A stretch of 64,000 bases of DNA from Acidobacteriota bacterium. GTDB lineage: Bacteria > Acidobacteriota > Terriglobia > Terriglobales > Acidobacteriaceae. Below are positions 1 to 64,000 of this stretch, piece after piece. Location of the stretch: positions 1 through 64,000 of the forward strand of contig JARLGI010000073.1 of NCBI GenBank assembly GCA_031296115.1, read 5' to 3'. A program made the translations under genes and the position numbers. The stretch's first letter is position 1, and each line of letters opens with the position of its first letter. Below the pieces are notes generated by a model. The model was not told the origin of the DNA, made no database searches, and worked only from the letters and a program-made list of their open reading frames with translations.

Positions 1-154
1 AGTAACTGAGTGGGCACCCCGCTCCTCTTCGCGAGGAGTTCGAACTGGTAATCATGATCGCAGCAGCGATCGAAGAGATGCTTGGGTCGGACCGAGTCCT
101 GACCTGAGAGGATTACAAGGCGAGCCGTGGTTGGTTGGGACGGTATTTTTTCAA

Positions 155-556
155 CTAGAGCGAAATGGCGCTTTCCTTTAAGCGGATGCCAAAGTGCGCT
201 CTTGACAACGCCGACATTGTCAGAGAGGCGATTTCACAACCGTGATTCCGAACCATGGCGCCGCACACTAAGGCCCGAATCCGCCAGTCGACCAGGCAAA
301 CATCGCGAGAAGGAACTCGATGGGCTGTCGAAAGCACCACGGACTCGGCAACAAGCAGCCACCATAGTCGTTTCCGCGGAGGAGGGAATGCGGCAAACGC
401 CATGATGGTGCACGTCACCCACAAGGGCAATATGAGATAGTCCACGAGGTCAACCAGTCCCATCCGTGGCGCAAACAGGTCATACCAAATATTGTGATAA
501 AAACTCTCTGCAATTGCGGCACCCGCGAAAAGGAGCGACAACACCGCCCATGCCAT
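155..556 (-). CDS. Small membrane protein, unknown
   Basis: I do not recognise a family. The product would be about 133 residues with three hydrophobic stretches in its first half, so an inner-membrane location is likely; the last third is polar and looks poorly constrained. I chose the ATG at 556, which follows an AGAGGAG-type ribosome site, over a GTG at 628 that lies inside a heptamer repeat. Around position 330 a different frame carries another short hydrophobic run before a stop, so this may be the frameshifted remains of a longer gene. It lies downstream of xseA in the same direction. Weak call. Confidence 0.35.
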   Translation of the reverse strand: MAWAVLSLLFAGAAIAESFYHNIWYDLFAPRMGLVDLVDYLILPLWVTCTIMAFAAFPPPRKRLWWLLVAESVVLSTAHRVPSRDVCLVDWRIRALVCGAMVRNHGCEIASLTMSALSRAHFGIRLKESAISL

Positions 557-625
557 CCAGAGCGCGCTCCTCTGTTTCGCATCACTGTGATCTCCTATGG
601 CCGGCGACCCATTCAGCCGCGCGGG

Positions 626-660
626 CACTATCCACTAAACACTATCCACTATCCACTTCC
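626..660. repeat. Period-7 tandem array (five units)
   Basis: Five units in perfect 7-nt register: CACTATC, CACTAAA, CACTATC, CACTATC, CACTTCC. The array runs over the 3' end of xseA: the last codons of xseA and its TAG stop (642-644) are made of repeat units read on the minus strand. Two further period-7 arrays lie at 22710-22751 and 33538-33635. Confidence 0.85.
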
Positions 661-2099
661 CCATCCTCTTTGACTCGCTTCACTTCGGAGGTGAACTCGC
701 CGCGCGCCAGTTGAGTGCGAACCCGGACACCCTTCTTGAGTTGCTTCCCATCCTTTACGAGCTGCCCTTCGCTGTCGAAAACCAGGGCATAGCCACGCGC
801 GAGGATGGCCTTGGGCGACAGGGCGTGCAAGCTGCTGTCTAACCGCTCCCATCGCGAACGGCGTCGCAGGAGTGCGGTCTCAGAAGCTCGTGCCAGCGCG
901 GCCGTTAACTGCTCAACCGCAGTTGTGCGCCGCAGCAGCATACTGCCCACGGCCGCGTTTAGTTCTGCGGTACGCAAATCCAGTTGCCGGCGCATCGCGC
1001 CTAGGCGCATGCGCGGATCCCGTTGACGTAACTGCTGCTCGTGACCCTCCAGTCGTCGCGACCAGGCTCTAAGCAGACCGGATTGTACTTGCGCCAGCCG
1101 AAACGATAGGTCGTCCACCCGCTGCTGGCGGCGGGCAATGGAGTCTCTCATGCGCGCGAACACCGCATGCTGGGCCAACTGCGAGAGCGCGTTATTGGAG
1201 CGCAGCAGCTTGTAGGTGATCGCCTGTCCCATGCGCTTGCGGAGCGAGCTGAGTTTTTCCGCCAGGTCTTGCTTGGAATGGATGACCAGCTCCGCCGCGG
1301 CCGAGGGTGTCGGCGCCCGCAGATCGGCCACGAAGTCGCAGATGGTGAAATCCGTCTCGTGGCCGACGGCGGAGATGACCGGAAGTACGGAGGCGGCAAT
1401 GACGCGCGCCAGACTCTCGTCGTTGAACGCAAAAAGGTCCTCGAAGGAGCCGCCACCGCGTGCAATCACGATGACATCAACCTGCCGCTGACGGTTGAAG
1501 TAGCGCACCCCGGCAGTGACCTCGGCCGCCGCCGCGTCTCCCTGCACTTGCGCGGGATAGATCAGCACGTTTACCGATTCATGACGGCGACGCAGGATGT
1601 TCAGAATGTCCTGGATGGCGGCGCCGCGTGGGGAGGTCACAATGCCAATCCGTGCCGGCAATGCCGGGATAGGCTTCTTCCGGCCAGGATCGAACAGGCC
1701 TTCGGTCGCCAGCTTAGCCTTCAATTGTTCGAAGGCAATCTGCAGCGCCCCCGCGCCCTTGGGCTCCAGGTGCTCGGCCTGGAACTGCAGATCGCCACGC
1801 TCGTCGTAAATGGTTACCCGGCCGCGGGCGATGACTTGCAGACCGTTTCCCGGACGAAAGCGCAGGAGCCGCGCCTGCGTTCGCCACATCACCACCCTAA
1901 GTTGCGCCGAGCTGTCTTTCAGCGTGAAGTAAAGGTGCCCGGACTCGGCGGGACGGCAGTTCGAGATCTCGCCTTCGACGTACACGTCGGCGAACGCCCG
2001 CTCAACCTGTGTTCGCGCCGCTGCCACCAGCTCGCTCACCGGATAGACCTTGCGCGGCGGCGCGGAAAAAGACAGCCCGAGTTGTTCGGTGTCGGACAT
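642..2099 (-). CDS. xseA: Exodeoxyribonuclease VII large subunit
   Basis: Catalytic subunit of exonuclease VII, which degrades single-stranded DNA to short oligonucleotides in repair. At 485 residues it is of usual family size. The N-terminal quarter is an OB-fold that begins with the typical region YPVSELVAAARTQVE; the central nuclease domain carries GIVTSPRGAAIQDI, IARGGGSFEDLFAFNDE and AVGHETDFTICDFVADLRA; the C-terminal part is the long helical arm. The last residues (EVDSG) and the stop are encoded by the heptamer array. The small subunit xseB is not next to it. The ATG start fits the family. Confidence 0.96.
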   Translation of the reverse strand: MSDTEQLGLSFSAPPRKVYPVSELVAAARTQVERAFADVYVEGEISNCRPAESGHLYFTLKDSSAQLRVVMWRTQARLLRFRPGNGLQVIARGRVTIYDERGDLQFQAEHLEPKGAGALQIAFEQLKAKLATEGLFDPGRKKPIPALPARIGIVTSPRGAAIQDILNILRRRHESVNVLIYPAQVQGDAAAAEVTAGVRYFNRQRQVDVIVIARGGGSFEDLFAFNDESLARVIAASVLPVISAVGHETDFTICDFVADLRAPTPSAAAELVIHSKQDLAEKLSSLRKRMGQAITYKLLRSNNALSQLAQHAVFARMRDSIARRQQRVDDLSFRLAQVQSGLLRAWSRRLEGHEQQLRQRDPRMRLGAMRRQLDLRTAELNAAVGSMLLRRTTAVEQLTAALARASETALLRRRSRWERLDSSLHALSPKAILARGYALVFDSEGQLVKDGKQLKKGVRVRTQLARGEFTSEVKRVKEDGEVDSG

Positions 2100-2134
2100 C
2101 GGTTGATGCGAGTGTAACGCAGGAGATGCCGCGC

Positions 2135-2359
2135 CTACCGGTGTATCCGGTTCACCACATACAGCACCAGCGACAAGATTACGCTCAGCAGGATGGAAGT
2201 CATCAGCGGGAAATAGAAGGTCGTGTTCTTGCCGCGATAGACGAGGTCCCCCGGCAGGCGGCCGATCGGAAGGTTCATCTTCCCGGCGAGAACCAGAACC
2301 AGCCCAAGAATCAGCAGTAACCCGCCGAGAAACACCAGCATGCGGCCAACGTCGCCCAT
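2135..2359 (-). CDS. DUF2905 family small membrane protein
   Basis: A 74-residue protein with two membrane helices joined by a short loop carrying GRLPGDLVYRGKNTTFYFP, the hallmark of DUF2905. The function of the family is unknown. A longer reading from 2473 adds a non-conserved, arginine-rich lead and would overlap the next gene, so I place the start at the ATG of MGDVGRMLV; the ATG at 2341 is the other possibility. It sits between the Uma2 gene and xseA, all on the minus strand. Confidence 0.8.
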   Translation of the reverse strand: MGDVGRMLVFLGGLLLILGLVLVLAGKMNLPIGRLPGDLVYRGKNTTFYFPLMTSILLSVILSLVLYVVNRIHR

Positions 2360-2429
2360 ATCACCTGACACCAATGCACTCGACGGAGGATGGCAGTAAG
2401 TCACCTCCCGCGCCATCGGAAGGTTAGAT

Positions 2430-2963
2430 CTACGATTTCTGCCACTCCCGATCGACCTGATTGAAGAGCTCACTCAGAACCAGGCGAATCGGGGTATTCG
2501 GGACGAGCAGCTCTCCATGTTCCGGTTCCTGGAAGGCCGTCTGGCTGCACACATACGCGCGTCGGGTCGCGGGATCCAGAATCCAGACGTGCTGCACCCC
2601 AAAACTCAGGTAGTCGTCGACCCGCTCCCTCATGCTTCGCAGAGTGTCGTCCTTCGACAAGACCTCGATCAGGACCAGAGGCGGCACCGTGATGATCGGC
2701 CCGCGAGGCTGCTCCGCGCTCAGGACCATTACATCGGGAACGCGAAAGCGAGTTGCTGTAACCTGGAGCCGCTGCCCCACCAGAGGCAACACGTTCCATT
2801 CCCTTTTGTTCATCCAAAACCAAGCGAAGATCGCACCCTGCAAAAGGCTGTGTTCGAGTTCTCCCAAGTTCCTCTCCTGCAGTTCTCCGTCCACGAAGTC
2901 GCGGTCCGGGCGATAGCTGGTCGCGAGGTACTCTTGCGCCGAAAGTAAGGTGGTGACCGACAT
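2430..2963 (-). CDS. Uma2 family putative endonuclease (DUF820)
   Basis: A 177-residue protein of the Uma2/DUF820 family, which has a PD-(D/E)XK nuclease fold and an unknown biological role. Family signs visible here: YRPDRDFVDGELQERNLG near the N-terminus, FRVPDVMVL (active-site Asp) around residue 75, VLIEVLSKDDT (Glu with the downstream polar residue) around residue 98, and YLSFGVQHVWILDPATR, typical of the C-terminal half. The genes are common in multiple copies in cyanobacteria and Acidobacteria. The ATG start gives the expected N-terminus. No partner gene suggests a target. Confidence 0.88.
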   Translation of the reverse strand: MSVTTLLSAQEYLATSYRPDRDFVDGELQERNLGELEHSLLQGAIFAWFWMNKREWNVLPLVGQRLQVTATRFRVPDVMVLSAEQPRGPIITVPPLVLIEVLSKDDTLRSMRERVDDYLSFGVQHVWILDPATRRAYVCSQTAFQEPEHGELLVPNTPIRLVLSELFNQVDREWQKS

Positions 2964-3044
2964 AGACGGTTCTTCTGCGAGTATTATGCTCCTCTTTCCT
3001 GTAAGCGGCCAACGATCCGAAAGATCGGTTCGAGGGCCGCCTTC

Positions 3045-3587
3045 CTATTTCGTGATCACGCCGCAGGCGATGCGGTCGCCGGCGTTGCCGCTGGGATCGC
3101 TCTCCATGTCATCGGCCTTGGCGTGGACCATGAGAGACGTGCCGCCATTGCCCAGCAGCGAATTCGCTTCCCCACCAGTACCCAGCACCACGGCGTCATT
3201 CTTCATCGTCGCCTTCGCCGTTCCGTCCGCATTCACCATGATGTTCGGCATATCGCCGGCATGGTGGCCGTGGGGATTCTTCAGGCCATGCTGTTCGCCG
3301 GCGGGATTGAAGTGTCCGCCGGCTGATTTGAAGTCCGGCGGATCGCATTGCGGTTTCTGGTGAAAGTGCAATGCGTGCTCGCCCGGCGGCAGGTTCTTGA
3401 GCGCGAGTTTCATCTCGACGCCTTGCCCTTTGGACATAATGGTTGCGGTACCAACACTGGAGCCTTTAGCGTCCTTCAGTTCAACGGTCTTCTTGGTGAC
3501 CGGTTTGTCTTGAGCCATGGCAAAAGCGGCGCAAACTAGAAGTGCCACCACCGCAATCAGCGAGCGAACTACGCGTTTAGGTTTCAT
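3045..3587 (-). CDS. sodC: Periplasmic Cu/Zn superoxide dismutase
   Basis: Converts superoxide to oxygen and hydrogen peroxide in the periplasm. The 180-residue precursor has a signal peptide ([19 protein letters not shown] to about AMA-Q, residue 24). Metal ligands are all visible: the HFH pair, the bridging His of GGHFNP, two more His and an Asp in the region ending HHAGDMPN, and the His of [10 protein letters not shown]. Cys residues in QCDP and IACGV can form the conserved disulfide. The open frame extends upstream, but the signal peptide fixes the start at 3587. A TACAAC box nine bases before the ATG suggests a leaderless message. Confidence 0.95.
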
Positions 3588-3705
3588 GACGTGAGTGTTG
3601 TACCACGAAAACCGGGGCGCGGGCGAATACTCCGCCTCGCACTTCTGGTATGCTTTCGGGTTTGCCCTCCAGGGGACAAGCGATCTCAAGAGCGGAAGGT
3701 CAAAC

Positions 3706-4632
3706 TTGGCGGTCGAACCTGTATTGCTGGTGCATGGCGGCGCCTGGGCAATTCCTGATGATGCGGTCGCGAACCATCTCCGCGGCGTGCAGGCTGCCGC
3801 TGCCCAAGGCTGGGCCCTCTTGCAACGCGGAAGCAGCTGTCTCGACGCGGTCGAGGCCGCCGTGGTCGCCATGGAGGAAGACGAGACGTTCGACGCCGGG
3901 CGCGGATCGTTTCTCAACTCGGACGGCCGGGTACAGCTCGATGCCCTCATGATGGACGGGGCCACCCTACGCGCCGGCGGCGTCGGCTGCGTGGAGCACA
4001 TCCGCAATCCCATTCGCGTCGCCAGAAAGATCCTCGCCGAGAGCCCGCACGTCTATTTCGTTGGGTCCGGTGCCGAGCGTTTTGCCCAGCTGCACGGCAT
4101 CGACCTCTGCGCCAACGAAGAGTTGGTCATCGAGCGCGAAGTTGAGCGCCTGCGCGAGGCCAAGAAGCAGGCTTATCTGCAGATGCCCGACGAGTTCGGC
4201 CCTACCCGCTCCAGCGATACCGTGGGCACTGTCGCGCTCGACCGCGAGGGCAACATTGCCGGCGCAACCTCTACCGGCGGCACGCTGAACAAGGCGCCGG
4301 GCCGCGTGGGCGATTCCTCGCTCATCGGCTGCGGCTGCTACGCCGACAATCGCAGCGCCGCCGTTTCCACCACTGGCTGGGGCGAGCCCATGATGAAGCT
4401 GGTGCTCAGCAAGTGGGCCGCCGACCGCGTGGAAGACGGCCTGCCTCCTCAGGAAGTGGCCAAGCGCGCGCTCTACTATCTGAAAGCACGCTTGAACGGC
4501 CACGGGGGAGTCATCATCGTGGACGCCCGGGGACGCATCGGTCTCGCCCACAACACACCTAGGATGGCGTGGGCCTTGCACACCTCAACCGGGGCAACTT
4601 CCGGGATCGAGTTCAAGGCTACGGACGCGTAA
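3706..4632 (+). CDS. Isoaspartyl peptidase / L-asparaginase (Ntn hydrolase)
   Basis: Plant-type asparaginase family that hydrolyses beta-aspartyl dipeptides and L-asparagine; the precursor cleaves itself to expose a catalytic Thr. Seen here: [15 protein letters not shown] at the N-terminus, [16 protein letters not shown], and [20 protein letters not shown], where the Thr of DTVG (residue 172) would be the new N-terminus of the beta chain. The frame is open from a GTG at 3595, but those 37 residues do not resemble the family. A TTG at 3706 has a GGAAGG ribosome site seven bases upstream, so I start there. Divergent from sodC. No signal peptide is apparent. Confidence 0.88.
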
Positions 4633-4660
4633 TCGCCGATTGCGCCCAGCACCTACGCCG

Positions 4661-4870
4661 TCACTGTGGAAGCCGCGGGGTTTTCCAAGGTCGTGAACAA
4701 CGACGTGCCAACGCCTTGTTCGCCTCCAGCACCAGCGTCACGGCTTCGTGGAGATTCGAACGGGCTTCTTCCAATGTAGCGCCTCGCGTGTTGGCACCCG
4801 GTAGCTCTTCAACAAACGCGATGTACCCGTCGGGGAAGCGGCGAAAAACGGCAGTGAACTGAAAATCCAT
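4661..4870 (-). CDS. HicB-like antitoxin, orphan
   Basis: A 69-residue HicB-fold protein: FTAVFRRFPDGYIAFVEELPGANTRGATLEEARSNLHEAV is the usual first domain, here without a separate DNA-binding tail. HicB proteins normally bind and block the HicA mRNA interferase. No HicA-like reading frame (short, with a GSH motif) is present on either side, so this copy is an orphan or has another role. It lies between the asparaginase (opposite strand) and a VapBC module on the same strand. Confidence 0.7.
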   Translation of the reverse strand: MDFQFTAVFRRFPDGYIAFVEELPGANTRGATLEEARSNLHEAVTLVLEANKALARRCSRPWKTPRLPQ

Positions 4871-4946
4871 GAACGTCTGCTACGCTGCGTCGCTCCTGCT
4901 TTGGAACCTTTCCTGGCCAGACCCACTCTGCTTCGGAATACCACAC

Positions 4947-5393
4947 TTAGAGCGCCGGAAGCGTCCCCGGTTCGCGGGGAAAGGGGTTGACAACAACCAC
5001 TCCGTCGAGGTCCTGGTCGGGCTGCAGGCCTTCGGTCAGGAGATAATGACACGAACTCGCCTTAGCTGCAGAAACGATCAGTGCGTCCCAGAACGACAGG
5101 CGATAACGGTCCTGGATCTTCCAGCTTTGCTCCAGGAGTTCACCGTCGACAGCGATCGGGCGCCAAGCGAGCAGGTCGCGCACTTCGGAACGGGCCTGGT
5201 CGCGCGCACCGGGCCACTTCTGCGTGACCTTGACGTAAAACTCCTGTAGGACCTGATAACTGATCCGGCCCTGCCGGCTCCTCCATAACTCCGCCCGCCA
5301 AAGACGCGCCGCCTTTTGCTTCTTCCGGTCAGCATCGTCGAGAGCATAGATGAGGACATTCGTGTCAACGAAGATGGTCGCGGTCATGGGCAT
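4947..5393 (-). CDS. vapC: PIN-domain ribonuclease toxin, VapC family
   Basis: A 148-residue PIN-domain protein, the likely toxin of a type II toxin-antitoxin pair. Acidic active-site residues are visible: IFVDTNVLIYALDD (first Asp at residue 10), the Glu of YQVLQEFYV, the Asp of LSFWDALIV and a late Asp in the LQPDQDLDGV region. PIN toxins cleave specific RNAs, often tRNA or rRNA. The start overlaps the end of the antitoxin gene by 29 bases, which points to translational coupling. Confidence 0.87.
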   Translation of the reverse strand: MPMTATIFVDTNVLIYALDDADRKKQKAARLWRAELWRSRQGRISYQVLQEFYVKVTQKWPGARDQARSEVRDLLAWRPIAVDGELLEQSWKIQDRYRLSFWDALIVSAAKASSCHYLLTEGLQPDQDLDGVVVVNPFPREPGTLPAL

Positions 5394-5613
5394 CCTCGCG
5401 TGACAGATACTGGCCGTCCGTGGCCAGGGAGGGCTCGCGCGCCAGCGCGCGTCGCATGGTGTGCTCGTAACCGTCCTCCTCCTGCATGCGCTCCTTCAGG
5501 ATTCCGCCCAGCAGGCGCGAGACGCTAGTGTCCTTCCGCGCGGCCTCTAGGCGGGCCCAGCGCGCCACATCTTCCTCGAGCGTAACGGTGACGTTCCGCA
5601 GACGACTTTTCAT
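5365..5613 (-). CDS. vapB: Ribbon-helix-helix antitoxin, VapB/CopG type
   Basis: An 82-residue antitoxin. The N-terminus (NVTVTLEEDVARWARLEAAR) is a ribbon-helix-helix DNA-binding domain; the acidic C-terminal tail would wrap the PIN toxin. It is the first gene of the pair and overlaps vapC. A 31-bp nested palindrome lies right before its ATG and is the probable autoregulatory operator. Confidence 0.83.
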   Translation of the reverse strand: MKSRLRNVTVTLEEDVARWARLEAARKDTSVSRLLGGILKERMQEEDGYEHTMRRALAREPSLATDGQYLSREDAHDRDHLR

Positions 5614-5614
5614 A

Positions 5615-5645
5615 ACACGATTCTAGTGTGACACTATTATCGTGT
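5615..5645. promoter_or_regulatory. Nested palindromic operator of vapBC
   Basis: Two inverted repeats share one centre at 5630. The inner arms are TAGTGT (5624-5629) and ACACTA (5631-5636) around a single G; the outer arms are ACACGAT (5615-5621) and ATCGTGT (5639-5645). It begins two bases before the vapB start codon, where a ribbon-helix-helix repressor bound as a dimer of dimers would block initiation. Confidence 0.75.
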
Positions 5646-6081
5646 CAGCGCTCACATCGTTTTCTGACTCTCCCATTTCACAACGATATGGCACCTTCGT
5701 AAGTCCCCCGACACGGAATTCTCTTGAACTCAAACTGCCGATTGGCCTAGCCTCAAATAGTGGGGCAGGATCCGCCGCACCGGCGCTCCCGCCCTTGTCT
5801 ATCTGGCGGTTATACTGGAGCGCGGATGAGCATGAAGCGACTCGAGCCAACGCGCATTTCGGATCGCCCTCCTAAGCGCCCGCCCCGGCTGTTCTCCCGC
5901 CGGGAAACTGTATCGCCGCCAACTCTCGGCCTCGCTAAGTTATTGCCGTTCAAGTGCTTACCTATAAGTCATTGTAATTCAAGCTCTTGCGTGGTGTTTG
6001 ATGCCTAAATTATTGAAAACAGGTACGCGGGGAGGGGAAAGGGGGGAGGGGGTTACCACAAAGGCATCCGTTCGACGCCCA
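5646..6081. other. Intergenic region without a clear gene
   Basis: About 435 bases between the vapBC operator and the Cys/Met PLP enzyme. Short frames on both strands show no family and no matching ribosome site. A TTATACT-like -10 occurs near 5810 and a purine-rich GGGGAGGGGAAAGGGGGGAG run at 6029-6048, but neither has a start codon at a suitable distance. Confidence 0.5.
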
Positions 6082-7269
6082 ATGAAGAAGCCTTCCGAGC
6101 CCCGCGCCGACGCCACCCGCTGCGTTCACTCCGGCGAGGACCGCCACGGTCAGGCCGCGCCCTTGACCACGCCCATTGCCCAGACCTCGGTCTTCGCGCT
6201 TCCGAATGTGGACGCTCTTCGCCGCTACGCCTGGGGTGACAGCGACCTTTACCTCTACTCGCGATACGGGAACCCCACCATCACCGCGGCGGAGGAAAAG
6301 ATCGCGGCGCTGGAAGGCGCGGAAGCTGCCGTCGTCACCTCCAGCGGCATGGCGGCCGAGTTGATCGCGGCGCTGGTGACCTGCCAGGCGGGCGACGAGA
6401 TTGTCTCCATGCTCGACGTCTATGGTGGGACGGTCAAGCTGTTCGAGCAGGTGCTGCCCCGCTGCGGCATCAAGGCGCGGTTCATCCCCTACCACGACAT
6501 TGCGAATGCCGGCCGCTATTTCAGTCGCAAAACGAAGATGCTATTCCTCGAGACTCCCACCAATCCCACCTTGCGCTGCGTGGACTTGGCGGCGCTATCG
6601 GCAATTGGGCATAAGCACAGGGCCTGCGTCGTGGTGGACAACACGTTCGCCACTCCCGTGCTGCAGAAGCCCCTGGAACTGGGCGCCGACATCGTGATTC
6701 ACTCGGCAACCAAGTATCTGGGCGGACACAGCGATCTGACGGCAGGCGCCCTCGCGGGCTCGAAGAAATGGATGGACGCCGCCCGCGACATGAGGACGTA
6801 CACCGGCGGTGTGGTTGATCCGGGCTGCGCCTACCTGCTCTTGCGCGGTCTGAAGACGCTCGATGTACGGGTGGAGCGGGCCTGCCAGAACGCCGCCGAG
6901 ATAGCCGTGGCTCTACAGCGGCATCCCGAGGTCGAGCGGGTGCACTATCCCGGACTCGCCGACAAGGCGTCCCTTGACCTCGTAGGGCGGCAGATGACGG
7001 ACTACGGGATGATGGTGTCGTTCGACATTCGCGGCGGCGGACGCGCGGCCGAGCGCTTCATTGACCGCCTGAAGCTGTGGTGTCTGGCCGCCAGCCTGGG
7101 AGGCGTGGAGTCCACCGTTTCCTACCCCGTGCTGACCTCACATATCGGGCTTAGTGCGAAGCAGATGAAGCTGCTGGGGGTCTCGCTGGCGACCATCCGA
7201 TTGTCGGTGGGAATTGAGGACGCGGGAGACCTGATTGCTGATTTGGAGCAGGCGCTGGAGCGTGCATGA
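6082..7269 (+). CDS. Cys/Met metabolism PLP-dependent enzyme
   Basis: Fold-type I PLP enzyme of the cystathionine gamma-synthase / gamma-lyase / O-acylhomoserine sulfhydrylase group, acting in methionine, homocysteine or cysteine metabolism. Seen: RCVHSGED with PLTTPIAQTSVF, LYLYSRYGNPT (Tyr and Arg that bind the cofactor phosphate), TSSGMAAE, ETPTNPTLRC, VVDNTFATPVLQKPLELGAD, and HSATKYLGGHSD with the PLP-binding Lys. Sequence alone does not say which reaction it runs. The frame is open from 5998, but the first 28 residues are low complexity; the ATG at 6082 matches the family start, although no good ribosome site is seen. No neighbour from the pathway is present. Confidence 0.88.
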   Translation: MKKPSEPRADATRCVHSGEDRHGQAAPLTTPIAQTSVFALPNVDALRRYAWGDSDLYLYSRYGNPTITAAEEKIAALEGAEAAVVTSSGMAAELIAALVTCQAGDEIVSMLDVYGGTVKLFEQVLPRCGIKARFIPYHDIANAGRYFSRKTKMLFLETPTNPTLRCVDLAALSAIGHKHRACVVVDNTFATPVLQKPLELGADIVIHSATKYLGGHSDLTAGALAGSKKWMDAARDMRTYTGGVVDPGCAYLLLRGLKTLDVRVERACQNAAEIAVALQRHPEVERVHYPGLADKASLDLVGRQMTDYGMMVSFDIRGGGRAAERFIDRLKLWCLAASLGGVESTVSYPVLTSHIGLSAKQMKLLGVSLATIRLSVGIEDAGDLIADLEQALERA

Positions 7270-7414
7270 CCGAACCGAAACCGCAGCTACTTCGTCCAAC
7301 TCATACGTGCTCAACGTTAGCCCGCGCGGGTAGCTCATTGACCGTGAAAAATTTGCCGTATACCATCACCAAGTCCTGCTGCAAGCCCCTAAACCGAAGG
7401 CTATTGTTGTCGTA

Positions 7415-9304
7415 ATGAGATCCTTTCTTTCCGTTGTTCTTTCGATAGGGTTCCTGGCGACCCTGTGCACTGTGGGCTGCGAAACCGCGCAGCCCATAAA
7501 GTCGGCGTTTCTCCCCGCAAAGGCATTTGCCCCTGAGGTCGCTGCCCCGGTCGAGCAAAAAACCGATCCACCTGTGCCCAAGGTCCAGCCGCCCGCCGAT
7601 CCCAAGCCCGACGCCGCGTCGGCCTTGATCGCCCAAGCCGAAAAGCTGTATGCGTCGGGCCGCGAAAACTATGCAGCTGGCCATCTCGAGGCCGCCAAGA
7701 AGGACTTTGACCAGGCCTTCAATACCTTGCTCTCCAGCAATCTGGACCTCCATAGTGACCAACGGCTGGAGAACGAGTTCGACAAGGTCGTCCAAGCGGT
7801 CCACGAACTGGAGGTTGCGGCTCTGCAAAAGGGTGACGGCTTCACCGAACAGAAGTCCGAGCCGGCGCCTATCGACGAAGCCAACGACATAACCTTTCCG
7901 GTTGACCCCAACGTCACGGCCAAGGCCGAAGCGGAGATCAAGACCACCAAGTCGGACCTGCCGCTGGTGATGAACGACCAGGTCGCGATGTTCGTGAATT
8001 ACTTCTCCAGCCCGCGCGGCAAGGCCACCTTGGAGCATGCCTGGGCGCGCTCCGGCCGCTACCGCGATATGGTGCTGGAAACCCTTAAGCAGGAAGGAGT
8101 TCCGCAGGACCTGATCTACCTGGCACAGGCTGAATCGGGCTTCCAGCCGCTGGCGGTCTCGCGGGCCGGCGCACGCGGCATGTGGCAGTTCATGGCCCAA
8201 TCCGGTGCCTTGTACGGGTTGCAGCGGAATTGGTGGGTGGACGAACGCCAGGACCCGCAGAAATCCACGATCGCCGCGGCCCGCCACCTGAAGGACCTCT
8301 ACAAGCAGTTCGGCGACTGGTACCTGGCAATGGCGGCCTACAACACCGGCGCCAGCAACGTGCAACATGCGGTGGAACGCACTGGTTACGCCGACTTCTG
8401 GGAGCTCTACCGCCGCGGCGTTCTGCCCAAGGAAACCCGCAATTACGTCCCGATCATCGTGGCGGTAACCATCATTGCCAAGAACCCGGAGCAGTATGGC
8501 CTGGAGCACGTGGCTCCCGAGCCGCCGGAGAAGCTTGACCACGTCACCATCACGTATCCCGTGGATCTGCGGCTGGTCGCTGAATGCGTGGATAGTTCGG
8601 TGGACCATCTACAGGAAATCAACCCCAGCCTGCTGCGGCTGACGACGCCGAAAGACCAGAGCTTCACCCTGAACCTGCCGGCGGGTTCGCGCGAGAAGTA
8701 CGAAACCGCCATTGCTGACATACCCCCGGACATGCGCACCTGGTGGCGCTATCACCGCGTGGAATATGGCGATACCCTGGCATCGGTCGCTCACAAGTAC
8801 CACACGTCGTCCTCGTCCATCGCCGAGGCCAACAGTCTGGCCGGTGACGAAGTAAAGGTGGGTGCCAAGCTCATCATTCCCATCGCGCCCGGCAAGCAGG
8901 GCGGCGAGACGGTTGCCTATTCCCATAAAGCCACTCACTACAAAGTCCGCAAGGGAGACACGGTTGACTCGGTGGCCGACGACTTTGAGGTTCCAGCTGA
9001 TAAGCTACGCAAATGGAACCACTTACGCGGCGATTCGCTGGTCGTAGGGCGCACCCTGGCCATCTACAAGCCCACTGGCTCCGGCGGTCCCGAAGTGGCC
9101 TCTACGCGTCGCAGTGCTCCGACCAAATCCGGCCATAAGCCGTCCAAAACATCCGACGCAGCCCAATATCACAAGGTGAAGGAGGGCGAGACGCTCAGCA
9201 GCATTGCCGAGTCGTACAAGATTTCGGTGGCCACGCTGAAACATGACAATCCCAGACTCTCAGCCAATCTGCGGGCCGGCGACGTCCTAGTGATCCACAA
9301 ATAA
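7415..9304 (+). CDS. mltD: MltD-like lytic transglycosylase with three LysM domains
   Basis: Cleaves peptidoglycan between MurNAc and GlcNAc. The 629-residue precursor has a lipoprotein-type signal (hydrophobic core followed by CTVGC near residue 24), suggesting lipid anchoring in the outer membrane. Residues about 30-190 form a helical region; the SLT domain follows, with LIYLAQAESGFQPLAVSRAGARG (catalytic Glu), GMWQFM and MAAYNTGASNV. The C-terminal third has three LysM repeats that bind glycan, each with a core like YGDTLASVA, KGDTVDSVA or EGETLSSIA, ending at the stop. E. coli MltD has fewer LysM copies. The gene stands alone. Confidence 0.92.
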   Translation: MRSFLSVVLSIGFLATLCTVGCETAQPIKSAFLPAKAFAPEVAAPVEQKTDPPVPKVQPPADPKPDAASALIAQAEKLYASGRENYAAGHLEAAKKDFDQAFNTLLSSNLDLHSDQRLENEFDKVVQAVHELEVAALQKGDGFTEQKSEPAPIDEANDITFPVDPNVTAKAEAEIKTTKSDLPLVMNDQVAMFVNYFSSPRGKATLEHAWARSGRYRDMVLETLKQEGVPQDLIYLAQAESGFQPLAVSRAGARGMWQFMAQSGALYGLQRNWWVDERQDPQKSTIAAARHLKDLYKQFGDWYLAMAAYNTGASNVQHAVERTGYADFWELYRRGVLPKETRNYVPIIVAVTIIAKNPEQYGLEHVAPEPPEKLDHVTITYPVDLRLVAECVDSSVDHLQEINPSLLRLTTPKDQSFTLNLPAGSREKYETAIADIPPDMRTWWRYHRVEYGDTLASVAHKYHTSSSSIAEANSLAGDEVKVGAKLIIPIAPGKQGGETVAYSHKATHYKVRKGDTVDSVADDFEVPADKLRKWNHLRGDSLVVGRTLAIYKPTGSGGPEVASTRRSAPTKSGHKPSKTSDAAQYHKVKEGETLSSIAESYKISVATLKHDNPRLSANLRAGDVLVIHK

Positions 9305-9440
9305 CCCAGGTCGCGCTGTGATTTGCGATCAGCTGGTCAATTCTTATTTGTGCTCTTCCCTTCCCGCGGGGTGTTCTGTTACAAAGGGCGCGTCGCGAGT
9401 TTTTGTGGCCGCGCGTCACAGCGTAACCCCGGTAGGGCCA

Positions 9441-9449
9441 TGCTATAAT
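9441..9449 (+). promoter_or_regulatory. Extended -10 promoter of the histone-like gene
   Basis: TGCTATAAT, a perfect extended -10 (TG-N-TATAAT), about 107 bases before the ATG of the histone-like gene. No good -35 is seen, as is usual for extended -10 promoters. It implies a 5' leader of roughly 100 nt. Confidence 0.6.
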
Positions 9450-9555
9450 CGCGCGCCTGTCGAGCATATTTGCTTTTTGATTGCAACCGAATTTCGCCTT
9501 GCGAGCTGCCTCCGTTCAATAATGCGGAGTCCGGCAACATCAGGAGGACAAGCAC

Positions 9556-9957
9556 ATGACATTCGATGAAAGGCTCTACGGACGCCGGGATGACGAGATG
9601 GACGATTACGGAGACGGAGCTTTCGGCGACGCTCTGGAAGACGAAGAATACGAGGAAGAAGAGGAAGAAGACGAGGAGCCGGAAACCGTCGCCATCGTAG
9701 TGGACGAGGTGGAAGAAGTCGAGCCGGAGGTCACGACCGAAAGCCGCGCGCCGGCACCGCCACCCGCCAAGCGTGCCGCTCCCAGGAAAGCTGCGAAGAA
9801 AGCGGCGGCAAGGAAGCCGGCTAGGAAAGCAACAAAAAAGAAGGCCGCGAAGAAGCCTGCCAAGAAGAAGGCGGCAAAGAAGCCTGCCAAGAAGGCCACG
9901 AAGAAGCCTGCCAAGAAGAAAGCGGCCAAAAAGAAGGGTGTCAGGAAATTCCGCTAG
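9556..9957 (+). CDS. Bipartite acidic / histone H1-like protein
   Basis: A 133-residue protein in two opposite halves. Residues 1-60 are strongly acidic (a run rich in Glu and Asp around 32-45); residues about 70-133 are a Lys/Ala/Pro tail of repeats such as AAKKPAKKKA and ATKKPAKK, like eukaryotic histone H1 tails and bacterial Hc1-type or HU tails. The tail probably binds DNA or RNA without sequence specificity, and the acidic half may modulate this or bind a partner. An AGGAGGA ribosome site precedes the ATG and a terminator follows the stop. The repeat coding DNA can gain or lose units by slippage. Function is inferred from composition only. Confidence 0.78.
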   Translation: MTFDERLYGRRDDEMDDYGDGAFGDALEDEEYEEEEEEDEEPETVAIVVDEVEEVEPEVTTESRAPAPPPAKRAAPRKAAKKAAARKPARKATKKKAAKKPAKKKAAKKPAKKATKKPAKKKAAKKKGVRKFR

Positions 9958-9990
9958 CCAGACTTCGGTCTCGGAGTTCGCACCACGATA

Positions 9991-10013
9991 AGCCGCGGCT
10001 TTAGGCCGCGGCT
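9991..10013 (+). terminator. Rho-independent terminator-like hairpin
   Basis: A perfect 9-bp stem (AGCCGCGGC and GCCGCGGCT) around TTTAG, followed by a short T-rich run, 33 bases after the histone-like gene. The loop places it in the C-UUNN-G hairpin superfamily seen elsewhere in this window. Confidence 0.75.
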
Positions 10014-10240
10014 TTCCTATCTGTCACTTTTGCACCGCACATCGTGGTGCGACATGGAACACATCCTCTGGTGCAGTAACTCACGTTCAAGCGTGACGTA
10101 CATCGCTGCGCTCGCCGCGAGCAATGGCTACGATGATGGTGTTCGGACATCGTCGCGCCTTCGACTGTCAGTTGATTCAGACCCCCTGTTCCTCCGGCAG
10201 TTAACGGCGCGACGTTGCTTTGCCACGCAATACCGGCCCG

Positions 10241-10867
10241 CTATAACCATCCCTTCGTTCTCGCAATGCGTGCCGCCTCCACCCGATTGGCCGCTCCCAG
10301 CTTGCTGATGGCCTCGGACAGATAGTTCCGCACCGTGCCTTCGGAAAGGTTCAACTGGTTGGCAATGTCGAGACTCGCCACGCCTTCCCCCGCGAGCCGC
10401 AAAACCTGTCGCTCGCGCTCGGTCAGCGGATCAGGTTCGTCCGTCCAGGCTTCGGCGGCAAGCTGCGGATCGATGACGCGCAGACCGTGATGCACCCGGC
10501 GCACCGCTTCCGCCAGTTGTTCGGCAGGCATGTCTTTCAGTAGATATCCGGAAGCTCCGGCGTCGAGCGCGCGGCGCAGATATCCGGCGCGCGCGAAGGT
10601 GGTCAGGATGACGACGCGGACCGCAACGTTGCGGCGCTTCAGTTCAGCGGCAACTTCCAGTCCGCTGAGCGTCGGCATCTCGATGTCAGTGATGAAGACG
10701 TCGGGCCGATGTTGCAGGACAGCTTGCAGGGCCTCGTCCCCTGAACGCGCTCGCGCGACGACCTCGATGTCGTCCTCCATCTCCAGCAACGCGGCGAGCG
10801 CGCCCAAGACCATGGCCTGGTCTTCGGCGATGACGACCCAGATCTTGTCCCGCCTGGCGCTTGACAC
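10241..10867 (-). CDS. NarL/DesR-type response regulator
   Basis: A 208-residue response regulator: receiver domain with the phospho-acceptor Asp in VFITDIEMPTLSG (residue 61) and a switch Lys in YLLKDMPAEQ, then a LuxR-type helix-turn-helix (LTERERQVLRLAGEG and NLSEGTVRNYLSEAISKLG). The frame opens far upstream over the kinase gene, but the GTG at 10867 begins the receiver domain and sits just past the kinase stop. It is the last gene of an ABC transporter / two-component operon and probably activates that operon on signal. Confidence 0.9.
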   Translation of the reverse strand: MSSARRDKIWVVIAEDQAMVLGALAALLEMEDDIEVVARARSGDEALQAVLQHRPDVFITDIEMPTLSGLEVAAELKRRNVAVRVVILTTFARAGYLRRALDAGASGYLLKDMPAEQLAEAVRRVHHGLRVIDPQLAAEAWTDEPDPLTERERQVLRLAGEGVASLDIANQLNLSEGTVRNYLSEAISKLGAANRVEAARIARTKGWL

Positions 10868-10871
10868 GCCT

Positions 10872-11984
10872 TCAGTTTCGCAGAGCCGAGGCCGCCGGCG
10901 CGAGAGGCAAATGAATAACGAGGCGGGTTCCTGCCGCGGTCTGCCGCTGCAGCGATCCGCCAATGGCCTCCAGGCGTTCCCGCATGCCGCGCAGGCCGTT
11001 GCCTTCGGGAGCATCTATACCGGCGCCGTCGTCGGCTATCTCCAGAGTGCAGCGCTGCTGGTCGCCGCTCAGGCGGACGCTGCATCGCCGCGCCCCCGCG
11101 TGGCGTACAACGTTGGTCACGGCCTCGCGCAACGCCAGCGCCAGCACCGATTCCTGCGCCGGGCTGAGCGGGACCTCGGCAGCATCGCAATCCACCACAA
11201 TGCCAGCGGTTTCCAGCGCCTTGCGGGTTCGCAGCAGTTCCGAGCCGATACCTTCGCCGCGATAGCCGCGAATGGCCTCGCGCACGTCCGCCAGCGCCGC
11301 CCGCGACGTATGCTCCACGTCCTGCATCTCCTGCTTGGCGCGTTGCGGGTCGCGATCCACCAGTTTGCGGGCCAACTCGGCCTTCAGCGTAATCAGCGAG
11401 AGCGTATGGCCGAGCACGTCGTGCATGTCCCGCGCAATGCGTTCGCGCTCGGCCACCTGCGCCAGGTGCTCAATCTCCTCCTGCGCCAGTTGCAGCTTCT
11501 GGGCCGCGCAGTGGCTGAGCGCGCTGTAATGGTTGCCGAATCCCACCAGGATAATCAGCAGGAACATCGAGCCCCAGAACGCGACCGGCAAATCAAGCCG
11601 ATACACGCAGTAGGCGAGGACCGCAACGTCCAATCCAATCAGCACGGACACGCGGCGCAGGCTGGCATGAAAGCCACCGGCCGCCGCTGAGTAGATAAGG
11701 AACCCGACCGCTCCGCCATTGAGCGGAATAAGGACAGTGCCCATGGCGGTCATCGCCAGGATGCTCAACAAGCGATACGGATCACGACGCGAAAAGGACT
11801 GCAGATAAAGCCAGATGAACAGCAGTCCCAAAAAGGTGTTGGCGGTCCAGCCCAACGCGCCGGTATGCTTCGACATCGGATCCACGAAGAACCACACCAT
11901 GAACGGCAGCCAGATGAGCGGCATCCAACGATGCTTGTGATCGTTCGGGTAGATCTTCCACCAGATTGCCTTCAGTGTCTTCAT
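10872..11984 (-). CDS. DesK/LiaS-type sensor histidine kinase
   Basis: A 370-residue kinase with about five membrane helices in the first 150 residues, a coiled stretch, then a HisKA_3 dimerisation domain (ERERIARDMHDVLGHT, phospho-acceptor His188) and an HATPase domain (LREAVTNVVRHAG, IADDGAGID, GNGLRGMRERL). Small-loop membrane sensors of this type usually sense the membrane itself or work with a partner transporter. Its neighbours are the ABC permease and ATPase upstream and the regulator downstream. The set resembles the Bacillus linearmycin (Lnr) and YvfRSTU systems in plan. Confidence 0.92.
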   Translation of the reverse strand: MKTLKAIWWKIYPNDHKHRWMPLIWLPFMVWFFVDPMSKHTGALGWTANTFLGLLFIWLYLQSFSRRDPYRLLSILAMTAMGTVLIPLNGGAVGFLIYSAAAGGFHASLRRVSVLIGLDVAVLAYCVYRLDLPVAFWGSMFLLIILVGFGNHYSALSHCAAQKLQLAQEEIEHLAQVAERERIARDMHDVLGHTLSLITLKAELARKLVDRDPQRAKQEMQDVEHTSRAALADVREAIRGYRGEGIGSELLRTRKALETAGIVVDCDAAEVPLSPAQESVLALALREAVTNVVRHAGARRCSVRLSGDQQRCTLEIADDGAGIDAPEGNGLRGMRERLEAIGGSLQRQTAAGTRLVIHLPLAPAASALRN

Positions 11985-12005
11985 CGCGTTGCCCGGTAAT
12001 GCCTC

Positions 12006-12167
12006 TTATTGTCGTCCCGAATGTGCTGCCGGCACAATGCCATACCACAGCAGAGCGACCGCGGTAATGGCCAGTCCCAGCAGCCCGGTGTGTCCGCTCA
12101 GGGTCAAAGCCATGAATATCACCATCGCGATCGACCACAGAACCCATTGCGTAGCTGTATTCTTCAT
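12006..12167 (-). CDS. 53-residue two-helix membrane peptide in ABC/two-component operon
   Basis: A small protein of two hydrophobic helices (WVLWSIAMVIFMALTL and LLGLAITAVALLWYGIVPA) joined by SGHTG. The ATG at 12167 has a GGGAGG ribosome site seven bases upstream; the longer frame from 12263 overlaps the permease gene and lacks such a site. It lies between the permease and the kinase, all in one direction, so it may be an accessory subunit that links transporter and sensor. No family recognised. Confidence 0.72.
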   Translation of the reverse strand: MKNTATQWVLWSIAMVIFMALTLSGHTGLLGLAITAVALLWYGIVPAAHSGRQ

Positions 12168-12223
12168 TGCAACCTCCCACCAGCGGCCAGTTAGAACGAT
12201 GCAGCGCTCACGTATTGGCTCAT

Positions 12224-13042
12224 TCACCCGTACAGCTTTCCTTCGTCCCGCCAGTAACCCCAAGCCGCGATACCGAGGAATAGCAGCGTGAACGCGATCA
12301 ACGCTTCGATGTGTCCCCAGGCCGGCGTCGGATTCATCCCCATCCCGATGCTGTTCAGCGCCAGTTGGCTGAGGTGGAATGGCGGCAGCACCTTGGCGAA
12401 GCTCTGCAGTCCATTAGGCAGTAGGAACAAAGGAATCCACAGTCCCGAGCAGAACGTCATCGGAAGGTAAATGAGATTCACCAGACCGGGTGCCGAGTTC
12501 GGCTTGGCAAAATACCCGATCGCCATGCCCATCGCGCTGAAAGGAAGTGCGCCCGCGACCAGGATGGCCATCAATTTCGCAGCCATCACTACCGGCATTC
12601 GCACGCCACCGAAAACAATGCCCACCGTCATCAGCAGGGTGATGACCACTGTGCTGAACACGACCGCCGAAACCAGTTTGCCGGCGAAATACGCTGCCAC
12701 CGGCATAGGTGAGGCGCGCTTCACTTGCAGCCACCCTTGCCCGCGCTCGATGGCGAGGCTTACACCGAACCCGAACAGCGACACCGCGATCACGCCGAAA
12801 CAGCCCATCGTGGCCAGCAGGTAGGTTGCGCCCTCCCGCCGGTCCGCCGGATTGTTGGAATTGAGAACGATGCCGAAGAGCACATAGAACATCAGCGGAA
12901 ACGCCACCGTCGAGATGGCATACACCGGAATCCGCACGTTCTTGATCAGCTCGTACTTCGCTTCCTTGGCATAGAGCGCAATCGTCCTCGCCAGCGAACG
13001 CCGGGGCGCAGCAACAACAACGGGAAATGTAGTGGCAGCCAT
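12224..13042 (-). CDS. ABC-2 type transporter permease
   Basis: A 272-residue ABC-2 permease with six hydrophobic segments. Seen: a cytoplasmic lead (YAKEAKYELIKNVRIPVY), then helices including AFPLMFYVLFGIVLN, the conserved ERGQGWLQVKRASPMP coupling region and LVNLIYLPMTFCSGLWIPLFLLP. Together with the preceding ATPase it forms an exporter for a lipid-like or antibiotic substrate. The ATG at 13042 lies one base after the ATPase stop, which implies coupled translation; an upstream start at 13078 would overlap the ATPase. Confidence 0.9.
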   Translation of the reverse strand: MAATTFPVVVAAPRRSLARTIALYAKEAKYELIKNVRIPVYAISTVAFPLMFYVLFGIVLNSNNPADRREGATYLLATMGCFGVIAVSLFGFGVSLAIERGQGWLQVKRASPMPVAAYFAGKLVSAVVFSTVVITLLMTVGIVFGGVRMPVVMAAKLMAILVAGALPFSAMGMAIGYFAKPNSAPGLVNLIYLPMTFCSGLWIPLFLLPNGLQSFAKVLPPFHLSQLALNSIGMGMNPTPAWGHIEALIAFTLLFLGIAAWGYWRDEGKLYG

Positions 13043-13043
13043 G

Positions 13044-14003
13044 CTAGTTGCTCCTCTTCTTCGAATCTTGGCCTGCATTGTTCTGCGTGAGCGCCAGGAA
13101 GGCTTCTTCCAGGCCGGCGTTGGTGACTTCCAGATCGACCAGCCAGGAATCGCGCCGCAGAAGCTCGCGCACCACGGGTTCGGCGGCGTTCACCTGTATC
13201 TCGAATGCGTTGCGGTCAGCGTTGGCGCTAAGCACGCCGGGGAGCTGCCGAACTTCTTCAATCGCCAGCCGGCTGGTGCAGCGGATCTGCTTGCCCGAGG
13301 CGCGCGTCTTGATCTCGGCAGGCGTGCCCTCGGCGACGATCGCGCCTTTGTTGAGCACCAGGATGCGGTCGGCCAGCGCGTCGGCCTCATTCAGATAGTG
13401 CGTGGTGAGGAGCACCGTCTTGCCGCGCGAAATCAGGGTGCGAATCTGCGACCACATCAGGCGGCGCGCTTCCACGTCGAGCCCGACGGTCGGCTCGTCC
13501 AGGAACAGCAGGTCGGGGTCGCCGCAGATGGCGATGGCGAACAGCACGCGCTGTCTCTGTCCTCCCGAAAGCTCGCCGAAAGGACGGTCCTTGATGTCTT
13601 CGAGACCGGCGATCTTCAGGGTCTCGGCGATCGGCAGCGGCGCAGGATAGTAGGACGAGAACAGGTCGATGTGCTCCCGCGCGCGCAGCGTCTCCGGTAC
13701 CCGGCCCACCTGGAGCATGGCGCCTACGCGAGTCTGGATCTGTCCCTGATGCGGGTCTGCTCCGAACACGGAAACGCTTCCCGAGTCCGGCTGCGCTAGG
13801 CCGAGCAGCATGCGCACCAGCGTAGTTTTGCCGGCCCCGTTCGGTCCCAGCAGGGCCAGCAGTTCGCCCGCACGCACCTCGAGGTTCAAGTCGTGCAGCG
13901 CGACGATTTCGCCGTAAGTCTTCTTCAGGTTGCGCGTTCGGGCAACGCTGACCGGCGAGGCTGCCGGTGGGTTGTAGGGCAATTCAGAAATCGCAGTTGA
14001 CAT
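13044..14003 (-). CDS. ABC transporter ATP-binding protein, DrrA/CcmA type
   Basis: A 319-residue ATPase energising the ABC-2 permease that follows. Walker A is GPNGAGKTT (residues 53-61), the signature LSGGQRQR (145-152) and Walker B LLFLDEPTVGLD (from 165); the H-loop is LLTTHYLNEA. The C-terminal 100 residues form the extra domain usual for DrrA-like drug and lantibiotic exporters. A CAGGAGTG ribosome site precedes the ATG. First gene of the five-gene operon; inverted ATTGTCA half-sites lie about 80-110 bases upstream. Confidence 0.94.
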   Translation of the reverse strand: MSTAISELPYNPPAASPVSVARTRNLKKTYGEIVALHDLNLEVRAGELLALLGPNGAGKTTLVRMLLGLAQPDSGSVSVFGADPHQGQIQTRVGAMLQVGRVPETLRAREHIDLFSSYYPAPLPIAETLKIAGLEDIKDRPFGELSGGQRQRVLFAIAICGDPDLLFLDEPTVGLDVEARRLMWSQIRTLISRGKTVLLTTHYLNEADALADRILVLNKGAIVAEGTPAEIKTRASGKQIRCTSRLAIEEVRQLPGVLSANADRNAFEIQVNAAEPVVRELLRRDSWLVDLEVTNAGLEEAFLALTQNNAGQDSKKRSN

Positions 14004-14080
14004 CCTTCACTCCTGTGCGGTGGTGTTCCTTCCTGCACTTTGGCAATGATCATGGATTGCGGCGGCGGCCTGTAGTGTGG

Positions 14081-14110
14081 ATTGTCAGCGAGTGAGGGTG
14101 ACAATTGTCA
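14081..14110. promoter_or_regulatory. Candidate operator: ATTGTCA / TGACAAT half-sites
   Basis: Three half-sites: ATTGTCA at 14081-14087, TGACAAT at 14099-14105 and ATTGTCA at 14104-14110; the last two overlap to form the perfect palindrome TGACAATTGTCA. The position, about 100 bases upstream of the ABC operon start, suits binding by the operon's own LuxR-type response regulator. Confidence 0.4.
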
Positions 14111-14190
14111 TGGTGGCGAGGGGATGAGCGCGGGGCAGCGTCCAGTCTTCAGGGGTGAGTTAAGCTGCTAACAGGTTAACGGGGGTGAGG

Positions 14191-14712
14191 ATGAAGGTAT
14201 CTGTCTTTGTCGGCACCAGCGTCGACGGTTTCATCGCGCGGCCAAACGGCGCTCTCGACTTTCTGCCGCCGGGCGGCGGCGAACCCCACGGTTACAACGA
14301 GTTCATCGCAACGGTTGACGCGATTCTGATTGGCCGCAAGACGTTCGAGACGGTGCTAGCCATGAACGAGTGGCCGTATGGTGATAAACGCGTGATCGTC
14401 CTGAGTACCCGCCCCATTGACCTGTCCGCAGCCAAAGGCGCTGTGGAACAGATGGCCGGGTTCCCGGCTGACGTTGTTTCACAGCTTGCCGCCTGTGGGG
14501 TTCAGCACATTTACGTTGACGGCGGGATCACCATTCAAGGCTTTCTGCGCGCCGGCCTCGTTCAACGTCTGGTCATCACTCGCGTGCCGGTGCTCATTGG
14601 AGACGGCATTCCTCTGTTCGGTTCACTGTCGCGCGACATTCCTCTCCGTCACGTAGCCACCCGGGGCTACCCGAGCGGCCTGGTACAGAGCGAGTACGAG
14701 GTGGCCGCCTAG
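14191..14712 (+). CDS. Dihydrofolate reductase-fold protein (RibD C-terminal type)
   Basis: A 173-residue protein of the YyaP/RibD C-terminal family, with a NADPH-dependent reductase fold. Seen: VSVFVGTSVDGFIARPNGALDF at the start (split here: TSVDGFIA is the family sign), ILIGRKTFETVL, KRVIVLSTRP, IYVDGGITIQGFL and ITRVPVLIGDGIPLF. Substrate unknown; these proteins are not true folate reductases. The ATG at 14191 has a GGGGGTGAGG ribosome site; a GTG at 14185 is the alternative. It stands alone between the ABC operon (divergent) and hypBA (convergent). Confidence 0.87.
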   Translation: MKVSVFVGTSVDGFIARPNGALDFLPPGGGEPHGYNEFIATVDAILIGRKTFETVLAMNEWPYGDKRVIVLSTRPIDLSAAKGAVEQMAGFPADVVSQLAACGVQHIYVDGGITIQGFLRAGLVQRLVITRVPVLIGDGIPLFGSLSRDIPLRHVATRGYPSGLVQSEYEVAA

Positions 14713-14782
14713 CCGGCTATTGTGGCCTTCGCGGCGCGGGATCCGGGTGTCGCCCCTGGCTCGCTGTACCTGCGGTATCGTA

Positions 14783-14802
14783 CCCAGGGCTTACGCCCTG
14801 GG
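14783..14802. repeat. C-UUNN-G hairpin
   Basis: Perfect 8-bp stem CCCAGGGC / GCCCTGGG with a TTAC loop, flanked by TA and CTA. It has the same plan as the hairpin at 49024-49043 (CCCAGCGC / GCGCTGGG, loop TTCC). It lies after the RibD-like gene and could act as a bidirectional terminator with hypB. Confidence 0.8.
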
Positions 14803-14945
14803 CTAACGGCGATTCCGCCACTGCGCGGCTCGGTTGGTTGGCTGCACGCTTCCGGGGCGGATTAACAGCTCAGTTTGCGGATACATAGGCATCGGATTCA
14901 GTGGCCTAGCAGCGGGACGGTGCTATCGCGCGGTCGCGGTCGGTT

Positions 14946-15605
14946 TCAGGCCTGTGGCTTTTCCTGCCGCGCCCGCAGCCATTCCATCCAGCGGGCCAGG
15001 CCTTCGCCAGTCGTGCTGGAGATATCAATGATTTCTATCCCGGGATGCACGCGCCGGGCGTTTTCGCGCGCGACCTCGGCCTTGAACGGAACATAGGGCA
15101 GCAGGTCGATCTTGGTCAGCAGCATCAGCTCTGACTTGAAGAAGATGGAGGGATACTTCAGCGGCTTGTCTTCCCCTTCGGTGGTGCTGAGCAGAACAAT
15201 CTTCGCGTCCTCGCCCAAGTCGTAGCTCGACGGGCAAACCAGGTTGCCGACGTTCTCCACGATCAGCAGGTCGAGGTCTTCCAGCTTCCAGCCCTCCAGG
15301 TGCCGACCAATCATCCTGGCGTCGAGATGGCAGGTGCCGCCGGTGGTAATCTGCTTCACCGGAAATCCGAACTTCGCCAGCCGGATGGCGTCGTTCTCCG
15401 TCTGCAAGTCGCCGGTGAGCACCGCCACGCGGGTACTCTTGTCCATGCGCTCCAGCGTGCGCTCCAGCAGTGCCGTCTTGCCCGAGCCTGGCGCACTGAT
15501 GAGGTTCACGCACAGCACACCGTTTCGCCGGTAACGCTCGCGCAACTGCTCGGCCAGGACCTGGTTCTCGGTCAGGACTTTTTTCTCGACGGCGATACGG
15601 TTCAT
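14946..15605 (-). CDS. hypB: Hydrogenase nickel-incorporation GTPase HypB
   Basis: GTPase that drives nickel insertion into [NiFe]-hydrogenase (and helps urease in some species). The 219-residue form carries NLISAPGSGKTALLERTL (P-loop), LTGDLQTENDAIRL, TTGGTCHLDARMI with the Cys/His metal site at the dimer interface, DLLIVENVGNLVCP and LLTKIDLLPYV (base specificity). It lacks both the CxxCGC motif and the His-rich lead of some HypB proteins. Its start overlaps the hypA stop by four bases (ATGA). No hydrogenase or other hyp gene lies in the window. Confidence 0.95.
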   Translation of the reverse strand: MNRIAVEKKVLTENQVLAEQLRERYRRNGVLCVNLISAPGSGKTALLERTLERMDKSTRVAVLTGDLQTENDAIRLAKFGFPVKQITTGGTCHLDARMIGRHLEGWKLEDLDLLIVENVGNLVCPSSYDLGEDAKIVLLSTTEGEDKPLKYPSIFFKSELMLLTKIDLLPYVPFKAEVARENARRVHPGIEIIDISSTTGEGLARWMEWLRARQEKPQA

Positions 15606-15946
15606 TCTTCCACTTCCATGTAGGCGATATCGAGCTCTTCTCCGCTGATGCACCGGGTGGAGAAGTCGCCGCACAGCGGACAGCTCGGGTCGAACTCGGT
15701 CATGCGGAAATCGTACGCGCACTTGGAGCAGCGCTGCATGCGAGGAACACACTCCAGCTCCAGCGCCACCGGTTCCCATTCGGTGTCCTTCACCAGGACT
15801 TCGAAGCCAAACTGCAGGGCGTCGCAGTCCACCGCCGCGAGTTCCCCAATCTTGACCCCCACTTTCGTGATGCGGCTGTTCGGGCGCCGCGCGGCTTCCG
15901 CCTGTACGCACTCCAGAATCGAGGATGCAATACCCAGTTCGTGCAT
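15602..15946 (-). CDS. hypA: Hydrogenase/nickel metallochaperone HypA
   Basis: A 114-residue nickel chaperone that works with HypB. The N-terminal MHELGIASSI supplies the nickel-binding Met-His-Glu; the zinc site is two Cys pairs (CSKC and CPLC) in the C-terminal half. The open frame runs 59 codons further upstream, but the MHE motif must be N-terminal, which fixes the start at 15946. It is first in the hypAB pair, with overlapping translation into hypB. Confidence 0.95.
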   Translation of the reverse strand: MHELGIASSILECVQAEAARRPNSRITKVGVKIGELAAVDCDALQFGFEVLVKDTEWEPVALELECVPRMQRCSKCAYDFRMTEFDPSCPLCGDFSTRCISGEELDIAYMEVEE

Positions 15947-16182
15947 AAACCGTTCGGCCTGTTGGCTATTGTCGCACGTCGTGTGCGGAGACGATTTGCG
16001 ATTCCTCTGGGCTCGCTTCCCTTCAGCGGCGCGAACCCAGTGTCTCAAGATGGACACTCCAGCAATCTCGCGGTTTTGCTTTTCACTTTTAGGAAACATT
16101 TGGCGCCGAATTTCGTCTATCACTCCGTAGGTGCAGCTCGTCTTCGTTTCCTTGGGGCTTCACGCGGATTGGGTAGCTCACC

Positions 16183-17295
16183 ATGCTGAAACAGTGGGGC
16201 CGTGTTTGGGCCATCGGCTTCGTGGTGTGGACCGTGCTCGCGTTGCTGAGCGCGACGGGAGCACACGTCTATACCTCGTCGATGGGGAGCCCCGAGAGCT
16301 GGGCCCAGCTGCTCGCCTGGTACCTGCTGGTGTCGTTCATCTGGTCGCTGCTGACGCCGCCCATCTACGAGCTGGCCCGGCGTTTCACCATCGATCGCAA
16401 CACCTGGGAAACAGCCGTACCGCTCCACCTGGCCGCCTGTGTCGGTCTGACCTTCGCCGGGGCGGTCCTCGTCGTGATGAGCGCTCCGCTCATCACCTGG
16501 ACGCCGGAGAAGCACGCTCCCTTCCTCGCTCACGTGGTCTCCCGCGCGCTCATGGATTTCCAGCGGTACTGGTACATCGTGTTCGTCACCCAAGCCATCA
16601 TCTATTACCGCAAGTATCGAGAGCGCGAAGTCCAATCGTCGCAACTGGAAGCGCAGTTGGCGCAGGCCCAGCTTGAGGCGCTGAAGATCCAACTGGAGCC
16701 GCACTTCCTGTTCAACACGCTCAACTCCATCGCGTCCCTGGCGCGCAACGATGGTATCGCCGCCGAGAACATGACGCTGCAACTCGCCGACCTGCTGCGC
16801 TTCTCGCTCGACGCGGTCGGCGTGCACGAGGTCCCGCTCAGCCGCGAGCTCACCGTGCTGCAAAAGTACATCGACATTCAACAGGCGCGCTTCCAGGATC
16901 GCCTGCAGGTGGAACTGGACATCCAGCCGCACACGCTGTCGGCGCTGGTGCCTAACCTCATCCTGCAGCCGCTGGTGGAAAACGCCATCCGCCACGGCAT
17001 CGGTCCGCGGTGCGCACCCGGCTGCATTCGCATCATGACGCGCCAGGTGTTCGACGAGCTTTGGATGGAGATCATCGACAACGGCCAGGGGCTGTCCCGT
17101 CACCGTGGCAGCGCTCCGCCCGAAGGCGTCGGGCTGCGCAACACGCGCGCGCGCCTGCAACAGCTTTACAACGACGACCACCGCATCACGCTCGAGGACG
17201 TTCCCGAAGGCGGCTGTGTGGTCAAAATCCATATTCCGTTCCGCAGATGTTCCGAGGAGGTCAGTACCAGCGATGTCCATACGAGTGTTGCTTAG
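16183..17295 (+). CDS. LytS/YehU-type sensor histidine kinase
   Basis: A 370-residue membrane kinase of the His_kinase (PF06580) class. Four membrane helices occupy about residues 8-145, followed by a coiled linker (REREVQSSQLEAQLAQAQLE), the phospho-acceptor region QLEPHFLFNTLNSIASLA, and an ATPase domain with LILQPLVENAIRHG and IDNGQG. It phosphorylates the LytTR regulator encoded next, whose start lies 23 bases inside this gene. The stimulus is unknown. Confidence 0.92.
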   Translation: MLKQWGRVWAIGFVVWTVLALLSATGAHVYTSSMGSPESWAQLLAWYLLVSFIWSLLTPPIYELARRFTIDRNTWETAVPLHLAACVGLTFAGAVLVVMSAPLITWTPEKHAPFLAHVVSRALMDFQRYWYIVFVTQAIIYYRKYREREVQSSQLEAQLAQAQLEALKIQLEPHFLFNTLNSIASLARNDGIAAENMTLQLADLLRFSLDAVGVHEVPLSRELTVLQKYIDIQQARFQDRLQVELDIQPHTLSALVPNLILQPLVENAIRHGIGPRCAPGCIRIMTRQVFDELWMEIIDNGQGLSRHRGSAPPEGVGLRNTRARLQQLYNDDHRITLEDVPEGGCVVKIHIPFRRCSEEVSTSDVHTSVA

Positions 17296-18034
17296 CGATG
17301 ATGAAGCGTTGGCGCGCGAGCGCTTGCGCCGCCTGTTGCAAGATGAAACCGACCTGGAGATTGTCGCCGAGTGTGGCGATGGGAAGTCCGCCATAGCGAT
17401 GATCAGGCGCGAGAAGCCCGACCTGGTCTTCCTCGACATCCAGATGCCCGAGGTAGACGGCTTCGGCGTGGTGTCGGCGCTGAAAGAGCAGATGCCGCTC
17501 ACCATCTTCGTCACCGCCTACGACCGCTATGCCATGAAGGCGTTCGAGGTGCACGCGCTCGACTACCTGCTGAAGCCGGTGGGCAAGGAGCGGCTAGCGG
17601 AAGCGCTGGGCCACGCGCGCAAGCAGTTGCAGCACCCCTCGGAGGCGACGTTCCAGCGCCGCGTGCTCGACATGCTGGACGATCTCGACTCGCGGCAGCA
17701 CACGCCGCAGCGCATCGTCATCAAGGCGGACGGCGAGATTGTCTGCCTGAAGCCTAACGAAATTGACTGGGCGGAGTCGGCGGGTAATTACGTTTGCCTG
17801 CACGTCGGGGCCAACACCCACATCCTCCGCGAGACCATCACCTCGCTGGAGGGACGACTGGGACGGCGGCAGTTTCTGCGGGTGCACCGCTCGACCCTGG
17901 TGAACGTGGACCGCATCAAGACCTTACGGCCGTCGCTGTACGGGGATTACGCCATCCTCCTGCGCGATGGGACCAAGCTGACCTTGAGCCGGGGTTTCCG
18001 CGAGACCGTGCTGAAGCGGTTGGGAACAGCGTAG
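17273..18034 (+). CDS. LytTR-family response regulator
   Basis: A 253-residue regulator: receiver domain (VLLSDDEALARERLRRLL; phospho-acceptor Asp55 in LVFLDIQMPE; Lys in DYLLKPV) and a C-terminal LytTR DNA-binding domain (IVIKADGEIVCLKPNEIDWAE, FLRVHRSTLVNVDRIK). The ATG at 17273 follows a GAGGAGG ribosome site and overlaps the end of the kinase gene, so the two are translated together. The longer frame from 17105 only reads through the kinase in another frame. LytTR proteins bind direct repeats; targets are not visible here. Confidence 0.93.
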   Translation: MSIRVLLSDDEALARERLRRLLQDETDLEIVAECGDGKSAIAMIRREKPDLVFLDIQMPEVDGFGVVSALKEQMPLTIFVTAYDRYAMKAFEVHALDYLLKPVGKERLAEALGHARKQLQHPSEATFQRRVLDMLDDLDSRQHTPQRIVIKADGEIVCLKPNEIDWAESAGNYVCLHVGANTHILRETITSLEGRLGRRQFLRVHRSTLVNVDRIKTLRPSLYGDYAILLRDGTKLTLSRGFRETVLKRLGTA

Positions 18035-18050
18035 GGAGGGAACGCGGTTC

Positions 18051-20393
18051 TCACCGCCCCGCCGGCTGCTTCTGTTCCTTCCTCGAATTCGTTGTAGCCT
18101 GCTGGGCGGTTTGCGTCGCCGGCGGTTGACCTTCAGCCTGTTCCAGTTGCTCCGCGAGGGAGTCCACCAGGCTGGCTTCTCTCATCAAGATCTGGCCCAC
18201 GGTGACCGAGCCCTGGTCGGCGTCCTGCCACTTGCCTTCCTCCAGCGCCTCGCGCACCGCCGGTATGGTCTTAACGCCGTATCCCGTGTAGGCGCCGGGC
18301 GCGTAAATCTGGTGCTTAAACCACGGACGCTCCTTCAGCCCCTCGGCCGTGGTGAAAGTCCGCTCCAGTTGCAACAGCTTGGCATTGATTTCCTGCAAGG
18401 CCGATGACTGCCACGCTTCACCGGCGTTTTCGTTCAGCTTGCCCACCGCCTGCCGGTAGCGTTGCGCAGCACGAACATAGGCCTCGACGCCATTGTCCAA
18501 CGGCGCGAAGTTCAGATAGGGCGGCAACGGCTGCTTTGACGGCGCGACGTACTGCTTGTCTGGGTCGGCAGTCGCAGTGAAGACACCTTCCTCTACCTCG
18601 CGATTTCGCTCACGCACTTCGTCCTGTTTCTGCTTCAGCTCCTTCTTCAACTCCGAAATGTAACGCTTGATGGTGTCGGCCGAGCCAGCAGGATCGAAAG
18701 GCAGCAGGTCGGCATCGGCGAAGCGCATGACGGTGGTACCGCCCATCTGCGCCAGCGCGCGTTCGTAGACGAACTTGGTGTCGCCGAAATGGGTGTACCA
18801 GTAGAAGTCGTCGTAGATGGAGTGATACACGCCGCCCGGGCTCTCGCCGCCGAATCCCATGTTCAGCGCGGCCACGCCGGCGTAGTCAAGAAATGGGGCA
18901 TAGTCGGAGCCGTCGCCCAGCGCCCCGATGCGCAGCTCGGAGCGGTCGCGCAACTCCTGGCGGTCGTCGGCGCTTGCCGCGCGCGCGACGTTGCGCAGGT
19001 ACGAGCGCTTCCACACCGAGATGTGTTTTTCCGGGTCCTGGATGTCGCGCTCCACCTGGTTCACCACTCGCTCCAGCGTGTGCGAGCCGCCGATGTTGAG
19101 ATAGCCGCGTCCATTCGAATCCGAGTTCAGATACATCACCGCGTGCTGGCGCAGCTCATCCTGGTGTTCCTCGACCCACTCGGTGGAACCCAGCAGGCCG
19201 GGCTCTTCGCCGTCCCACGCGCAATAAATGATGGTTCGCTTGGGCCGCCAGCCCTGCCTCATCAGCTCGCCCAGCGCGCGCGCTTCTTCCAGCACCACCG
19301 ACATGCCCGAGATGGGATCGCTGGCGCCGTTGACCCAAGCATCATGATGATTGCCGCGAATCACCCACTGGTCCGGGGTCTCGTTGCCGGGAATTTTCGC
19401 AATCACGTCGTAGATGGTCGTCAGGTCCCAGTTTGACTTGACAACTAGGCGGACCTTCGCCGGGCCCGGGCCGATGCGATAGGTAATAGGCAGCGCCCCG
19501 CGCCAGGTATCGGGCGCGACCGGCCCCGTGATGGCCGCCAGCAGAGGCTGCGCATCGGCGTACGAAATGGGCAGCACCGGAATCTTGGTGATGACCTTCG
19601 CTTCTGCAAGCGAAAGTCGCTTGGCATCTTTGGTCGCACCCACGCCTGGCGTCAGCGGATCGCCCGGGTAGTCTGTGTCCATCACGCTGCCGCGCTGCAC
19701 GCCGTCCGGCGGACGATAAGGCCCGGCGGGATACTCCTGTCCTTCGAAGTAGCCATCATCGCGCGGATCGGAGTAGATGAGGCAGCCCACGGCGCCGTGC
19801 TCAGCCGCGACCTTCGGCTTGATCCCTCGCCATCCCCCACCATAACGCGCAATGACCATTCCACCCTTGACGGAAACGCCAAGGCGCTCGATCTGTTCGT
19901 AGTCCTCGCGCATGCCGTAGTTCACGTACACCAGCGGGCCGGTCACATCGCCATCGATCGAGTACGCATTGTAAGTCGGCAGCTGTTCCGACGTTTGCTG
20001 CGAGGTTGGATCCACGCTCAGTGGAGGCTCCTGCAGCTTCGCGACGAAGTGCGTGGGCGCGAGCAGCTCGACCCCTCGCTCCTTCGGAGTGGGAAACAGT
20101 ACGTCGAAGGTCTCGATGTGCGCGTCGAAGCCGAACTCCTTGAACTTCGCCAGCATCCACTCAGCATTATCTTTGTCGTAGGGCGAGCCGACGTTGTGCG
20201 GCCGCGCGCTCAAGCGCTGCATGAAATTGCGCATCCCGTCGGGATCAGGAAGGCTGCGGAACTTCGTCTCCCACTCGCGCTCGGCGGCGGCGTGCGCCGG
20301 CGAATAACCATCCATGGTTTCGGGAGCGTTGGCTGCATTGCCCAACTGCAGCGTTGCAAAGATAAGAACGGCCACACCGATACGGCTGGTCAC
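18051..20393 (-). CDS. Secreted M28 metallopeptidase, glutamate carboxypeptidase II-like
   Basis: A 780-residue exported zinc peptidase like human GCPII/PSMA. A signal peptide spans the first 20 or so residues (IGVAVLIFATLQLGNAANA). A PA domain lies around residues 150-330, then the peptidase core with the zinc ligands in GNHHDAWVNGASDP (His, Asp), AWDGEEPGLLGSTEW (the Glu pair), NSDSNG (Asp) and YHSIYDDFYW (His); a transferrin-receptor-like helical dimer domain ends the protein. The GTG start at 20393 has GGAGGT (20400-20405) six bases upstream, better than the ATG at 20432. It probably trims acidic peptides in the periplasm. Convergent with the LytTR gene. Confidence 0.93.
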   Translation of the reverse strand: MTSRIGVAVLIFATLQLGNAANAPETMDGYSPAHAAAEREWETKFRSLPDPDGMRNFMQRLSARPHNVGSPYDKDNAEWMLAKFKEFGFDAHIETFDVLFPTPKERGVELLAPTHFVAKLQEPPLSVDPTSQQTSEQLPTYNAYSIDGDVTGPLVYVNYGMREDYEQIERLGVSVKGGMVIARYGGGWRGIKPKVAAEHGAVGCLIYSDPRDDGYFEGQEYPAGPYRPPDGVQRGSVMDTDYPGDPLTPGVGATKDAKRLSLAEAKVITKIPVLPISYADAQPLLAAITGPVAPDTWRGALPITYRIGPGPAKVRLVVKSNWDLTTIYDVIAKIPGNETPDQWVIRGNHHDAWVNGASDPISGMSVVLEEARALGELMRQGWRPKRTIIYCAWDGEEPGLLGSTEWVEEHQDELRQHAVMYLNSDSNGRGYLNIGGSHTLERVVNQVERDIQDPEKHISVWKRSYLRNVARAASADDRQELRDRSELRIGALGDGSDYAPFLDYAGVAALNMGFGGESPGGVYHSIYDDFYWYTHFGDTKFVYERALAQMGGTTVMRFADADLLPFDPAGSADTIKRYISELKKELKQKQDEVRERNREVEEGVFTATADPDKQYVAPSKQPLPPYLNFAPLDNGVEAYVRAAQRYRQAVGKLNENAGEAWQSSALQEINAKLLQLERTFTTAEGLKERPWFKHQIYAPGAYTGYGVKTIPAVREALEEGKWQDADQGSVTVGQILMREASLVDSLAEQLEQAEGQPPATQTAQQATTNSRKEQKQPAGR

Positions 20394-20450
20394 TGATTTA
20401 CCTCCGGCCGAAAGGACAATGCGGGGATGCACGGCGCTGACTGCCCCAGC

Positions 20451-20645
20451 TTATAGCATTCCGCCGGTCCTGGTGGTCAGGACGCTGAGCGCCAGCTCCA
20501 GCCGGGCGATGGCTTCCTCCAAATCTGGATGACGGTCGAGTTGCTGCCGCAGCCCGCTGAGGATGCGATGGGCTTCGGCTACATGTTCCGCCGCGTCGGA
20601 ATTCGGTTGCGGGATGGGAGCGGTGCCTGGGGTGTCGGGAGCCAT
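20451..20645 (-). CDS. Short coiled-coil protein, unknown
   Basis: A 64-residue protein. The first 18 residues are Pro-rich, then one amphipathic helical stretch (AEAHRILSGLRQQLDRHPDLEEAIARLELALSVL, here read in two halves) suggests a helical hairpin. It resembles no family I know. It lies just upstream of the M28 peptidase and points the same way, 58 bases from its start. The codon pattern and helix periodicity support a real gene; no strong ribosome site is seen. Confidence 0.45.
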   Translation of the reverse strand: MAPDTPGTAPIPQPNSDAAEHVAEAHRILSGLRQQLDRHPDLEEAIARLELALSVLTTRTGGML

Positions 20646-20906
20646 GCACTACATCTTAGACTGCAAGCCACACGGTTGGAAACCCGCAGGGAGTGAGCCA
20701 TCAGGGCAAATCCTTATAGGCAGCGCGCTGGCACGTCGCGCTCAGGCCAAAATGCCAAGTGTCGCCGTGCTAGCCACCCCCGCCACGCTTTCCCTGCCAT
20801 ACCTGGCAGCAAGACCCGCCCGCTTCATTTATCGTAGAAGCAGCCCTGGTACGCTAAAGTGTTTTCGGCTTCGGTCGTTAACCCTCTTAGGGCCGCGCAC
20901 AAATCC

Positions 20907-22190
20907 ATGAGCGAAAAGATCGTCATCCCTGATCTCGGTTCTTGCACGGTGCCTTCCCCCTTGCGAATCGATTCCCACCGCTCCATTGAGAGCAATTTCG
21001 TCCACGACGCGATGTACTATCGCCACCCGGTCGAGGTCGGCCCGGGGATGGACGAGGCCACCCACTTGTTCGAAATGGCCGGCGCGCGCAAGGAGCTTTA
21101 CTTCGAGCCCGCGAAGACCAAGGTCGCCATAGTGACCTGCGGCGGCCTCTGTCCCGGGATGAACAACGTCATACGCTCCGTCTATCTGCAGTTGCACTAT
21201 CACTACGGAGTGCCGGCAGTGCTCGGCATCCGCTGTGGCTACTCAGGCTTCTCCCCCGAAGGCTCCGCGCCGATGTGGCTGAACTCGGAGATGGTGAACG
21301 ACATCCATCAACGCGGCGGAACGCTGCTGGGCACCTCGCGCGGGCCGGTGAGCCCGGACATCATCGTCGATTTCCTCGAGCGGCGCGGTATCAACGTACT
21401 GCTCACCGTGGGCGGTGACGGGACCCAGCGCGGCGCGCACGGCGTTGTGGAAGAAATTGACCGCCGTAAACTCAAGATCTCGGTGGTTGGCATTCCCAAG
21501 ACCATCGACGACGACGTGCACTTCGTCAACCGTTCCTTCGGTTACTTCACCGCCATCGAGAAAGCGAAGGAAGTCATCGACTCCGCGCACGTCGAGGCGC
21601 ACTGTGTTCACAACGGTATCAGCATCGTGAAGGTGATGGGACGCGACTCCGGCTTCATCGCCGCCGGCGCGAGCCTGGCCAGCCAGGAGGTGAACTTCAC
21701 CCTGGTACCGGAGGTCCCGTTCCAACTCGACGGAGACCGTGGACTGCTGGCGGCGCTGCATCGCCGCCTGCTGGACCGGCACCATGCCGTGATCGTCGTG
21801 GCCGAGGGCGCCGGCCAGCACCTGTTGCCTCCGGCCGAGGAGCGCGACGCTTCCGGCAACCTGCTGCACCGCGATATCGGGCGGTTCCTGCGGGACAAGA
21901 TTAAGGGCCATTTCGCCGCCCAACGCCTGCCGGTGTTGATCCGCTATCTCGATCCCAGCTACTACATCCGCAGCGTGCCGGCATCAACCGTCGATTCCGT
22001 GCTGTGCGATTCTTTTGCGCGTCACGCGGTGCATGCCGCCATGGCCGGCAAAACCGACATGCTCATCGGCCTGCAGCACAGCGTGTTCATCCACGTGCCG
22101 ATACCCATGGCCACTAAGCAGCGCAAGCGCCTGTCGAATGCGGAGTGGGCAGCGGTCGTCACGGCTACCGGCCAACCTGACCTGTTCTAG
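20907..22190 (+). CDS. pfkA: 6-phosphofructokinase, plant-type (group II)
   Basis: Phosphorylates fructose 6-phosphate in glycolysis. The 427-residue protein follows the plant/spirochaete ATP-PFK plan: VAIVTCGGLCPGMNNVIRS, IRCGYSGFSPEG, LGTSRGPVSPD, LLTVGGDGTQRGA, VVGIPKTIDDDV, VKVMGRDSGFIAAGASLAS, LVPEVPFQLDG. The GGDGT motif (Gly rather than Asp at the fourth place) argues for ATP over pyrophosphate, although PKTID is shared with the pyrophosphate enzymes. PKTIDDDV carries Asp where PKTIDNDI is the norm. Start placed at the ATG of MSEKIVIPDLG; the frame opens at 20859. No glycolytic neighbour. Confidence 0.9.
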   Translation: MSEKIVIPDLGSCTVPSPLRIDSHRSIESNFVHDAMYYRHPVEVGPGMDEATHLFEMAGARKELYFEPAKTKVAIVTCGGLCPGMNNVIRSVYLQLHYHYGVPAVLGIRCGYSGFSPEGSAPMWLNSEMVNDIHQRGGTLLGTSRGPVSPDIIVDFLERRGINVLLTVGGDGTQRGAHGVVEEIDRRKLKISVVGIPKTIDDDVHFVNRSFGYFTAIEKAKEVIDSAHVEAHCVHNGISIVKVMGRDSGFIAAGASLASQEVNFTLVPEVPFQLDGDRGLLAALHRRLLDRHHAVIVVAEGAGQHLLPPAEERDASGNLLHRDIGRFLRDKIKGHFAAQRLPVLIRYLDPSYYIRSVPASTVDSVLCDSFARHAVHAAMAGKTDMLIGLQHSVFIHVPIPMATKQRKRLSNAEWAAVVTATGQPDLF

Positions 22191-22249
22191 GTGGATTCAA
22201 CTACTTCGAGACGGACCGGGCTGAACGATGGACCTCTCAATGGCTGGCT

Positions 22250-22699
22250 TCAGCCGATCGCCGCGTCCATTGGCACATTGGCCGACACCAGGTGCTGCTT
22301 CGCCTTCTCCTGCAGCGCCGCCGTCATGGGCACGCTCTTGCCGGTTTCCAGACTGGCCTGCACGGCAACCGAGTCGCAGGTCGCCACCAAGTTGCCGGTC
22401 TCGTCGTCATACATCTGGTGCAGGAAGCGGAAATATTTTTCGCCGACGGTGAGGAAGCCGCTCTTGACCTCCACCAGCTCGCCGCCGCGCAGCTCTTCCA
22501 GGAACTGGTAATTCTGCCGGACGATGGCGATGCGCAGATTCTGCTGCTTCATCGAGGCCGGCGTGACGCCGATGGCGCGCAGCAGAAACCATGTCGCCTG
22601 GTCGAAGCGCGACACGTACATGCGCGAGTTCATGTGGCTGGCAAAATCGTATTCCGAAGCCAGCACCGCACCTTTGAAGGTATGTACCCAGTCAGACAT
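22250..22699 (-). CDS. Hotdog-fold acyl-CoA thioesterase (4HBT)
   Basis: A 149-residue 4-hydroxybenzoyl-CoA-thioesterase-like protein. The hotdog signature is FASHMNSRMYVSRFDQATW near residue 20; QNYQFLEELRGGELVEVKSG and YFRFLHQMYDDETGNLVAT follow. It hydrolyses CoA thioesters; the place next to the box genes suggests that it recovers CoA from stalled benzoyl-CoA or ring-cleavage intermediates, which is inference. The start is at MSDWVHTF; longer frames read through a heptamer array directly upstream. No ribosome site is obvious. Confidence 0.85.
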   Translation of the reverse strand: MSDWVHTFKGAVLASEYDFASHMNSRMYVSRFDQATWFLLRAIGVTPASMKQQNLRIAIVRQNYQFLEELRGGELVEVKSGFLTVGEKYFRFLHQMYDDETGNLVATCDSVAVQASLETGKSVPMTAALQEKAKQHLVSANVPMDAAIG

Positions 22700-22709
22700 G
22701 ATTCCGCCT

Positions 22710-22751
22710 TTCGCTATTCGCTGCTCGCCTTTCGCTACTCTCTTCTCGCAA
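22710..22751. repeat. Period-7 tandem array (six units)
   Basis: Six units in 7-nt register: TTCGCTA, TTCGCTG, CTCGCCT, TTCGCTA, CTCTCTT, CTCGCAA. It lies 11 bases upstream of the thioesterase start, so it occupies the leader of that gene. Confidence 0.7.
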
Positions 22752-22784
22752 ACATCCGTTCCTTTGCGTTGGGCCTCTTGCGCT

Positions 22785-22832
22785 GTCATCCCGACCGAGG
22801 GCTTTAGCCCGAGTGGAGGGACCTGCTTTCTT
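22785..22832. repeat. Partial TTGTCAT-family dispersed repeat
   Basis: Left half of the element also present at 43636: GTCATCCCGACCGAG, a small hairpin (GGGC TTTA GCCC at 22799-22810), then GGAGGGACCTGCTTTC. The right half is missing. It fills the space between the thioesterase and the hydrolase gene. Confidence 0.7.
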
Positions 22833-22884
22833 TCCCCAGTGCCAGCGCACTTGCATCTGTCATCGCCAACGAGTCGAGGCACCC

Positions 22885-23727
22885 CTATACTGCAGACGTT
22901 CCGTGCTCCGCTGCAGGAAGTAACCCTGCTGCGGTCGTCTCCTCGTTCTCCACCTCGCGCACGAACTCTACCATCCGCTGCAATGTCGCCTCCTCCTGTT
23001 CGCGATGCGGTGAGTGCTTGCAGTCCGGCAGCATTACCACCTCCGTCCCGGACACGCGTGCCGCGATCGCCTGCACCTGCGCAGGAGTACCGTACTCGTC
23101 GTCTTCGCCCTGAATGCACAGGATGGGACGGCGGATTGCCGGCAAATACGATTCGATGTTCCACGAACGAAACTCTGGGTCGAGCCAGATGTCGTTCCAT
23201 CCCCAGAACGTCTCGTCCACGCACTTATGGTAGCGAGCGAGCTTGGCACGAAAATCGGTCTTCTGAAATTGATCTTTGGCAAATGCGATGCTCGCTATGC
23301 TTAGGTCCTCGACGAACACGTGCGGCGCTTCCAGGATCAGCGCCCGCGGTCGCTCCGGATATTTCCCGGCGAAGATGAGCGCGATGGAGCCGCCATCGCT
23401 ATGACCGAGCAAAATCGGCTGGCAGATGTTCAGCTTGTCCAGCAGCTCCGGCAATACCACTTCGCCTTCGCGATGCATGAACTCGACCGGCCGCTTTTCC
23501 AGCAGCTTATCGGATCCACCGTGCCCATACCGCGAATACACCAGCACGCCGCAACCGGTGGCCGACGCCAGCTTCTGCGGGAAGTCCCTCCACAGCTCGA
23601 TTGAGCCGAGTCCCTCGTGCAGCATCACGATAGTCGACGCCGCCGGTTGCTGCGCAGCGATCGAGAGCGTCTCCAGGCGCTTGCCGTCGACCAGCACTTC
23701 GCCGCGTTGGCCGGAGTGCAAGGTCAT
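22885..23727 (-). CDS. Alpha/beta hydrolase of the box cluster
   Basis: A 280-residue alpha/beta hydrolase. The nucleophile Ser sits in LLGHSDGGSIAL, the acid in IQGEDDEYG and the His in PDCKHSPHREQ; TIVMLHEGLGSIELWRDFP forms the oxyanion side. The start overlaps the boxD stop by four bases (ATGA), so both are in one operon. Hydrolases are often found in benzoyl-CoA oxidation clusters, where lactone or CoA-ester hydrolysis has been proposed; the exact substrate here is inference. No signal peptide, so cytoplasmic. Confidence 0.87.
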   Translation of the reverse strand: MTLHSGQRGEVLVDGKRLETLSIAAQQPAASTIVMLHEGLGSIELWRDFPQKLASATGCGVLVYSRYGHGGSDKLLEKRPVEFMHREGEVVLPELLDKLNICQPILLGHSDGGSIALIFAGKYPERPRALILEAPHVFVEDLSIASIAFAKDQFQKTDFRAKLARYHKCVDETFWGWNDIWLDPEFRSWNIESYLPAIRRPILCIQGEDDEYGTPAQVQAIAARVSGTEVVMLPDCKHSPHREQEEATLQRMVEFVREVENEETTAAGLLPAAEHGTSAV

Positions 23728-25331
23728 TCCGCGCGCGGGTCCGCCGCTTGTGCCACCAGCGCCGCCAACGTTGCAGCCGAGCCCTGCACTGCAGTCCGCT
23801 GGTGATAGAACCATAAGCCGTTGAGACCGCCCAGCTCTTCGCCGCCCCCGGCGCGTCCCGGACCGCCGTGCATGAGCGACGGCATCACGATGCCGTGGCC
23901 GGTATGACTGTCGCCAATAGACGGGTCGACCAGCAGGATTCGGCCGTGCGTGGTCCCCAACTCTCTCGCCGCTTCCGCCAGAAATTCGCCGTCGCCGCTG
24001 AACACCGACGCGGCCAGCGAGCCTCCGCCGCGCCGCGCCAGCGCGAACGCATCCTGCTTGTCGCAATACGGCACGACCGTCGCTACGGGTCCGAAGACCT
24101 CCAGCTCGTGCACCAGTTCACTCTCTGAGCCGCTGCGCGCTTTCAACAACGTTGGAGGAACGAACGCTCCCGCCTCCGCACTGGCGTCTACCGGCGCGAA
24201 AGATGGGGGATGATAGGCAATCTCCGTCTGCTCCATCAGCCGTCGTACACCATCTTCCACCGACTTGCGTTGCGCCATGTTGACCACCGGCCCCATGGTG
24301 ACCGCCGGGTTCGCCGGATTGCCGACAACCACTTTGCTAAGCGCCGTCGCGATTGCTTCGGTAGCGGCTGCGGCATGTTCTGACGGAACCAGCACGCGCC
24401 GGATAGCCGTACATTTCTGTCCGGTCTTAAGGGTCATCTCTCGCACCACTTCGCGCACGAAGAAATCGAATGCGGGGGTTCCCGGCGCCGCATCTGGCCC
24501 GAGCAGCGCAGCGTTCAGGCTGTCCGCTTCGATGTTGACGCGAATGTTGTGTTGGCGGACCCGCGGGTGCTGGCGGATGCCCTCGCCCGTATCCGCCGAG
24601 CCGGTAAAGGCGATGACGTCGCCCAGCCGCAGATGCTCGAGCAGATCGTTGGGCGAGCCACACAGGATGGACAGGCCGCCCGGCGGAAGAATGCCCGCCT
24701 CGATCACCGCGCTGACCATCTCCTGCGCCAGCCAAGCGGTCGAGGTCGCCGGCTTGGCCAGCACTGGAACGCCGGCCAGCAGGCTGACCGCAGCCTTCTC
24801 CCACAATCCCCACGCCGGAAAGTTGAAGGCGTTGATGTGCACCGCGACGCCCTCGAGCGGCACGCCGAGGTGCATGCCCTGGAAGTTGGCATCGCGCGCC
24901 AGCCGCGTGGGACCGCCATCGCACAGCAGATGGGCGTCGCCCAGCTTGCCGCCGAGCTTGGCGAAAAATTTCACCGTGCCGATAGCGCCATCCACGTCAA
25001 TGGCGGCGTCGGTCTTGGTGTTGCCGGAATTCCGGCGCGAAATCTCGAACCACTCGTCGCGCCGCGCCGCCAGCGCGTCGGCAATCTTCCCCAGCAATTC
25101 GGCGCGCTGCGCGAAGCTCAACTTGCGCAGCGCCGGGCCTCCCACATTGCGGGAGTATTCGAGCGCCGCCTTCAGGTCCAGCCCTTTCGAGCTGGCGCGC
25201 GCGCGCATGGTCCCGTCGCACGGATTGACCAGGTCCGCGCCCTCGCCCTCGCCGCTCTGCCACTTGCCGCCGAGATAGCTCTGCAGGACTTTGGCTTCCG
25301 ATGCAATCTGATTTTCCGCTGCGGTTGGCAT
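23724..25331 (-). CDS. boxD: 3,4-dehydroadipyl-CoA semialdehyde dehydrogenase-like (BoxD / PaaZ ALDH domain)
   Basis: An aldehyde dehydrogenase of 535 residues, like the N-terminal domain of PaaZ but without a hydratase domain. In the box pathway this enzyme oxidises the semialdehyde made by BoxC to 3,4-dehydroadipyl-CoA with NADP. Seen: INAFNFPAWGLWEKAA (cofactor site), AFTGSADTGEGI, NIEADSLNAAL (Glu268, likely base), LKTGQKCTAIRR (catalytic Cys307) and SLMHGGPGRAGGGEELGG, a typical PaaZ-like ending. The ATG at 25331 starts two bases after the flavodoxin stop; the reading from 25391 would overlap that gene. The context with boxC and boxB supports the assignment. Confidence 0.87.
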   Translation of the reverse strand: MPTAAENQIASEAKVLQSYLGGKWQSGEGEGADLVNPCDGTMRARASSKGLDLKAALEYSRNVGGPALRKLSFAQRAELLGKIADALAARRDEWFEISRRNSGNTKTDAAIDVDGAIGTVKFFAKLGGKLGDAHLLCDGGPTRLARDANFQGMHLGVPLEGVAVHINAFNFPAWGLWEKAAVSLLAGVPVLAKPATSTAWLAQEMVSAVIEAGILPPGGLSILCGSPNDLLEHLRLGDVIAFTGSADTGEGIRQHPRVRQHNIRVNIEADSLNAALLGPDAAPGTPAFDFFVREVVREMTLKTGQKCTAIRRVLVPSEHAAAATEAIATALSKVVVGNPANPAVTMGPVVNMAQRKSVEDGVRRLMEQTEIAYHPPSFAPVDASAEAGAFVPPTLLKARSGSESELVHELEVFGPVATVVPYCDKQDAFALARRGGGSLAASVFSGDGEFLAEAARELGTTHGRILLVDPSIGDSHTGHGIVMPSLMHGGPGRAGGGEELGGLNGLWFYHQRTAVQGSAATLAALVAQAADPRAE

Positions 25332-25333
25332 GG

Positions 25334-25813
25334 TTATGCAATCTCCGTTGATGATGATGTCAGATGTTGCTCCGCCCAGGGCACAATCCACTGCGCCGCA
25401 ATCTCTTCCGGCAAGGTGCCCGAGCTGGCGTCGTGGGTCAGCATCTCGCCGGCGCGACGCGCCCCGAGCTCGGTCAGCAGCTTGTCGAAGCGAAGGCCGC
25501 CGTGGCAGAACGTATCTTTGTAGGTGCGGTCACCCAGCGCGATGACACCGTAGGTGACGCCGCTGAGGTCGGGTTTCTCGCCCTCCAGGCTGTTGAACAG
25601 GGACTGGGCATTGTCGGGCACGTCGCCCTGTCCGTAGGTGGAAGTGCAAATCAGGAAGTTCCCGCCGCCCTGGAAGACGCTGGCATCCAGGCCGTCCATC
25701 ACCCGGATGGTCGCCTGGTGGCCCGCGGCTTCCAACGCCGTCTGCACCTCTTGCGCCACCATTTCGGCGGTCCCGGTCATGGTTCCGACCAGGATTGTGA
25801 TGCCGACCCCCAT
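25334..25813 (-). CDS. Flavodoxin domain protein (MioC-like) of the box cluster
   Basis: A 159-residue FMN-binding protein. The phosphate loop is GTMTGTAEMVA; the flavin loops are CTSTYGQGDVPDNA and ALGDRTYKDTFCHGG. Flavodoxins carry one or two electrons between a reductase and an enzyme. It is the first gene of the minus-strand box operon and faces boxC. Because no BoxA reductase is present, it may take part in feeding electrons to the diiron epoxidase BoxB. That is inference; alone it lacks an NAD(P)H site, so a reductase must lie elsewhere. Confidence 0.85.
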   Translation of the reverse strand: MGVGITILVGTMTGTAEMVAQEVQTALEAAGHQATIRVMDGLDASVFQGGGNFLICTSTYGQGDVPDNAQSLFNSLEGEKPDLSGVTYGVIALGDRTYKDTFCHGGLRFDKLLTELGARRAGEMLTHDASSGTLPEEIAAQWIVPWAEQHLTSSSTEIA

Positions 25814-25841
25814 CCTTGCCTCCTCACGCGCTACTATTAAC

Positions 25842-25847
25842 TATAAT
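25842..25847 (+). promoter_or_regulatory. TATAAT -10 in the divergent box promoter region
   Basis: A consensus TATAAT in the 93-base gap between the divergent flavodoxin and boxC genes, about 60 bases before boxC. No clear -35 is present, which fits activator dependence. The A+T-rich stretch around 25830-25857 probably serves both directions. Confidence 0.45.
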
Positions 25848-25906
25848 TGATGTATTGAGCGGGGATTTGAGGACATCGGCGCCGCCCTGAGGAGCTTCCA
25901 ACTGAC

Positions 25907-27574
25907 ATGCCCAGTGTGAACGAGAAAGAACTGGTCACCTTTGACGTGGCTCCGGGCGAGTACCGCCATTGGCGGCTGACCATCGACGGCCGCGTGGCGA
26001 CGTTGGCCATGGACGTCAACGAGGATTGTGGTCTCAAGCCCGGCTACAAGCTCAAGCTCAACTCTTACGATCTGGGCGTTGACATCGAGCTGTACAACAT
26101 TTTGCAGAGCATCCGCTTCGAGCATCCCGAAGTTGCCTGCGTGGTTTTGACCAGCGCGCGCGAGCGCATGTTCTGTGCCGGCGCCAATATCTACATGCTG
26201 GGCACCTCGTCGCATGCCTGGAAGGTGAACTTCTGCAAGTTCACCAACGAGACGCGCAATGGCATGGAGGATTCCAGCCAGCACGACGGACTGAAGTTTT
26301 TGGCGGCCATCAACGGCGCCTGTGCCGGGGGCGGCTACGAGCTGGCGCTGGCCTGCGACGAAATCCTGCTGATTGACGACCGTTCCAGCGCTGTCAGCCT
26401 GCCGGAAGTTCCGCTGCTCGGTGTACTGCCAGGTACAGGTGGCCTGACCCGCGTGGTGGACAAACGCAACGTGCGACGCGATCTGGCCGACCTGTTCTGC
26501 ACCAATCCCGACGGCGTGAAAGCCGACCGCGCCAAAGAGTGGGGCCTGGTGGACGACATCGCCGTTCCCGCGAAATTCCAAGAGCTGGTCCGCGCGCGTG
26601 TACAGGCGCTGGTCAACGATTCGACGCGGCCCGCTGCCGCCAAGGGCATCAAGCTGACGCCGTTGGCGCGCGAGATTGATGACGACGGCTATCGCTACCA
26701 ACATGTTGACGTGAGTTTCGACCGCAGCGCGCGGACCGCGACCCTCACGGTACGTGCCCCCGAGGGCGATCAGCCGGGAACGGTTGAAGCGATCCACGCC
26801 GCGGGAGACCAGTGGTGGCCGCTAGCGATGGCGCGCGAACTCGATGACGCCATTCTGATGCTGCGTACCAACGAACTTGAGCTTGGGCTGCTGCTGTTGA
26901 AGACGAGGGGCAGCCCGCAATCCGTACTGATGTCCGATGAAGTCATGCTCGAGCATCGCAACGACTGGCTGGTGCGCGAAACTATCGGCCTGTTGCGCCG
27001 TACGCTGGCGCGGCTCGATGTATCGTCACGCAGCCTGTACGCCATCATCGAGCCCGGGTCATGCTTCGCGGGTGTGCTGTTTGAGCTGGCGCTGGCTGCG
27101 GACCGCAGCTACATACTGGCGCTTCCCGCGGAAGAAGGCGACGCGCCTAAGGTTGCGCTGGATGAGATGAATTTCGGTTTGCTGGCTGCGGTCAACCACC
27201 GCAGCCGGCTGGAGACGCGATTCGATGGGAATGCCCGCTCCATGGCCGCCGCGGTGGAAGCCAAGGGCAAGCTGCTTGGCCCAGAAGAGGCGCTGACGGC
27301 GGGCTTGATCACGGTCGCGCCCGACGATCTGGACTGGGAAGACGAGGTGCGCGTCGCCATCGAAGAGCGGGTATCTCTGTCGCCCGATGCGCTGACCGGG
27401 CTGGAAGCCAGCTTGCGCTTCCCCGGACCCGAAACGCTGGAGACGAAAATTTTCGGCCGGTTGTCGGCCTGGCAGAACTGGGTATTCATTCGTCCCAACT
27501 CCACCGGCGAGCACGGCGCGCTCAAGCTCTTCGGCACCGGCTCGAAGGCACGGTTCACGTGGGAAAGGGTGTAG
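25907..27574 (+). CDS. boxC: Benzoyl-CoA dihydrodiol lyase / epoxybenzoyl-CoA hydrolase
   Basis: Opens the ring of 2,3-epoxybenzoyl-CoA with two waters, yielding 3,4-dehydroadipyl-CoA semialdehyde and formate. At 555 residues it matches the known two-crotonase-fold BoxC length. Seen: CAGANIYMLGTSSHAWKVNF, FKFTN-type region KFTNETRNGMEDSS, INGACAGGGYELALACDEIL, LPEVPLLGVLPGTGGLTRV in the first domain, and SLYAIIEPGSCFAGVLFELA and NFGLLAAVNHRSRLETRF in the second. A GAGGAG ribosome site precedes the ATG. It is followed by boxB in the same direction, with a 95-bp inverted-repeat element between them. Confidence 0.95.
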   Translation: MPSVNEKELVTFDVAPGEYRHWRLTIDGRVATLAMDVNEDCGLKPGYKLKLNSYDLGVDIELYNILQSIRFEHPEVACVVLTSARERMFCAGANIYMLGTSSHAWKVNFCKFTNETRNGMEDSSQHDGLKFLAAINGACAGGGYELALACDEILLIDDRSSAVSLPEVPLLGVLPGTGGLTRVVDKRNVRRDLADLFCTNPDGVKADRAKEWGLVDDIAVPAKFQELVRARVQALVNDSTRPAAAKGIKLTPLAREIDDDGYRYQHVDVSFDRSARTATLTVRAPEGDQPGTVEAIHAAGDQWWPLAMARELDDAILMLRTNELELGLLLLKTRGSPQSVLMSDEVMLEHRNDWLVRETIGLLRRTLARLDVSSRSLYAIIEPGSCFAGVLFELALAADRSYILALPAEEGDAPKVALDEMNFGLLAAVNHRSRLETRFDGNARSMAAAVEAKGKLLGPEEALTAGLITVAPDDLDWEDEVRVAIEERVSLSPDALTGLEASLRFPGPETLETKIFGRLSAWQNWVFIRPNSTGEHGALKLFGTGSKARFTWERV

Positions 27575-27611
27575 GAAGGGGCGTGGTTACAGCTTCCGCT
27601 CAAGAATCCGG

Positions 27612-27706
27612 AATTGTCATTACGAGCGCCCGGGTTTGGCGCGAGGAATCTGCTGTTTGGGTGATTGAGAAAAAACAGATCTTTCGCTTCGCTCGTGATG
27701 ACAATT
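27612..27706. repeat. TTGTCAT-family inverted-repeat element (95 bp)
   Basis: Terminal inverted repeats of 17 bases with one mismatch: AATTGTCATTACGAGCG at the left and CGCTCGTGATGACAATT at the right. It lies between boxC and boxB without breaking either. Related copies: 43636-43738, 58119-58262, a left half at 22785, and a half in inverse orientation ending near 37817. Confidence 0.8.
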
Positions 27707-27774
27707 TCTCCAGACCCCGGCTAAGCGCCTCTCGCGGCAACAATGCAAAATGGTTGTGAGGGTAGAACGTAATC

Positions 27775-29199
<1,425 letters not shown>

Positions 29200-29249
29200 A
29201 CTTGGACGATCTCATCTGCGTACAAAGCCTTGCTATGGGGAGGCTCTTG

Positions 29250-29558
29250 ATGGGCTTTCGACCGATAGCTCGAATCATTACGATCCTCGGCGGTCGGATC
29301 GTGGTCACAGAAGGCCTGTGCGGGCAAGCCACAAATAATGGTGCTCGGCACCTATCACATGGCGAATCCCGGCCGTGCGTTTACAACATGCAGGTTGATG
29401 ATGTGCGCGCTCCCAAGCGCCAGCAGGAGCTTGCAGAACTCACCGATGTACTAGCCAAGTTTCAGCCGACCAAGATCGCGATCGAAGCCGATCCCGAAAG
29501 CCAGCGCATTCCTGCCGCCTACCAGGTTGCCGCGACGTGCGTTAAGCCGGACCAATAA
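29250..29558 (+). pseudogene. Frameshifted remnant of a secreted DUF5694-like protein
   Basis: A broken gene that can be pieced together from two frames. It starts at the ATG at 29250 (GGGGAGG ribosome site six bases upstream) with a signal-peptide-like FRPIARIITIL; near 29285 the reading must move to the next frame to give WSQKACAGKPQIMVLGTYHM and ANPGR; at 29377-29378 only two bases (GC) stand where a three-base codon is expected, and the frame returns to VYNMQVDDVRAPKRQQELAE and FQPTKIAIEADPESQRI. The family usually continues for well over 100 residues after this point, but here it stops at 29558. So two indels and a 3' truncation. Confidence 0.7.
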
Positions 29559-29689
29559 TTCCGCAGAAGTTGCGCGACGGCTGCAAACCAACTCGTCGCG
29601 CGCGGCTTCCAGCTAACGCGGGGCATACTCCCAAATCTCCCAGCTTTGGTAAGCTACGCTATACAGGGGCTGGCCATTACCCTCTTCCA

Positions 29690-30238
29690 ATGCTAGACAG
29701 CGGTACCATCACCGCGGCCCGACCACGCAGTGCACGGCGCCACTCGCATCGCGCCGGGTTGCGGACGGTCGCCTTCCTGGAGGCGCTCAAGGGCGTGCTA
29801 GCGCTGCTGGCGGCGTACCTGCTCACCTCGATGATCCGCCACGACGTGGATTTCGAGGGCGCGGCGGAGAACGTCCTCTTCTTCCTGCACATCGATCCCG
29901 ACCGTCACATGTCGCAGGAATTCCTGAACATGGCCGACAAGCTGTCGGACGTGAACGTGGTTTGGATTTTGGTTATCGCCACCGCCTACGCCGTGGTGCG
30001 CTTCGCCGAAGGCTACGGCTTGTGGCGGCAGCGGGTGTGGGCGGAGTGGCTCGCCATCATCTCCGGCTGCATCTATCTTCCCATCGAGATTTACAAGCTG
30101 GTGCAGCGCCCCAACGGATCTCACTGGGCCATCCTGTTTATCAATATCCTCGTGGTTCTATACATTGGGTGGGTCCGCTGGGACGAGATCAAGTCCGCCA
30201 GCCAGCAACAAGTTTCGGCGCCGAGCCCGGCAGACTAG
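29690..30238 (+). CDS. DUF2127 family membrane protein
   Basis: A 182-residue predicted inner-membrane protein. Seen: AGLRTVAFLEALKGVLALLA at the N-terminus, which is the DUF2127 opening, then HIDPDRHMSQEFLNMAD, a second helix (VVWILVIATAYAVVRFAEGY), GLWRQRVWAEWLAIISGCIY and a last helix near VVLYIGWVRW. Function of the family is unknown. The ATG at 29690 is chosen because upstream codons are not conserved; a TATACA box lies at 29660-29665. The end overlaps the convergent acyl-CoA dehydrogenase gene by four bases. Confidence 0.82.
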   Translation: MLDSGTITAARPRSARRHSHRAGLRTVAFLEALKGVLALLAAYLLTSMIRHDVDFEGAAENVLFFLHIDPDRHMSQEFLNMADKLSDVNVVWILVIATAYAVVRFAEGYGLWRQRVWAEWLAIISGCIYLPIEIYKLVQRPNGSHWAILFINILVVLYIGWVRWDEIKSASQQQVSAPSPAD

Positions 30239-31875
30239 GCTTCTTTCGCTGCCGGCTCCTCCTCGACCAGCGATTCCAACATGCCCCGACGCGCCGTCTC
30301 ATCTTCCACCGCAAAACCGCGCGGCTCGATTGCCTCGAAGTAGCGCCAGGCGCTGTGCGCACGCGAGTCGTCGCTTTGCTGGACGGCGGTGTCTTCGCAC
30401 AACAATCCAAAAGCCAGGCTCTGGCTCAGGCGATGGAGCAGCTTCCGCGCGTACCGCTGCGCGCTTTCGTCGTCGTGCATGGTGAAAGCCACGGCCTCGC
30501 GATCGCCTTCCATCCGCTCGCGCAAAGCGGCGCGCAATTTCCTTAGAACTTCCGGCAGGCCGTCGAGAATCGCCTGCATGCGCTCCTGGTACTGCTCCCA
30601 TCCGCGATAGCGGGGCGCCAGTAACCGTAGCAACTCCAGTGCCTGAATGTTCGCGGGACCTTCCCACACGGTAAGCACCTGGGCATCGCGCAGTAGCCGA
30701 GCCACCGGGTAGTCGCTGGTATAACCATTGCCGCCGATCAGTTCCAGCGCAGTTCGACTAGCCGCAATCGCATATTCTGCCGTCAGATATTTCGCCAGCG
30801 CCGTCGTCAGCCGCAGCCAAGTGCGGCGTTCCGCGTTCTGCTGCGTCTCGTCGAAGGCTATTGCGGCCTCGAAGGCCAACAGCGACCCGGCTTCGAACTC
30901 CACGCGTATGCGCAGTAGCTCATCCTGCACCATGGGATAGTCAATCAGTGCGTGGCCGAAGGCATGGCGCATTCTGGTCCACGCCAGCGCTTCGCGCAAG
31001 GCACGCCGCTGAACTCCCACCGAGCCAACCGCGTTGTGTACTCGGCTGTACTCCAGCACCTCCATCATCAGCTTGAAGCCGCTAGGCGGCGGAGCGATTT
31101 CGACCGCCTCGGCGCCGAGCAGATCAATCTCGCCCGTCGGCAGGCCCTTGGTACCAAGCTTGTCCTTCAGCTTGCGAATGCGATAGTGGTTGGGTTTGCC
31201 ATCTGCGAGATGACTCGGCACCAGGTACAGGCCCAGGCCCGACGACCCGGGCGGTGCTCCCTCGGGACGCGCAGTGGCAACGGCCAGTCCGCTGTTGGCA
31301 TTGCTGGTGAACCATTTCAGCCCATGCAGCGCAAAGTGGTCGCCATGCGCAATGGCCACCGTGGTGGTCGCACGTATGTCGCTGCCGCCGTGCTGCTCGG
31401 TCGCCCAAGTGCCGCCGGTCTTGGCTAGGCCATCCATGCGCACGACGTCGAACAGATAGCGCTGTCGAATCGCGTCGGGCGCGTGCGAACCGAGCACATA
31501 GGCTACGGCGCCGGTCAGCGTGACCGGACAATGCAGGCTGATGTCGGACTGCGCCAGGATGTATCCCATCGCGAAGGTCAGCAGGTGGGGCGCGTTCTCC
31601 GAGTAGGGCAATCCGATGATGCCGCGGCGATAGACTTCCTCGTGCTGCTCTGCGTACCAGCGATTGCTGACGATGCGGTTCACCACTTCGCCATTGCGAT
31701 CATAGGTCTCCAGCGCGGGCGGCGCGTAGCGGTCGGTATAGTTGGCTTGCACGTCTACGTCGGTGCGCACCCAGTCGTGGAACTCGGCGAGCTTCGCGCT
31801 GTAGTCGGCCATGCGCGGCACGCGCGCCGTAAGCCAGGGTTCGAGATAGAGATCGAAGCTGTTGGAGTCGGCCAT
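30235..31875 (-). CDS. Acyl-CoA dehydrogenase, AidB-like
   Basis: A 546-residue FAD-dependent dehydrogenase of the AidB / long acyl-CoA dehydrogenase group. Seen: GLAKTGGTWATEQHGGSD (flavin-side motif), HGLKWFTSNANSGLAV, FGHALIDYPMVQDELLRIRVE, ELIGGNGYTSDYPVARLLRD with the RD motif, and VWEGPANIQALELLR. It oxidises an acyl-CoA at the alpha-beta bond, passing electrons to ETF. It faces away from the box genes but close to them, so it may work on dehydroadipyl-CoA or another dicarboxylyl-CoA; substrate is inference. ATG at 31875 has GGAGGTGA upstream; a GTG at 31881 would also be in frame. Confidence 0.9.
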   Translation of the reverse strand: MADSNSFDLYLEPWLTARVPRMADYSAKLAEFHDWVRTDVDVQANYTDRYAPPALETYDRNGEVVNRIVSNRWYAEQHEEVYRRGIIGLPYSENAPHLLTFAMGYILAQSDISLHCPVTLTGAVAYVLGSHAPDAIRQRYLFDVVRMDGLAKTGGTWATEQHGGSDIRATTTVAIAHGDHFALHGLKWFTSNANSGLAVATARPEGAPPGSSGLGLYLVPSHLADGKPNHYRIRKLKDKLGTKGLPTGEIDLLGAEAVEIAPPPSGFKLMMEVLEYSRVHNAVGSVGVQRRALREALAWTRMRHAFGHALIDYPMVQDELLRIRVEFEAGSLLAFEAAIAFDETQQNAERRTWLRLTTALAKYLTAEYAIAASRTALELIGGNGYTSDYPVARLLRDAQVLTVWEGPANIQALELLRLLAPRYRGWEQYQERMQAILDGLPEVLRKLRAALRERMEGDREAVAFTMHDDESAQRYARKLLHRLSQSLAFGLLCEDTAVQQSDDSRAHSAWRYFEAIEPRGFAVEDETARRGMLESLVEEEPAAKEA

Positions 31876-32000
31876 GGTCACCTCCGGAACGAGGAGACTG
31901 CTGCGATGAGCTTAACTCTTTTGCGCCAGCGATGCGATTTCCTCCTTGCTTTTCCCACCCGAGTTGTGGCAAGGTATGGTTCGCGTCAGGAGAACGCCCG

Positions 32001-32093
32001 ATGATCAATGACACGCACAATTCGCTGCGTAGGGGATCGGCACCGGCTGTGGTGCTCGATGACCGCCGGGCCGGCTCCGTCTTCTGTAGGTAA
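32001..32093 (+). CDS. Possible 30-residue small ORF
   Basis: A short frame (MINDTHNSLRRGSAP at the start) with a CAGGAG ribosome site eight bases upstream, in the otherwise empty 350-base gap between the acyl-CoA dehydrogenase and the Cys-rich gene. No family, and too short to judge by codon use. It could be a leader peptide or chance. Confidence 0.22.
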   Translation: MINDTHNSLRRGSAPAVVLDDRRAGSVFCR

Positions 32094-32225
32094 TCCCGGC
32101 GCTCAAGCCTGCGTTTTTCCCGTTAACTCAATTGCAAGAACCAGCGCGTCCTTCGCTCTAAGATAGGTCCACCCTGACCTGGATTGGGGCCGTGGGATCG
32201 GCGCTCTTTGAGCGGCCAGTGGTAC

Positions 32226-32513
32226 ATGCCTGAGGTGGGCTTTGTTGACTTTCAACATTCTCGAAAAGAAAAAAAGAAGAAGACCTCGGAAGTCCTCTGC
32301 ACTTCGTGTGTCTACGAAGTGACCCAGAAGGGCTCCAAGGGCGAGAAGCTCACCTTTTGCAGCTATGGAGGTGGGCTGCGCGAATTGAAGTTCGAGGTCT
32401 GCGAATGCACTGTCTCTGGCAAGGCGAACGAGCCTGAGGCCAAGAGGGAGATCGGCCTCGTCCGGCGCGGCGAAACTGCCAAACCCCCCGTGACCGTCAT
32501 CAAGATCTCCTAG
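32226..32513 (+). CDS. Cys-rich small protein, unknown
   Basis: About 95 residues. A Lys-rich lead (RKEKKKKTSEV) is followed by five Cys: CTSC, then FCSYGGG, then CECTV. The spacing could bind zinc or an Fe-S cluster. The rest is polar with no membrane helix. I place the start at the ATG of MPEVGFVDFQ; a TTG at 32184 is possible. No family recognised, and no ribosome site stands out. It lies alone before rsmI in the same direction. Confidence 0.55.
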   Translation: MPEVGFVDFQHSRKEKKKKTSEVLCTSCVYEVTQKGSKGEKLTFCSYGGGLRELKFEVCECTVSGKANEPEAKREIGLVRRGETAKPPVTVIKIS

Positions 32514-32624
32514 CGCTGCGGCTTACACAGAATCGATCGGAAAGAGGCTGCCGTCCGAACCTGTTCGGCGGCCTCCGGTCGATAGCGTCAGCGCATGGCA
32601 ACAAACTGATGTATTCTCCGGTGC

Positions 32625-32630
32625 TACACT
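32625..32630 (+). promoter_or_regulatory. -10 box of rsmI (leaderless type)
   Basis: TACACT preceded by GTGC, eight bases before the ATG at 32639. It lies after the other possible start (32609), so it argues for the later ATG and for a message that begins at or next to the start codon. Confidence 0.5.
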
Positions 32631-32638
32631 GGCCGCAA

Positions 32639-33529
32639 ATGGCGAAGATCCCGGAGAATCATTTGGACACTGGCGACGCGGCTGCGACACCGGGCACGCT
32701 GTACCTGGTCGGCACCCCCATCGGAAACCTGGAGGACATGACCTTCCGCGCAGTGCGAACGCTGAAAGAAGTGGACCTCATCGCCTGTGAGGACACGCGC
32801 CAGACCATCAAGCTGCTGAACCACTACGGCATCGAGACGCCGAGCATCAGCTATCACGAGCACAACGAGCTGACCCGCGCCGCCGAGTTGGTGGTGCATC
32901 TGGAAAAGGGCGACAACATCGCCTTGGTGACCGATGCCGGCACCCCCGGGGTCAGCGATCCCGGATACCGGCTGGTAGCGCTGGCGGTGCGCCATCATAT
33001 TCGCGTGGTGCCGATTCCCGGCGCCTCGGCGTTTCTTTCGGCGCTGGTAGCCAGCGGCCTGCCAACCGATTCCTTTCGCTTCAGCGGATTCCTTCCTGCC
33101 AAGGCGGGTGCGCGCCGGACTGCGCTGGAGGCCATACGGCACTCGCCGCGCACCCAGATTTTCTACGAAGCGCCGCACCGCATCCTGGAAGCCGTGAAGG
33201 ACATCGTCGAGATAATAGGTTCGGAACGACACATCGTGATCGCGCGCGAGGTCACCAAGCTGCATGAAGAATTTCTGCGCGGCCGCGCCGGTAACGTGCT
33301 GGAGGACCTGCAAAAGCGGGGCGAGGTGAAAGGCGAAATAACGCTGCTCATCGGCAAAGAAGAGGCTGAGCCGGCACAGTTGCACGGTGCGGAAAATAAT
33401 GTAGTGCGGCGCGTGCGCGAGCTGATGCGCAGCGAGCAGCTCGAGGAGAAGGCGGCGCTGAAGCAGGCAGCCAAGGAGTTTGGCCTGTCGAAGAGCGAGG
33501 CCTATCGCGAGTTGCAGAGGAGCAAGTGA
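32639..33529 (+). CDS. rsmI: 16S rRNA (cytidine1402-2'-O)-methyltransferase
   Basis: Methylates the ribose of C1402 in the ribosomal P site using SAM. The 296-residue protein shows the tetrapyrrole-methylase fold: LYLVGTPIGNLEDMTFRAV at the start, IACEDTRQTIKLLNHYGI, SYHEHNE, VTDAGTPGVSDPGYRLV, VVPIPGASAFLSALVASGLP, FSGFLPAK, FYEAPHRI, and a C-terminal domain with LSKSEAYRELQ. The frame opens at 32609, but a -10 box lies between that ATG and the one at 32639, so I use the latter. A long heptamer array follows the stop by eight bases. Confidence 0.94.
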   Translation: MAKIPENHLDTGDAAATPGTLYLVGTPIGNLEDMTFRAVRTLKEVDLIACEDTRQTIKLLNHYGIETPSISYHEHNELTRAAELVVHLEKGDNIALVTDAGTPGVSDPGYRLVALAVRHHIRVVPIPGASAFLSALVASGLPTDSFRFSGFLPAKAGARRTALEAIRHSPRTQIFYEAPHRILEAVKDIVEIIGSERHIVIAREVTKLHEEFLRGRAGNVLEDLQKRGEVKGEITLLIGKEEAEPAQLHGAENNVVRRVRELMRSEQLEEKAALKQAAKEFGLSKSEAYRELQRSK

Positions 33530-33537
33530 GGAAGAGG

Positions 33538-33635
33538 CAACTAGCAACTAGCAACTAGCAATTAGCAATTGGTAGTTGGCAATCAGCAATTGGCAAATGC
33601 CAACTGCCGAACGCCAAATGCCAATTGCCAGCCGC
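33538..33635. repeat. Period-7 tandem array (fourteen units)
   Basis: Fourteen 7-nt units in strict register, starting with three exact CAACTAG units and drifting through CAATTAG, CAATTGG, TAGTTGG, CAATCAG, CAATTGG, CAAATGC, CAACTGC, CGAACGC, CAAATGC, CAATTGC to CAGCCGC. Within it TTGGCA, AA, TGCCAA can form a hairpin. It starts eight bases after the rsmI stop. Confidence 0.92.
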
Positions 33636-33756
33636 TAAAGATTTTCGCCCCTCCGGGTGAGTTCCTTCGGTAAACAGAAGGGAGGCTTGTGTCCGCCTCC
33701 CTTGAACTCCCCAGTTCGTCTCCTCGGCAAACCTCACCGGAAGGGCGAAACTGGTG

Positions 33757-34272
33757 TCAGGCAACCTGCCCTTTGCTGGCGCTGTGGGTCTGGCTCTCAG
33801 GCTTCTTGCCCTCGATCGCCTTCTGCCCGCCGACGTTGACCTTGATCTGCTTCGGCTTGGCCTCGGCGCGCTTGGCCAGCTTGATCTTCAGCACGCCATT
33901 CTCGTAGCTGGCCTGAACGTCGTCGGTGTTCACCGTATTCGGCAGCGTGAACGAACGGCTGAAGCTGCCGTAGCGGCGCTCGATGCGATGGAAGTTCTCT
34001 TCCTTCTCTTCCTTCTCGAACTTACGCTCGCCGCTGACAGTCAAGGTGTTGTTCTCGATCTTGACGGCCAGGTCCTTCTCCTCGATGCCGGGCACCTCCA
34101 GCTTCAACTGGACGCTGTGCTCGTCTTCGTAGATATCGACCGGGGGTGCGAACGCAGTGGTGGTCAGCGATTCCTCCAGTCCGCTGCCCCGCTGTTCTTC
34201 GAACAGCCGGTTCATGCGGTTCTGCGGCGCATACAGTTCACGAAATGGGTCCCAACGAGTCAGCATTGCCAT
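33757..34272 (-). CDS. Hsp20 / alpha-crystallin small heat-shock protein
   Basis: A 171-residue chaperone that binds unfolding proteins without ATP. The N-terminal RWDPFRELYAPQNRMNRLFEE is typical; the alpha-crystallin domain spans about residues 43-145 with VDIYEDEHSVQLKLEVPGIE, TLTVSGERKF and SFTLPNTVNTDDVQASYENG followed by VLKIKLAKRAEAKPKQIKV. GGAGGA precedes the ATG by eight bases. A near-consensus promoter lies 80-107 bases upstream in an AT-rich block. No CIRCE element was found, so HrcA control is unlikely. Confidence 0.94.
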   Translation of the reverse strand: MAMLTRWDPFRELYAPQNRMNRLFEEQRGSGLEESLTTTAFAPPVDIYEDEHSVQLKLEVPGIEEKDLAVKIENNTLTVSGERKFEKEEKEENFHRIERRYGSFSRSFTLPNTVNTDDVQASYENGVLKIKLAKRAEAKPKQIKVNVGGQKAIEGKKPESQTHSASKGQVA

Positions 34273-34350
34273 GGTTCAAATCCTCCAACTGAAATCTTTA
34301 GGTATTGAGTGACCTTCGCTAAACTTGAATGAAAAAATTAGCGTATAGGA

Positions 34351-34379
34351 AGCATAAAATATGAGTGCATATTTGTCAA
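34351..34379 (-). promoter_or_regulatory. Sigma-70 type promoter of hsp20
   Basis: On the minus strand: TTGACA (34374-34379), a 17-base spacer, TATGCT (34351-34356). The surrounding 120 bases are strongly AT-rich against the 60% GC of the window, including a run upstream of the -35 that could be an UP element. The leader is about 75 nt. Confidence 0.7.
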
Positions 34380-34414
34380 TATAAAAATTAATTTCTGCTA
34401 AGCTACTGAAAATA

Positions 34415-35689
34415 TTATATTACCGACAGGATTACGCACTTCAGATAATTCGTTTCTGGGACATTCAGTAGGGAGGGATGGTCTGCGGCTTGGCCGCGCT
34501 TCTCCAGTATCCGCACCCGGCGGCCAGCGTCGGCAGCGGCTGAGCCGAACATCTCGAAGAACTCGCTTTCGCTTACGTGGAACGAGCAGGAACAGGTTGC
34601 CAACACGCCACCGGGACGCAGCATCTTGAGGGCGCGTAGGTTGAGCTCTTTGTAGCCCCGCAGGGCGGTAGGGACGTTACGCTTGGTTTTGGCGAAGGCG
34701 GGCGGGTCGAGAACAACGGTGTCGTACCGGCGGCCAGCGGTGGCGTAATCCTTCAGCAGGTCGAAGGCATTGGCCTCCATCCACTCGATCTCGCCGGTTT
34801 TGTGGGCGGCGCGGTTCAATTGCTCATTCTGCTCGGCAATCTCCAGCGCAGGACGCGATGAGTCCACGGCGGTCACGCTCTGGCACACCCTTGCGAGGTG
34901 TAGCGCGAAGCCGCCCTGGTAGGTGAAGCAATCCAGGGCTTCGCCCTGCGCATAGCGTGCCGCGGCTGCGTAGTTCTCGCGCTGGTCGAGGAAGGCGCCA
35001 GTCTTCTGCCCGCCGAGGCCGTCAAAGTGAAACTGTACGCCGTTCAGGGTGAAGATGGTCGTGGCGCTCTCGCCGCGTATGAGCTGCGATTCGCGGGGCG
35101 GCAACTGCTCCAGTTCGCGGATGTGCGGATCAACGCGCTCGACCACACTCGCCCCTGGGAAATGCTTGGTGATGCAGTCCAGCACGAGCTGCCGCAGGTC
35201 ATCGCGGTCGAAGGCCTGGGTGAGCGCCTGCAGGGTGAGCACGTCGTTGTACTTGTCGAGCATGAGCCCGGGCAGCAGATCGGCCTCGCTAAAGATGACG
35301 CGGTAAGAATCGGTGTCATGCGCGACCTGTCGACGAAACTCGATGGCGTTCACCATGTGTTCGCGTAGCAGGGCAGGCAGTTGCTCCGCGCCTATGGCAT
35401 CGCTGGTCAGCAAGCGGATGGCGATCTGCGAAGAGCTGCTGTAGAGCGCTGAGCCCAGGACCCGCTTGCGTTCGTCACGCACGTGGACCAGCGAGCCGGC
35501 CAGAGCGTCGACCGGTGGGACGAGATCGGAGCGGTAGACCCACAGGTGTCCGGCGCGCAGACGTGCCGCGCCACGGTGGTTCACGGTGATGACAGGAATT
35601 GAAGCGGCCAGGAGTTCCCTCGCAGAAAAAAATTCCGGGCGGCCAGCCTTCACGCGGCCTGCCGTCGCTTCACCATCGTACTCCCGCAA
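34415..35689 (-). CDS. RlmI-like 23S rRNA (cytosine-C5)-methyltransferase
   Basis: Class I SAM methyltransferase with an N-terminal PUA domain (GHLWVYRSDLVPP, VHVRDERKRVLGSALYS), as in RlmI, which makes m5C1962 in 23S rRNA. SAM motif I is FTYQGGFALHLARVCQ followed by VTAVDSS; motif IV is VVLDPPAFAKTK; the catalytic Cys lies in LATCSCSFHVSE. GQKTGAFLDQRENY is a strong family sign. The start is uncertain: the frame opens with a TTG at 35689, a GTG occurs at 35653, and family alignment would allow a start even later. Divergent from lepA. The exact RNA target is inferred by family. Confidence 0.88.
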   Translation of the reverse strand: MREYDGEATAGRVKAGRPEFFSARELLAASIPVITVNHRGAARLRAGHLWVYRSDLVPPVDALAGSLVHVRDERKRVLGSALYSSSSQIAIRLLTSDAIGAEQLPALLREHMVNAIEFRRQVAHDTDSYRVIFSEADLLPGLMLDKYNDVLTLQALTQAFDRDDLRQLVLDCITKHFPGASVVERVDPHIRELEQLPPRESQLIRGESATTIFTLNGVQFHFDGLGGQKTGAFLDQRENYAAAARYAQGEALDCFTYQGGFALHLARVCQSVTAVDSSRPALEIAEQNEQLNRAAHKTGEIEWMEANAFDLLKDYATAGRRYDTVVLDPPAFAKTKRNVPTALRGYKELNLRALKMLRPGGVLATCSCSFHVSESEFFEMFGSAAADAGRRVRILEKRGQAADHPSLLNVPETNYLKCVILSVI

Positions 35690-35713
35690 AAGCCAGGCCG
35701 GCGTGATGTCCTG

Positions 35714-35719
35714 TAGAAT
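35714..35719 (+). promoter_or_regulatory. -10 box of lepA
   Basis: TAGAAT preceded by CTG, 24 bases before the lepA ATG. It is the same TANAAT type found before selD, pmbA, cca and the DUF721 gene, with a slightly longer leader. Confidence 0.45.
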
Positions 35720-35743
35720 CGACGTAGCGCCTGGCTAGTTCCG

Positions 35744-37543
35744 ATGGATCCATCACTTATACGAAACTTCGCGATCATCGCCCATATTGATCATGGGAAG
35801 AGCACGCTCGCCGACCGCCTGCTGGAGCTTACGGGCTCGCTGACGGCTCGCGAGATGCAGGCCCAGGTGCTGGACGCCATGGACCTGGAACGTGAGCGCG
35901 GCATCACCATCAAGGCGCACTCGGTGCGCATGCTGTACCCGGCGGCCGACGGCAAGACCTACCAGCTCAACCTGATTGACACGCCCGGACACGTGGACTT
36001 CAGCTACGAGGTCTCGCGCTCGCTGGCTTCCTGCGAAGGCGCCCTGCTGGTGGTCGACGCCTCGCAGGGTGTGGAAGCGCAGACCCTGGCCAACGCCTAC
36101 ATCGCCATCAACAACGGGCTGGAAATCATCCCGGTCATCAACAAGATTGACCTGCCCAGCGCCGACATTGAGCGCACGAAAGAGATGATTGAGGGCGCAG
36201 TCGGCCTCGACGCCTCGCACTCGCTCGCCATCAGCGCCAAGACCGGCGTCGGTGTACCGGACGTACTGGAGGCGATCGTCAAGCGCGTTCCTCCGCCGAA
36301 GGGCCGGGCCGACAATCAGTTGCAAGCGCTTATCTTCGATTCCTGGTTCGACTCCTATCGCGGCGTGGTGGTACTGGCGCGCGTGATCCAGGGTACCTTG
36401 AACAAGGGCCAGCATATTCAGCTGATGTCGAATGGCAAATCGTTCGACGTGGAAACGCTGGGCGCCTTCACGCCCAAGCCGATCGAGGTGGAGCAGTTGA
36501 CCGCCGGCGAAGTAGGCTTCCTGAGCGCCAACATCAAGAACGTGGCCGACAGCAAGATCGGCGACACCATTACCGACGACGCGCATCCGGCGATCGAGGC
36601 GCTGCCGGGCTTCCAGGAACTGAAGCCGATGGTTTTCGCCGGGCTGTACACGGTGGACGCGCATGAGCACACCGCGCTGCGCGAGGCGCTGGAAAAATTG
36701 CGGCTTAACGATTCGTCGTTCTTCTTCGAGCCGGAAAGTTCGGCCGCGCTGGGCTTCGGCTTCCGCTGCGGCTTTCTCGGACTGCTGCACATGGAGATCA
36801 TCCAAGAGCGCCTGGAGCGCGAGTTCAACCTGGAGTTGATCACTACCGCCCCCAGCGTCCGCTACCGCATCACCTTGACCGACAGCGTGGTCGAGGTGGA
36901 CAACCCGTCGCGCTGGCCGGACCCGAGCGAGATCAAGAGAATCGAGGAGCCGGTCATCCTGGCAACCATCCTGACCAACGAGGAGTACGTTGGCGGAATT
37001 CTGAAGCTGGTCGAGGAGAAGCGTGGCAAGCAGAAAACCTTCGAGTATGTCAGCTCTAACCGCGTCATGCTGAGTTACGAGTTGCCGTTGAACGAGATCG
37101 TGCTCGACTTTTACGACCGGCTCAAGACGGTGTCGCGCGGCTACGCGTCGCTGGATTATCACCTCAGCGGTACGTGGGAGTCGCCGATGATCAAACTCGA
37201 CATCCTGGTCTCGGGCGACCCGGTGGACGCTCTCTCCATCATCGTGCACCGCGACTTCGCCTACGAACGCGGCAAGGCGCTGGTCTCCAAGATGCGGCAA
37301 CTGATTCCGCGGCAGATGTTCGAGGTCGCCATCCAGGCCTCCATCGGCGCCAAGGTCATCGCCCGCGAGACCGTGCATGCCATGCGCAAGAACGTCACCG
37401 CAAAGTGTTACGGTGGCGATATCTCGCGTAAGCGCAAGCTGCTGGAGAAGCAGAAAGAAGGCAAAAAACGCATGAAGAGGATAGGGCGGGTCGACATTCC
37501 GCAGGAGGCTTTTCTTGCTGTTTTGAAGGTCGGAGAAGACTAA
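35744..37543 (+). CDS. lepA: Elongation factor 4 (LepA)
   Basis: Ribosomal GTPase that acts in initiation or back-translocation and helps under stress. The 599 residues match the family length. GTPase motifs: [16 protein letters not shown] (P-loop), [11 protein letters not shown] (switch I), [12 protein letters not shown] (switch II) and NKIDLPSAD (base recognition). The EF4-specific C-terminal domain is complete and ends with [20 protein letters not shown] and [16 protein letters not shown]. It is in a single-gene unit and divergent from the RlmI-like gene. Confidence 0.98.
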
Positions 37544-37900
37544 CTCCGCTGCGAAATACGGCATTTTGTGCAAAACCTCTGACTGTGGGCACCCATGCCC
37601 GGCCAGCCCGAATTACTCACGGAATATTTACATATCTGCTAACCCCCGAGTTATCTGTCGCTTAAACTGCATCAGCCGTGGGGCAACTGGCGGTAAGTCG
37701 CTGCAAAAGCACGATCTGGAAATGGGTCGGCACCGCCTTGCACAAAGTTTTCCACAGAGCAAAAAGCTCCGCAAAGGCAGCCCCTTCGCGCCAACGACGG
37801 GCATTCGTGATGACAATTCGAGAGTTATGCAGGGGCCCTCTCAGCGCAAAAACAAAGCCCGCCCGGATGTGCGGCCTTCCAAGCAAATCTTCGCTGAGCC
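37544..37900. other. Intergenic region with a half TTGTCAT repeat
   Basis: 357 bases between the convergent lepA and skp genes. No convincing gene. Read on the minus strand from about 37817 down to 37770 it matches the left half of the element at 27612: GAATTGTCATCACGA, then GCCCG, then TTGGCGCGA and CTGC. The left part (37590-37680) shows no feature I can name. Confidence 0.5.
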
Positions 37901-38614
37901 TTACTGCGCTGGTGGCTTGGTGGTGGTGGAAGCAGCCGGCTTGGGAGCCGTTGTACTCGGCGTGGTCCGTGCTGGCGCGCTGCCGGCACTACCCGCCGGC
38001 TTCGCTCCTGCCGGGGCCGCGACCCCAGACTGCGCGTTGTAGGCATCGACGATATTCTTGGTCAGGTCCACCGACTGCGTGGCCCAAAGGAGCGGACCCT
38101 GCGGCCAGGGATTCGAAGAGTCGAGCAGCAATCCGTAGTTATTGGACTTCGCGTACTTGTCGATCACCGGCGCCATCTTCTGCAGGATGCGCTGCGCAAT
38201 CTCGTTCTGCTGTTGTTGGAATTCATTCTGCGCATCCTCAGCCTGGCGCTGCAGCGTCTTCTGCTTGCTCTCGATGGACTTCACCAGGTTGTTGCGGGCG
38301 TCCTCATTCATCTTGTCGCCCTGGGTGTTGAGCTGCTTCTTCAGGTTCTCAACTTCGGTGTTGAGATTTTGCAGTTCGTTACGGCGAGGCTCGAATTTCT
38401 TCTGCAACGCTTCGAAGTCGCGCGCGCCCTCATTGGTACCGACGATGGCCTGCTGAATATCGATGATGCCGACTTTGACACCGCCCGAGGTGGAGGCCGC
38501 TGTGGTGGATGTGGCAGCTGCGCCGCCGCCTTGGGCAGTCGAGCCGGTTTGGGCCAGAGACGCCATCGCCAGGACGACGGCGAACACGGCGCTTCCTATG
38601 AACGTGCGCTTCAT
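37901..38614 (-). CDS. skp: Skp/OmpH family periplasmic chaperone
   Basis: Chaperone that holds unfolded outer-membrane proteins in the periplasm before BamA inserts them. The 237-residue precursor has a signal peptide (TFIGSAVFAVVLAMASLA then QTG). A short Ala/Thr/Gly linker precedes KVGIIDIQQAIVGTNEG, the beta core, followed by two long coiled-coil arms (residues about 70-140, such as NEFQQQQNEIAQRILQKMAP at their end). The C-terminal 40 residues are a Pro/Ala/Thr tail absent from E. coli Skp. The start at 38614 is fixed by the signal peptide. It shares direction with bamA but is some 870 bases away. Confidence 0.9.
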   Translation of the reverse strand: MKRTFIGSAVFAVVLAMASLAQTGSTAQGGGAAATSTTAASTSGGVKVGIIDIQQAIVGTNEGARDFEALQKKFEPRRNELQNLNTEVENLKKQLNTQGDKMNEDARNNLVKSIESKQKTLQRQAEDAQNEFQQQQNEIAQRILQKMAPVIDKYAKSNNYGLLLDSSNPWPQGPLLWATQSVDLTKNIVDAYNAQSGVAAPAGAKPAGSAGSAPARTTPSTTAPKPAASTTTKPPAQ

Positions 38615-38827
38615 TGAGTTGGTGTAGCTCCTTGAACTGCTCCGGGAATTTGTCAGGTCTCCCAACGATGAACGCGATGAGCTGCGCTCTGCCTGGACAG
38701 CCGGGAACAACGCTCTGCGTGAGGGCAGAATCGCCGCGATCCCTGGCCGGAAAATTCGGCGGTGCGGATTCTTAAATTATAGGGAATCGTGCGGGTTAGC
38801 GTCAAACCGGCGGAGCGATGGTAATGC

Positions 38828-38995
38828 TCAGTGCTTCGTCAATACAACGTAAAGGAAATACGCAGCCACGAGCCAGAGAAGAACGCCTTCGCAGCGCAGG
38901 TATGTCGGATACCAGGACTTCCACACAAAGCTCGCAGTCGGCAACGCCCGAAGCAGCTTGTACTTTCCGTGGTTTCTTCGCCCTTCTTCGACCAT
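38828..38995 (-). CDS. Possible 55-residue membrane peptide
   Basis: A short frame from an ATG at 38995: basic N-terminus (VEEGRRNHGKYKLLRALP), then SFVWKSWYPTYLRCEG and one strong hydrophobic helix (VLLWLVAAYFLYVVLTKH) at the end. The helix looks protein-like, but no ribosome site is present and it overlaps other short frames. It may be the tail of a decayed gene. Confidence 0.25.
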   Translation of the reverse strand: MVEEGRRNHGKYKLLRALPTASFVWKSWYPTYLRCEGVLLWLVAAYFLYVVLTKH

Positions 38996-39080
38996 TGCGC
39001 TTGTGCTGAACAGCCGCCGCTATCCAGCCACCGCACACAGAATCGTCATTGCGACCCAGACGATCTTGAACGGTATCATG

Positions 39081-39368
39081 TCAGTATTCGTTCCACGCGT
39101 GGATCCATAGGGCAACTGCAAACCCCGGTATCGTGTAGAGAAGAGTATTCAGTATCGTAATCAACACCCACCCGAAAATCACGGTCGCCGCAGGCGCTTG
39201 ATCCATGGCTACCCTCAAGAAGATGGGCGGGCAGAGGTATAAGCACCACAAAGGAGGCATGCCAGAATGGCTCGAATGGTGTGTGATAGCCAGCCACGCC
39301 ATCAGCAGGGCGGGCATGATGAATCCCAGTCCAGCAAATGCGGCTACGATACGTAACGTTATTCGCAC
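39081..39368 (-). CDS. Small membrane protein, unknown
   Basis: A 95-residue protein with three probable membrane helices: ITLRIVAAFAGLGFIMPALL, MPPLWCLYLCPPIFLRVAM and ATVIFGWVLITILNTLLYTI. No family recognised. The start is a GTG with AGG close upstream. The regular helix spacing supports a real gene; it stands alone between skp and bamA on the same strand. Confidence 0.5.
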   Translation of the reverse strand: MRITLRIVAAFAGLGFIMPALLMAWLAITHHSSHSGMPPLWCLYLCPPIFLRVAMDQAPAATVIFGWVLITILNTLLYTIPGFAVALWIHAWNEY

Positions 39369-39487
39369 CTGTCAGTTGCCCCCGTCCGGATGCCTACAGC
39401 ATAAGGCTTTTGTCAATCCGCGTCGAGGCGCCTTGCAAAGCCATTGCCGGCCGCTTTGCAGCTGGGGCCAGTCCTCATACGTTCTGG

Positions 39488-42202
39488 CTAGAAGGTGGTG
39501 GCGACGGTGAAGCGGAAGGTCTTGCGCGGCTCGCGCAGCAAATAGCTCGGCTGATAAATCGATACCGCCTGGGCGTAGGTATAGTTGCCAGCCGCGCCCG
39601 CCGGGAACATGGAGCGCGTGATCGGCGTCGGCGAAGTGACATATTCGTCGATGCGCAGCGGGTTGTAGGCGTAGTAAATGCGGAACGGCGCATTCACGAT
39701 CGGCATGATGACCTGGAGTTCCAGACCCGTGGACATGCGTGGCTGATAGTTGGTCCCGGAGATCGGTTTCAGTTCAGGTGTAAACGGAATGGTGGAACCG
39801 CCGGCGCAGGTGTAGGTGGGCGTCAAGGTTGGACAGCCGAAGACCGTGGTCTGCAGGGTGGTGACCTGCGGGCCCGCAATCCGCAATTGCGACTGGTTCG
39901 AGATGAAGTCCATTCCGGTGTCGACGAAGGCCGCGATGGTCACCGGGCCGACAATAGGCACGCGGTATTCGATGTTGTTGACGAAGTTGGTGTCGCCGCC
40001 GGGGAAGATGACCGTCTCGGTCGGGATCGTGATCGTGTACGCGCCTTGGCGCGGGTTCGCCGGGTTCAAGGGAACCACCGTCCCGTCCGGGTTTAGCAGC
40101 GGAATCGTTACTCCCCCCGGGAAGAACGTTGCCGGCGAGATAGCGCGAATGTCGAAGCCGCGGACGTCGGTATCGCCGCCCATGTAGAAGCGGTCAAACG
40201 GCGGTGCCACCTGCCCGCCGTATCCTGTGATCCAAGAACCCAGCAGCCGGAACCCTAAGGTGTTACGCCCCTTCTGCACGGGGACGAACTTCTTGTACTC
40301 AGCCACTGGTTTGATGTAGCGCACATTGCCACCCAGACCGGCAAATTCAGTCGCAATGTAGAAACTCTGGCCAGAGTGAGGGCGTGACGGGTTGTCAATC
40401 CGGTTATACGAGAAGTTCGGCACGATCTTGCTGGTAACAATCCCCTGCAGCGCGTTCGGCCCGGAGATGCCACGGAAGGCCAGGGTCTGGAAATAGTTCT
40501 GCGAAGCTGTGCTGTAGGCCGTGACCGACGAATCATCCAGGGCGTAGGTTATGCCGACGCGCTTGAACGAGCGCTTGATGGGATAGGCCAGGGAAGTGGT
40601 GAAGCCGGTGCTCGTCTGGGTGAAGTTCTGCAACAGCGCCTGGTAGCTGGCCGGCAGATTCACCGTCTGATTGAGCTGGATTTGCGTCAGCGCCGCCTGG
40701 TTGTAGTTATAGCTGTTGTGATACACCGACCAGGAAAACTGCAGCGGGCGGTCAAACAGATAGGGCTGGGTGAAAGCCAGCGTCTCGTTCTTCTGGTACT
40801 GGCCCACCTGGAATTGCACACTTAACGACTCGCCCTTGCCGAACAGATTGTTGGTGGTGTAGTTCAGCCCAATGAACGCGCCCGAAAGCCCGCTGACGCC
40901 GCCGGTCAGGCCGATGCTGTTCTTGCCCTTTTCCTTGACCTTCAGGGTGATGTCAACCGTGGCTTCCTGCACGTTCTGCTTGATCTCGGAGTCCTGCTCC
41001 GGCTTCAACGGCTCGAAGTATTGCAGCTGATTCAAGCGCAGCAGGCTCAGTTCCCAGAGGTTGCCGTTGTAGACCTGGCCTTCTTCCAGCGCCAGCTCGC
41101 GGCGGATGACCTTGTCGCGCGTCGTGGTGTTACCCTGGAACTCAATGCGGCGGACATAGAACTGCTTACCTTCGTCAAGGTCGATGCGCAGGCTGATCGT
41201 CTTCTTTTCGTCGTCCGGATCGGTATTGGGTACCGGAGTGAAGTTGATGTAACCCAGCTGGGCATAAGCCTTGCGCAGGGCCTCCAGTCCTTTACGGATC
41301 GCCTCGGTATCGAAAATGTCGCCATCCTTGATTTTGAACAGCGCGCGCAAACCCGCGGTGTTGGTGACAGCCTTGTTGCCGCTGAAGGTGATGTCCTTCA
41401 GCCGGTAGCGCTGGCCTTCCTCAACCGGAATGGTGATGTCGACCGCCTTGCCGGGCGACTTCTTCCATGGCATGTACCACACGAAGCCGCTGGTGTCGTG
41501 AATCTGGGTCTTGGGATCGGCGACCAGCGCCTTGAAGTATCCCTTGGTCTGGTAGAAGTAGCGCACGCGCTCGGCGTCTTCGTTGAGCTTGGTCGAGTCG
41601 TAGGTGCGCGGGAACAGGCTTTCCAGAAAGATGGAGTGCGGAATACCGATCGGCTTCAGGTTCTTCATGGCGCTTTGCAGCTCACGATTGCTGAGCGCCT
41701 TGTTGCCTTCAAACTTGATCTTGCCGACCTTGACCTTGGGCCCTTCCTTCACCACGAACGTCAGGCTGACCGACGCGGGAGGAATGGGACGCACCTCGGA
41801 ACGAACGGTGGCGAACTGGTGACCGTGCGCCGCCAGCAGCTCCTTGATGACGACTTCGGCGCGTTTCACTTTGGTCGGATCGTACTGGCTTTCCTGGGTG
41901 AGGCCGACCTTGCGTTCCTTGAATTTGTCGAGAACGTCGCTCTGCGAGACCGTACTCAGGCCCGTGTACTTGATCTCGCGGATGGTCGGCTTTTCCTTGA
42001 CGTAGACGTGGATGATCCATCCCTTGGTGGATTCCTCCCGCTCAATGCGCAGGTCGTCGAAGTACCCGGTGTTCCACAGCGAGTTGAAGTCCCGCTCCAG
42101 CGCCGCCTGGTCGTAGACATCACCGGGCCGGGTGAACATGCGCGCGCGAATCGTGTCGGCCGGAATGCGCCGATTGCCGTGGATGACTATGCTCGCCACC
42201 AC
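39488..42202 (-). CDS. bamA: Outer-membrane assembly factor BamA (Omp85)
   Basis: Core of the BAM complex that folds beta-barrel proteins into the outer membrane. The visible frame codes 904 residues: POTRA repeats from VASIVIHGNRRIPADTI to about residue 400 (others start at IREIKYTGLSTVSQ, VKVGKIKFEGNKALSN, RLKDITFSGNKAVTN, YVRRIEFQGNTTTRDKV), then a barrel with GGDTDVRGFDIR near the end and a C-terminal RFTVATTF (aromatic last residue). 42202 is only the first ordinary start codon (GTG) and falls inside the first POTRA strand. The same frame stays open 42 more codons to an ATT at 42328 and codes a signal peptide there (ISFLLALLLLAGTCVAQQE). So the true N-terminus lies upstream, by a rare ATT start or by a frameshift. 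Confidence 0.95.
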   Translation of the reverse strand: MVASIVIHGNRRIPADTIRARMFTRPGDVYDQAALERDFNSLWNTGYFDDLRIEREESTKGWIIHVYVKEKPTIREIKYTGLSTVSQSDVLDKFKERKVGLTQESQYDPTKVKRAEVVIKELLAAHGHQFATVRSEVRPIPPASVSLTFVVKEGPKVKVGKIKFEGNKALSNRELQSAMKNLKPIGIPHSIFLESLFPRTYDSTKLNEDAERVRYFYQTKGYFKALVADPKTQIHDTSGFVWYMPWKKSPGKAVDITIPVEEGQRYRLKDITFSGNKAVTNTAGLRALFKIKDGDIFDTEAIRKGLEALRKAYAQLGYINFTPVPNTDPDDEKKTISLRIDLDEGKQFYVRRIEFQGNTTTRDKVIRRELALEEGQVYNGNLWELSLLRLNQLQYFEPLKPEQDSEIKQNVQEATVDITLKVKEKGKNSIGLTGGVSGLSGAFIGLNYTTNNLFGKGESLSVQFQVGQYQKNETLAFTQPYLFDRPLQFSWSVYHNSYNYNQAALTQIQLNQTVNLPASYQALLQNFTQTSTGFTTSLAYPIKRSFKRVGITYALDDSSVTAYSTASQNYFQTLAFRGISGPNALQGIVTSKIVPNFSYNRIDNPSRPHSGQSFYIATEFAGLGGNVRYIKPVAEYKKFVPVQKGRNTLGFRLLGSWITGYGGQVAPPFDRFYMGGDTDVRGFDIRAISPATFFPGGVTIPLLNPDGTVVPLNPANPRQGAYTITIPTETVIFPGGDTNFVNNIEYRVPIVGPVTIAAFVDTGMDFISNQSQLRIAGPQVTTLQTTVFGCPTLTPTYTCAGGSTIPFTPELKPISGTNYQPRMSTGLELQVIMPIVNAPFRIYYAYNPLRIDEYVTSPTPITRSMFPAGAAGNYTYAQAVSIYQPSYLLREPRKTFRFTVATTF

Positions 42203-42544
42203 CTCCTGCTGTGCAACGCATGTGCCCGCGAGGAGGAGAAGAGCTAGAAGGAAGCTAATCGCCGTGGCGCAACAGCGGGCCCCGCGGAGGAAACGGGCCG
42301 CGGGTCTTACCTGAAGATGGCAAGAAATGACGAAACCTCAGTACCAGTTGATGAAAGCGCAATTATACGGTACGGGAGCGCTCTCCGTGTAACCGCGCGG
42401 TCCCCTGTTCCCTGCCGGACGGCTACCCTAACCCTCGCTGCGACAGGAAGTTTCGCGCCGCTGGCCTCGACCAGCCACCGTGGCCGCCGTCAACCGTGTT
42501 GCCTTGAGCGCGGCTGCGGGACACGGCCCGGCGCATCCGGTTGC

Positions 42545-42550
42545 TAGAAT
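42545..42550 (+). promoter_or_regulatory. -10 box of selD (leaderless type)
   Basis: TAGAAT preceded by TTGC, eight bases before the ATG at 42559. With normal spacing, transcription would start at or within two bases of the start codon. Confidence 0.55.
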
Positions 42551-42558
42551 GAATCTGC

Positions 42559-43608
42559 ATGTCCGAAGTCAAGACAACGCGCCTCACGGAGATGGTGAAA
42601 GCCGCGGGTTGAGCCAGCAAGCTAAGTCCGGCGGTGCTGGACTCGGTGCTTGGGAAATTAGCCCGGCAACACGACCCCAACGTGCTCGTCGGCTTTGATA
42701 CCGCCGACGACGCCGGAGTGTATCAACTCACGCCCGAGCTGGCGTTGGTGCAGACAGTGGACTTCTTCACCCCCATCGTGGACGATCCCTACATCTTTGG
42801 CCAGATTGCCGCCACCAACGCGTTGAGCGACGTCTACGCCATGGGCGGCAAGCCGCTGAGTGCTTTGACCCTGGTGTGCTTCCCCGACCTCGGCGATGTG
42901 AGAATCCTGGAAGAAATGCTGGCCGGCGGATTGTCGAAGATGGTGGAAGCCAACTGCACCGTCATCGGCGGGCATAGCATTCGCGATGACGAGATGAAGC
43001 TGGGATACTCCGTGACCGGCACCGTGCATCCCAAGAAAGTGCTGGCGAACAGCGGGGCGAAGGCCGGCGACCGGCTCATCTTCACCAAGGCCATCGGTAC
43101 CGGCGTAATCTCCACCGCCATCAAGCGCGGCAAGGCCCAGCTTGCCTGGATACGCGACGCGGTGCGCTCCATGACCACGCTGAACAAAGCAGCCGCCGAG
43201 GTGGTCACCAGCTGTTTCGAGGTGCATGGCATGACGGACGTGACCGGCTTCGGCGTGATCGGCCATGCGCGCGAGATGGCCCGCGGCTCCGGCGTTAGCC
43301 TGCGTATCCTCGCATCGCGGGTGCGCCTGCTGGAGGGCGCGCTGGAATGTGTCCGCTCCGGCCATGTGCCCGGTGGGCTAAACGCCAATCGCAAGTTCGC
43401 CGAGGATTGCGTGGAGTATGCCAACGACGTGCCACAGGAAGTTCGCACCCTGTTGTACGACCCGCAGACGGCAGGGGGCCTGCTGATCGCGGTGGCGGAA
43501 TCCGATTCCGCCCGCCTGCTCGCCCAGTTGCACGACGCGAGCGTGGACGCCGCCGAAATCGGTGAAGTGGTGGAGAAGCAGAAGCCGCTGATAGCGGTGA
43601 CGGCCTGA
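42559..43608 (+). CDS. selD: Selenide, water dikinase, itself a selenoprotein (in-frame TGA)
   Basis: Makes selenophosphate from selenide and ATP for Sec-tRNA and selenouridine synthesis. A scan that treats TGA as stop starts only at a GTG at 42634, but the true start is the ATG at 42559: MSEVKTTRLTEMVKAAG, then TGA (42610-42612), then ASKLSPAVLDSVLGKLA. This matches the SelD glycine loop in which the active residue is Cys or Sec with Lys three places later (C17/K20 in E. coli; Sec18/K21 here). A hairpin right after the TGA can be the SECIS. The rest is complete: GFDTADDAGVY, VDFFTPIVDDPYIFGQIAA, DVYAMGGKPLSAL, VIGGHSIRDDEMKLGYSVTG and YDPQTAGGLL. 349 residues in all. Confidence 0.93.
42610..42640 (+). 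promoter_or_regulatory. Sec TGA codon and candidate bacterial SECIS hairpin
   Basis: TGA at 42610-42612, then an outer stem CCAGCA (42614-42619) with TGCTGG (42635-42640), an inner stem GCT (42621-42623) with GGC (42630-42632), and a loop AAGTCC holding a G and a U. The place directly after the UGA is where bacterial SelB-binding hairpins lie. Confidence 0.6.
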
Positions 43609-43635
43609 ATTCGTCGCTCTGCTTCGTTCTTGTGC

Positions 43636-43738
43636 TTGTCATCCCGACCGAGCGGCTTTCAAGCCGCGAGCGGAGGGACCTGCTTTCCCGCGCAATCTGC
43701 ACAACAGCAGATGCCTCGCTTCGCTCGTCATGACAATT
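43636..43738. repeat. TTGTCAT-family inverted-repeat element (103 bp)
   Basis: Left end TTGTCATCCCGACCGAGCGG, right end CGCTTCGCTCGTCATGACAATT (two overlapping halves pair with the left end: TTGTCAT and ATGACAA). An internal hairpin GCGGCTT TC AAGCCGC lies at 43652-43667. The left half matches 22785-22832 closely. It fills the gap between selD and pmbA. Confidence 0.75.
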
Positions 43739-43805
43739 CCAAAAGGCGGTCCCATCTGGATTTCTGACCACCTGCCGCTATCCCGCATCGAATCCAATAA
43801 CCGTT

Positions 43806-43811
43806 TAGAAT
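43806..43811 (+). promoter_or_regulatory. -10 box of pmbA
   Basis: TAGAAT followed by C, 12 bases before the pmbA ATG, which leaves a leader of about five bases and no ribosome site. Confidence 0.5.
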
Positions 43812-43823
43812 CGTTCTGACCTC

Positions 43824-45212
43824 ATGAATACTTCCACTGAACAACGTCCCGCTGCCGCTTCCCCAACCGACCTCAAAGAAATCGCCGCCGACGTGGTAAG
43901 CCGCGCTGCGCAGGGTGGCGCCACCGCTGCCGAAGCGGTTGCCATGGACGGCAGCGAGTTCTCCACGGTCGTCCGTCTCGGCGAAGTCGAGACCCTGAAA
44001 GAGTCCGGCTCCAAGGCCATCGGTTTGCGCGTTTTTTTCGGACAACGCGCCGCCAGCACTCATTCCAGCGACCTCAGCCCGGAAGGCATCCGCCAACTTG
44101 TGGACTCCGCACTGGCGCTGGCCAAGGTCACCAGCGAAGATCCCTTCGCTGGAATTCCTGAGCCCGGGCAACTCGGCAAGCTGGAAGGCGAACTCGACCT
44201 CTACTACGACGATGTGTACTCGCTCTCCAACGAGGATCGCATTGACTACGCCCGCCGCGCCGAGGAGGCCGCGCTTGACGCTGACCCGCGCATCGTCAAC
44301 TCCGATGGCGGCAGCTTCGACGCCGCCATCGGCTACAAGGTCTTGGCGAACTCGCATGGCTTCCTCGGCGATTACCGGCGCTCCTACTGCTCGGTTTCGG
44401 CCGTGCCCATCGCACAGGTGGAAGGCTCGGCCATGCAACGCGACTACTGGTACTCGGTGGCGATGACGCTGAAGAAGCTGGAATCGCCAGAGGAAGTCGG
44501 GAAGACTGCCGCGAAGCGCACCCTGCGGCGCATCGGCGCGCGCAAGGTCAAGACCGCGAAAGTGCCCATCGTGTTCGAGCACACCGTCGCCGGCGCCCTG
44601 GTCGGGCACATCTTCGAGGCGGTCAACGGCGATTCCATCTGGCGCGGCGCGTCGTTCCTCAGCGGCAAGCTGAACGAAAAGATTGCCGGCGACAACATCA
44701 ACATCGTGGACGACGGCACCATGCGCGGCGGCTTCGGTACCAGTCCCTTCGACTCCGAAGGCGTGCCCAGCCGCAAGACCGTGGTGGTCGAGAACGGCGT
44801 GCTGAAGTCGTACCTGCTAAACACCTACACAGCGAAGAAGCTCGGCCTGCAGACCACCGGCAACGCCTCGCGCGGGCTGGCGGGAACGCCCGGCATCGGC
44901 CCGGGCAACTTCTTCCTCAAGCCCGGCGCGAAGAGCCTGGAGGAAATCATCGGCGACATCAAGGAAGGGTTGTTCGTCACCGAGTTCCTCGGCTTCGGCG
45001 TGAACCTGGTCACCGGCGACTTCTCGCGCGGCGCCAGCGGCCTGTGGATTGAGAACGGAGCACTCACCTTTCCGGTGGAGGAGATCACCGTCGCCGGCAA
45101 CTTGAAGGACATGTTCTTCAACATCTCGGAGATCGGCAACGACCTCGAGTTCCGCAGCTCGATCGCTTCGCCGACCCTGCGCATCGACGGCATGACGGTC
45201 GCGGGGGAATAG
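43824..45212 (+). CDS. pmbA: TldD/PmbA family metallopeptidase, PmbA (TldE)
   Basis: With TldD, PmbA forms a cytoplasmic heterodimeric protease that matures peptides such as microcin B17 and degrades the CcdA antitoxin; its general role is unclear. The 462-residue protein shows the family signs: AIGLRVFFGQRAASTHSSDL, ANSHGFLGDYRRSYCSVS, KTAKVPIVFEHTVAGALVGH, DDGTMRGGFGTSPFDSEGVP, KSYLLNTYTAKKLG and GLFVTEFLGFGVNLVTGDFS. It lacks the HExxxH zinc motif found in TldD, as PmbA should. TldD itself is not in the window. A TAGAAT box 12 bases upstream suggests a very short leader. Confidence 0.93.
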   Translation: MNTSTEQRPAAASPTDLKEIAADVVSRAAQGGATAAEAVAMDGSEFSTVVRLGEVETLKESGSKAIGLRVFFGQRAASTHSSDLSPEGIRQLVDSALALAKVTSEDPFAGIPEPGQLGKLEGELDLYYDDVYSLSNEDRIDYARRAEEAALDADPRIVNSDGGSFDAAIGYKVLANSHGFLGDYRRSYCSVSAVPIAQVEGSAMQRDYWYSVAMTLKKLESPEEVGKTAAKRTLRRIGARKVKTAKVPIVFEHTVAGALVGHIFEAVNGDSIWRGASFLSGKLNEKIAGDNINIVDDGTMRGGFGTSPFDSEGVPSRKTVVVENGVLKSYLLNTYTAKKLGLQTTGNASRGLAGTPGIGPGNFFLKPGAKSLEEIIGDIKEGLFVTEFLGFGVNLVTGDFSRGASGLWIENGALTFPVEEITVAGNLKDMFFNISEIGNDLEFRSSIASPTLRIDGMTVAGE

Positions 45213-45374
45213 GCCTCGCTCCCGGCGGATGACCTAGTCTTGGCAGTCGGAATCAGGCGGGGTGTTGTACCTCGCAATGACGGTGACGCACCTCGGGGTT
45301 CGTTTGGCGAGATTCTCCATTACGTTCTGTTTTTCGATCGTGTCTTGTTGGATGGTCGAGGCCAGCCGCGCGGT

Positions 45375-45593
45375 TTACCGCGTGCGGTCCATGTATTCCT
45401 CGTGCCACGCCATCTGGATGGCTTCCAGTTTGCCTTCGTTCGACAGCTTGGGGTCGTCCACGAACGTCGGCAGCTCGGTGACGTAGCGGTGGAGATCGGT
45501 GAAGCGGACTTCCAGCGGGTCCTGCTCGGGAAACTTGTCGGCCAATGCGATGCCGAGTTCTTCAGCGTCATCCCATCTCAGTTCAGCAGCCAT
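45375..45593 (-). CDS. iscX: Fe-S assembly protein IscX
   Basis: A 72-residue acidic protein that binds IscS and modulates cluster assembly. Family signs: LRWDDAEELGIALADKFP, DPLEVRFTDLHRYV, LPTFVDDP and KLEAIQMAWHEEYMD, at normal length. It is the last gene of the isc operon, parted from fdx by a 151-bp palindromic repeat element. Confidence 0.95.
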   Translation of the reverse strand: MAAELRWDDAEELGIALADKFPEQDPLEVRFTDLHRYVTELPTFVDDPKLSNEGKLEAIQMAWHEEYMDRTR

Positions 45594-45620
45594 GTGCCCT
45601 CACAGGTATTGGTTGTTGCT

Positions 45621-45771
45621 GGGTGGAGCAGCGCTTCAGAGCTGCACTGGAATCGAACTCTTGAATTCGGCTTCAGCCGCCGAGGTCTTCTGAATGAATC
45701 AATGCCTCAGGCGCTAAAGCGCAAACTGTATGAGCCGAACTTCTGTGCAGGCCTGAAGGCCTGCTCCACCC
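45621..45771. repeat. Palindromic mosaic element, copy 1 (151 bp)
   Basis: Ends GGGTGGAGCAG and CTGCTCCACCC, extended by near-symmetric inner sequence. Inside lie four hairpins, two in each sense: the terminal GCAGC/GCTGC arms around CTTCAG, CGGC TTCA GCCG (45668-45679), GCGC TAAA GCGC (45711-45722) and GCAGGCC TGAA GGCCTGC (45747-45764). It sits between fdx and iscX inside the isc operon. Copy 2 is at 55758-55900. Confidence 0.88.
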
Positions 45772-45814
45772 TTAGCGATACAGATACTGACAGATACTCG
45801 ACGACCTTCGGCGA

Positions 45815-46240
45815 TCAGTCGTGATGACTGGCCGCCTCGGAGACATAATTCCGGTTCCACGATGGTATCTCAACTACCACTTCTCCGGGCTTCTCGATCA
45901 CTGCCTGGCATCCCAGCCGCGAATTGAGCTGCAGGTCGGCAGCCATGTCGAGGCGGTCGGCCTCGTCGTCGTCCATCTCGCTCAGCAGCTCCTTGCCCTT
46001 CTTCACCACGACGTGACAGGTGGTGCAGGCGCAGTTTCCACCGCAGGCGTGCTCCAGGTGCAGTCCGAAGTTCATGGCCACATCCAGAATGGACTCGGGC
46101 TTGCCGTGCTCCTGGTAGGGCAGCTTGCCATGCTCGAACTCGTAGGTCTTGTTCTCGGGAAGGAAGGTCAGCCGGACCGTGTTCGGTCCCAGCGCCTCCG
46201 CGGTTGCGGCTCCGCCGCCTTGCATTTTCTCGTCTGCCAT
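45815..46240 (-). CDS. fdx: ISC-type [2Fe-2S] ferredoxin
   Basis: Adrenodoxin-like ferredoxin that supplies electrons for cluster assembly on IscU. Of 141 residues, the first 20 or so are an extension not found in E. coli Fdx. Cluster ligands are the Cys of HACGGNCACTTCHVV and the later RLGCQAVI; ILDVAMNFGLHLEHACGG and DMAADLQLNSRLGCQ are strong family signs. It lies after hscA in the isc operon. Confidence 0.95.
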   Translation of the reverse strand: MADEKMQGGGAATAEALGPNTVRLTFLPENKTYEFEHGKLPYQEHGKPESILDVAMNFGLHLEHACGGNCACTTCHVVVKKGKELLSEMDDDEADRLDMAADLQLNSRLGCQAVIEKPGEVVVEIPSWNRNYVSEAASHHD

Positions 46241-46284
46241 AAATGCCTTTGCCTCGAAGGGTCCGGCTCCAGCCGCGCCCTTCG

Positions 46285-48195
46285 CTAGTCCCTGCTGTTG
46301 ATCTCCGCCTGCGCGATGGGGTGCGGCGACGCCGGCCCTTCGCCCACGTCGGCCGTGGCCATGTCCTTGCCCTTCAGCGCGGAACTCACCGCCGAATCCA
46401 TCATCAGCTCGGCCAGCCGCATCGTGCCCTGGTTGAGCGCGTCAATCGCGCTGCGAATCGCCTGGTAGTCGTCTTCCTTCATTACCGCGCGTAACCCGGC
46501 TTCCTGCTTGTCGATGGTACTGCGCTCCCGCGGCGACAGCTGCTGCCACCCGGGATTGTTGCGGCCCTTCTCCAGCGCGGTCAGCATGGTCTCCGCCTCG
46601 TTGCGCGCCTCGATCACCTGCCGCTGGCGGAAGTCTTCCTCCGCGTAGTCGAACGACTCCAGAATCATGTTCTCGACCTGCTCGTCGGTCAGGCCGTAGC
46701 TGGGCTGCACTTCGATCTCCGACACCTTGCCGCTGCGCAACTCGCGCGCCGAAACGTGCAGGATGCCGTTGGCATCGATGAGGAACTTCACCTCAATGCG
46801 CGGCAACCCCGCCGGCATCGGCGGAATGCCTTTCAGGTCGAAGCGCGCCAGCGAGCGGCAATCCTTCGCCAGTTCGCGCTCGCCCTGCACCACGTGGATG
46901 GCGACGTTGGTCTGGCCTTCCACGCCGGTGGTGAAGTGCTCATTGGCCGACGCGGGAATCGTCGAGTTGCGATGAATGATCTTCACCACGCCGCCGCCCA
47001 GCGACTCAATGCCCAGCGACAGCGGCATCACGTCGAGCAGCAGCATCTCTTTCGTGGCTTCGGAGCCGCCGGCGAGAATGTCGGCCTGCACCGCTGCCCC
47101 CAGCGCGACGACTTCGTCGGGATTCAGATCGCTATGCAGCTTGCGCTCGAACAACTCTTCCACCAGCACCCGCACGCGCGGGATGCGGGTCGAGCCGCCC
47201 ACTAAAACGGCTTCGTTGATGTCCTTGGGTTTGAGGCCGGCATCCTTGAGCGCCTGCTTCACCGGCCCGACCGTGCGATCGATGACCGGCTGTATCAGCT
47301 GCTCAAATTGCTGCCGCGAAATCACTCGCTGATAACGCTTACCACCCGGCAGCTCAACGTCGAGAGTCGTCTGGTCATTCGCCGACAGCGCAATTTTCGC
47401 TTCGATGACCGCCTTGCGGACCGTCTGCACGATCTCGGAATTCCGGCGCACGTCAATGGCGAGATCCCCCTGGATATCGTCCAGCGCGATGGCGATCAGC
47501 AGGTTGTCAATGTCGTCGCCGCCGAGCTGCGTGTCGCCGTTGGTGGCGATCACCTCGAAGATGCCCTCATGCAACTTGAGGATCGAAATATCGAAAGTCC
47601 CGCCGCCCAGGTCGTATACCGCAACGGTCTCACTCTGCTTCTGGTCCAGACCGTAGGCCAGCGACGCCGCCGTCGGCTCATTCACCAGGCGGAGCACTTC
47701 GAGGCCGGCGATCCGGCCAGCGTCCTTGGTTGCCTGGCGTTGCGCGTCGTTGAAATAAGCAGGAACGGTGATGACCGCCTGGGTCACCGGCGCGGCGAAA
47801 TAACGCTCCGCATTGCGCTTGAGCTGGCGCAGGATGAAAGCGGAAATCTCCGGCGGGGTGAACGTCTTGTCGCCCAGCTTGATGCGCAGCACTTCGCCGG
47901 GCGCGAGATCTTCTGCGAGACGGAACGGAAAGAGTTTCAGCTCGTCGCGAATGTCGGCCACGTCGCGACCCATCAGGCGCTTCACGCTGTAGACGCCGCG
48001 CTCGGGCGTCTCGATCAGGTACTTGCGGGCGGCATTGCCGACTACGATTTGGCCGTTTTCGTCGAGCGCGACGACCGAGGGCACGAGGTTCAGCCCGTCC
48101 TCGCCGGGAATCACCACGGGACGGTCGCCCTCCATATAGGCCACCAGCGAGTTGGTGGTGCCCAGATCAATGCCGACGATGCGCTGGTTTGGCAC
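46285..48195 (-). CDS. hscA: Fe-S assembly chaperone HscA (Hsp70 type)
   Basis: Hsp70 that, with HscB, binds IscU and drives cluster transfer using ATP. At 636 residues it is slightly longer than E. coli HscA. Seen: [83 protein letters not shown] and the substrate-domain [17 protein letters not shown]. The GTG start overlaps the hscB stop by one base, so the pair is translated together. The DnaK-type acidic tail is absent, which supports HscA over DnaK. Confidence 0.95.
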
Positions 48196-48974
48196 TAGCT
48201 CTCCAGCACCTCATCGATATCGCGCAGCAAATTGCGCAGATAATTCCGCCGGTTCAGAATGTCCACCATCTTGTCGCGCGCTGCCAGGCGATCTTCTTCC
48301 AGAACGTTCTCCCCCCGCCCGGCGCGGTCCACCAGCGCGTCCCACTCGTTCCATGCCGCGCCGAGTTCCTGCATAAGCGCGTCGTGCTTCGCCTCCATGT
48401 GTTTTCTCGCATCCTGCAGTTGACGCTCGAGCGTGCGGTCGGGCTCTCCCATTTTCTTGTTCATGCGCGCTTCTTCCATCTGCATGTTGAGCTCGAAGAC
48501 TTCTTCCAGCAGGCCGGGAGGCACCACCTGCTTCTTGATCTTGCCCGTCCGGCGGGCTTCTTCGGTCGCGGTCTTCGACTGCTCTTCCAACTGCACGCCT
48601 TGCAGCCGCAGCAGATATTCCGTGCGCGCGATCGGGTCCTTTAGCGTGCGATAAGCGTCATTCAAGTGCGAGCTCTGCTCCAGCGCCCACTGCTGTTCGC
48701 GCTCGCTCTTGATGGCATTGATGTCGGGATGAAGGTGGCGGCTCAACTCGTAAAACTCGCGTTCCAGCTTTGGAGTTTCAACGTTCAACTTGTAAGGCAG
48801 TCCGAAGAAGGCGAAGTAATCCACCGGCGCCGGCGGCTGGACTTTGCCGCACTGCTGGCAAAACTGCGCCGCCCGCATGTCGCCGCACGACCAGCAATTG
48901 GTTTTGCCGGCTTTGTGGGGCGTGACGACCAGAATGCCTTGGCTCTCCGCCGTTTTGCTCTGCGTTTCTTTCAT
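48195..48974 (-). CDS. hscB: Fe-S assembly co-chaperone HscB with N-terminal zinc motif
   Basis: J-domain partner of HscA that brings IscU. The J domain (about residues 52-125) has [20 protein letters not shown] and [10 protein letters not shown] with the HPD triad; the C-terminal helical domain binds IscU. Before the J domain is a 50-residue extension with two Cys pairs (CWSC and CQQC), a zinc-binding knuckle known from mitochondrial HSC20 but missing from E. coli HscB. The total of 259 residues is long because of this and a Lys/Glu-rich insertion in the C-terminal domain. Confidence 0.93.
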
Positions 48975-48986
48975 GATGTTTGTGCC

Positions 48987-49068
48987 GCCCCTGAAGGGGC
49001 TCGTGTTTTCCCGACACCGCCTACCCAGCGCTTCCGCGCTGGGCTATCCTGAGCCGCCCCTGCGGGGC
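48987..49068. repeat. Cluster of three C-UUNN-G hairpins between iscA and hscB
   Basis: GCCCC TGAA GGGGC (48987-49000), CCCAGCGC TTCC GCGCTGGG (49024-49043) and GCCCC TGC GGGGC (49056-49068), followed by a run of ten C at 49134-49143. They fill the 223-base gap that interrupts the otherwise tight isc operon. Confidence 0.8.
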
Positions 49069-49197
49069 TGGCCCCTGGCAGTCGACCACCTCCCGCGAAG
49101 CACCGCAATTGCAGCGCTCGTGTCTGCTGTCTGCCCCCCCCCCGCAATCATAGTGATTGGGAAGCTTGGGAGCGTGCGGGTCGTGTGATCTGGCTCC

Positions 49198-49578
49198 TTA
49201 CGAGAACGAACTGCCGCAGCCGCAGGACTTCTTCGCATTCGGATTCTGGAAGACGAAGCCCTGATGCATCAGCGTCTCTTCGTAGTCCAGGACCATGCCA
49301 TGCAGATAGATAAACGACTTTGGATCGACGAAGACACGCACGTCCTCGAACATGAAGACGCGATCGCGTTCGCGCGGCTGGGTGTCGAACCGAATGTTAT
49401 AGCTCAGCCCCGAGCAGCCGCCGCCCTGCACGCCCAGGCGCAGCCCGCCTTCCGTCGGCGAGATATTCTCTTTCGCCATCGCCGAGCGAATGCGCGCCAG
49501 AGCCTTCTCCGTCACCTGGATGCCTTTGGCCGCAGCGGCCGGCGCCTGTGCCGGGTTTTCGATGTTCACCGTGCTCAT
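49198..49578 (-). CDS. iscA: A-type Fe-S carrier IscA
   Basis: Carries or stores Fe-S clusters for delivery to apo-proteins. The 126-residue protein has the three conserved Cys: GGGCSGLSYNIRF and KKSCGCGSSF at the C-terminus. IQVTEKALARIRSAMA and FIYLHGMVLDYEETLMHQGF are typical. The ATG at 49578 follows GGAGGACAAGACC, a good ribosome site; an upstream start at 49614 is not supported. Between iscU and hscB in the isc operon. An Ala-rich N-terminal lead of some 15 residues is non-conserved. Confidence 0.95.
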   Translation of the reverse strand: MSTVNIENPAQAPAAAAKGIQVTEKALARIRSAMAKENISPTEGGLRLGVQGGGCSGLSYNIRFDTQPRERDRVFMFEDVRVFVDPKSFIYLHGMVLDYEETLMHQGFVFQNPNAKKSCGCGSSFS

Positions 49579-49632
49579 GGTCTTGTCCTCCGGTGTACCT
49601 TCCCGATTGCACACCGAAGCCTCGGCAACAGT

Positions 49633-50061
49633 CTACGCCCGCTGTTCTACGGGAGCAGGCTGCGCCTGGTTCTGCGTGGCGCCGTTCTTCTTCTTCCAGT
49701 CGCCGATGGCGGCGCGGATGGCGTCTTCCGCTAGCACTGAGCAGTGGATCTTCACCGGAGGAAGTGACAACTCCTTCACGATGTCGGTGTTCTTGATGCC
49801 CAGCGCCTCGTCCACCGTCTTGCCCTTTACCCACTCGGTGGCCAGCGAGGACGACGCGATCGCCGAGCCGCAGCCGAACGTCTTGAACTTCGCGTCCTCG
49901 ATGATGTTGGTCGTTGGGTTGACCTTGATCTGCAGCTTCATTACGTCGCCGCACTCCGGCGCACCCACCAGACCGGTGCCCACTTCCGCGCTGTTCTTAT
50001 CGAGCGCGCCCACGTTGCGCGGGTTGGTGTAATGATCCAGAACCTTATCGCTATATGCCAT
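49633..50061 (-). CDS. iscU: Fe-S cluster scaffold IscU
   Basis: Scaffold on which IscS builds [2Fe-2S] and [4Fe-4S] clusters. The 142 residues hold the three ligand Cys: APECGDVMKLQIKV, KFKTFGCGSAIASSS and KIHCSVLAEDAI. The HscA recognition motif (LPPVK) is present just before the third Cys (LSLPPVKIHCSV). The C-terminal 15 residues (Gln/Ala/Pro) are an addition. It lies between iscS and iscA. Confidence 0.97.
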   Translation of the reverse strand: MAYSDKVLDHYTNPRNVGALDKNSAEVGTGLVGAPECGDVMKLQIKVNPTTNIIEDAKFKTFGCGSAIASSSLATEWVKGKTVDEALGIKNTDIVKELSLPPVKIHCSVLAEDAIRAAIGDWKKKNGATQNQAQPAPVEQRA

Positions 50062-50102
50062 GCGTTATCTCCTAAATTGCAGAACTCCCAAAATCAAATC
50101 GG

Positions 50103-51377
50103 TCAGTGTGTCGGCTCGGCCGCCCACTGTACCTTCGTCAGATCGATGCCCTCTTTCGCCATCTCGTACAGCGGCGACAACTCGCGCAGTCGCTTTACGG
50201 TGTCCACCACGCGCCGTGCCACGTAATCCACTTCGGCTTCGGTGTTGAAGCGTCCCAGGCCGAAGCGAATCGAGCTGTGCGCCAGGTCGTCGCCCGCGCC
50301 CAGCGCCTTCAATACATACGATGGCTCCAGCGTCGCCGAGGTGCACGCCGAGCCGCTTGACACCGCAATATCGTTGATGCCCATCAGCAGCGACTCGCCT
50401 TCCACGTAGGCAAAGCTGATGTTCAAGTTGTTGGGCAGGCGGTGCTCCATCGAGCCGTTGATGTACACCTCGTCCAACTGGCCCATGATGGCGTCCTTCA
50501 GGCGGTCGCGCAGAGCGGCTATCTTCTTGCTTTCCTCCGCCATCTCGTGGTTCGCGATCTCGCACGCCTTCCCGAGCCCGACGATTCCCGGAACGTTCAG
50601 CGTGCCGGAGCGCATGCCGCGCTCGTGGCCGCCGCCGTCGATCTGCGCCACCAGTTGCACCCGCGGACTCTTGCGCCGCACATACAATGCGCCTACGCCC
50701 TTGGGGCCGTAGATTTTGTGCCCGGTGATGGACGCGAGGTGTACGTTGTCCTGGATGACGTTGAACGGCACCTTGCCGATCTGCTGCACCGCGTCGGTAT
50801 GGAAAAGAACGCCACGCTCATGGCACAGCGCCCCGATCTCGCGGATGGGCTGCAGCACGCCAATCTCGTTGTTGGCGGCCATGATCGTTACCAGGATGGT
50901 CTTTTCATCCATCGCGCGCTTCAGGTCGTCGAGATCGATGCGGCCGTCCTTCTGCACCGGCAGATAGGTCACGCGGAAGCCGTACTTCTCCAGCCGCTTG
51001 CAGGTGTCGAGCACGGCCTTGTGCTCGATGGCCTGGGTAATGATGTGATTGCCCTTTTCCTTGTACATCTCGGCGACGCCCTTGATGGCAAGGTTGTCGC
51101 TCTCGGTCGCGCCCGAGGTGAAGATGATTTCCTTGGTGCTCGCGCCAATCAGCTTGGCGATGCGCTCGCGCGCCTCTTCCACGGCTTGTTCCGCCACCCA
51201 CCCGAATTCGTGGTTGCGGCTCGCCGCGTTGCCGAACTTCTCACCGAAGTAAGGCATCATCTCCTCGATCATCCGAGGATCAGGCCGCGTGGTCGCGTGG
51301 TTGTCCATATAGATGGGCAGCTTGACGTCCTTATTAGCATTGCCAGGAATTACATTGGTGCTCATCGCTTCCGTCAT
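50103..51377 (-). CDS. iscS: Cysteine desulfurase IscS
   Basis: PLP enzyme that takes sulfur from cysteine for Fe-S clusters and tRNA thiolation. Seen in its 424 residues: [39 protein letters not shown]-type region [61 protein letters not shown] with the PLP Lys, and the mobile loop [20 protein letters not shown] with the persulfide Cys. This loop type marks group I (IscS) rather than SufS. It starts three bases after the iscR stop. Confidence 0.97.
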
Positions 51378-51380
51378 CTC

Positions 51381-51845
51381 CTAAACTTGGTCGGCCTTGC
51401 TCGCAGTCCAGCCCAGGGTCACCAGATCAGGGGCGGATTCGTGCTCAGGCTCAGTCATTTCCCAGATCGTCAACCGGTTCAGAACGTCTTCGATGCTGCG
51501 GCTCACTTTGCGCAGCGGTCCGCGAATGGTGCAGCGGTCGCTCTGGTCGCAATCGCTGTCCGTGCTGCAACTGGTCATGAACAGCGGCCCGTCAATCGCC
51601 CGGATGACCTCAAACGCGCTGATCTGTCGCGGATCGCGCGCCAGAATATAGCCGCCGTTGGTTCCGTACTGCGAAGTCAGCAGGCCGGCTTTCGTCAGCC
51701 GTTGCAGAATCTTTGCCAGGGCTTCCTGCGGGATGCTGTACATCTCCGCCAGGTCCTTAGAACTGCACGCTCCCAAGTCGGCATGCTCGGCCAGGTGCCG
51801 CATGGCGATCAGTCCGTAGTCCGCTTTCTTGGTGAGCTTCAACAT
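51381..51845 (-). CDS. iscR: Fe-S responsive regulator IscR (Rrf2 family)
   Basis: Binds a [2Fe-2S] cluster and represses the isc operon when clusters are ample. The 154-residue protein has the winged helix (LTKKADYGLIAMRHLAEH, YSIPQEALAKILQRLTKAGL, SQYGTNGGYILA) and three Cys each separated by five residues (CSTDSDCDQSDRC), the IscR spacing. A start at 51845 (MLKLTKKADYG) is right for the family; the frame opens at 51881. A palindrome lies between this start and a TAGAAT -10 box. Confidence 0.95.
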   Translation of the reverse strand: MLKLTKKADYGLIAMRHLAEHADLGACSSKDLAEMYSIPQEALAKILQRLTKAGLLTSQYGTNGGYILARDPRQISAFEVIRAIDGPLFMTSCSTDSDCDQSDRCTIRGPLRKVSRSIEDVLNRLTIWEMTEPEHESAPDLVTLGWTASKADQV

Positions 51846-51872
51846 AGCGAGTGCTAACAATTCAGATGAATA

Positions 51873-51902
51873 TGCGACCAAATGAGTCGCAGTTTGATTC
51901 TA
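51873..51902 (-). promoter_or_regulatory. iscR promoter with candidate IscR operator
   Basis: On the minus strand TAGAAT (forward 51897-51902) is followed at once by a perfect inverted repeat, TGCGAC (51873-51878) and GTCGCA (51886-51891) with a 7-base spacer. The position over the transcription start fits autorepression by IscR. Confidence 0.5.
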
Positions 51903-52139
51903 CGACGCTGGCAAGCTCCCGTACAAGCCATTCCAGCGAGGCGGGAACTCCAGCATCAGACGGTAAAGAGAGGAGGTTAAACGGGTTAGCGAATGGCGAT
52001 AAATTTTGTCGGATATTTTGCCAGCCGGAGTAACAGCATCGCTCAAGTTCCGCCGATAGAGCCCTCGGGATTTTGGTGGCACGAACCTAGGACGGCACGG
52101 ATGGCCTCTTAGAATTAACATTCTGGTTACCGGAAAAGC

Positions 52140-52167
52140 TTGACATCCGGTGACGCCGTTCTAAAAT
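52140..52167 (+). promoter_or_regulatory. Sigma-70 type promoter
   Basis: TTGACA (52140-52145), 16-base spacer, TAAAAT (52162-52167), about 42 bases before the start of the small Cys-containing gene at 52210 and divergent from iscR. The rest of the 330-base gap holds the iscR promoter and nothing else I can name. Confidence 0.7.
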
Positions 52168-52209
52168 ACCCGCAATTCCCGATCGCCCTTACCGTCAGGG
52201 CGAGCTTGC

Positions 52210-52413
52210 ATGAACTTGAGCCAACCGGCCACAGCCGCCAATCACCTCCAGAGCGACCCCATGGATAAGAAGTGTCTCCATCCTCGTGTCCAGATCGTCT
52301 CGCGCGACGAAGACGCGGAGTACGTCGAATGTATGGACTGCCGCGAGATCTTTGAGTCGAGCGAATTCAAGGACATGGACATCGAATCCAAGCTCCCCAC
52401 AGAAAAGGAATAG
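52210..52413 (+). CDS. Small zinc-ribbon-like protein, unknown
   Basis: A 67-residue protein (or 50 if it starts at the second ATG, 52261, MDKKCLHPRVQIV). It has three Cys and a His in a ribbon-like order: CLHPRVQIV, then YVECMDCREIFESSEF. The end is acidic (DMDIESKLPTEKE). It may bind zinc. A near-consensus promoter stands upstream. No family recognised. Convergent with tsaD. Confidence 0.65.
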   Translation: MNLSQPATAANHLQSDPMDKKCLHPRVQIVSRDEDAEYVECMDCREIFESSEFKDMDIESKLPTEKE

Positions 52414-52463
52414 TTCCGGACGTCGGACCGCGCAAGCGCCGGGGCGATGGCGCAGAGGTGCAT

Positions 52464-53609
52464 TTACCGCAGCTTCAGTCCGGGCTCGGACGATAACTCT
52501 GCTCCCGCGAACTCACCCGCCAGGAACCGCGGGTACGCTGCGGCGGCGATCATGGCCGCGTTGTCGGTGGAAAGTTTGCGTGACGGAAAATACACATCCA
52601 GACCCTCTTCTGCAGCGCGACTCTCGAAGGTCTGTCGCAGTTCGCTGTTGGCAGCAACTCCGCCGGTCACCAGCAACGTGGCAGCGCCGTGCTCGCTCGC
52701 CGCCAAAAGGGTCTTTCCAACGAGGTCGTCAACTACGGCCCGTTGAAAGGACGCCACGAGATCCAGCGTCTGCCGGTCGCAGGCTGCCACGTAATCCTCG
52801 CGCGATGGCGTCGGCTTTCCATCGAGAGCGCGGCGACGCTGCTCGATCGCCGCCTGCATCGCGTGCGTCTCGACGTAGCGCAGGACTGCAGTCTTGATCC
52901 CGCTGTAAGAGAAGTCCACCCGCCGCTCGTCGGCGGGAAAACGGTTCTGCGGGTTGCGGTCGCGGTGCTTTATTTGTGCGAAAGGGAACTTAACCGCCTC
53001 GGGATTGCCGTGCCGCGCCAGGAAATCAATCGTCGGCCCGCCCGGATAGCCGAGTTCCAGCAGTTTGGCGACCTTGTCGAAAGCCTCGCCGGCCGCGTCA
53101 TCACGCGTATGTCCTACATCGTGGTAGACCCAGCTGCCCTGCTTGCGTTCCACCAGGTAAAGATGCGTGTGGCCCCCGCTGACCACTAGCGCCAGCACCG
53201 GAAACTGCAGCTCACGGTTCTCTTTCTGCCGTTCCTCCAGCAGCACGGCGTGGATGTGTCCTTCCAGGTGGTTGATCGCGATGAGCGGCTTGTCCGCCGC
53301 GTAGGCCAATGCCTTGGCATAACTCAACCCGACTAGCAATGCGCCTGCCAGCCCCGGCCCCTGTGTGACCGCGACGGCGTCGATCGTCGCGTATGATTTT
53401 CCCGCATCCTCCAGCGCCTTCCGGACGACGGGAACGATAGCCCGCAGATGCTCGCGCGAGGCCAGTTCCGGCACGACTCCCCCGTAGGGCTGATGGGTGG
53501 CGAACTGCGAGTACACGACGTTGGAAATGAGTTCATCGCCAGAGCGAACCACCGCCGCCGCAGTCTCGTCACACGAGCTCTCGATGCCAAGGATGAAGAC
53601 GTCAGGCAC
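52464..53609 (-). CDS. tsaD: tRNA threonylcarbamoyladenosine transferase TsaD
   Basis: Transfers threonylcarbamoyl to A37 of ANN-decoding tRNAs, with TsaB and TsaE (not in the window). The 381-residue ASKHA-fold protein has ILGIESSCDETAAAVV, HQPYGGVVPELASREH, AVTQGPGLAGALLVG, INHLEGHIHAVLLE (metal-binding His), LVVSGGHTHLYLV, GEAFDKVAKLLELGYPGG and LVTGGVAANSELR. The GTG start is supported by the position of the first strand. Divergent from the CCA-type gene. Confidence 0.97.
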   Translation of the reverse strand: MPDVFILGIESSCDETAAAVVRSGDELISNVVYSQFATHQPYGGVVPELASREHLRAIVPVVRKALEDAGKSYATIDAVAVTQGPGLAGALLVGLSYAKALAYAADKPLIAINHLEGHIHAVLLEERQKENRELQFPVLALVVSGGHTHLYLVERKQGSWVYHDVGHTRDDAAGEAFDKVAKLLELGYPGGPTIDFLARHGNPEAVKFPFAQIKHRDRNPQNRFPADERRVDFSYSGIKTAVLRYVETHAMQAAIEQRRRALDGKPTPSREDYVAACDRQTLDLVASFQRAVVDDLVGKTLLAASEHGAATLLVTGGVAANSELRQTFESRAAEEGLDVYFPSRKLSTDNAAMIAAAAYPRFLAGEFAGAELSSEPGLKLR

Positions 53610-53661
53610 GAGAACTATTGTAAGCCGCTACCTGGAAGGGCATGCCGCGTGACGCCCACGC

Positions 53662-53667
53662 TACAAT
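53662..53667 (+). promoter_or_regulatory. -10 box of the CCA-type gene (leaderless type)
   Basis: TACAAT preceded by CGC, nine bases before the ATG at 53677, again too close for a ribosome site. Confidence 0.5.
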
Positions 53668-53676
53668 CATCCTGCG

Positions 53677-55083
53677 ATGAAGCGGCACGCCACCAACGTC
53701 GTTCGCACGCTGCGCGAACGCGGCTTCCAGGCGTATTTCGCCGGAGGCTGTGTGCGCGACATGCTGCTGGGCCTCACGCCCACCGACTACGACGTCGCCA
53801 CCGACGCCCGACCCGCCGAGGTCATGCGCATCTTCCCCGACACTTACGCCGTGGGAGCGCAGTTCGGCGTTGTGCTGGTTCCTCTCAAGAAACCTGCCGA
53901 AGCAAAAGAAACCTGGCCGGAGAAGCCCCATCCCAGCGAAGCAGTCGGCCTCGGTGGCGTCACCGGCGACCATCCCAACTATGTCGAAGTTGCGACTTTT
54001 CGCAACGATGGAACGTACACGGACGGCCGCCATCCCGACCAAGTCAGCTATTCGGACGATCCGCAAGAGGACGTACAGCGACGTGATTTCACCATCAACG
54101 GGTTGCTGATGGACCCGCTGGACGACCACTGCGTGCTCGACTTCGTCGGCGGCCGCGACGATCTGGAGGCCGGCATCATCCGCGCCATCGGCGATCCTGA
54201 ACGCCGCTTCGCCGAAGACAAGCTGCGTATGCTGCGCGCGGTGCGCTTTGCCGCGCGTTTCGGCTACACCATCGAGAGGGAGACTCTCGCCGCAATCCCG
54301 CGCCTGGCGCCTCAGATCAAGCAGGTCAGCCGCGAGCGCGTGCGCGACGAACTGACCAAGATGCTGACCGAAGGCCGCGCGCGCCAGGCCTTTGAACTGC
54401 TCCACAGCACCGGCTTGCTCCGAGAAGTCTTGCCGGAAATCGAACGCATGCACGGAGTCGAGCAGCCACCCGAGTACCACCCCGAGGGTGACGTTTGGAT
54501 CCACACCATGCTGCTGCTGGAGAAATTGCCGCCGCACGTATCGCGCACCCTCGCGTGGGGAACGCTGCTGCACGATGTGGGAAAACCGCCGACCTTCCGC
54601 GTCGCGCCGGACCGCATCCGTTTCGACGGACACGTCGAGGTCGGCGTGCGCATGGCGGAGGAGATCGCGCGCCGCCTGCATTTCTCCAACGAGGAGACCC
54701 GGCAGATCATGGCACTCGTGGCCAACCACATGCGCTTCGCCGACGCGCAGCGCATGAAGGAATCGACCTTAAAGCGGTTCTTGCGGCTCCCGAAGTTTGA
54801 CGAGCACCTCGAGTTGCATCGCATCGATTGTCTCAGCAGTCACGGAAATCTCGCGCTCTATGACTTCGTTCGCGAGCGCCGTGCACAAATTCCCGAGGAG
54901 GAAATCCGGCCGACGCCGCTGTTGACCGGCGAGGACCTTATTGCGCTCGGCTATAAACCGGGGCCTCGGTTCGGGGACATCTTGTCAGCGCTCGAGGACG
55001 CGCAACTGGAAGGCGCGCTGCACACGCGGGAAGAGGCGCATTCGTTTGTGCTCAGCCAATTTCCGCCGGCCAGCGAGCCATAA
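53677..55083 (+). CDS. CCA-adding / poly(A) polymerase family nucleotidyltransferase with HD domain
   Basis: Class II tRNA nucleotidyltransferase family. Seen: FQAYFAGGCVRDMLLGLTP, then DYDVATDARP (catalytic Asp pair), RRDFTINGLLMDP, DLEAGIIRAIGDPERRFAED and KLRMLRAVRFAARFG; a C-terminal HD domain with GTLLHDVGKPPTF. The 468-residue chain has an insertion of about 30 residues (around 68-100, Pro/Lys-rich, KKPAEAKETWPEKPHPSEAV) between the strand VLVPL and VEVATFR, where the family normally has a short turn. Whether it adds CCA, A only or CC only cannot be told from sequence. Confidence 0.9.
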   Translation: MKRHATNVVRTLRERGFQAYFAGGCVRDMLLGLTPTDYDVATDARPAEVMRIFPDTYAVGAQFGVVLVPLKKPAEAKETWPEKPHPSEAVGLGGVTGDHPNYVEVATFRNDGTYTDGRHPDQVSYSDDPQEDVQRRDFTINGLLMDPLDDHCVLDFVGGRDDLEAGIIRAIGDPERRFAEDKLRMLRAVRFAARFGYTIERETLAAIPRLAPQIKQVSRERVRDELTKMLTEGRARQAFELLHSTGLLREVLPEIERMHGVEQPPEYHPEGDVWIHTMLLLEKLPPHVSRTLAWGTLLHDVGKPPTFRVAPDRIRFDGHVEVGVRMAEEIARRLHFSNEETRQIMALVANHMRFADAQRMKESTLKRFLRLPKFDEHLELHRIDCLSSHGNLALYDFVRERRAQIPEEEIRPTPLLTGEDLIALGYKPGPRFGDILSALEDAQLEGALHTREEAHSFVLSQFPPASEP

Positions 55084-55103
55084 ATCGGCCGGGCCACCGG
55101 TGC

Positions 55104-55109
55104 TAGAAT
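55104..55109 (+). promoter_or_regulatory. -10 box of the DUF721 gene
   Basis: TAGAAT within GTGCTAGAATC, 13 bases before the ATG at 55123; the same TGCTANAAT core appears at 9441 and 42543. Confidence 0.5.
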
Positions 55110-55122
55110 CGATCTTCCGATC

Positions 55123-55413
55123 ATGCAGCGCGCCACCAGCACTCTGAAGAAAATTTTCGCCGACACCTTGCGACCGGAAGGCGCGAAGGCGCCGCTGATG
55201 GCCTGGCCACTGGCCTGCGGATCGAAAATCGCCAACAGGACGCAAGCCGTGAGTTATGCCGGCGGCGTGCTCACTGTCGCAGTTCCTGACCGCACGTGGC
55301 GTCATCAGTTACAAGGCCTGGAGCAGCAGTACCTGGCGGCGCTTAGTCATCTCAGCGTCGAAAAGGTCAACAGCATCAAGTTTGTGCTCAACCGGTCGGA
55401 TTCGCCACGCTAG
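55123..55413 (+). CDS. DUF721 / DciA-like protein
   Basis: A 96-residue KH-like domain protein of the DUF721 family, which includes DciA, the widespread loader of the replicative helicase DnaB. Family signs: WPLACGSKIANRTQAVSYAG, GVLTVAVPDRTWRHQLQGLE and INSIKF-type ending VNSIKFVLN. Shorter than actinobacterial DciA but near the usual length of the domain. Whether it loads helicase here is inference. It lies between the CCA-type gene and gatC. Confidence 0.75.
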   Translation: MQRATSTLKKIFADTLRPEGAKAPLMAWPLACGSKIANRTQAVSYAGGVLTVAVPDRTWRHQLQGLEQQYLAALSHLSVEKVNSIKFVLNRSDSPR

Positions 55414-55423
55414 AAAGCGGAAC

Positions 55424-55735
55424 ATGGTCACAGAAAAAGACGTTTCCGATGTCGCCGATCTCGCGAACCTCGAACTGACGGACGAGGAGCGCGCCCGCAT
55501 GTTGAAGGACCTGAACTCCATCCTCGGCTACATTGACCGGCTGAACGAGTTGGACACTAGCAACGTCGAGCCCATGGCGCAAGTCGCCAGCCGCTACGGC
55601 ACTTCGACCGAGGTCGAGGCCAACGCCATGCGGCTGGATGAGCCGCGTGCGTCGTTGCCGCATGATGCAGCGCTGCGCAACGCGCCGAACTCCGATGGGA
55701 CGTTCTTCAAGGTGCCCAAAGTGATCGAGCGCTAG
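55424..55735 (+). CDS. gatC: Asp/Glu-tRNA amidotransferase subunit C
   Basis: Small subunit of GatCAB, which amidates mischarged Glu-tRNAGln and/or Asp-tRNAAsn. The 103 residues show VTEKDVSDVADLANLELTDE, LNSILGYIDRLNELDTSNVE, PMAQV and RLDEPRASLPHDAALRNAP, then FFKVPKVIE. The ATG at 55424 fits; the frame is open further upstream over the DUF721 gene. A 143-bp palindromic element separates it from gatA. Confidence 0.95.
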   Translation: MVTEKDVSDVADLANLELTDEERARMLKDLNSILGYIDRLNELDTSNVEPMAQVASRYGTSTEVEANAMRLDEPRASLPHDAALRNAPNSDGTFFKVPKVIER

Positions 55736-55757
55736 GAAGAGTTTCAGAATGATAGCT

Positions 55758-55900
55758 GGGTGGAGCAGCACTTTAGCGCTGCGTTTTAGAGTTGGCTTTG
55801 GTTTCGGCTTTAGCCGCTGAGGTAACCCTGAATTTTCCTCAGACGCTGAAGCGCGGGGTTTGGCGAGAGTCTCTTGCAGGCCTGAAGGCCTGCTCCACCC
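55758..55900. repeat. Palindromic mosaic element, copy 2 (143 bp)
   Basis: Ends GGGTGGAGCAG and CTGCTCCACCC, as in copy 1. Inner hairpins: GCAGC arms around CTTTAG, CGGC TTTA GCCG, CGC TGAA GCG and GCAGGCC TGAA GGCCTGC. The middle has diverged from copy 1 while each stem stays paired and each loop stays TTYA or its complement. It lies between gatC and gatA. Confidence 0.88.
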
Positions 55901-55927
55901 AAAACGGATTCGCTAGACAGTTTAGGC

Positions 55928-57373
55928 ATGGATATCAATCTTCTCACCGTCGATTCCATCCGCACCGCGGTGCTCGAACGGCGGACGACCGCCTCCGCCA
56001 CGGTTGACGCCTTCTACCAGAAGATCGAGGCCGAAGACGCCGCCATCGGCGCGTACCTCACGCTGTGCAAGGAGCGCGCGTATCAGCAGGCGCGATGGGT
56101 GGACGCCATGGTCGGACGCGGTGACACGCTGCCGCCGCTGGCCGGAGTGCCCATTGCAGTGAAGGACGTGCTTACCACCAAAGGCGTGCGCACGACGGCT
56201 GGCTCGAAGATTCTGGCGAACTTCATCGCGCCCTACGACGCGACGGTCGTCACGCGGCTGGAAGCGGCCGGCGCCATCCTGCTGGGCAAGACCAATTGCG
56301 ATGAGTTCGCCATGGGTTCGTCCAACGAGAACTCGGGCTTTCATCCGGTACACAATCCGCACGACCACTCGCGCGTGCCCGGCGGTTCCTCGGGCGGCTC
56401 AGCGGCGGCGGTGGCGGCGGGAATGGCATTGGCTTCGCTGGGCTCCGACACCGGCGGCTCGATCCGCCAGCCTGCGGCGTTCTGCGGCGTGGTCGGCCTG
56501 ATGCCGACCTACGGGCGCGTCTCGCGCTACGGTCTCATCGCCTTCGCATCGTCGCTCGATCACGTGGGCCCGTTCGGCAAGACGGTGAAGGACGTCGCGC
56601 TGATGTTGCAGTCCATGGCGGGGCGCGATCCGCTCGATTCGACTTCAGCCGACGTCGCCGTGCCTGACTATCTTGCGCAGCTCGAGGGCCCGGTAAAGGG
56701 TCTCAGGGTCGGAGTTCCTCAGGAATATTTCGGCGAAGGGCTCGACCCCGAAGTGCGTGCTGCGGTCGAAGCCGGCATCCAGGAACTGGCAAAGGCAGGC
56801 TGCGAGGTGGTACCGATTTCGCTGCCGCACACCGGGTACGCTATCCCCACCTATTACGTGGTTGCCACCGCCGAAGCCTCCGCCAACCTCGCCCGCTACG
56901 ACGGCGTGCGCTACGGCATGCGCGCGGAAGGCAAGACGCTTTCCGAGATGTACTGCCGGACGCGCGATGCCGGCTTTGGCACCGAAGTGAAGCGGCGCAT
57001 CATGCTAGGCACCTACGCGCTCAGCGCCGGCTATTACGACGCCTACTACCTGAAGGCGCAGCGCGTGCGTAGCCTGCTGGCGCGCGATTTCGATCAGGCT
57101 TTTGCCGCGGTCGACGTCATCGTCACGCCGACCACACCGACGCCGGCGTTCAAGCTCGGCGAGAAGGCCGACGATCCGCTGGCCATGTACCTCGCCGACA
57201 TCTTCACCGTGACGGCCGACCTGGTCGGTATCCCCGGCATTTCCATCCCCTGCGGGAAGAGCCAGGAAGGATTGCCCATCGGGATGCAGATTCTGGGCAA
57301 ACACTTCGACGAGCCGACGCTGTTGCGCGTCGCCCACGCCGCCGAACACGCGCTGGCCGCCAAACTCGCCTAA
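55928..57373 (+). CDS. gatA: Asp/Glu-tRNA amidotransferase subunit A
   Basis: Amidase subunit that frees ammonia from glutamine for GatB. The 481 residues carry the Ser-cisSer-Lys triad: GVPIAVKDVL (Lys), VPGGSSGGSAAAVAAG (cis-Ser) and GSDTGGSIRQPAAFCG (Ser). LLGKTNCDEFAMGSSNENS and the ending LPIGMQILGKHFDE are typical. gatB is not in the window. The leader holds the palindromic repeat element up to 28 bases before the ATG. Confidence 0.97.
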   Translation: MDINLLTVDSIRTAVLERRTTASATVDAFYQKIEAEDAAIGAYLTLCKERAYQQARWVDAMVGRGDTLPPLAGVPIAVKDVLTTKGVRTTAGSKILANFIAPYDATVVTRLEAAGAILLGKTNCDEFAMGSSNENSGFHPVHNPHDHSRVPGGSSGGSAAAVAAGMALASLGSDTGGSIRQPAAFCGVVGLMPTYGRVSRYGLIAFASSLDHVGPFGKTVKDVALMLQSMAGRDPLDSTSADVAVPDYLAQLEGPVKGLRVGVPQEYFGEGLDPEVRAAVEAGIQELAKAGCEVVPISLPHTGYAIPTYYVVATAEASANLARYDGVRYGMRAEGKTLSEMYCRTRDAGFGTEVKRRIMLGTYALSAGYYDAYYLKAQRVRSLLARDFDQAFAAVDVIVTPTTPTPAFKLGEKADDPLAMYLADIFTVTADLVGIPGISIPCGKSQEGLPIGMQILGKHFDEPTLLRVAHAAEHALAAKLA

Positions 57374-57437
57374 CAACCAGTCCCACCGTTCTATTCGAAT
57401 TGAAGCGAGGTGTAACTGACGAAAACCGTTTTGAAAG

Positions 57438-57490
57438 GGCACGGCTTCAGCCGTGCCGCAAGACCCCTAGAGGACTGGGGCTTTAGCCCC
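57438..57490. repeat. Pair of C-UUNN-G hairpins
   Basis: GGCACGGC TTCA GCCGTGCC (57438-57457, perfect 8 bp) and GGGGC TTTA GCCCC (57477-57490). They lie in the gap between gatA and the convergent broken DinB gene and may end transcription from both sides. Confidence 0.85.
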
Positions 57491-57518
57491 TGAGGGCCCT
57501 CGGCATCCCAAGCAGACT

Positions 57519-58075
57519 TCAGCGGCCCGCGCGTTCGCGATAGAAATACACCATGTCTGACCCCACCGCTTCTGCGCCTACCTGCCGCAGCATCATGGTT
57601 ACTTGCCCGCGATGAGAGGTCCCATGATTGACCACGTGCTGCATCAACTGCACCAGTGGCCAGCGTATGGGTTGCCGTCCATGCCCTTGTACTCCAACAC
57701 GGTCTGCAGCGTCTGCTCGTCCAGCGAGCTTAGAAAGTTCTGCCGCTCCGTGTCGATGGATTAGGCAAATGACTTCATCGCAGCCACGGTAGAAAGTTCC
57801 TGCCATTTCGGCTTTTTACCCGGCGAGAGCGCATCCCAGGTGGCTGGCGACGCGTCGGAATCGACCACGCTGGTGCAAGGCGAGACGCCTTGCCAGCGGT
57901 TCAGCCAAAGCCATTCGGCGAACAGGATGTGGAACGTGGTTTCGCGAAGCGACGGAAAGCTGCTGACGATCGGCGCACCGAATTTTTCGTTAGGCACTTT
58001 TTCGATCGCTGCGAACATGCGATCGTTCGCCCATCGGTTGTAGGCATAGAGACTCTTGATGTCAGAGAGGTTCAT
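57519..58075 (-). pseudogene. Broken DinB-family gene
   Basis: DinB proteins are four-helix metal-binding proteins, often thiol transferases. The start is sound (MNLSDIKSLYAYNRWANDRM, FAAIEKVP, then TTFHILFAEWLWLNRWQG), but the frame meets a TAA at 57761 after STVAAMKSFA. The same frame goes on as SIDTERQNFLSSLDEQTLQT and VLEYKGMDGNPY, then near 57665 a one-base loss is needed to join it to RWPLVQLMQHVVNHGTSHRG (the conserved metal-binding HxxxH end) and MVYFYRERAGR. So one stop and one frameshift. Confidence 0.8.
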
Positions 58076-58118
58076 GGTAGATACCGTCTAAAGATTTGTC
58101 GCTCTGAGCGAATAACGG

Positions 58119-58262
58119 TTGTCATTCTGAGCAAAGGCGACCCGTCGGGTCGCCGAAGTCGAAGAACCCCTATTGTTGATGTCCTATGCGACTCAAGAAC
58201 GACGGTTGTACCCGGTAAAGAGATCCTTCGAATCGTCGCTTCGCTCCTCGCTCAGGATGACA
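58119..58262. repeat. TTGTCAT-family inverted-repeat element (144 bp)
   Basis: Left end TTGTCATTCTGAGC, right end GCTCAGGATGACA: inverted copies with one change. The middle has a GC-rich hairpin (GGCGACCC GTC GGGTCGCC near 58136-58154). It lies between the broken DinB gene and the DUF1326 gene. Confidence 0.78.
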
Positions 58263-58282
58263 GAAAGCGTTCCATCCTCACA

Positions 58283-58999
58283 CTATTCGCCGCCGTGATG
58301 CATCGGTTGCTCTTCCGCCGACGCCACCGTGTCGCCCCCTTCGTTGAAGCTGGCGATGTACGCGCTGCGACGTCCGTGCGAGCTCCAATGCGAGCCCAGA
58401 CCATCGCCCTGAAACTCATCGGTCGACGCGACCGCCGAGGTCGCATGCTCAACCGGCGCCAGCGGAGGGTAAAAATCAATCTCGTTGCCGCAGATATGAT
58501 CATGATGATTCAGCGGACGTGTCACAATGCTGGCCAGATGACCGGCGCGCAGCACCGCAGGTCCTTCATGCGGGTCCTCGGGCACATCGAGGATCACCGG
58601 AACGTACTCGACGCGCGCGACGTTTTCCAGCAGCTTGCCGGCTTCGTGCTGCGCGAGCGCCATGAGTGCCTGGCGCTGCGCCGGGTTCGCCGCCTCGTCC
58701 ACCATCAGCACCGCCTGCGCAGGATAGGGTTCGCCGTAAGGGTCGCCCAGCGTCGCCCGCGCGCGCACTGCGGCTGCGATGGTCAGGCCGTCCAGCTTCA
58801 CGCCGTTCCACGAGCCCTCGGTCACGTGCCACGCGAGCAGCGCCTGGTTGCCGGTGAGCCCCACCTCGCCGTTGGCGAAGCACTGCGCCACGTACACATC
58901 GGTTGAGCGCGACTCGATATAGTCTCCGCGAATCTGCTGCGCTTGCAGCGACGCGACGAAAGCAAGAAGTGCGGCAGCAAACAGTACAGCTTTGCGCAT
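58283..58999 (-). CDS. Secreted DUF1326 family protein
   Basis: A 238-residue exported protein with a clear signal peptide (AVLFAAALLAFVASLQAQ). The family signs follow: IRGDYIESRSTDVYVAQCF, ANGEVGLTGNQALLAWHVTE, GVKLDGLTIAAAVRA and ATLGDPYGEPYPAQAVLMVD. DUF1326 has no known function. The C-terminal 70 residues are rich in His (NHHDHICGNEIDFYPP and a final MHHGGE) and may bind metal. The repeat element lies just after the stop. Confidence 0.85.
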   Translation of the reverse strand: MRKAVLFAAALLAFVASLQAQQIRGDYIESRSTDVYVAQCFANGEVGLTGNQALLAWHVTEGSWNGVKLDGLTIAAAVRARATLGDPYGEPYPAQAVLMVDEAANPAQRQALMALAQHEAGKLLENVARVEYVPVILDVPEDPHEGPAVLRAGHLASIVTRPLNHHDHICGNEIDFYPPLAPVEHATSAVASTDEFQGDGLGSHWSSHGRRSAYIASFNEGGDTVASAEEQPMHHGGE

Positions 59000-59145
59000 G
59001 GGTAAAGCTCCTCATCCCCGGTTTACGGCTATTTTAGATGAGCGGCCCCGGGCGGCGGCGCCAGCATATTCGACGGCCTAGCGGTCCGTCATCACTAACT
59101 GTCGTGACCCGGTTCACTGACAAGTTGGCCGGCATTGTTACCTAT

Positions 59146-59172
59146 GTACTTTGTAATACAAAGTACTTGACA
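59146..59172 (+). promoter_or_regulatory. Perfect 21-bp palindromic operator and -35 of creD
   Basis: GTACTTTGT (59146-59154), AAT, ACAAAGTAC (59158-59166), abutting TTGACA (59167-59172). A TAACTT lies 17 bases after it. A dimeric repressor bound here would cover the -35. No regulator gene is adjacent. Confidence 0.75.
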
Positions 59173-59232
59173 ATAACACATGGACCGTCTAACTTGATGG
59201 TGAGGCCGAAACCAGACAGGAGTAACTCAAGC

Positions 59233-60615
59233 ATGAACGATACATCTGCCAGCAAGGCGAAGCCCCCCAATCGGTCGATGGGCGTGAAGTTGATAGTAGT
59301 TGGCGCTCTGGCATTGGTGATGACCATTCCGGCGCTATTCGTTTGGAGTCTGATCGACGATCGGACGCGACGCGCCGAAGAGGTAGTCAACGAAATTGGC
59401 GGCCTGGTCGGCGGTCCGCAGATCTTTCTGGGACCAGTTATCGCTGTCCCTTATGTTCTTCCCGCAGGCTTTCAGAAGCCTGCCGAGCGCGGAGTTTATA
59501 TCGTCTTTCCGGCGCGCGGTGAGGCCAACGTGCTAACCAGGACGGAAGTGCGGCACCGCTCCCTGTTCAAGGTGCCGGTCTACCGTTCCGACATCACATT
59601 CAAGGCAGCGTTTGACCTGGCCGGCGTACCGGCCCATGTGCCCGCAGGTGCGGACCTGGATTGGAGCCACGCAGAATTCCTGGTGGGCGCGTCGGAAGCA
59701 CGTGGCGCGCAATCGGATGCAACCATCACGGTCGGCAGCAAGAGCGAAAACTTCGCGCCTGCAGCCAGTTTGAATAGCTTGCCGGTTGACGTCCCGCATG
59801 GCGGTGGCAAGCAACTGACCTTCTTTGGTGCGCCGGCGGCTGGCATCGCGCAACCCAATGCAAAGTTCGACGTGACCGTGGCGCTGAAGTTTTCCGGCGC
59901 GCAACGGCTCGCGGTCCTGCCCTTTGGCAAGGCGACCACGGTCTCAGTCAAGGGCGACTGGCCCCATCCCAGTTTTGACGGATGCTTTCTGCCGACCACG
60001 CGATCGGTCACCAGCCAGGGCTTCGAGGCCGCGTGGTTTGTGCCGTTCATAGCCCGCGGAGTTCAGTCGGAAGGAACCGCCGATACCATCACACGGCTCG
60101 GGCGCGGTGCGCTCGGTGTGTCCTTCGTCGAACTAGCCGATCCTTACCAGTCCGTGAACCGGTCGCTTAAGTATGCTTTGTTGTTCATCGGGCTGGTGTT
60201 TTTGTCCTATTTCCTGTTCGAAGTTTCAACCGGCAAGCGGATCCATTCTGCACAGTACATTCTGATTGGTATCGCCCAGATTATTTTCTACCTGCTGCTG
60301 TTGTCGATTGCCGAGCGGATTGGCTTCGACCTTGCCTTTGTCATTGCTGCCGCGGCCACGGTAGCTCTCATCTCCGCTTATGCTGGTTGGGTGTTCGAGA
60401 GCCGCAAGTACGGCTTGCGTGCCCTGGCTGCCTTCACGTGCCTGTATGTGCTTATCTATATTCTGTTACGCCTCGAAGACCAGGCACTGCTGATTGGCGC
60501 CTTGGCGAGTTTTGCGGCCATCGCCGCCGTGATGTATTTCACGCGCCACATGGACTGGTACAGCTCAGCTGCGGCGCAAGCGGCGCCGCAGCAGTCCGCG
60601 TATGGGAGGAGTTGA
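59233..60615 (+). CDS. creD: CreD-like inner-membrane protein
   Basis: CreD is linked to envelope stability and beta-lactam response in enterobacteria; its biochemistry is unknown. The 460-residue protein has one N-terminal helix (VKLIVVGALALVMTIPALFVW), a large periplasmic part with GGPQIFLGPVIAVPYVLP and LTFFGAPAAGIAQPNAKF, then VELADPYQSVNRSLKYALLF and at least five more helices, ending with YFTRHMDWY. The ATG at 59233 follows AGGAGT; the frame opens earlier over the operator, which rules those starts out. No creC/creB kinase-regulator pair is present. Confidence 0.9.
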   Translation: MNDTSASKAKPPNRSMGVKLIVVGALALVMTIPALFVWSLIDDRTRRAEEVVNEIGGLVGGPQIFLGPVIAVPYVLPAGFQKPAERGVYIVFPARGEANVLTRTEVRHRSLFKVPVYRSDITFKAAFDLAGVPAHVPAGADLDWSHAEFLVGASEARGAQSDATITVGSKSENFAPAASLNSLPVDVPHGGGKQLTFFGAPAAGIAQPNAKFDVTVALKFSGAQRLAVLPFGKATTVSVKGDWPHPSFDGCFLPTTRSVTSQGFEAAWFVPFIARGVQSEGTADTITRLGRGALGVSFVELADPYQSVNRSLKYALLFIGLVFLSYFLFEVSTGKRIHSAQYILIGIAQIIFYLLLLSIAERIGFDLAFVIAAAATVALISAYAGWVFESRKYGLRALAAFTCLYVLIYILLRLEDQALLIGALASFAAIAAVMYFTRHMDWYSSAAAQAAPQQSAYGRS

Positions 60616-60687
60616 GTAACGAGAACGGTACATCCAGTTGACTTTTCGCCTTTTCTTCGCTGACAATTGGGTCGGAGGCCGCACTCT

Positions 60688-61323
60688 ATGGCTCTGACTC
60701 GCCGCCAGAAACAGGTTTACGACTTCATCTCCAACTTCGTGGACCGGAACGGCTATTCGCCGTCGTTCGAGGAGATCGCCGAAGGCCTCGGCTTGAGTTC
60801 GCTGGCCACGGTGCATAAACACATCAGCAACCTGGAAGAAAAAGAACTGCTGCGCCGCGATTACAACCGCAGCCGCTCCATCGACCTGCTGAAGCCGCGT
60901 GGTCGCATGAAACAGGCCTTCGCTGCCGCGGCAGCCGCTGCCGCCGACGGCATGAGCCTGCCGCTGGTTGGCCGCATCGCCGCCGGTCGTCCCGTGGAAG
61001 CGCTGGAGAATCCTGAGTCCATCTCGCTGGCTGACTTCACGCGCTCGAAGGATGTTTATGTGCTGCAGGTTACCGGAGAGAGCATGCAGGACGAGCACAT
61101 CGTCAATGGAGATTACGTGTTGGTGGAGAAGACCAACGTCGCGCGCGATGGCGAGATCGTGGTGGCGCTGATCAACGGCAGCGACTCGACCTTAAAACGT
61201 ATCTACGCGGAAGGCAACAAGATCCGCCTGCAGCCGTCGAACGCGGCGATGCAGCCCATCGTTGTTCCCGCCGCGACGGTGCAGATCCAGGGAAGAGTGA
61301 TTGGCGTACTGCGAAAGTACTGA
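60688..61323 (+). CDS. lexA: SOS repressor LexA
   Basis: Represses DNA-repair genes and cleaves itself when RecA is activated. The 211 residues hold an N-terminal winged helix (LTRRQKQVYDFISNFVDRNG, SPSFEEIAEGLGLSSLATVH) and the S24 protease domain: cleavage site in VGRIAAGRP (Ala-Gly), the Ser of VTGESMQDEHI and the Lys of DSTLKRIY. An Ala-rich linker of about 11 residues lies before the cleavage domain. The ATG follows GGAGG by nine bases. It is 72 bases after creD. I could not identify an SOS box with confidence. Confidence 0.96.
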   Translation: MALTRRQKQVYDFISNFVDRNGYSPSFEEIAEGLGLSSLATVHKHISNLEEKELLRRDYNRSRSIDLLKPRGRMKQAFAAAAAAAADGMSLPLVGRIAAGRPVEALENPESISLADFTRSKDVYVLQVTGESMQDEHIVNGDYVLVEKTNVARDGEIVVALINGSDSTLKRIYAEGNKIRLQPSNAAMQPIVVPAATVQIQGRVIGVLRKY

Positions 61324-61414
61324 AAAGCCGATTCTGGGACAGGGATCAGGCTAGCAGATACGACAAGGCACTTTTTGCAGGGAAGGCGCGAGAAACTTGG
61401 GGAGAAAATTAAAA

Positions 61415-61656
61415 GGCTGTGACTTTGGTTATGCTCTAGCCGCCGACTCCTGCGAGGGAGTCGAGCAGCGTGGACGCATGTACCGTCACAGCCCTTGGTG
61501 CAATGACTGCTTTCGCAGTTCCAAACCCCAACGGTCATCTCGCAACGCCGTCGGTTTTTTCGGGTCTGGCGGTTCCGCTGGTCGCCCGGCGAGAACCCAT
61601 CACCCAGCCTATTCGGTCCGGCTACTCTTAGTTGCCAGCCCTTTCGGCCGTCGACG
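61415..61656 (-). ncRNA. Candidate structured RNA, unidentified
   Basis: The 584-base gap between lexA and the RNase HI gene has no good protein frame but much pairing. On the minus strand TTGACA (61685-61690), 16 bases and TAGGAT (61663-61668) make a promoter. The transcript would end in GGCTGTGAC pairing with GTCACAGCC (61485-61493 with 61415-61423), followed by TTTTAATTTT. Inside lie GACTCC/GGAGTC, ACTGC TTTC GCAGT-type and other hairpins. I see no RNase P, tmRNA, SRP or known riboswitch core. It could be a 6S-like or lineage-specific RNA. Confidence 0.3.
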
Positions 61657-61907
61657 AGAGCAATCCTAATACAGCATGAACAATTGTCAACGCCCAAAGT
61701 TGGTGCAAATACGATTAATTTTCGTGTGCGGAACTTTTCTTATATATCTCAGAAAACGCGCTGTTTCCGGCCTTCCTGCCAGTAATTATCAGAGCAAATT
61801 CACACCTTATACACAGAATCCAACTCCTAAAATCGCCGGCCTGCGACGAACCTAGACTGCGGCTTGACGAATCCGACGCATTCAAGCATCTTGTTCATAG
61901 GAGTTCG

Positions 61908-62312
61908 ATGTCTGACCTCGTAGCTTATGTGGACGGCGGCTCGCACGGAAATCCCGGGCCGTCCGGTATTGGCGTCGTAATCGAGCGCTCCAACGGCGAA
62001 ACGACCCGCATCGCCAAGTGGATTGGGCATCAGGACAACAATGTCGCCGAATACGTTGCCCTTCTCGAGGCCTTGCAACACGCCATTACAGCCAAGGCCA
62101 AAGCGCTTCGCGTTTACTCTGATTCCGAAATCGTCGTGAAGCAGATGAATGGCGAGTACGCTTGCCGCAGCCCGCGTCTGCACTCCCTGAACTGGGTCTG
62201 CCGCAAGCTGGCGTCGACCGTTGATTTCGCCATCGAACACATCGATCGGGAACAGAATCGCGAAGCCAATCAGCTGGCGAACCGCGCAGTACTGCAGCAC
62301 AGCAAGCCCTGA
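61908..62312 (+). CDS. Ribonuclease HI family protein
   Basis: A 134-residue RNase H-fold protein, which would cut the RNA strand of RNA-DNA hybrids. Metal residues: YVDGGSHGNPGPSGIG (Asp8-type), NNVAEYVALLEAL (Glu) and RVYSDSEIVVKQMNG (Asp). At the fourth place, where the family reads NxxAD, this protein has REQNREANQLANRA, so Asn stands for Asp. It is of the short RnhA-like type without the basic loop. AGGAG precedes the ATG by five bases. It stands alone between the candidate RNA and tnaA. Confidence 0.9.
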   Translation: MSDLVAYVDGGSHGNPGPSGIGVVIERSNGETTRIAKWIGHQDNNVAEYVALLEALQHAITAKAKALRVYSDSEIVVKQMNGEYACRSPRLHSLNWVCRKLASTVDFAIEHIDREQNREANQLANRAVLQHSKP

Positions 62313-62408
62313 ACTGCGAAGCGTTATTCGCGCTCCGCAAGCCTGTGACCTCAGTCACTGTCTTTTACCTGTCGAGATGCCAGCATGATTGGTAATGTAA
62401 AGGAAGCC

Positions 62409-63785
62409 ATGCTGACCAAGACCATCATTGAGCCTTTCCGTATTAAGAGTGTCGAACCGATTCGCTGGACGACCCGCCAGCAGCGCGAAGAACGGCTGCG
62501 CGCCGCGCATTACAACCTGTTTCTGCTGCCCGCCGACGATGTGCTGATCGACCTGCTTACCGACTCAGGCACGGGCGCGATGTCCACGCGGCAATGGGCC
62601 GCGGTGATGATGGGCGACGAAAGTTATGCCGGCAGCCGCAGCTTCGACCACTTCCGCGACTCCGTCCAGGACATCTTCGGGTACCAGCACGTGATTCCCA
62701 CCCACCAAGGCCGCGCCGCCGAGCGCATCCTGTTCAGCGTGATGTGCAGGAAGGGCGACGTCGTTCCTAACAACACACACTTCGACACTACGCGCGCCAA
62801 TGTCGAGTTCGTTGGCGCAGAAGCCGTCGATCTTCCGGTCGCCGAGGCGCGCGAGCCTTCGACGCGGCATCCCTTTAAGGGCAACATGGATGTGGCGGCG
62901 CTCGAGGAGCTGATAGCGCGCGTCGGGCGCGAGCGGATTCCGCTTGTGATGCTGACTGTGACCAATAACTCCGGCGGCGGTCAGCCGGTTTCGATGCCGA
63001 ATGCGCGCGCCGTCAGCGCGGTGTGTCGCAAGCACGGTATTCCGTTGTATTTCGACGCTTGCCGCTTCGCCGAGAACGCCTATTTCATAAAGTTGCGCGA
63101 GGAAGGTTACGCGTCGAGGACTCCGAAGGAAATCGCGCAGGAGATGTTCGCGCTGGGCGACGGCTGCACCATGTCGGCGAAGAAAGACGGCATGGCGAAT
63201 ATTGGTGGCTTTCTCTGCACCAATGACGCGACGCTCGCTGGACAGGAGAAAGACCTACTCATCCTGACCGAAGGTTATCCAACCTACGGTGGTCTTGCGG
63301 GCCGCGATCTGGAGGCGATTGCGGTCGGGGTGCAGGAATCGCTGGAAGAGGACTACCTGAAGTACCGCATCGCTTCGACGGCCTATCTCGGCGATCATAT
63401 CGCCGGGCAAGGTGTGCCCATCGTGCAACCGCCCGGCGGCCACGCCATCTATCTCGATGCCCGCGCATTTCTGCCGCACATTCCACTGGACGAATTCCCC
63501 GGTGTCGCGTTGGCCGCAGAGCTATATCTCGAAGGCGGCATTCGCTCGGTCGAGATCGGCTCGCTGATGTTCGGCGCCGCTGCCAAATGGGACCTGGTAC
63601 GTCTCGCGATTCCGCGGCGGGTTTACACGCAAAGCCACATCGATTACGTGATCGAGGTGATTCTGTCGGTGTGGAAACGCCGAGATAAAATCCACGGCAT
63701 GCGCCTCAGCTACGAGGCGCCATTCCTGCGACACTTCACCGCGCACCTTGAACCGGTCGCAGCTTCTCAACTGGTCGGGCAATAG
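62409..63785 (+). CDS. tnaA: Tryptophanase (beta-eliminating lyase)
   Basis: PLP enzyme that splits tryptophan to indole, pyruvate and ammonia. The 458 residues match TnaA over tyrosine phenol-lyase at the points that differ: LTDSGTGAMS, HFDTTRANVEF (Asp as in TnaA, Thr in the phenol-lyase), and FAENAYFIK. Also seen: PTHQGRAAERI, TNNSGGGQPVSMPNARAV, DGCTMSAKKDGM with the PLP Lys, and EGYPTYGGLAGRDLEAIAVG. The ATG at 62409 has AAGGAAG upstream; 62385 is the alternative. No tnaC leader or tnaB transporter is visible. Confidence 0.92.
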   Translation: MLTKTIIEPFRIKSVEPIRWTTRQQREERLRAAHYNLFLLPADDVLIDLLTDSGTGAMSTRQWAAVMMGDESYAGSRSFDHFRDSVQDIFGYQHVIPTHQGRAAERILFSVMCRKGDVVPNNTHFDTTRANVEFVGAEAVDLPVAEAREPSTRHPFKGNMDVAALEELIARVGRERIPLVMLTVTNNSGGGQPVSMPNARAVSAVCRKHGIPLYFDACRFAENAYFIKLREEGYASRTPKEIAQEMFALGDGCTMSAKKDGMANIGGFLCTNDATLAGQEKDLLILTEGYPTYGGLAGRDLEAIAVGVQESLEEDYLKYRIASTAYLGDHIAGQGVPIVQPPGGHAIYLDARAFLPHIPLDEFPGVALAAELYLEGGIRSVEIGSLMFGAAAKWDLVRLAIPRRVYTQSHIDYVIEVILSVWKRRDKIHGMRLSYEAPFLRHFTAHLEPVAASQLVGQ

Positions 63786-64000
63786 CTACGCGTGAGCCTG
63801 CGCTTGGGTCGTCCGCAGCACTTCGTCCACCGTGTTGATGTCTACAAGCCCGGAGCATCCGTAGATCGCCGGCAGCACGCGCCCGGCGGCAAACGTGCGC
63901 CGCAATTCGGCTACTTTGTCTGTGCCGCTGCGGTACGCCGGAAGATACATTCGCCCTAACAGGGGATGTTTTCCCCAGGCGCCGGAAAGCTTGTCGGCAC
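63786..64000 (-). CDS. Partial gene, C-terminal 71 residues, unknown
   Basis: The end of a minus-strand gene that begins beyond the window. The visible part reads ADKLSGAWGKHPLLGRMYLP, then SGTDKVAELRRTFAAGRVLP, AIYGCSGLVDINTVDEVL and RTTQAQAHA before a TAG stop that directly abuts the tnaA stop. Codon use and composition are protein-like. I do not recognise the family. Confidence 0.65.
   Translation of the reverse strand, partial: ADKLSGAWGKHPLLGRMYLPAYRSGTDKVAELRRTFAAGRVLPAIYGCSGLVDINTVDEVLRTTQAQAHA

Follow-up and report, generated by a model that had tools for sequence, protein, structure and literature searches.

The window, by which we mean the whole 64,000-nucleotide stretch of Acidobacteriota DNA analysed here, carries a selD gene in which a TGA triplet interrupts the reading frame close to its beginning. 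On either side lie genes at 43824-45212 and 39488-42202, which from the look of their translations we take to encode a TldD/PmbA-type protein and a BamA-type outer-membrane protein, respectively. At the level of the gene, two features concern us:

42559..43608, forward strand: selD, selenide, water dikinase, with a putative selenocysteine (Sec) at codon 18 and an ordinary TGA stop at 43606-43608
42610..42612, forward strand: in-frame TGA, the putative Sec codon 18, occupied by TGA in 70/90 and by TGC or TGT in 20/90 family loci

A mechanical listing of open reading frames gives only the part of selD from GTG 42634 to 43608, a product of 324 amino acids. Read from the ATG at 42559, the frame comprises 349 codons plus a stop and contains a single internal TGA. 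The read-through product matches the SelD model TIGR00476 with 372 bits (cut-off 125) over residues 8-316, and in an alignment with the solved SelD 3u0o, which runs from residue 6, a Cys of 3u0o stands opposite the TGA; a Lys follows three places later, at codon 21. The original prediction had placed the standard reading at 42634, the full gene at ATG 42559 with one TGA where SelD proteins have Cys or Sec, and a Lys three places past it, and on each of these points the frame and the alignment agree with it. In a published benchmark 195 of 298 selenoprotein genes were annotated correctly (PMC12013277), and it is plausible that annotation pipelines truncate genes of this sort.

The prediction also implied that SelA, SelB and tRNA-Sec are encoded elsewhere in the genome, and all three were found above curated cut-offs. 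The source assembly, a 125-contig draft of 3.75 Mb that is 93.6% complete with 3.8% contamination, holds selA on contig C63 (565 bits, cut-off 268), selB on C17 (384 bits, cut-off 242) and, on C88, a tRNA-Sec whose anticodon is TCA (67.1 bits, gathering score 47). As these lie on other contigs, there is no sel gene cluster at selD here. Among the 200 genomes searched, the six of the same genus other than the source carry selB in five cases and tRNA-Sec in all six, which argues against contamination as the source of the machinery. A second gene with an in-frame TGA encodes an FdnG-type formate dehydrogenase subunit (G000:C17:66915-68174; L224, L241), whose 420 N-terminal residues score 558 bits with TIGR01553, less than the cut-off of 814 that applies to the full length; selD and this gene are the two in-frame-UGA genes found in the source genome. 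We observed in the FdnG-type gene a SECIS-like hairpin of similar geometry, with a GUU loop approximately 19 nt after its UGA. A search of the source genome for the tRNA selenouridine synthase (TIGR03167, E 0.001) returned no match, leaving selenouridine unsupported in this genome.

We then surveyed 200 genomes of the same family, which divided into 92 with a TGA-type selD, 19 with a Cys-type selD, one in which the N-terminus is missing, and 88 with no SelD-level match; 22 of the 92 were classed from an internal-stop listing rather than by reading the codon individually, and genomes without SelD were classed by the best E-value of each genome. Codon 18 was read in 94 loci (90 from family genomes and four on named contigs) as TGA in 74, TGC in 15 and TGT in five. 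The 90 family loci, which are among the matches listed or fetched and not every match, gave TGA in 70 and a Cys codon in 20. Two pairs of loci (L050/L162 and L051/L169) are apparently the same contigs, and the 74 TGA loci therefore amount to about 72 independent ones. A first, wider set, overlapping the 90 loci, contained Cys homologs in 23 of 110. Close relatives with an ordinary stop and a later start would have spoken for a different gene structure; the best four same-genus selD genes among the matches listed keep the TGA, at an overall protein identity of 81-83%. Among named relatives, the nearest are metagenome assemblies assigned to Terriglobales and Acidobacteria.

The machinery for Sec decoding was also recorded across the family. 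Among the 92 TGA-type genomes, which are related and not independent, 90 have selB or tRNA-Sec (selB 82, tRNA-Sec 76, both 68) and two, G057 and G192, have neither. A match to selB or tRNA-Sec was found in 18 of 19 Cys-type genomes, and the 88 genomes without a SelD-level match include nine with selB, eight with tRNA-Sec and five with both. One of the latter kind from the same genus (G063, a draft that is 99% complete) has selB, tRNA-Sec and a TGA-type formate dehydrogenase without a SelD-level match, either through an assembly gap or through real loss of selD; in another same-genus draft (G173), a TGA-type selD and tRNA-Sec occur without a selB match. An FdnG-type match at E 1e-100 was present in 24 of 80 family genomes, and among those with a TGA-type selD, selB and tRNA-Sec but no such match there may be some whose chief or sole selenoprotein is SelD.

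Several further observations from the survey are given for completeness. Genomes such as G004, G013, G018 and G025 carry a TGA-type selD, selB and tRNA-Sec without an FdnG-type match at E 1e-100. The loci L172-L181 form a distinct group of Cys-type selD, some with selB and tRNA-Sec a few kb or less from selD (e.g., G142:C517), an arrangement unlike the scattered sel genes of the window's genome. One assembly (G048) contains both a Cys-type and a TGA-type selD (L182 and L183), reflecting a second copy or contamination. A quick selD tree, estimated without L238 and L239, which have runs of N within the element described below, and without L229, which was too short, needs at least eight changes between Sec and Cys, although its support is weak: only 8 of 107 inner branches are starred, and the starred branches force only one change.

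The marks of a Sec-containing SelD, namely a match to the curated SelD model, a UGA opposite the catalytic Cys, a Lys at +3, the machinery in the genome and homologs with Cys, are all present in this gene. Taken together, the reading frame, the machinery, the second TGA-containing gene and the TGA in 70/90 family loci point to selD as a selenoprotein gene. We consider it very probable from these sequence comparisons that its product is a Sec-containing SelD, with the UGA at codon 18 decoded by way of a SECIS hairpin.

The RNA following, and partly preceding, the TGA is predicted to fold into an element with three stems:

42606..42612, forward strand: 5′ arm of the predicted lower stem, GGGUUGA, which holds the Sec codon (minimum-energy fold and family model)
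42658..42664, forward strand: 3′ arm of the predicted lower stem, UUAGCCC, codons 34-36, with TTA at codon 34 in 73/74 TGA loci
42618..42622, forward strand: 5′ arm of the predicted middle stem, CAAGC
42648..42652, forward strand: 3′ arm of the predicted middle stem, GCUUG
42625..42643, forward strand: predicted upper hairpin, AGUCCGGC-GGU-GCUGGACU, with 20 nt from TGA to loop (fold and published bSECIS criteria, PMC13188914)

In the minimum-energy fold, an upper stem of 8 bp with a GGU loop is followed by a middle stem of 5 bp and a lower stem of 7 bp that includes the TGA; the upper stem begins 12 nt past the TGA. The original prediction had drawn a hairpin of 6+3 bp directly after the TGA. 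A hairpin is indeed predicted in this region, although it had been drawn too short, being part of an 8+5+7 bp structure, and its position was misjudged. A published model of bacterial SECIS elements (bSECIS) specifies a loop of 3-9 nt with a G in its first two positions, a stem of 4-16 bp, a distance of 16-37 nt from UGA to loop, and an energy of at most -7.5 kcal/mol (PMC13188914). The selD hairpin falls within these ranges, its loop being GGU, its stem 8 bp and its distance from the UGA 20 nt, and the energy (-33.1 kcal/mol) being that of 72 nt holding the whole element. A fold of the 43 nt from the UGA onward was different and unconvincing, as the upstream arm is needed. At a loose threshold, Rfam models gave three matches in 42500-42750, all at chance level. 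When a covariance model of the element was run against the source genome, it matched selD only (94.2 bits; the next hit scored 19.5 bits, E 0.1) and thus revealed no further selenoprotein.

The strong support for this element is its conservation, and the energy of one sequence is weak evidence. The energy of the window sequence has a z-score of -2.3 relative to dinucleotide shuffles, of which 4/200 were as good, and is modestly unusual relative to synonymous shuffles that preserve the protein, of which 69/1000 were as low. Across the family, the mean z-score against synonymous shuffles was -1.77, compared with -0.81 for a control stretch and 0.14 for Cys-type loci other than L034, and the UGA is fully paired in the minimum-energy fold of 72/74 TGA loci. 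Within the family the element is too fixed for covariation to be informative: 15 of 25 pairs are invariant, and 224/500 shuffles reached the observed score. Among 63 sequences, one pair of the lower stem fails in 12, the outer pairs of the middle stem in 44, 21 and 21, and an inner pair in 24.

Conservation at the level of synonymous codon choice defines a stretch that extends well past the upper hairpin:

42619..42669, forward strand: near-fixed synonymous stretch, codons 21-37, in which codon 22 is less fixed and residues 26 and 29 vary

Synonymous heterozygosity in 33 TGA loci averaged 0.052 over 15 codons in 21-37 versus 0.497 over 157 other conserved codons. None of 20000 random draws of codons was as low, and downstream of codon 40 the minimum for any window of 12 informative codons was 0.330. 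Codon 34 is TTA in 32/33 of these loci, against 18 TTA among 1125 Leu codons elsewhere, and codon 17 is GGT in 74/74 TGA loci, against 24/378 Gly codons at positions 40-97. Inside the block, the third base varies in codons 19, 20 and 22, and the encoded residue varies at 26 and 29. At one edge of the freeze codon 17 is fixed and codon 15 free, and at the other codon 36 is fixed and codon 38 free; these edges correspond to the 5′ and 3′ arms of the predicted lower stem. TGA and Cys-type loci were then compared by one common method, which for the 74 TGA loci yielded 0.067 inside the block and 0.449 downstream of it. In the 19 Cys-type loci, from which L034 was left out since it keeps the element, the values were 0.609 in the block (nine codons) and 0.554 after it, and there is no freeze. 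As a control we used fdhA from 25 loci drawn from 80 family genomes at E 1e-100, all 25 of which have TGA. Heterozygosity in fdhA was 0.233 at +1 to +9 (seven codons) and 0.453 at +10 to +20 (nine codons), with a background of 0.476 (176 codons); the constraint in these family loci is weaker and ends about nine codons past the UGA. The absence of a freeze in Cys-type selD and its shortness in fdhA together indicate that the long freeze accompanies Sec in selD rather than Sec decoding as such.

Remnants of the element were identified in Cys-type selD genes of genus g7, which score 89.4 (L034, TGT), 72.5 (L237, TGC) and 52.3 (L235, TGC) with the element model. The score of L034 (genome G176) lies inside the range of the TGA loci, and this combination of TGT with a complete element could be a recent conversion or a base-calling error. 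In a separate locus outside selD (L236, G113:C199:17006-17050), we noted a weak second match to the element model, at 26.6 bits and with no SelD match there. Codon 35 is GCC (Ala) in 74/74 Sec-type loci and encodes Pro in 19/19 Cys-type loci (without L034), as well as in L235 and L237; in Sec-type loci of a sister family of the order it encodes Ala, Val, Gln or Pro. We infer that Ala at codon 35 is dictated by the RNA, as the G and the C's of GCC lie in the stem.

The sister family has TGA in 7/8 loci, although these eight were picked by the RNA model itself, which leans to paired sequences. In 6/7 of the TGA loci the upper stem reads GUCCAAC-GGY-GUUGGAC, replacing GUCCGGC-GGY-GCUGGAC; both partners of one pair are altered, the 3′ substitution being synonymous in a Leu codon, and two of the six loci have identical elements. 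The lower stem of the sister family differs, and pairing of the UGA there is irregular.

Delivery of Sec by hairpin-bound SelB, and unwinding of the lower helix on the ribosome, have been described in bacteria (PMC13188914). By analogy, SelB bearing Sec-tRNA would bind the selD hairpin and deliver Sec at the UGA, and the upper hairpin, with its GGU loop 20 nt past the UGA, is the likely SelB site according to the predicted fold. The lower stem would pair the UGA itself with codons 34-36, and the lower helix would unwind on the ribosome. We infer from sequence that Sec is inserted and that the lower stem forms in vivo. The element of this family appears to be a SECIS with an extension specific to selD, and this extension is possibly autoregulatory. 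SelD makes the selenophosphate needed for Sec-tRNA, and since its product is needed in this way, a feedback role is the simplest guess: the extension would tune reading of the UGA as Sec or as stop, such that SelD output would track the supply of Sec-tRNA that SelD itself supports. In its fullest form, this would make the element an RNA switch particular to selD, with a closing stem that locks up the Sec codon, so that the output of the enzyme is controlled through its own Sec codon; we offer this as a tentative and rather doubtful proposal.

Other explanations must be weighed. One may postulate that selD is a Sec-containing SelD with an ordinary bSECIS, in which the long stretch adds only stability or efficiency to one SelB-binding hairpin near the start codon. 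This scenario is compatible with our main reading and concerns the role of the extension, and as an account of that role we consider it quite possible, if slightly short of an even prospect. The upper hairpin alone fits the published model, and according to a review, UGA reading in E. coli falls by about 25% when bases low in its SECIS are unpaired (PMC8659212), so the lower stem may simply add efficiency. The same figure can be turned around, however, as strict conservation in selD of a region whose unpaired bases cost about 25% of UGA reading in E. coli suggests a further task. It also sits uneasily with an ordinary SECIS that family fdhA is unconstrained past about nine codons, and that in selD positions as far as codon 37 are fixed whether or not they pair.

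An alternative in which the fixed stretch serves a role other than Sec, as an antisense gene, a small RNA or a regulator site, would account for the fixation of unpaired positions; nevertheless, Cys-type selD lacks the freeze (0.609 over nine codons) and the edges of the stretch coincide with the arms of the predicted lower stem, and we regard such a role as improbable. More improbable still is that the TGA is a real stop and that SelD is a truncated pseudogene or is translated from an internal start such as GTG 42634. Although a 324-codon open reading frame does begin at that GTG, the catalytic loop would go missing, the family conserves the protein sequence of codons 8-17, and the Sec machinery is present in the genome; moreover, the GTG is codon 26, which is GCG in 48/74 TGA loci, and it is therefore no conserved start. 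An error of sequencing or assembly, for which the 125-contig draft state of the source could be cited, is extremely unlikely given TGA in 74/94 loci read, about 72 of them independent.

The preferred reading thus remains a Sec-containing SelD whose SECIS carries a selD-specific extension. It confirms a gene that is truncated by simple open reading frame calling, and many relatives in the family keep Sec in SelD. The long element would provide a testable case of a Sec signal conserved well past what fdhA of the same family needs, and the Cys-type selD genes with an intact or part-decayed element offer a natural comparison for the purpose of that signal.

Sec-containing SelD is a well-known kind of gene, and in Acidobacteriota three selenoprotein genes have been reported for Occallatibacter riparius (PMC12013277). 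The long, near-fixed and selD-specific element appears to be a less expected variant, for which we found no description in the literature searched: a search of titles and abstract openings, with supplements and most subscription papers outside its scope, returned no extended selD SECIS in Acidobacteriota. RNAz has recovered bSECIS elements of Sec-containing SelD genes (PMC4561486), and the supplement of that study may already show longer forms. Bacterial Sec-SelD resembles the gene described here in having UGA at the catalytic Cys, Lys at +3, and selA, selB and tRNA-Sec in the genome, and the protein of the window is not notably different; what differs is the SECIS of this family, which is longer and near-fixed. 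Like elements that follow the published bSECIS model (PMC13188914), the selD hairpin has a 3-nt loop with G in its first positions, an upper stem of 8 bp, a UGA-to-loop distance of 20 nt and a stable fold, whereas the constraint in selD spans codons 17-37 with the UGA in the closing stem and fdhA of the family has the short form only. Conversions of Sec to Cys with a remnant SECIS have likewise been described (PMC1794560), and the Cys-type selD genes found here, in which the element is complete (L034) or has decayed in part (L237 and L235), are similar; here, however, they form a graded series within one genus code, g7.
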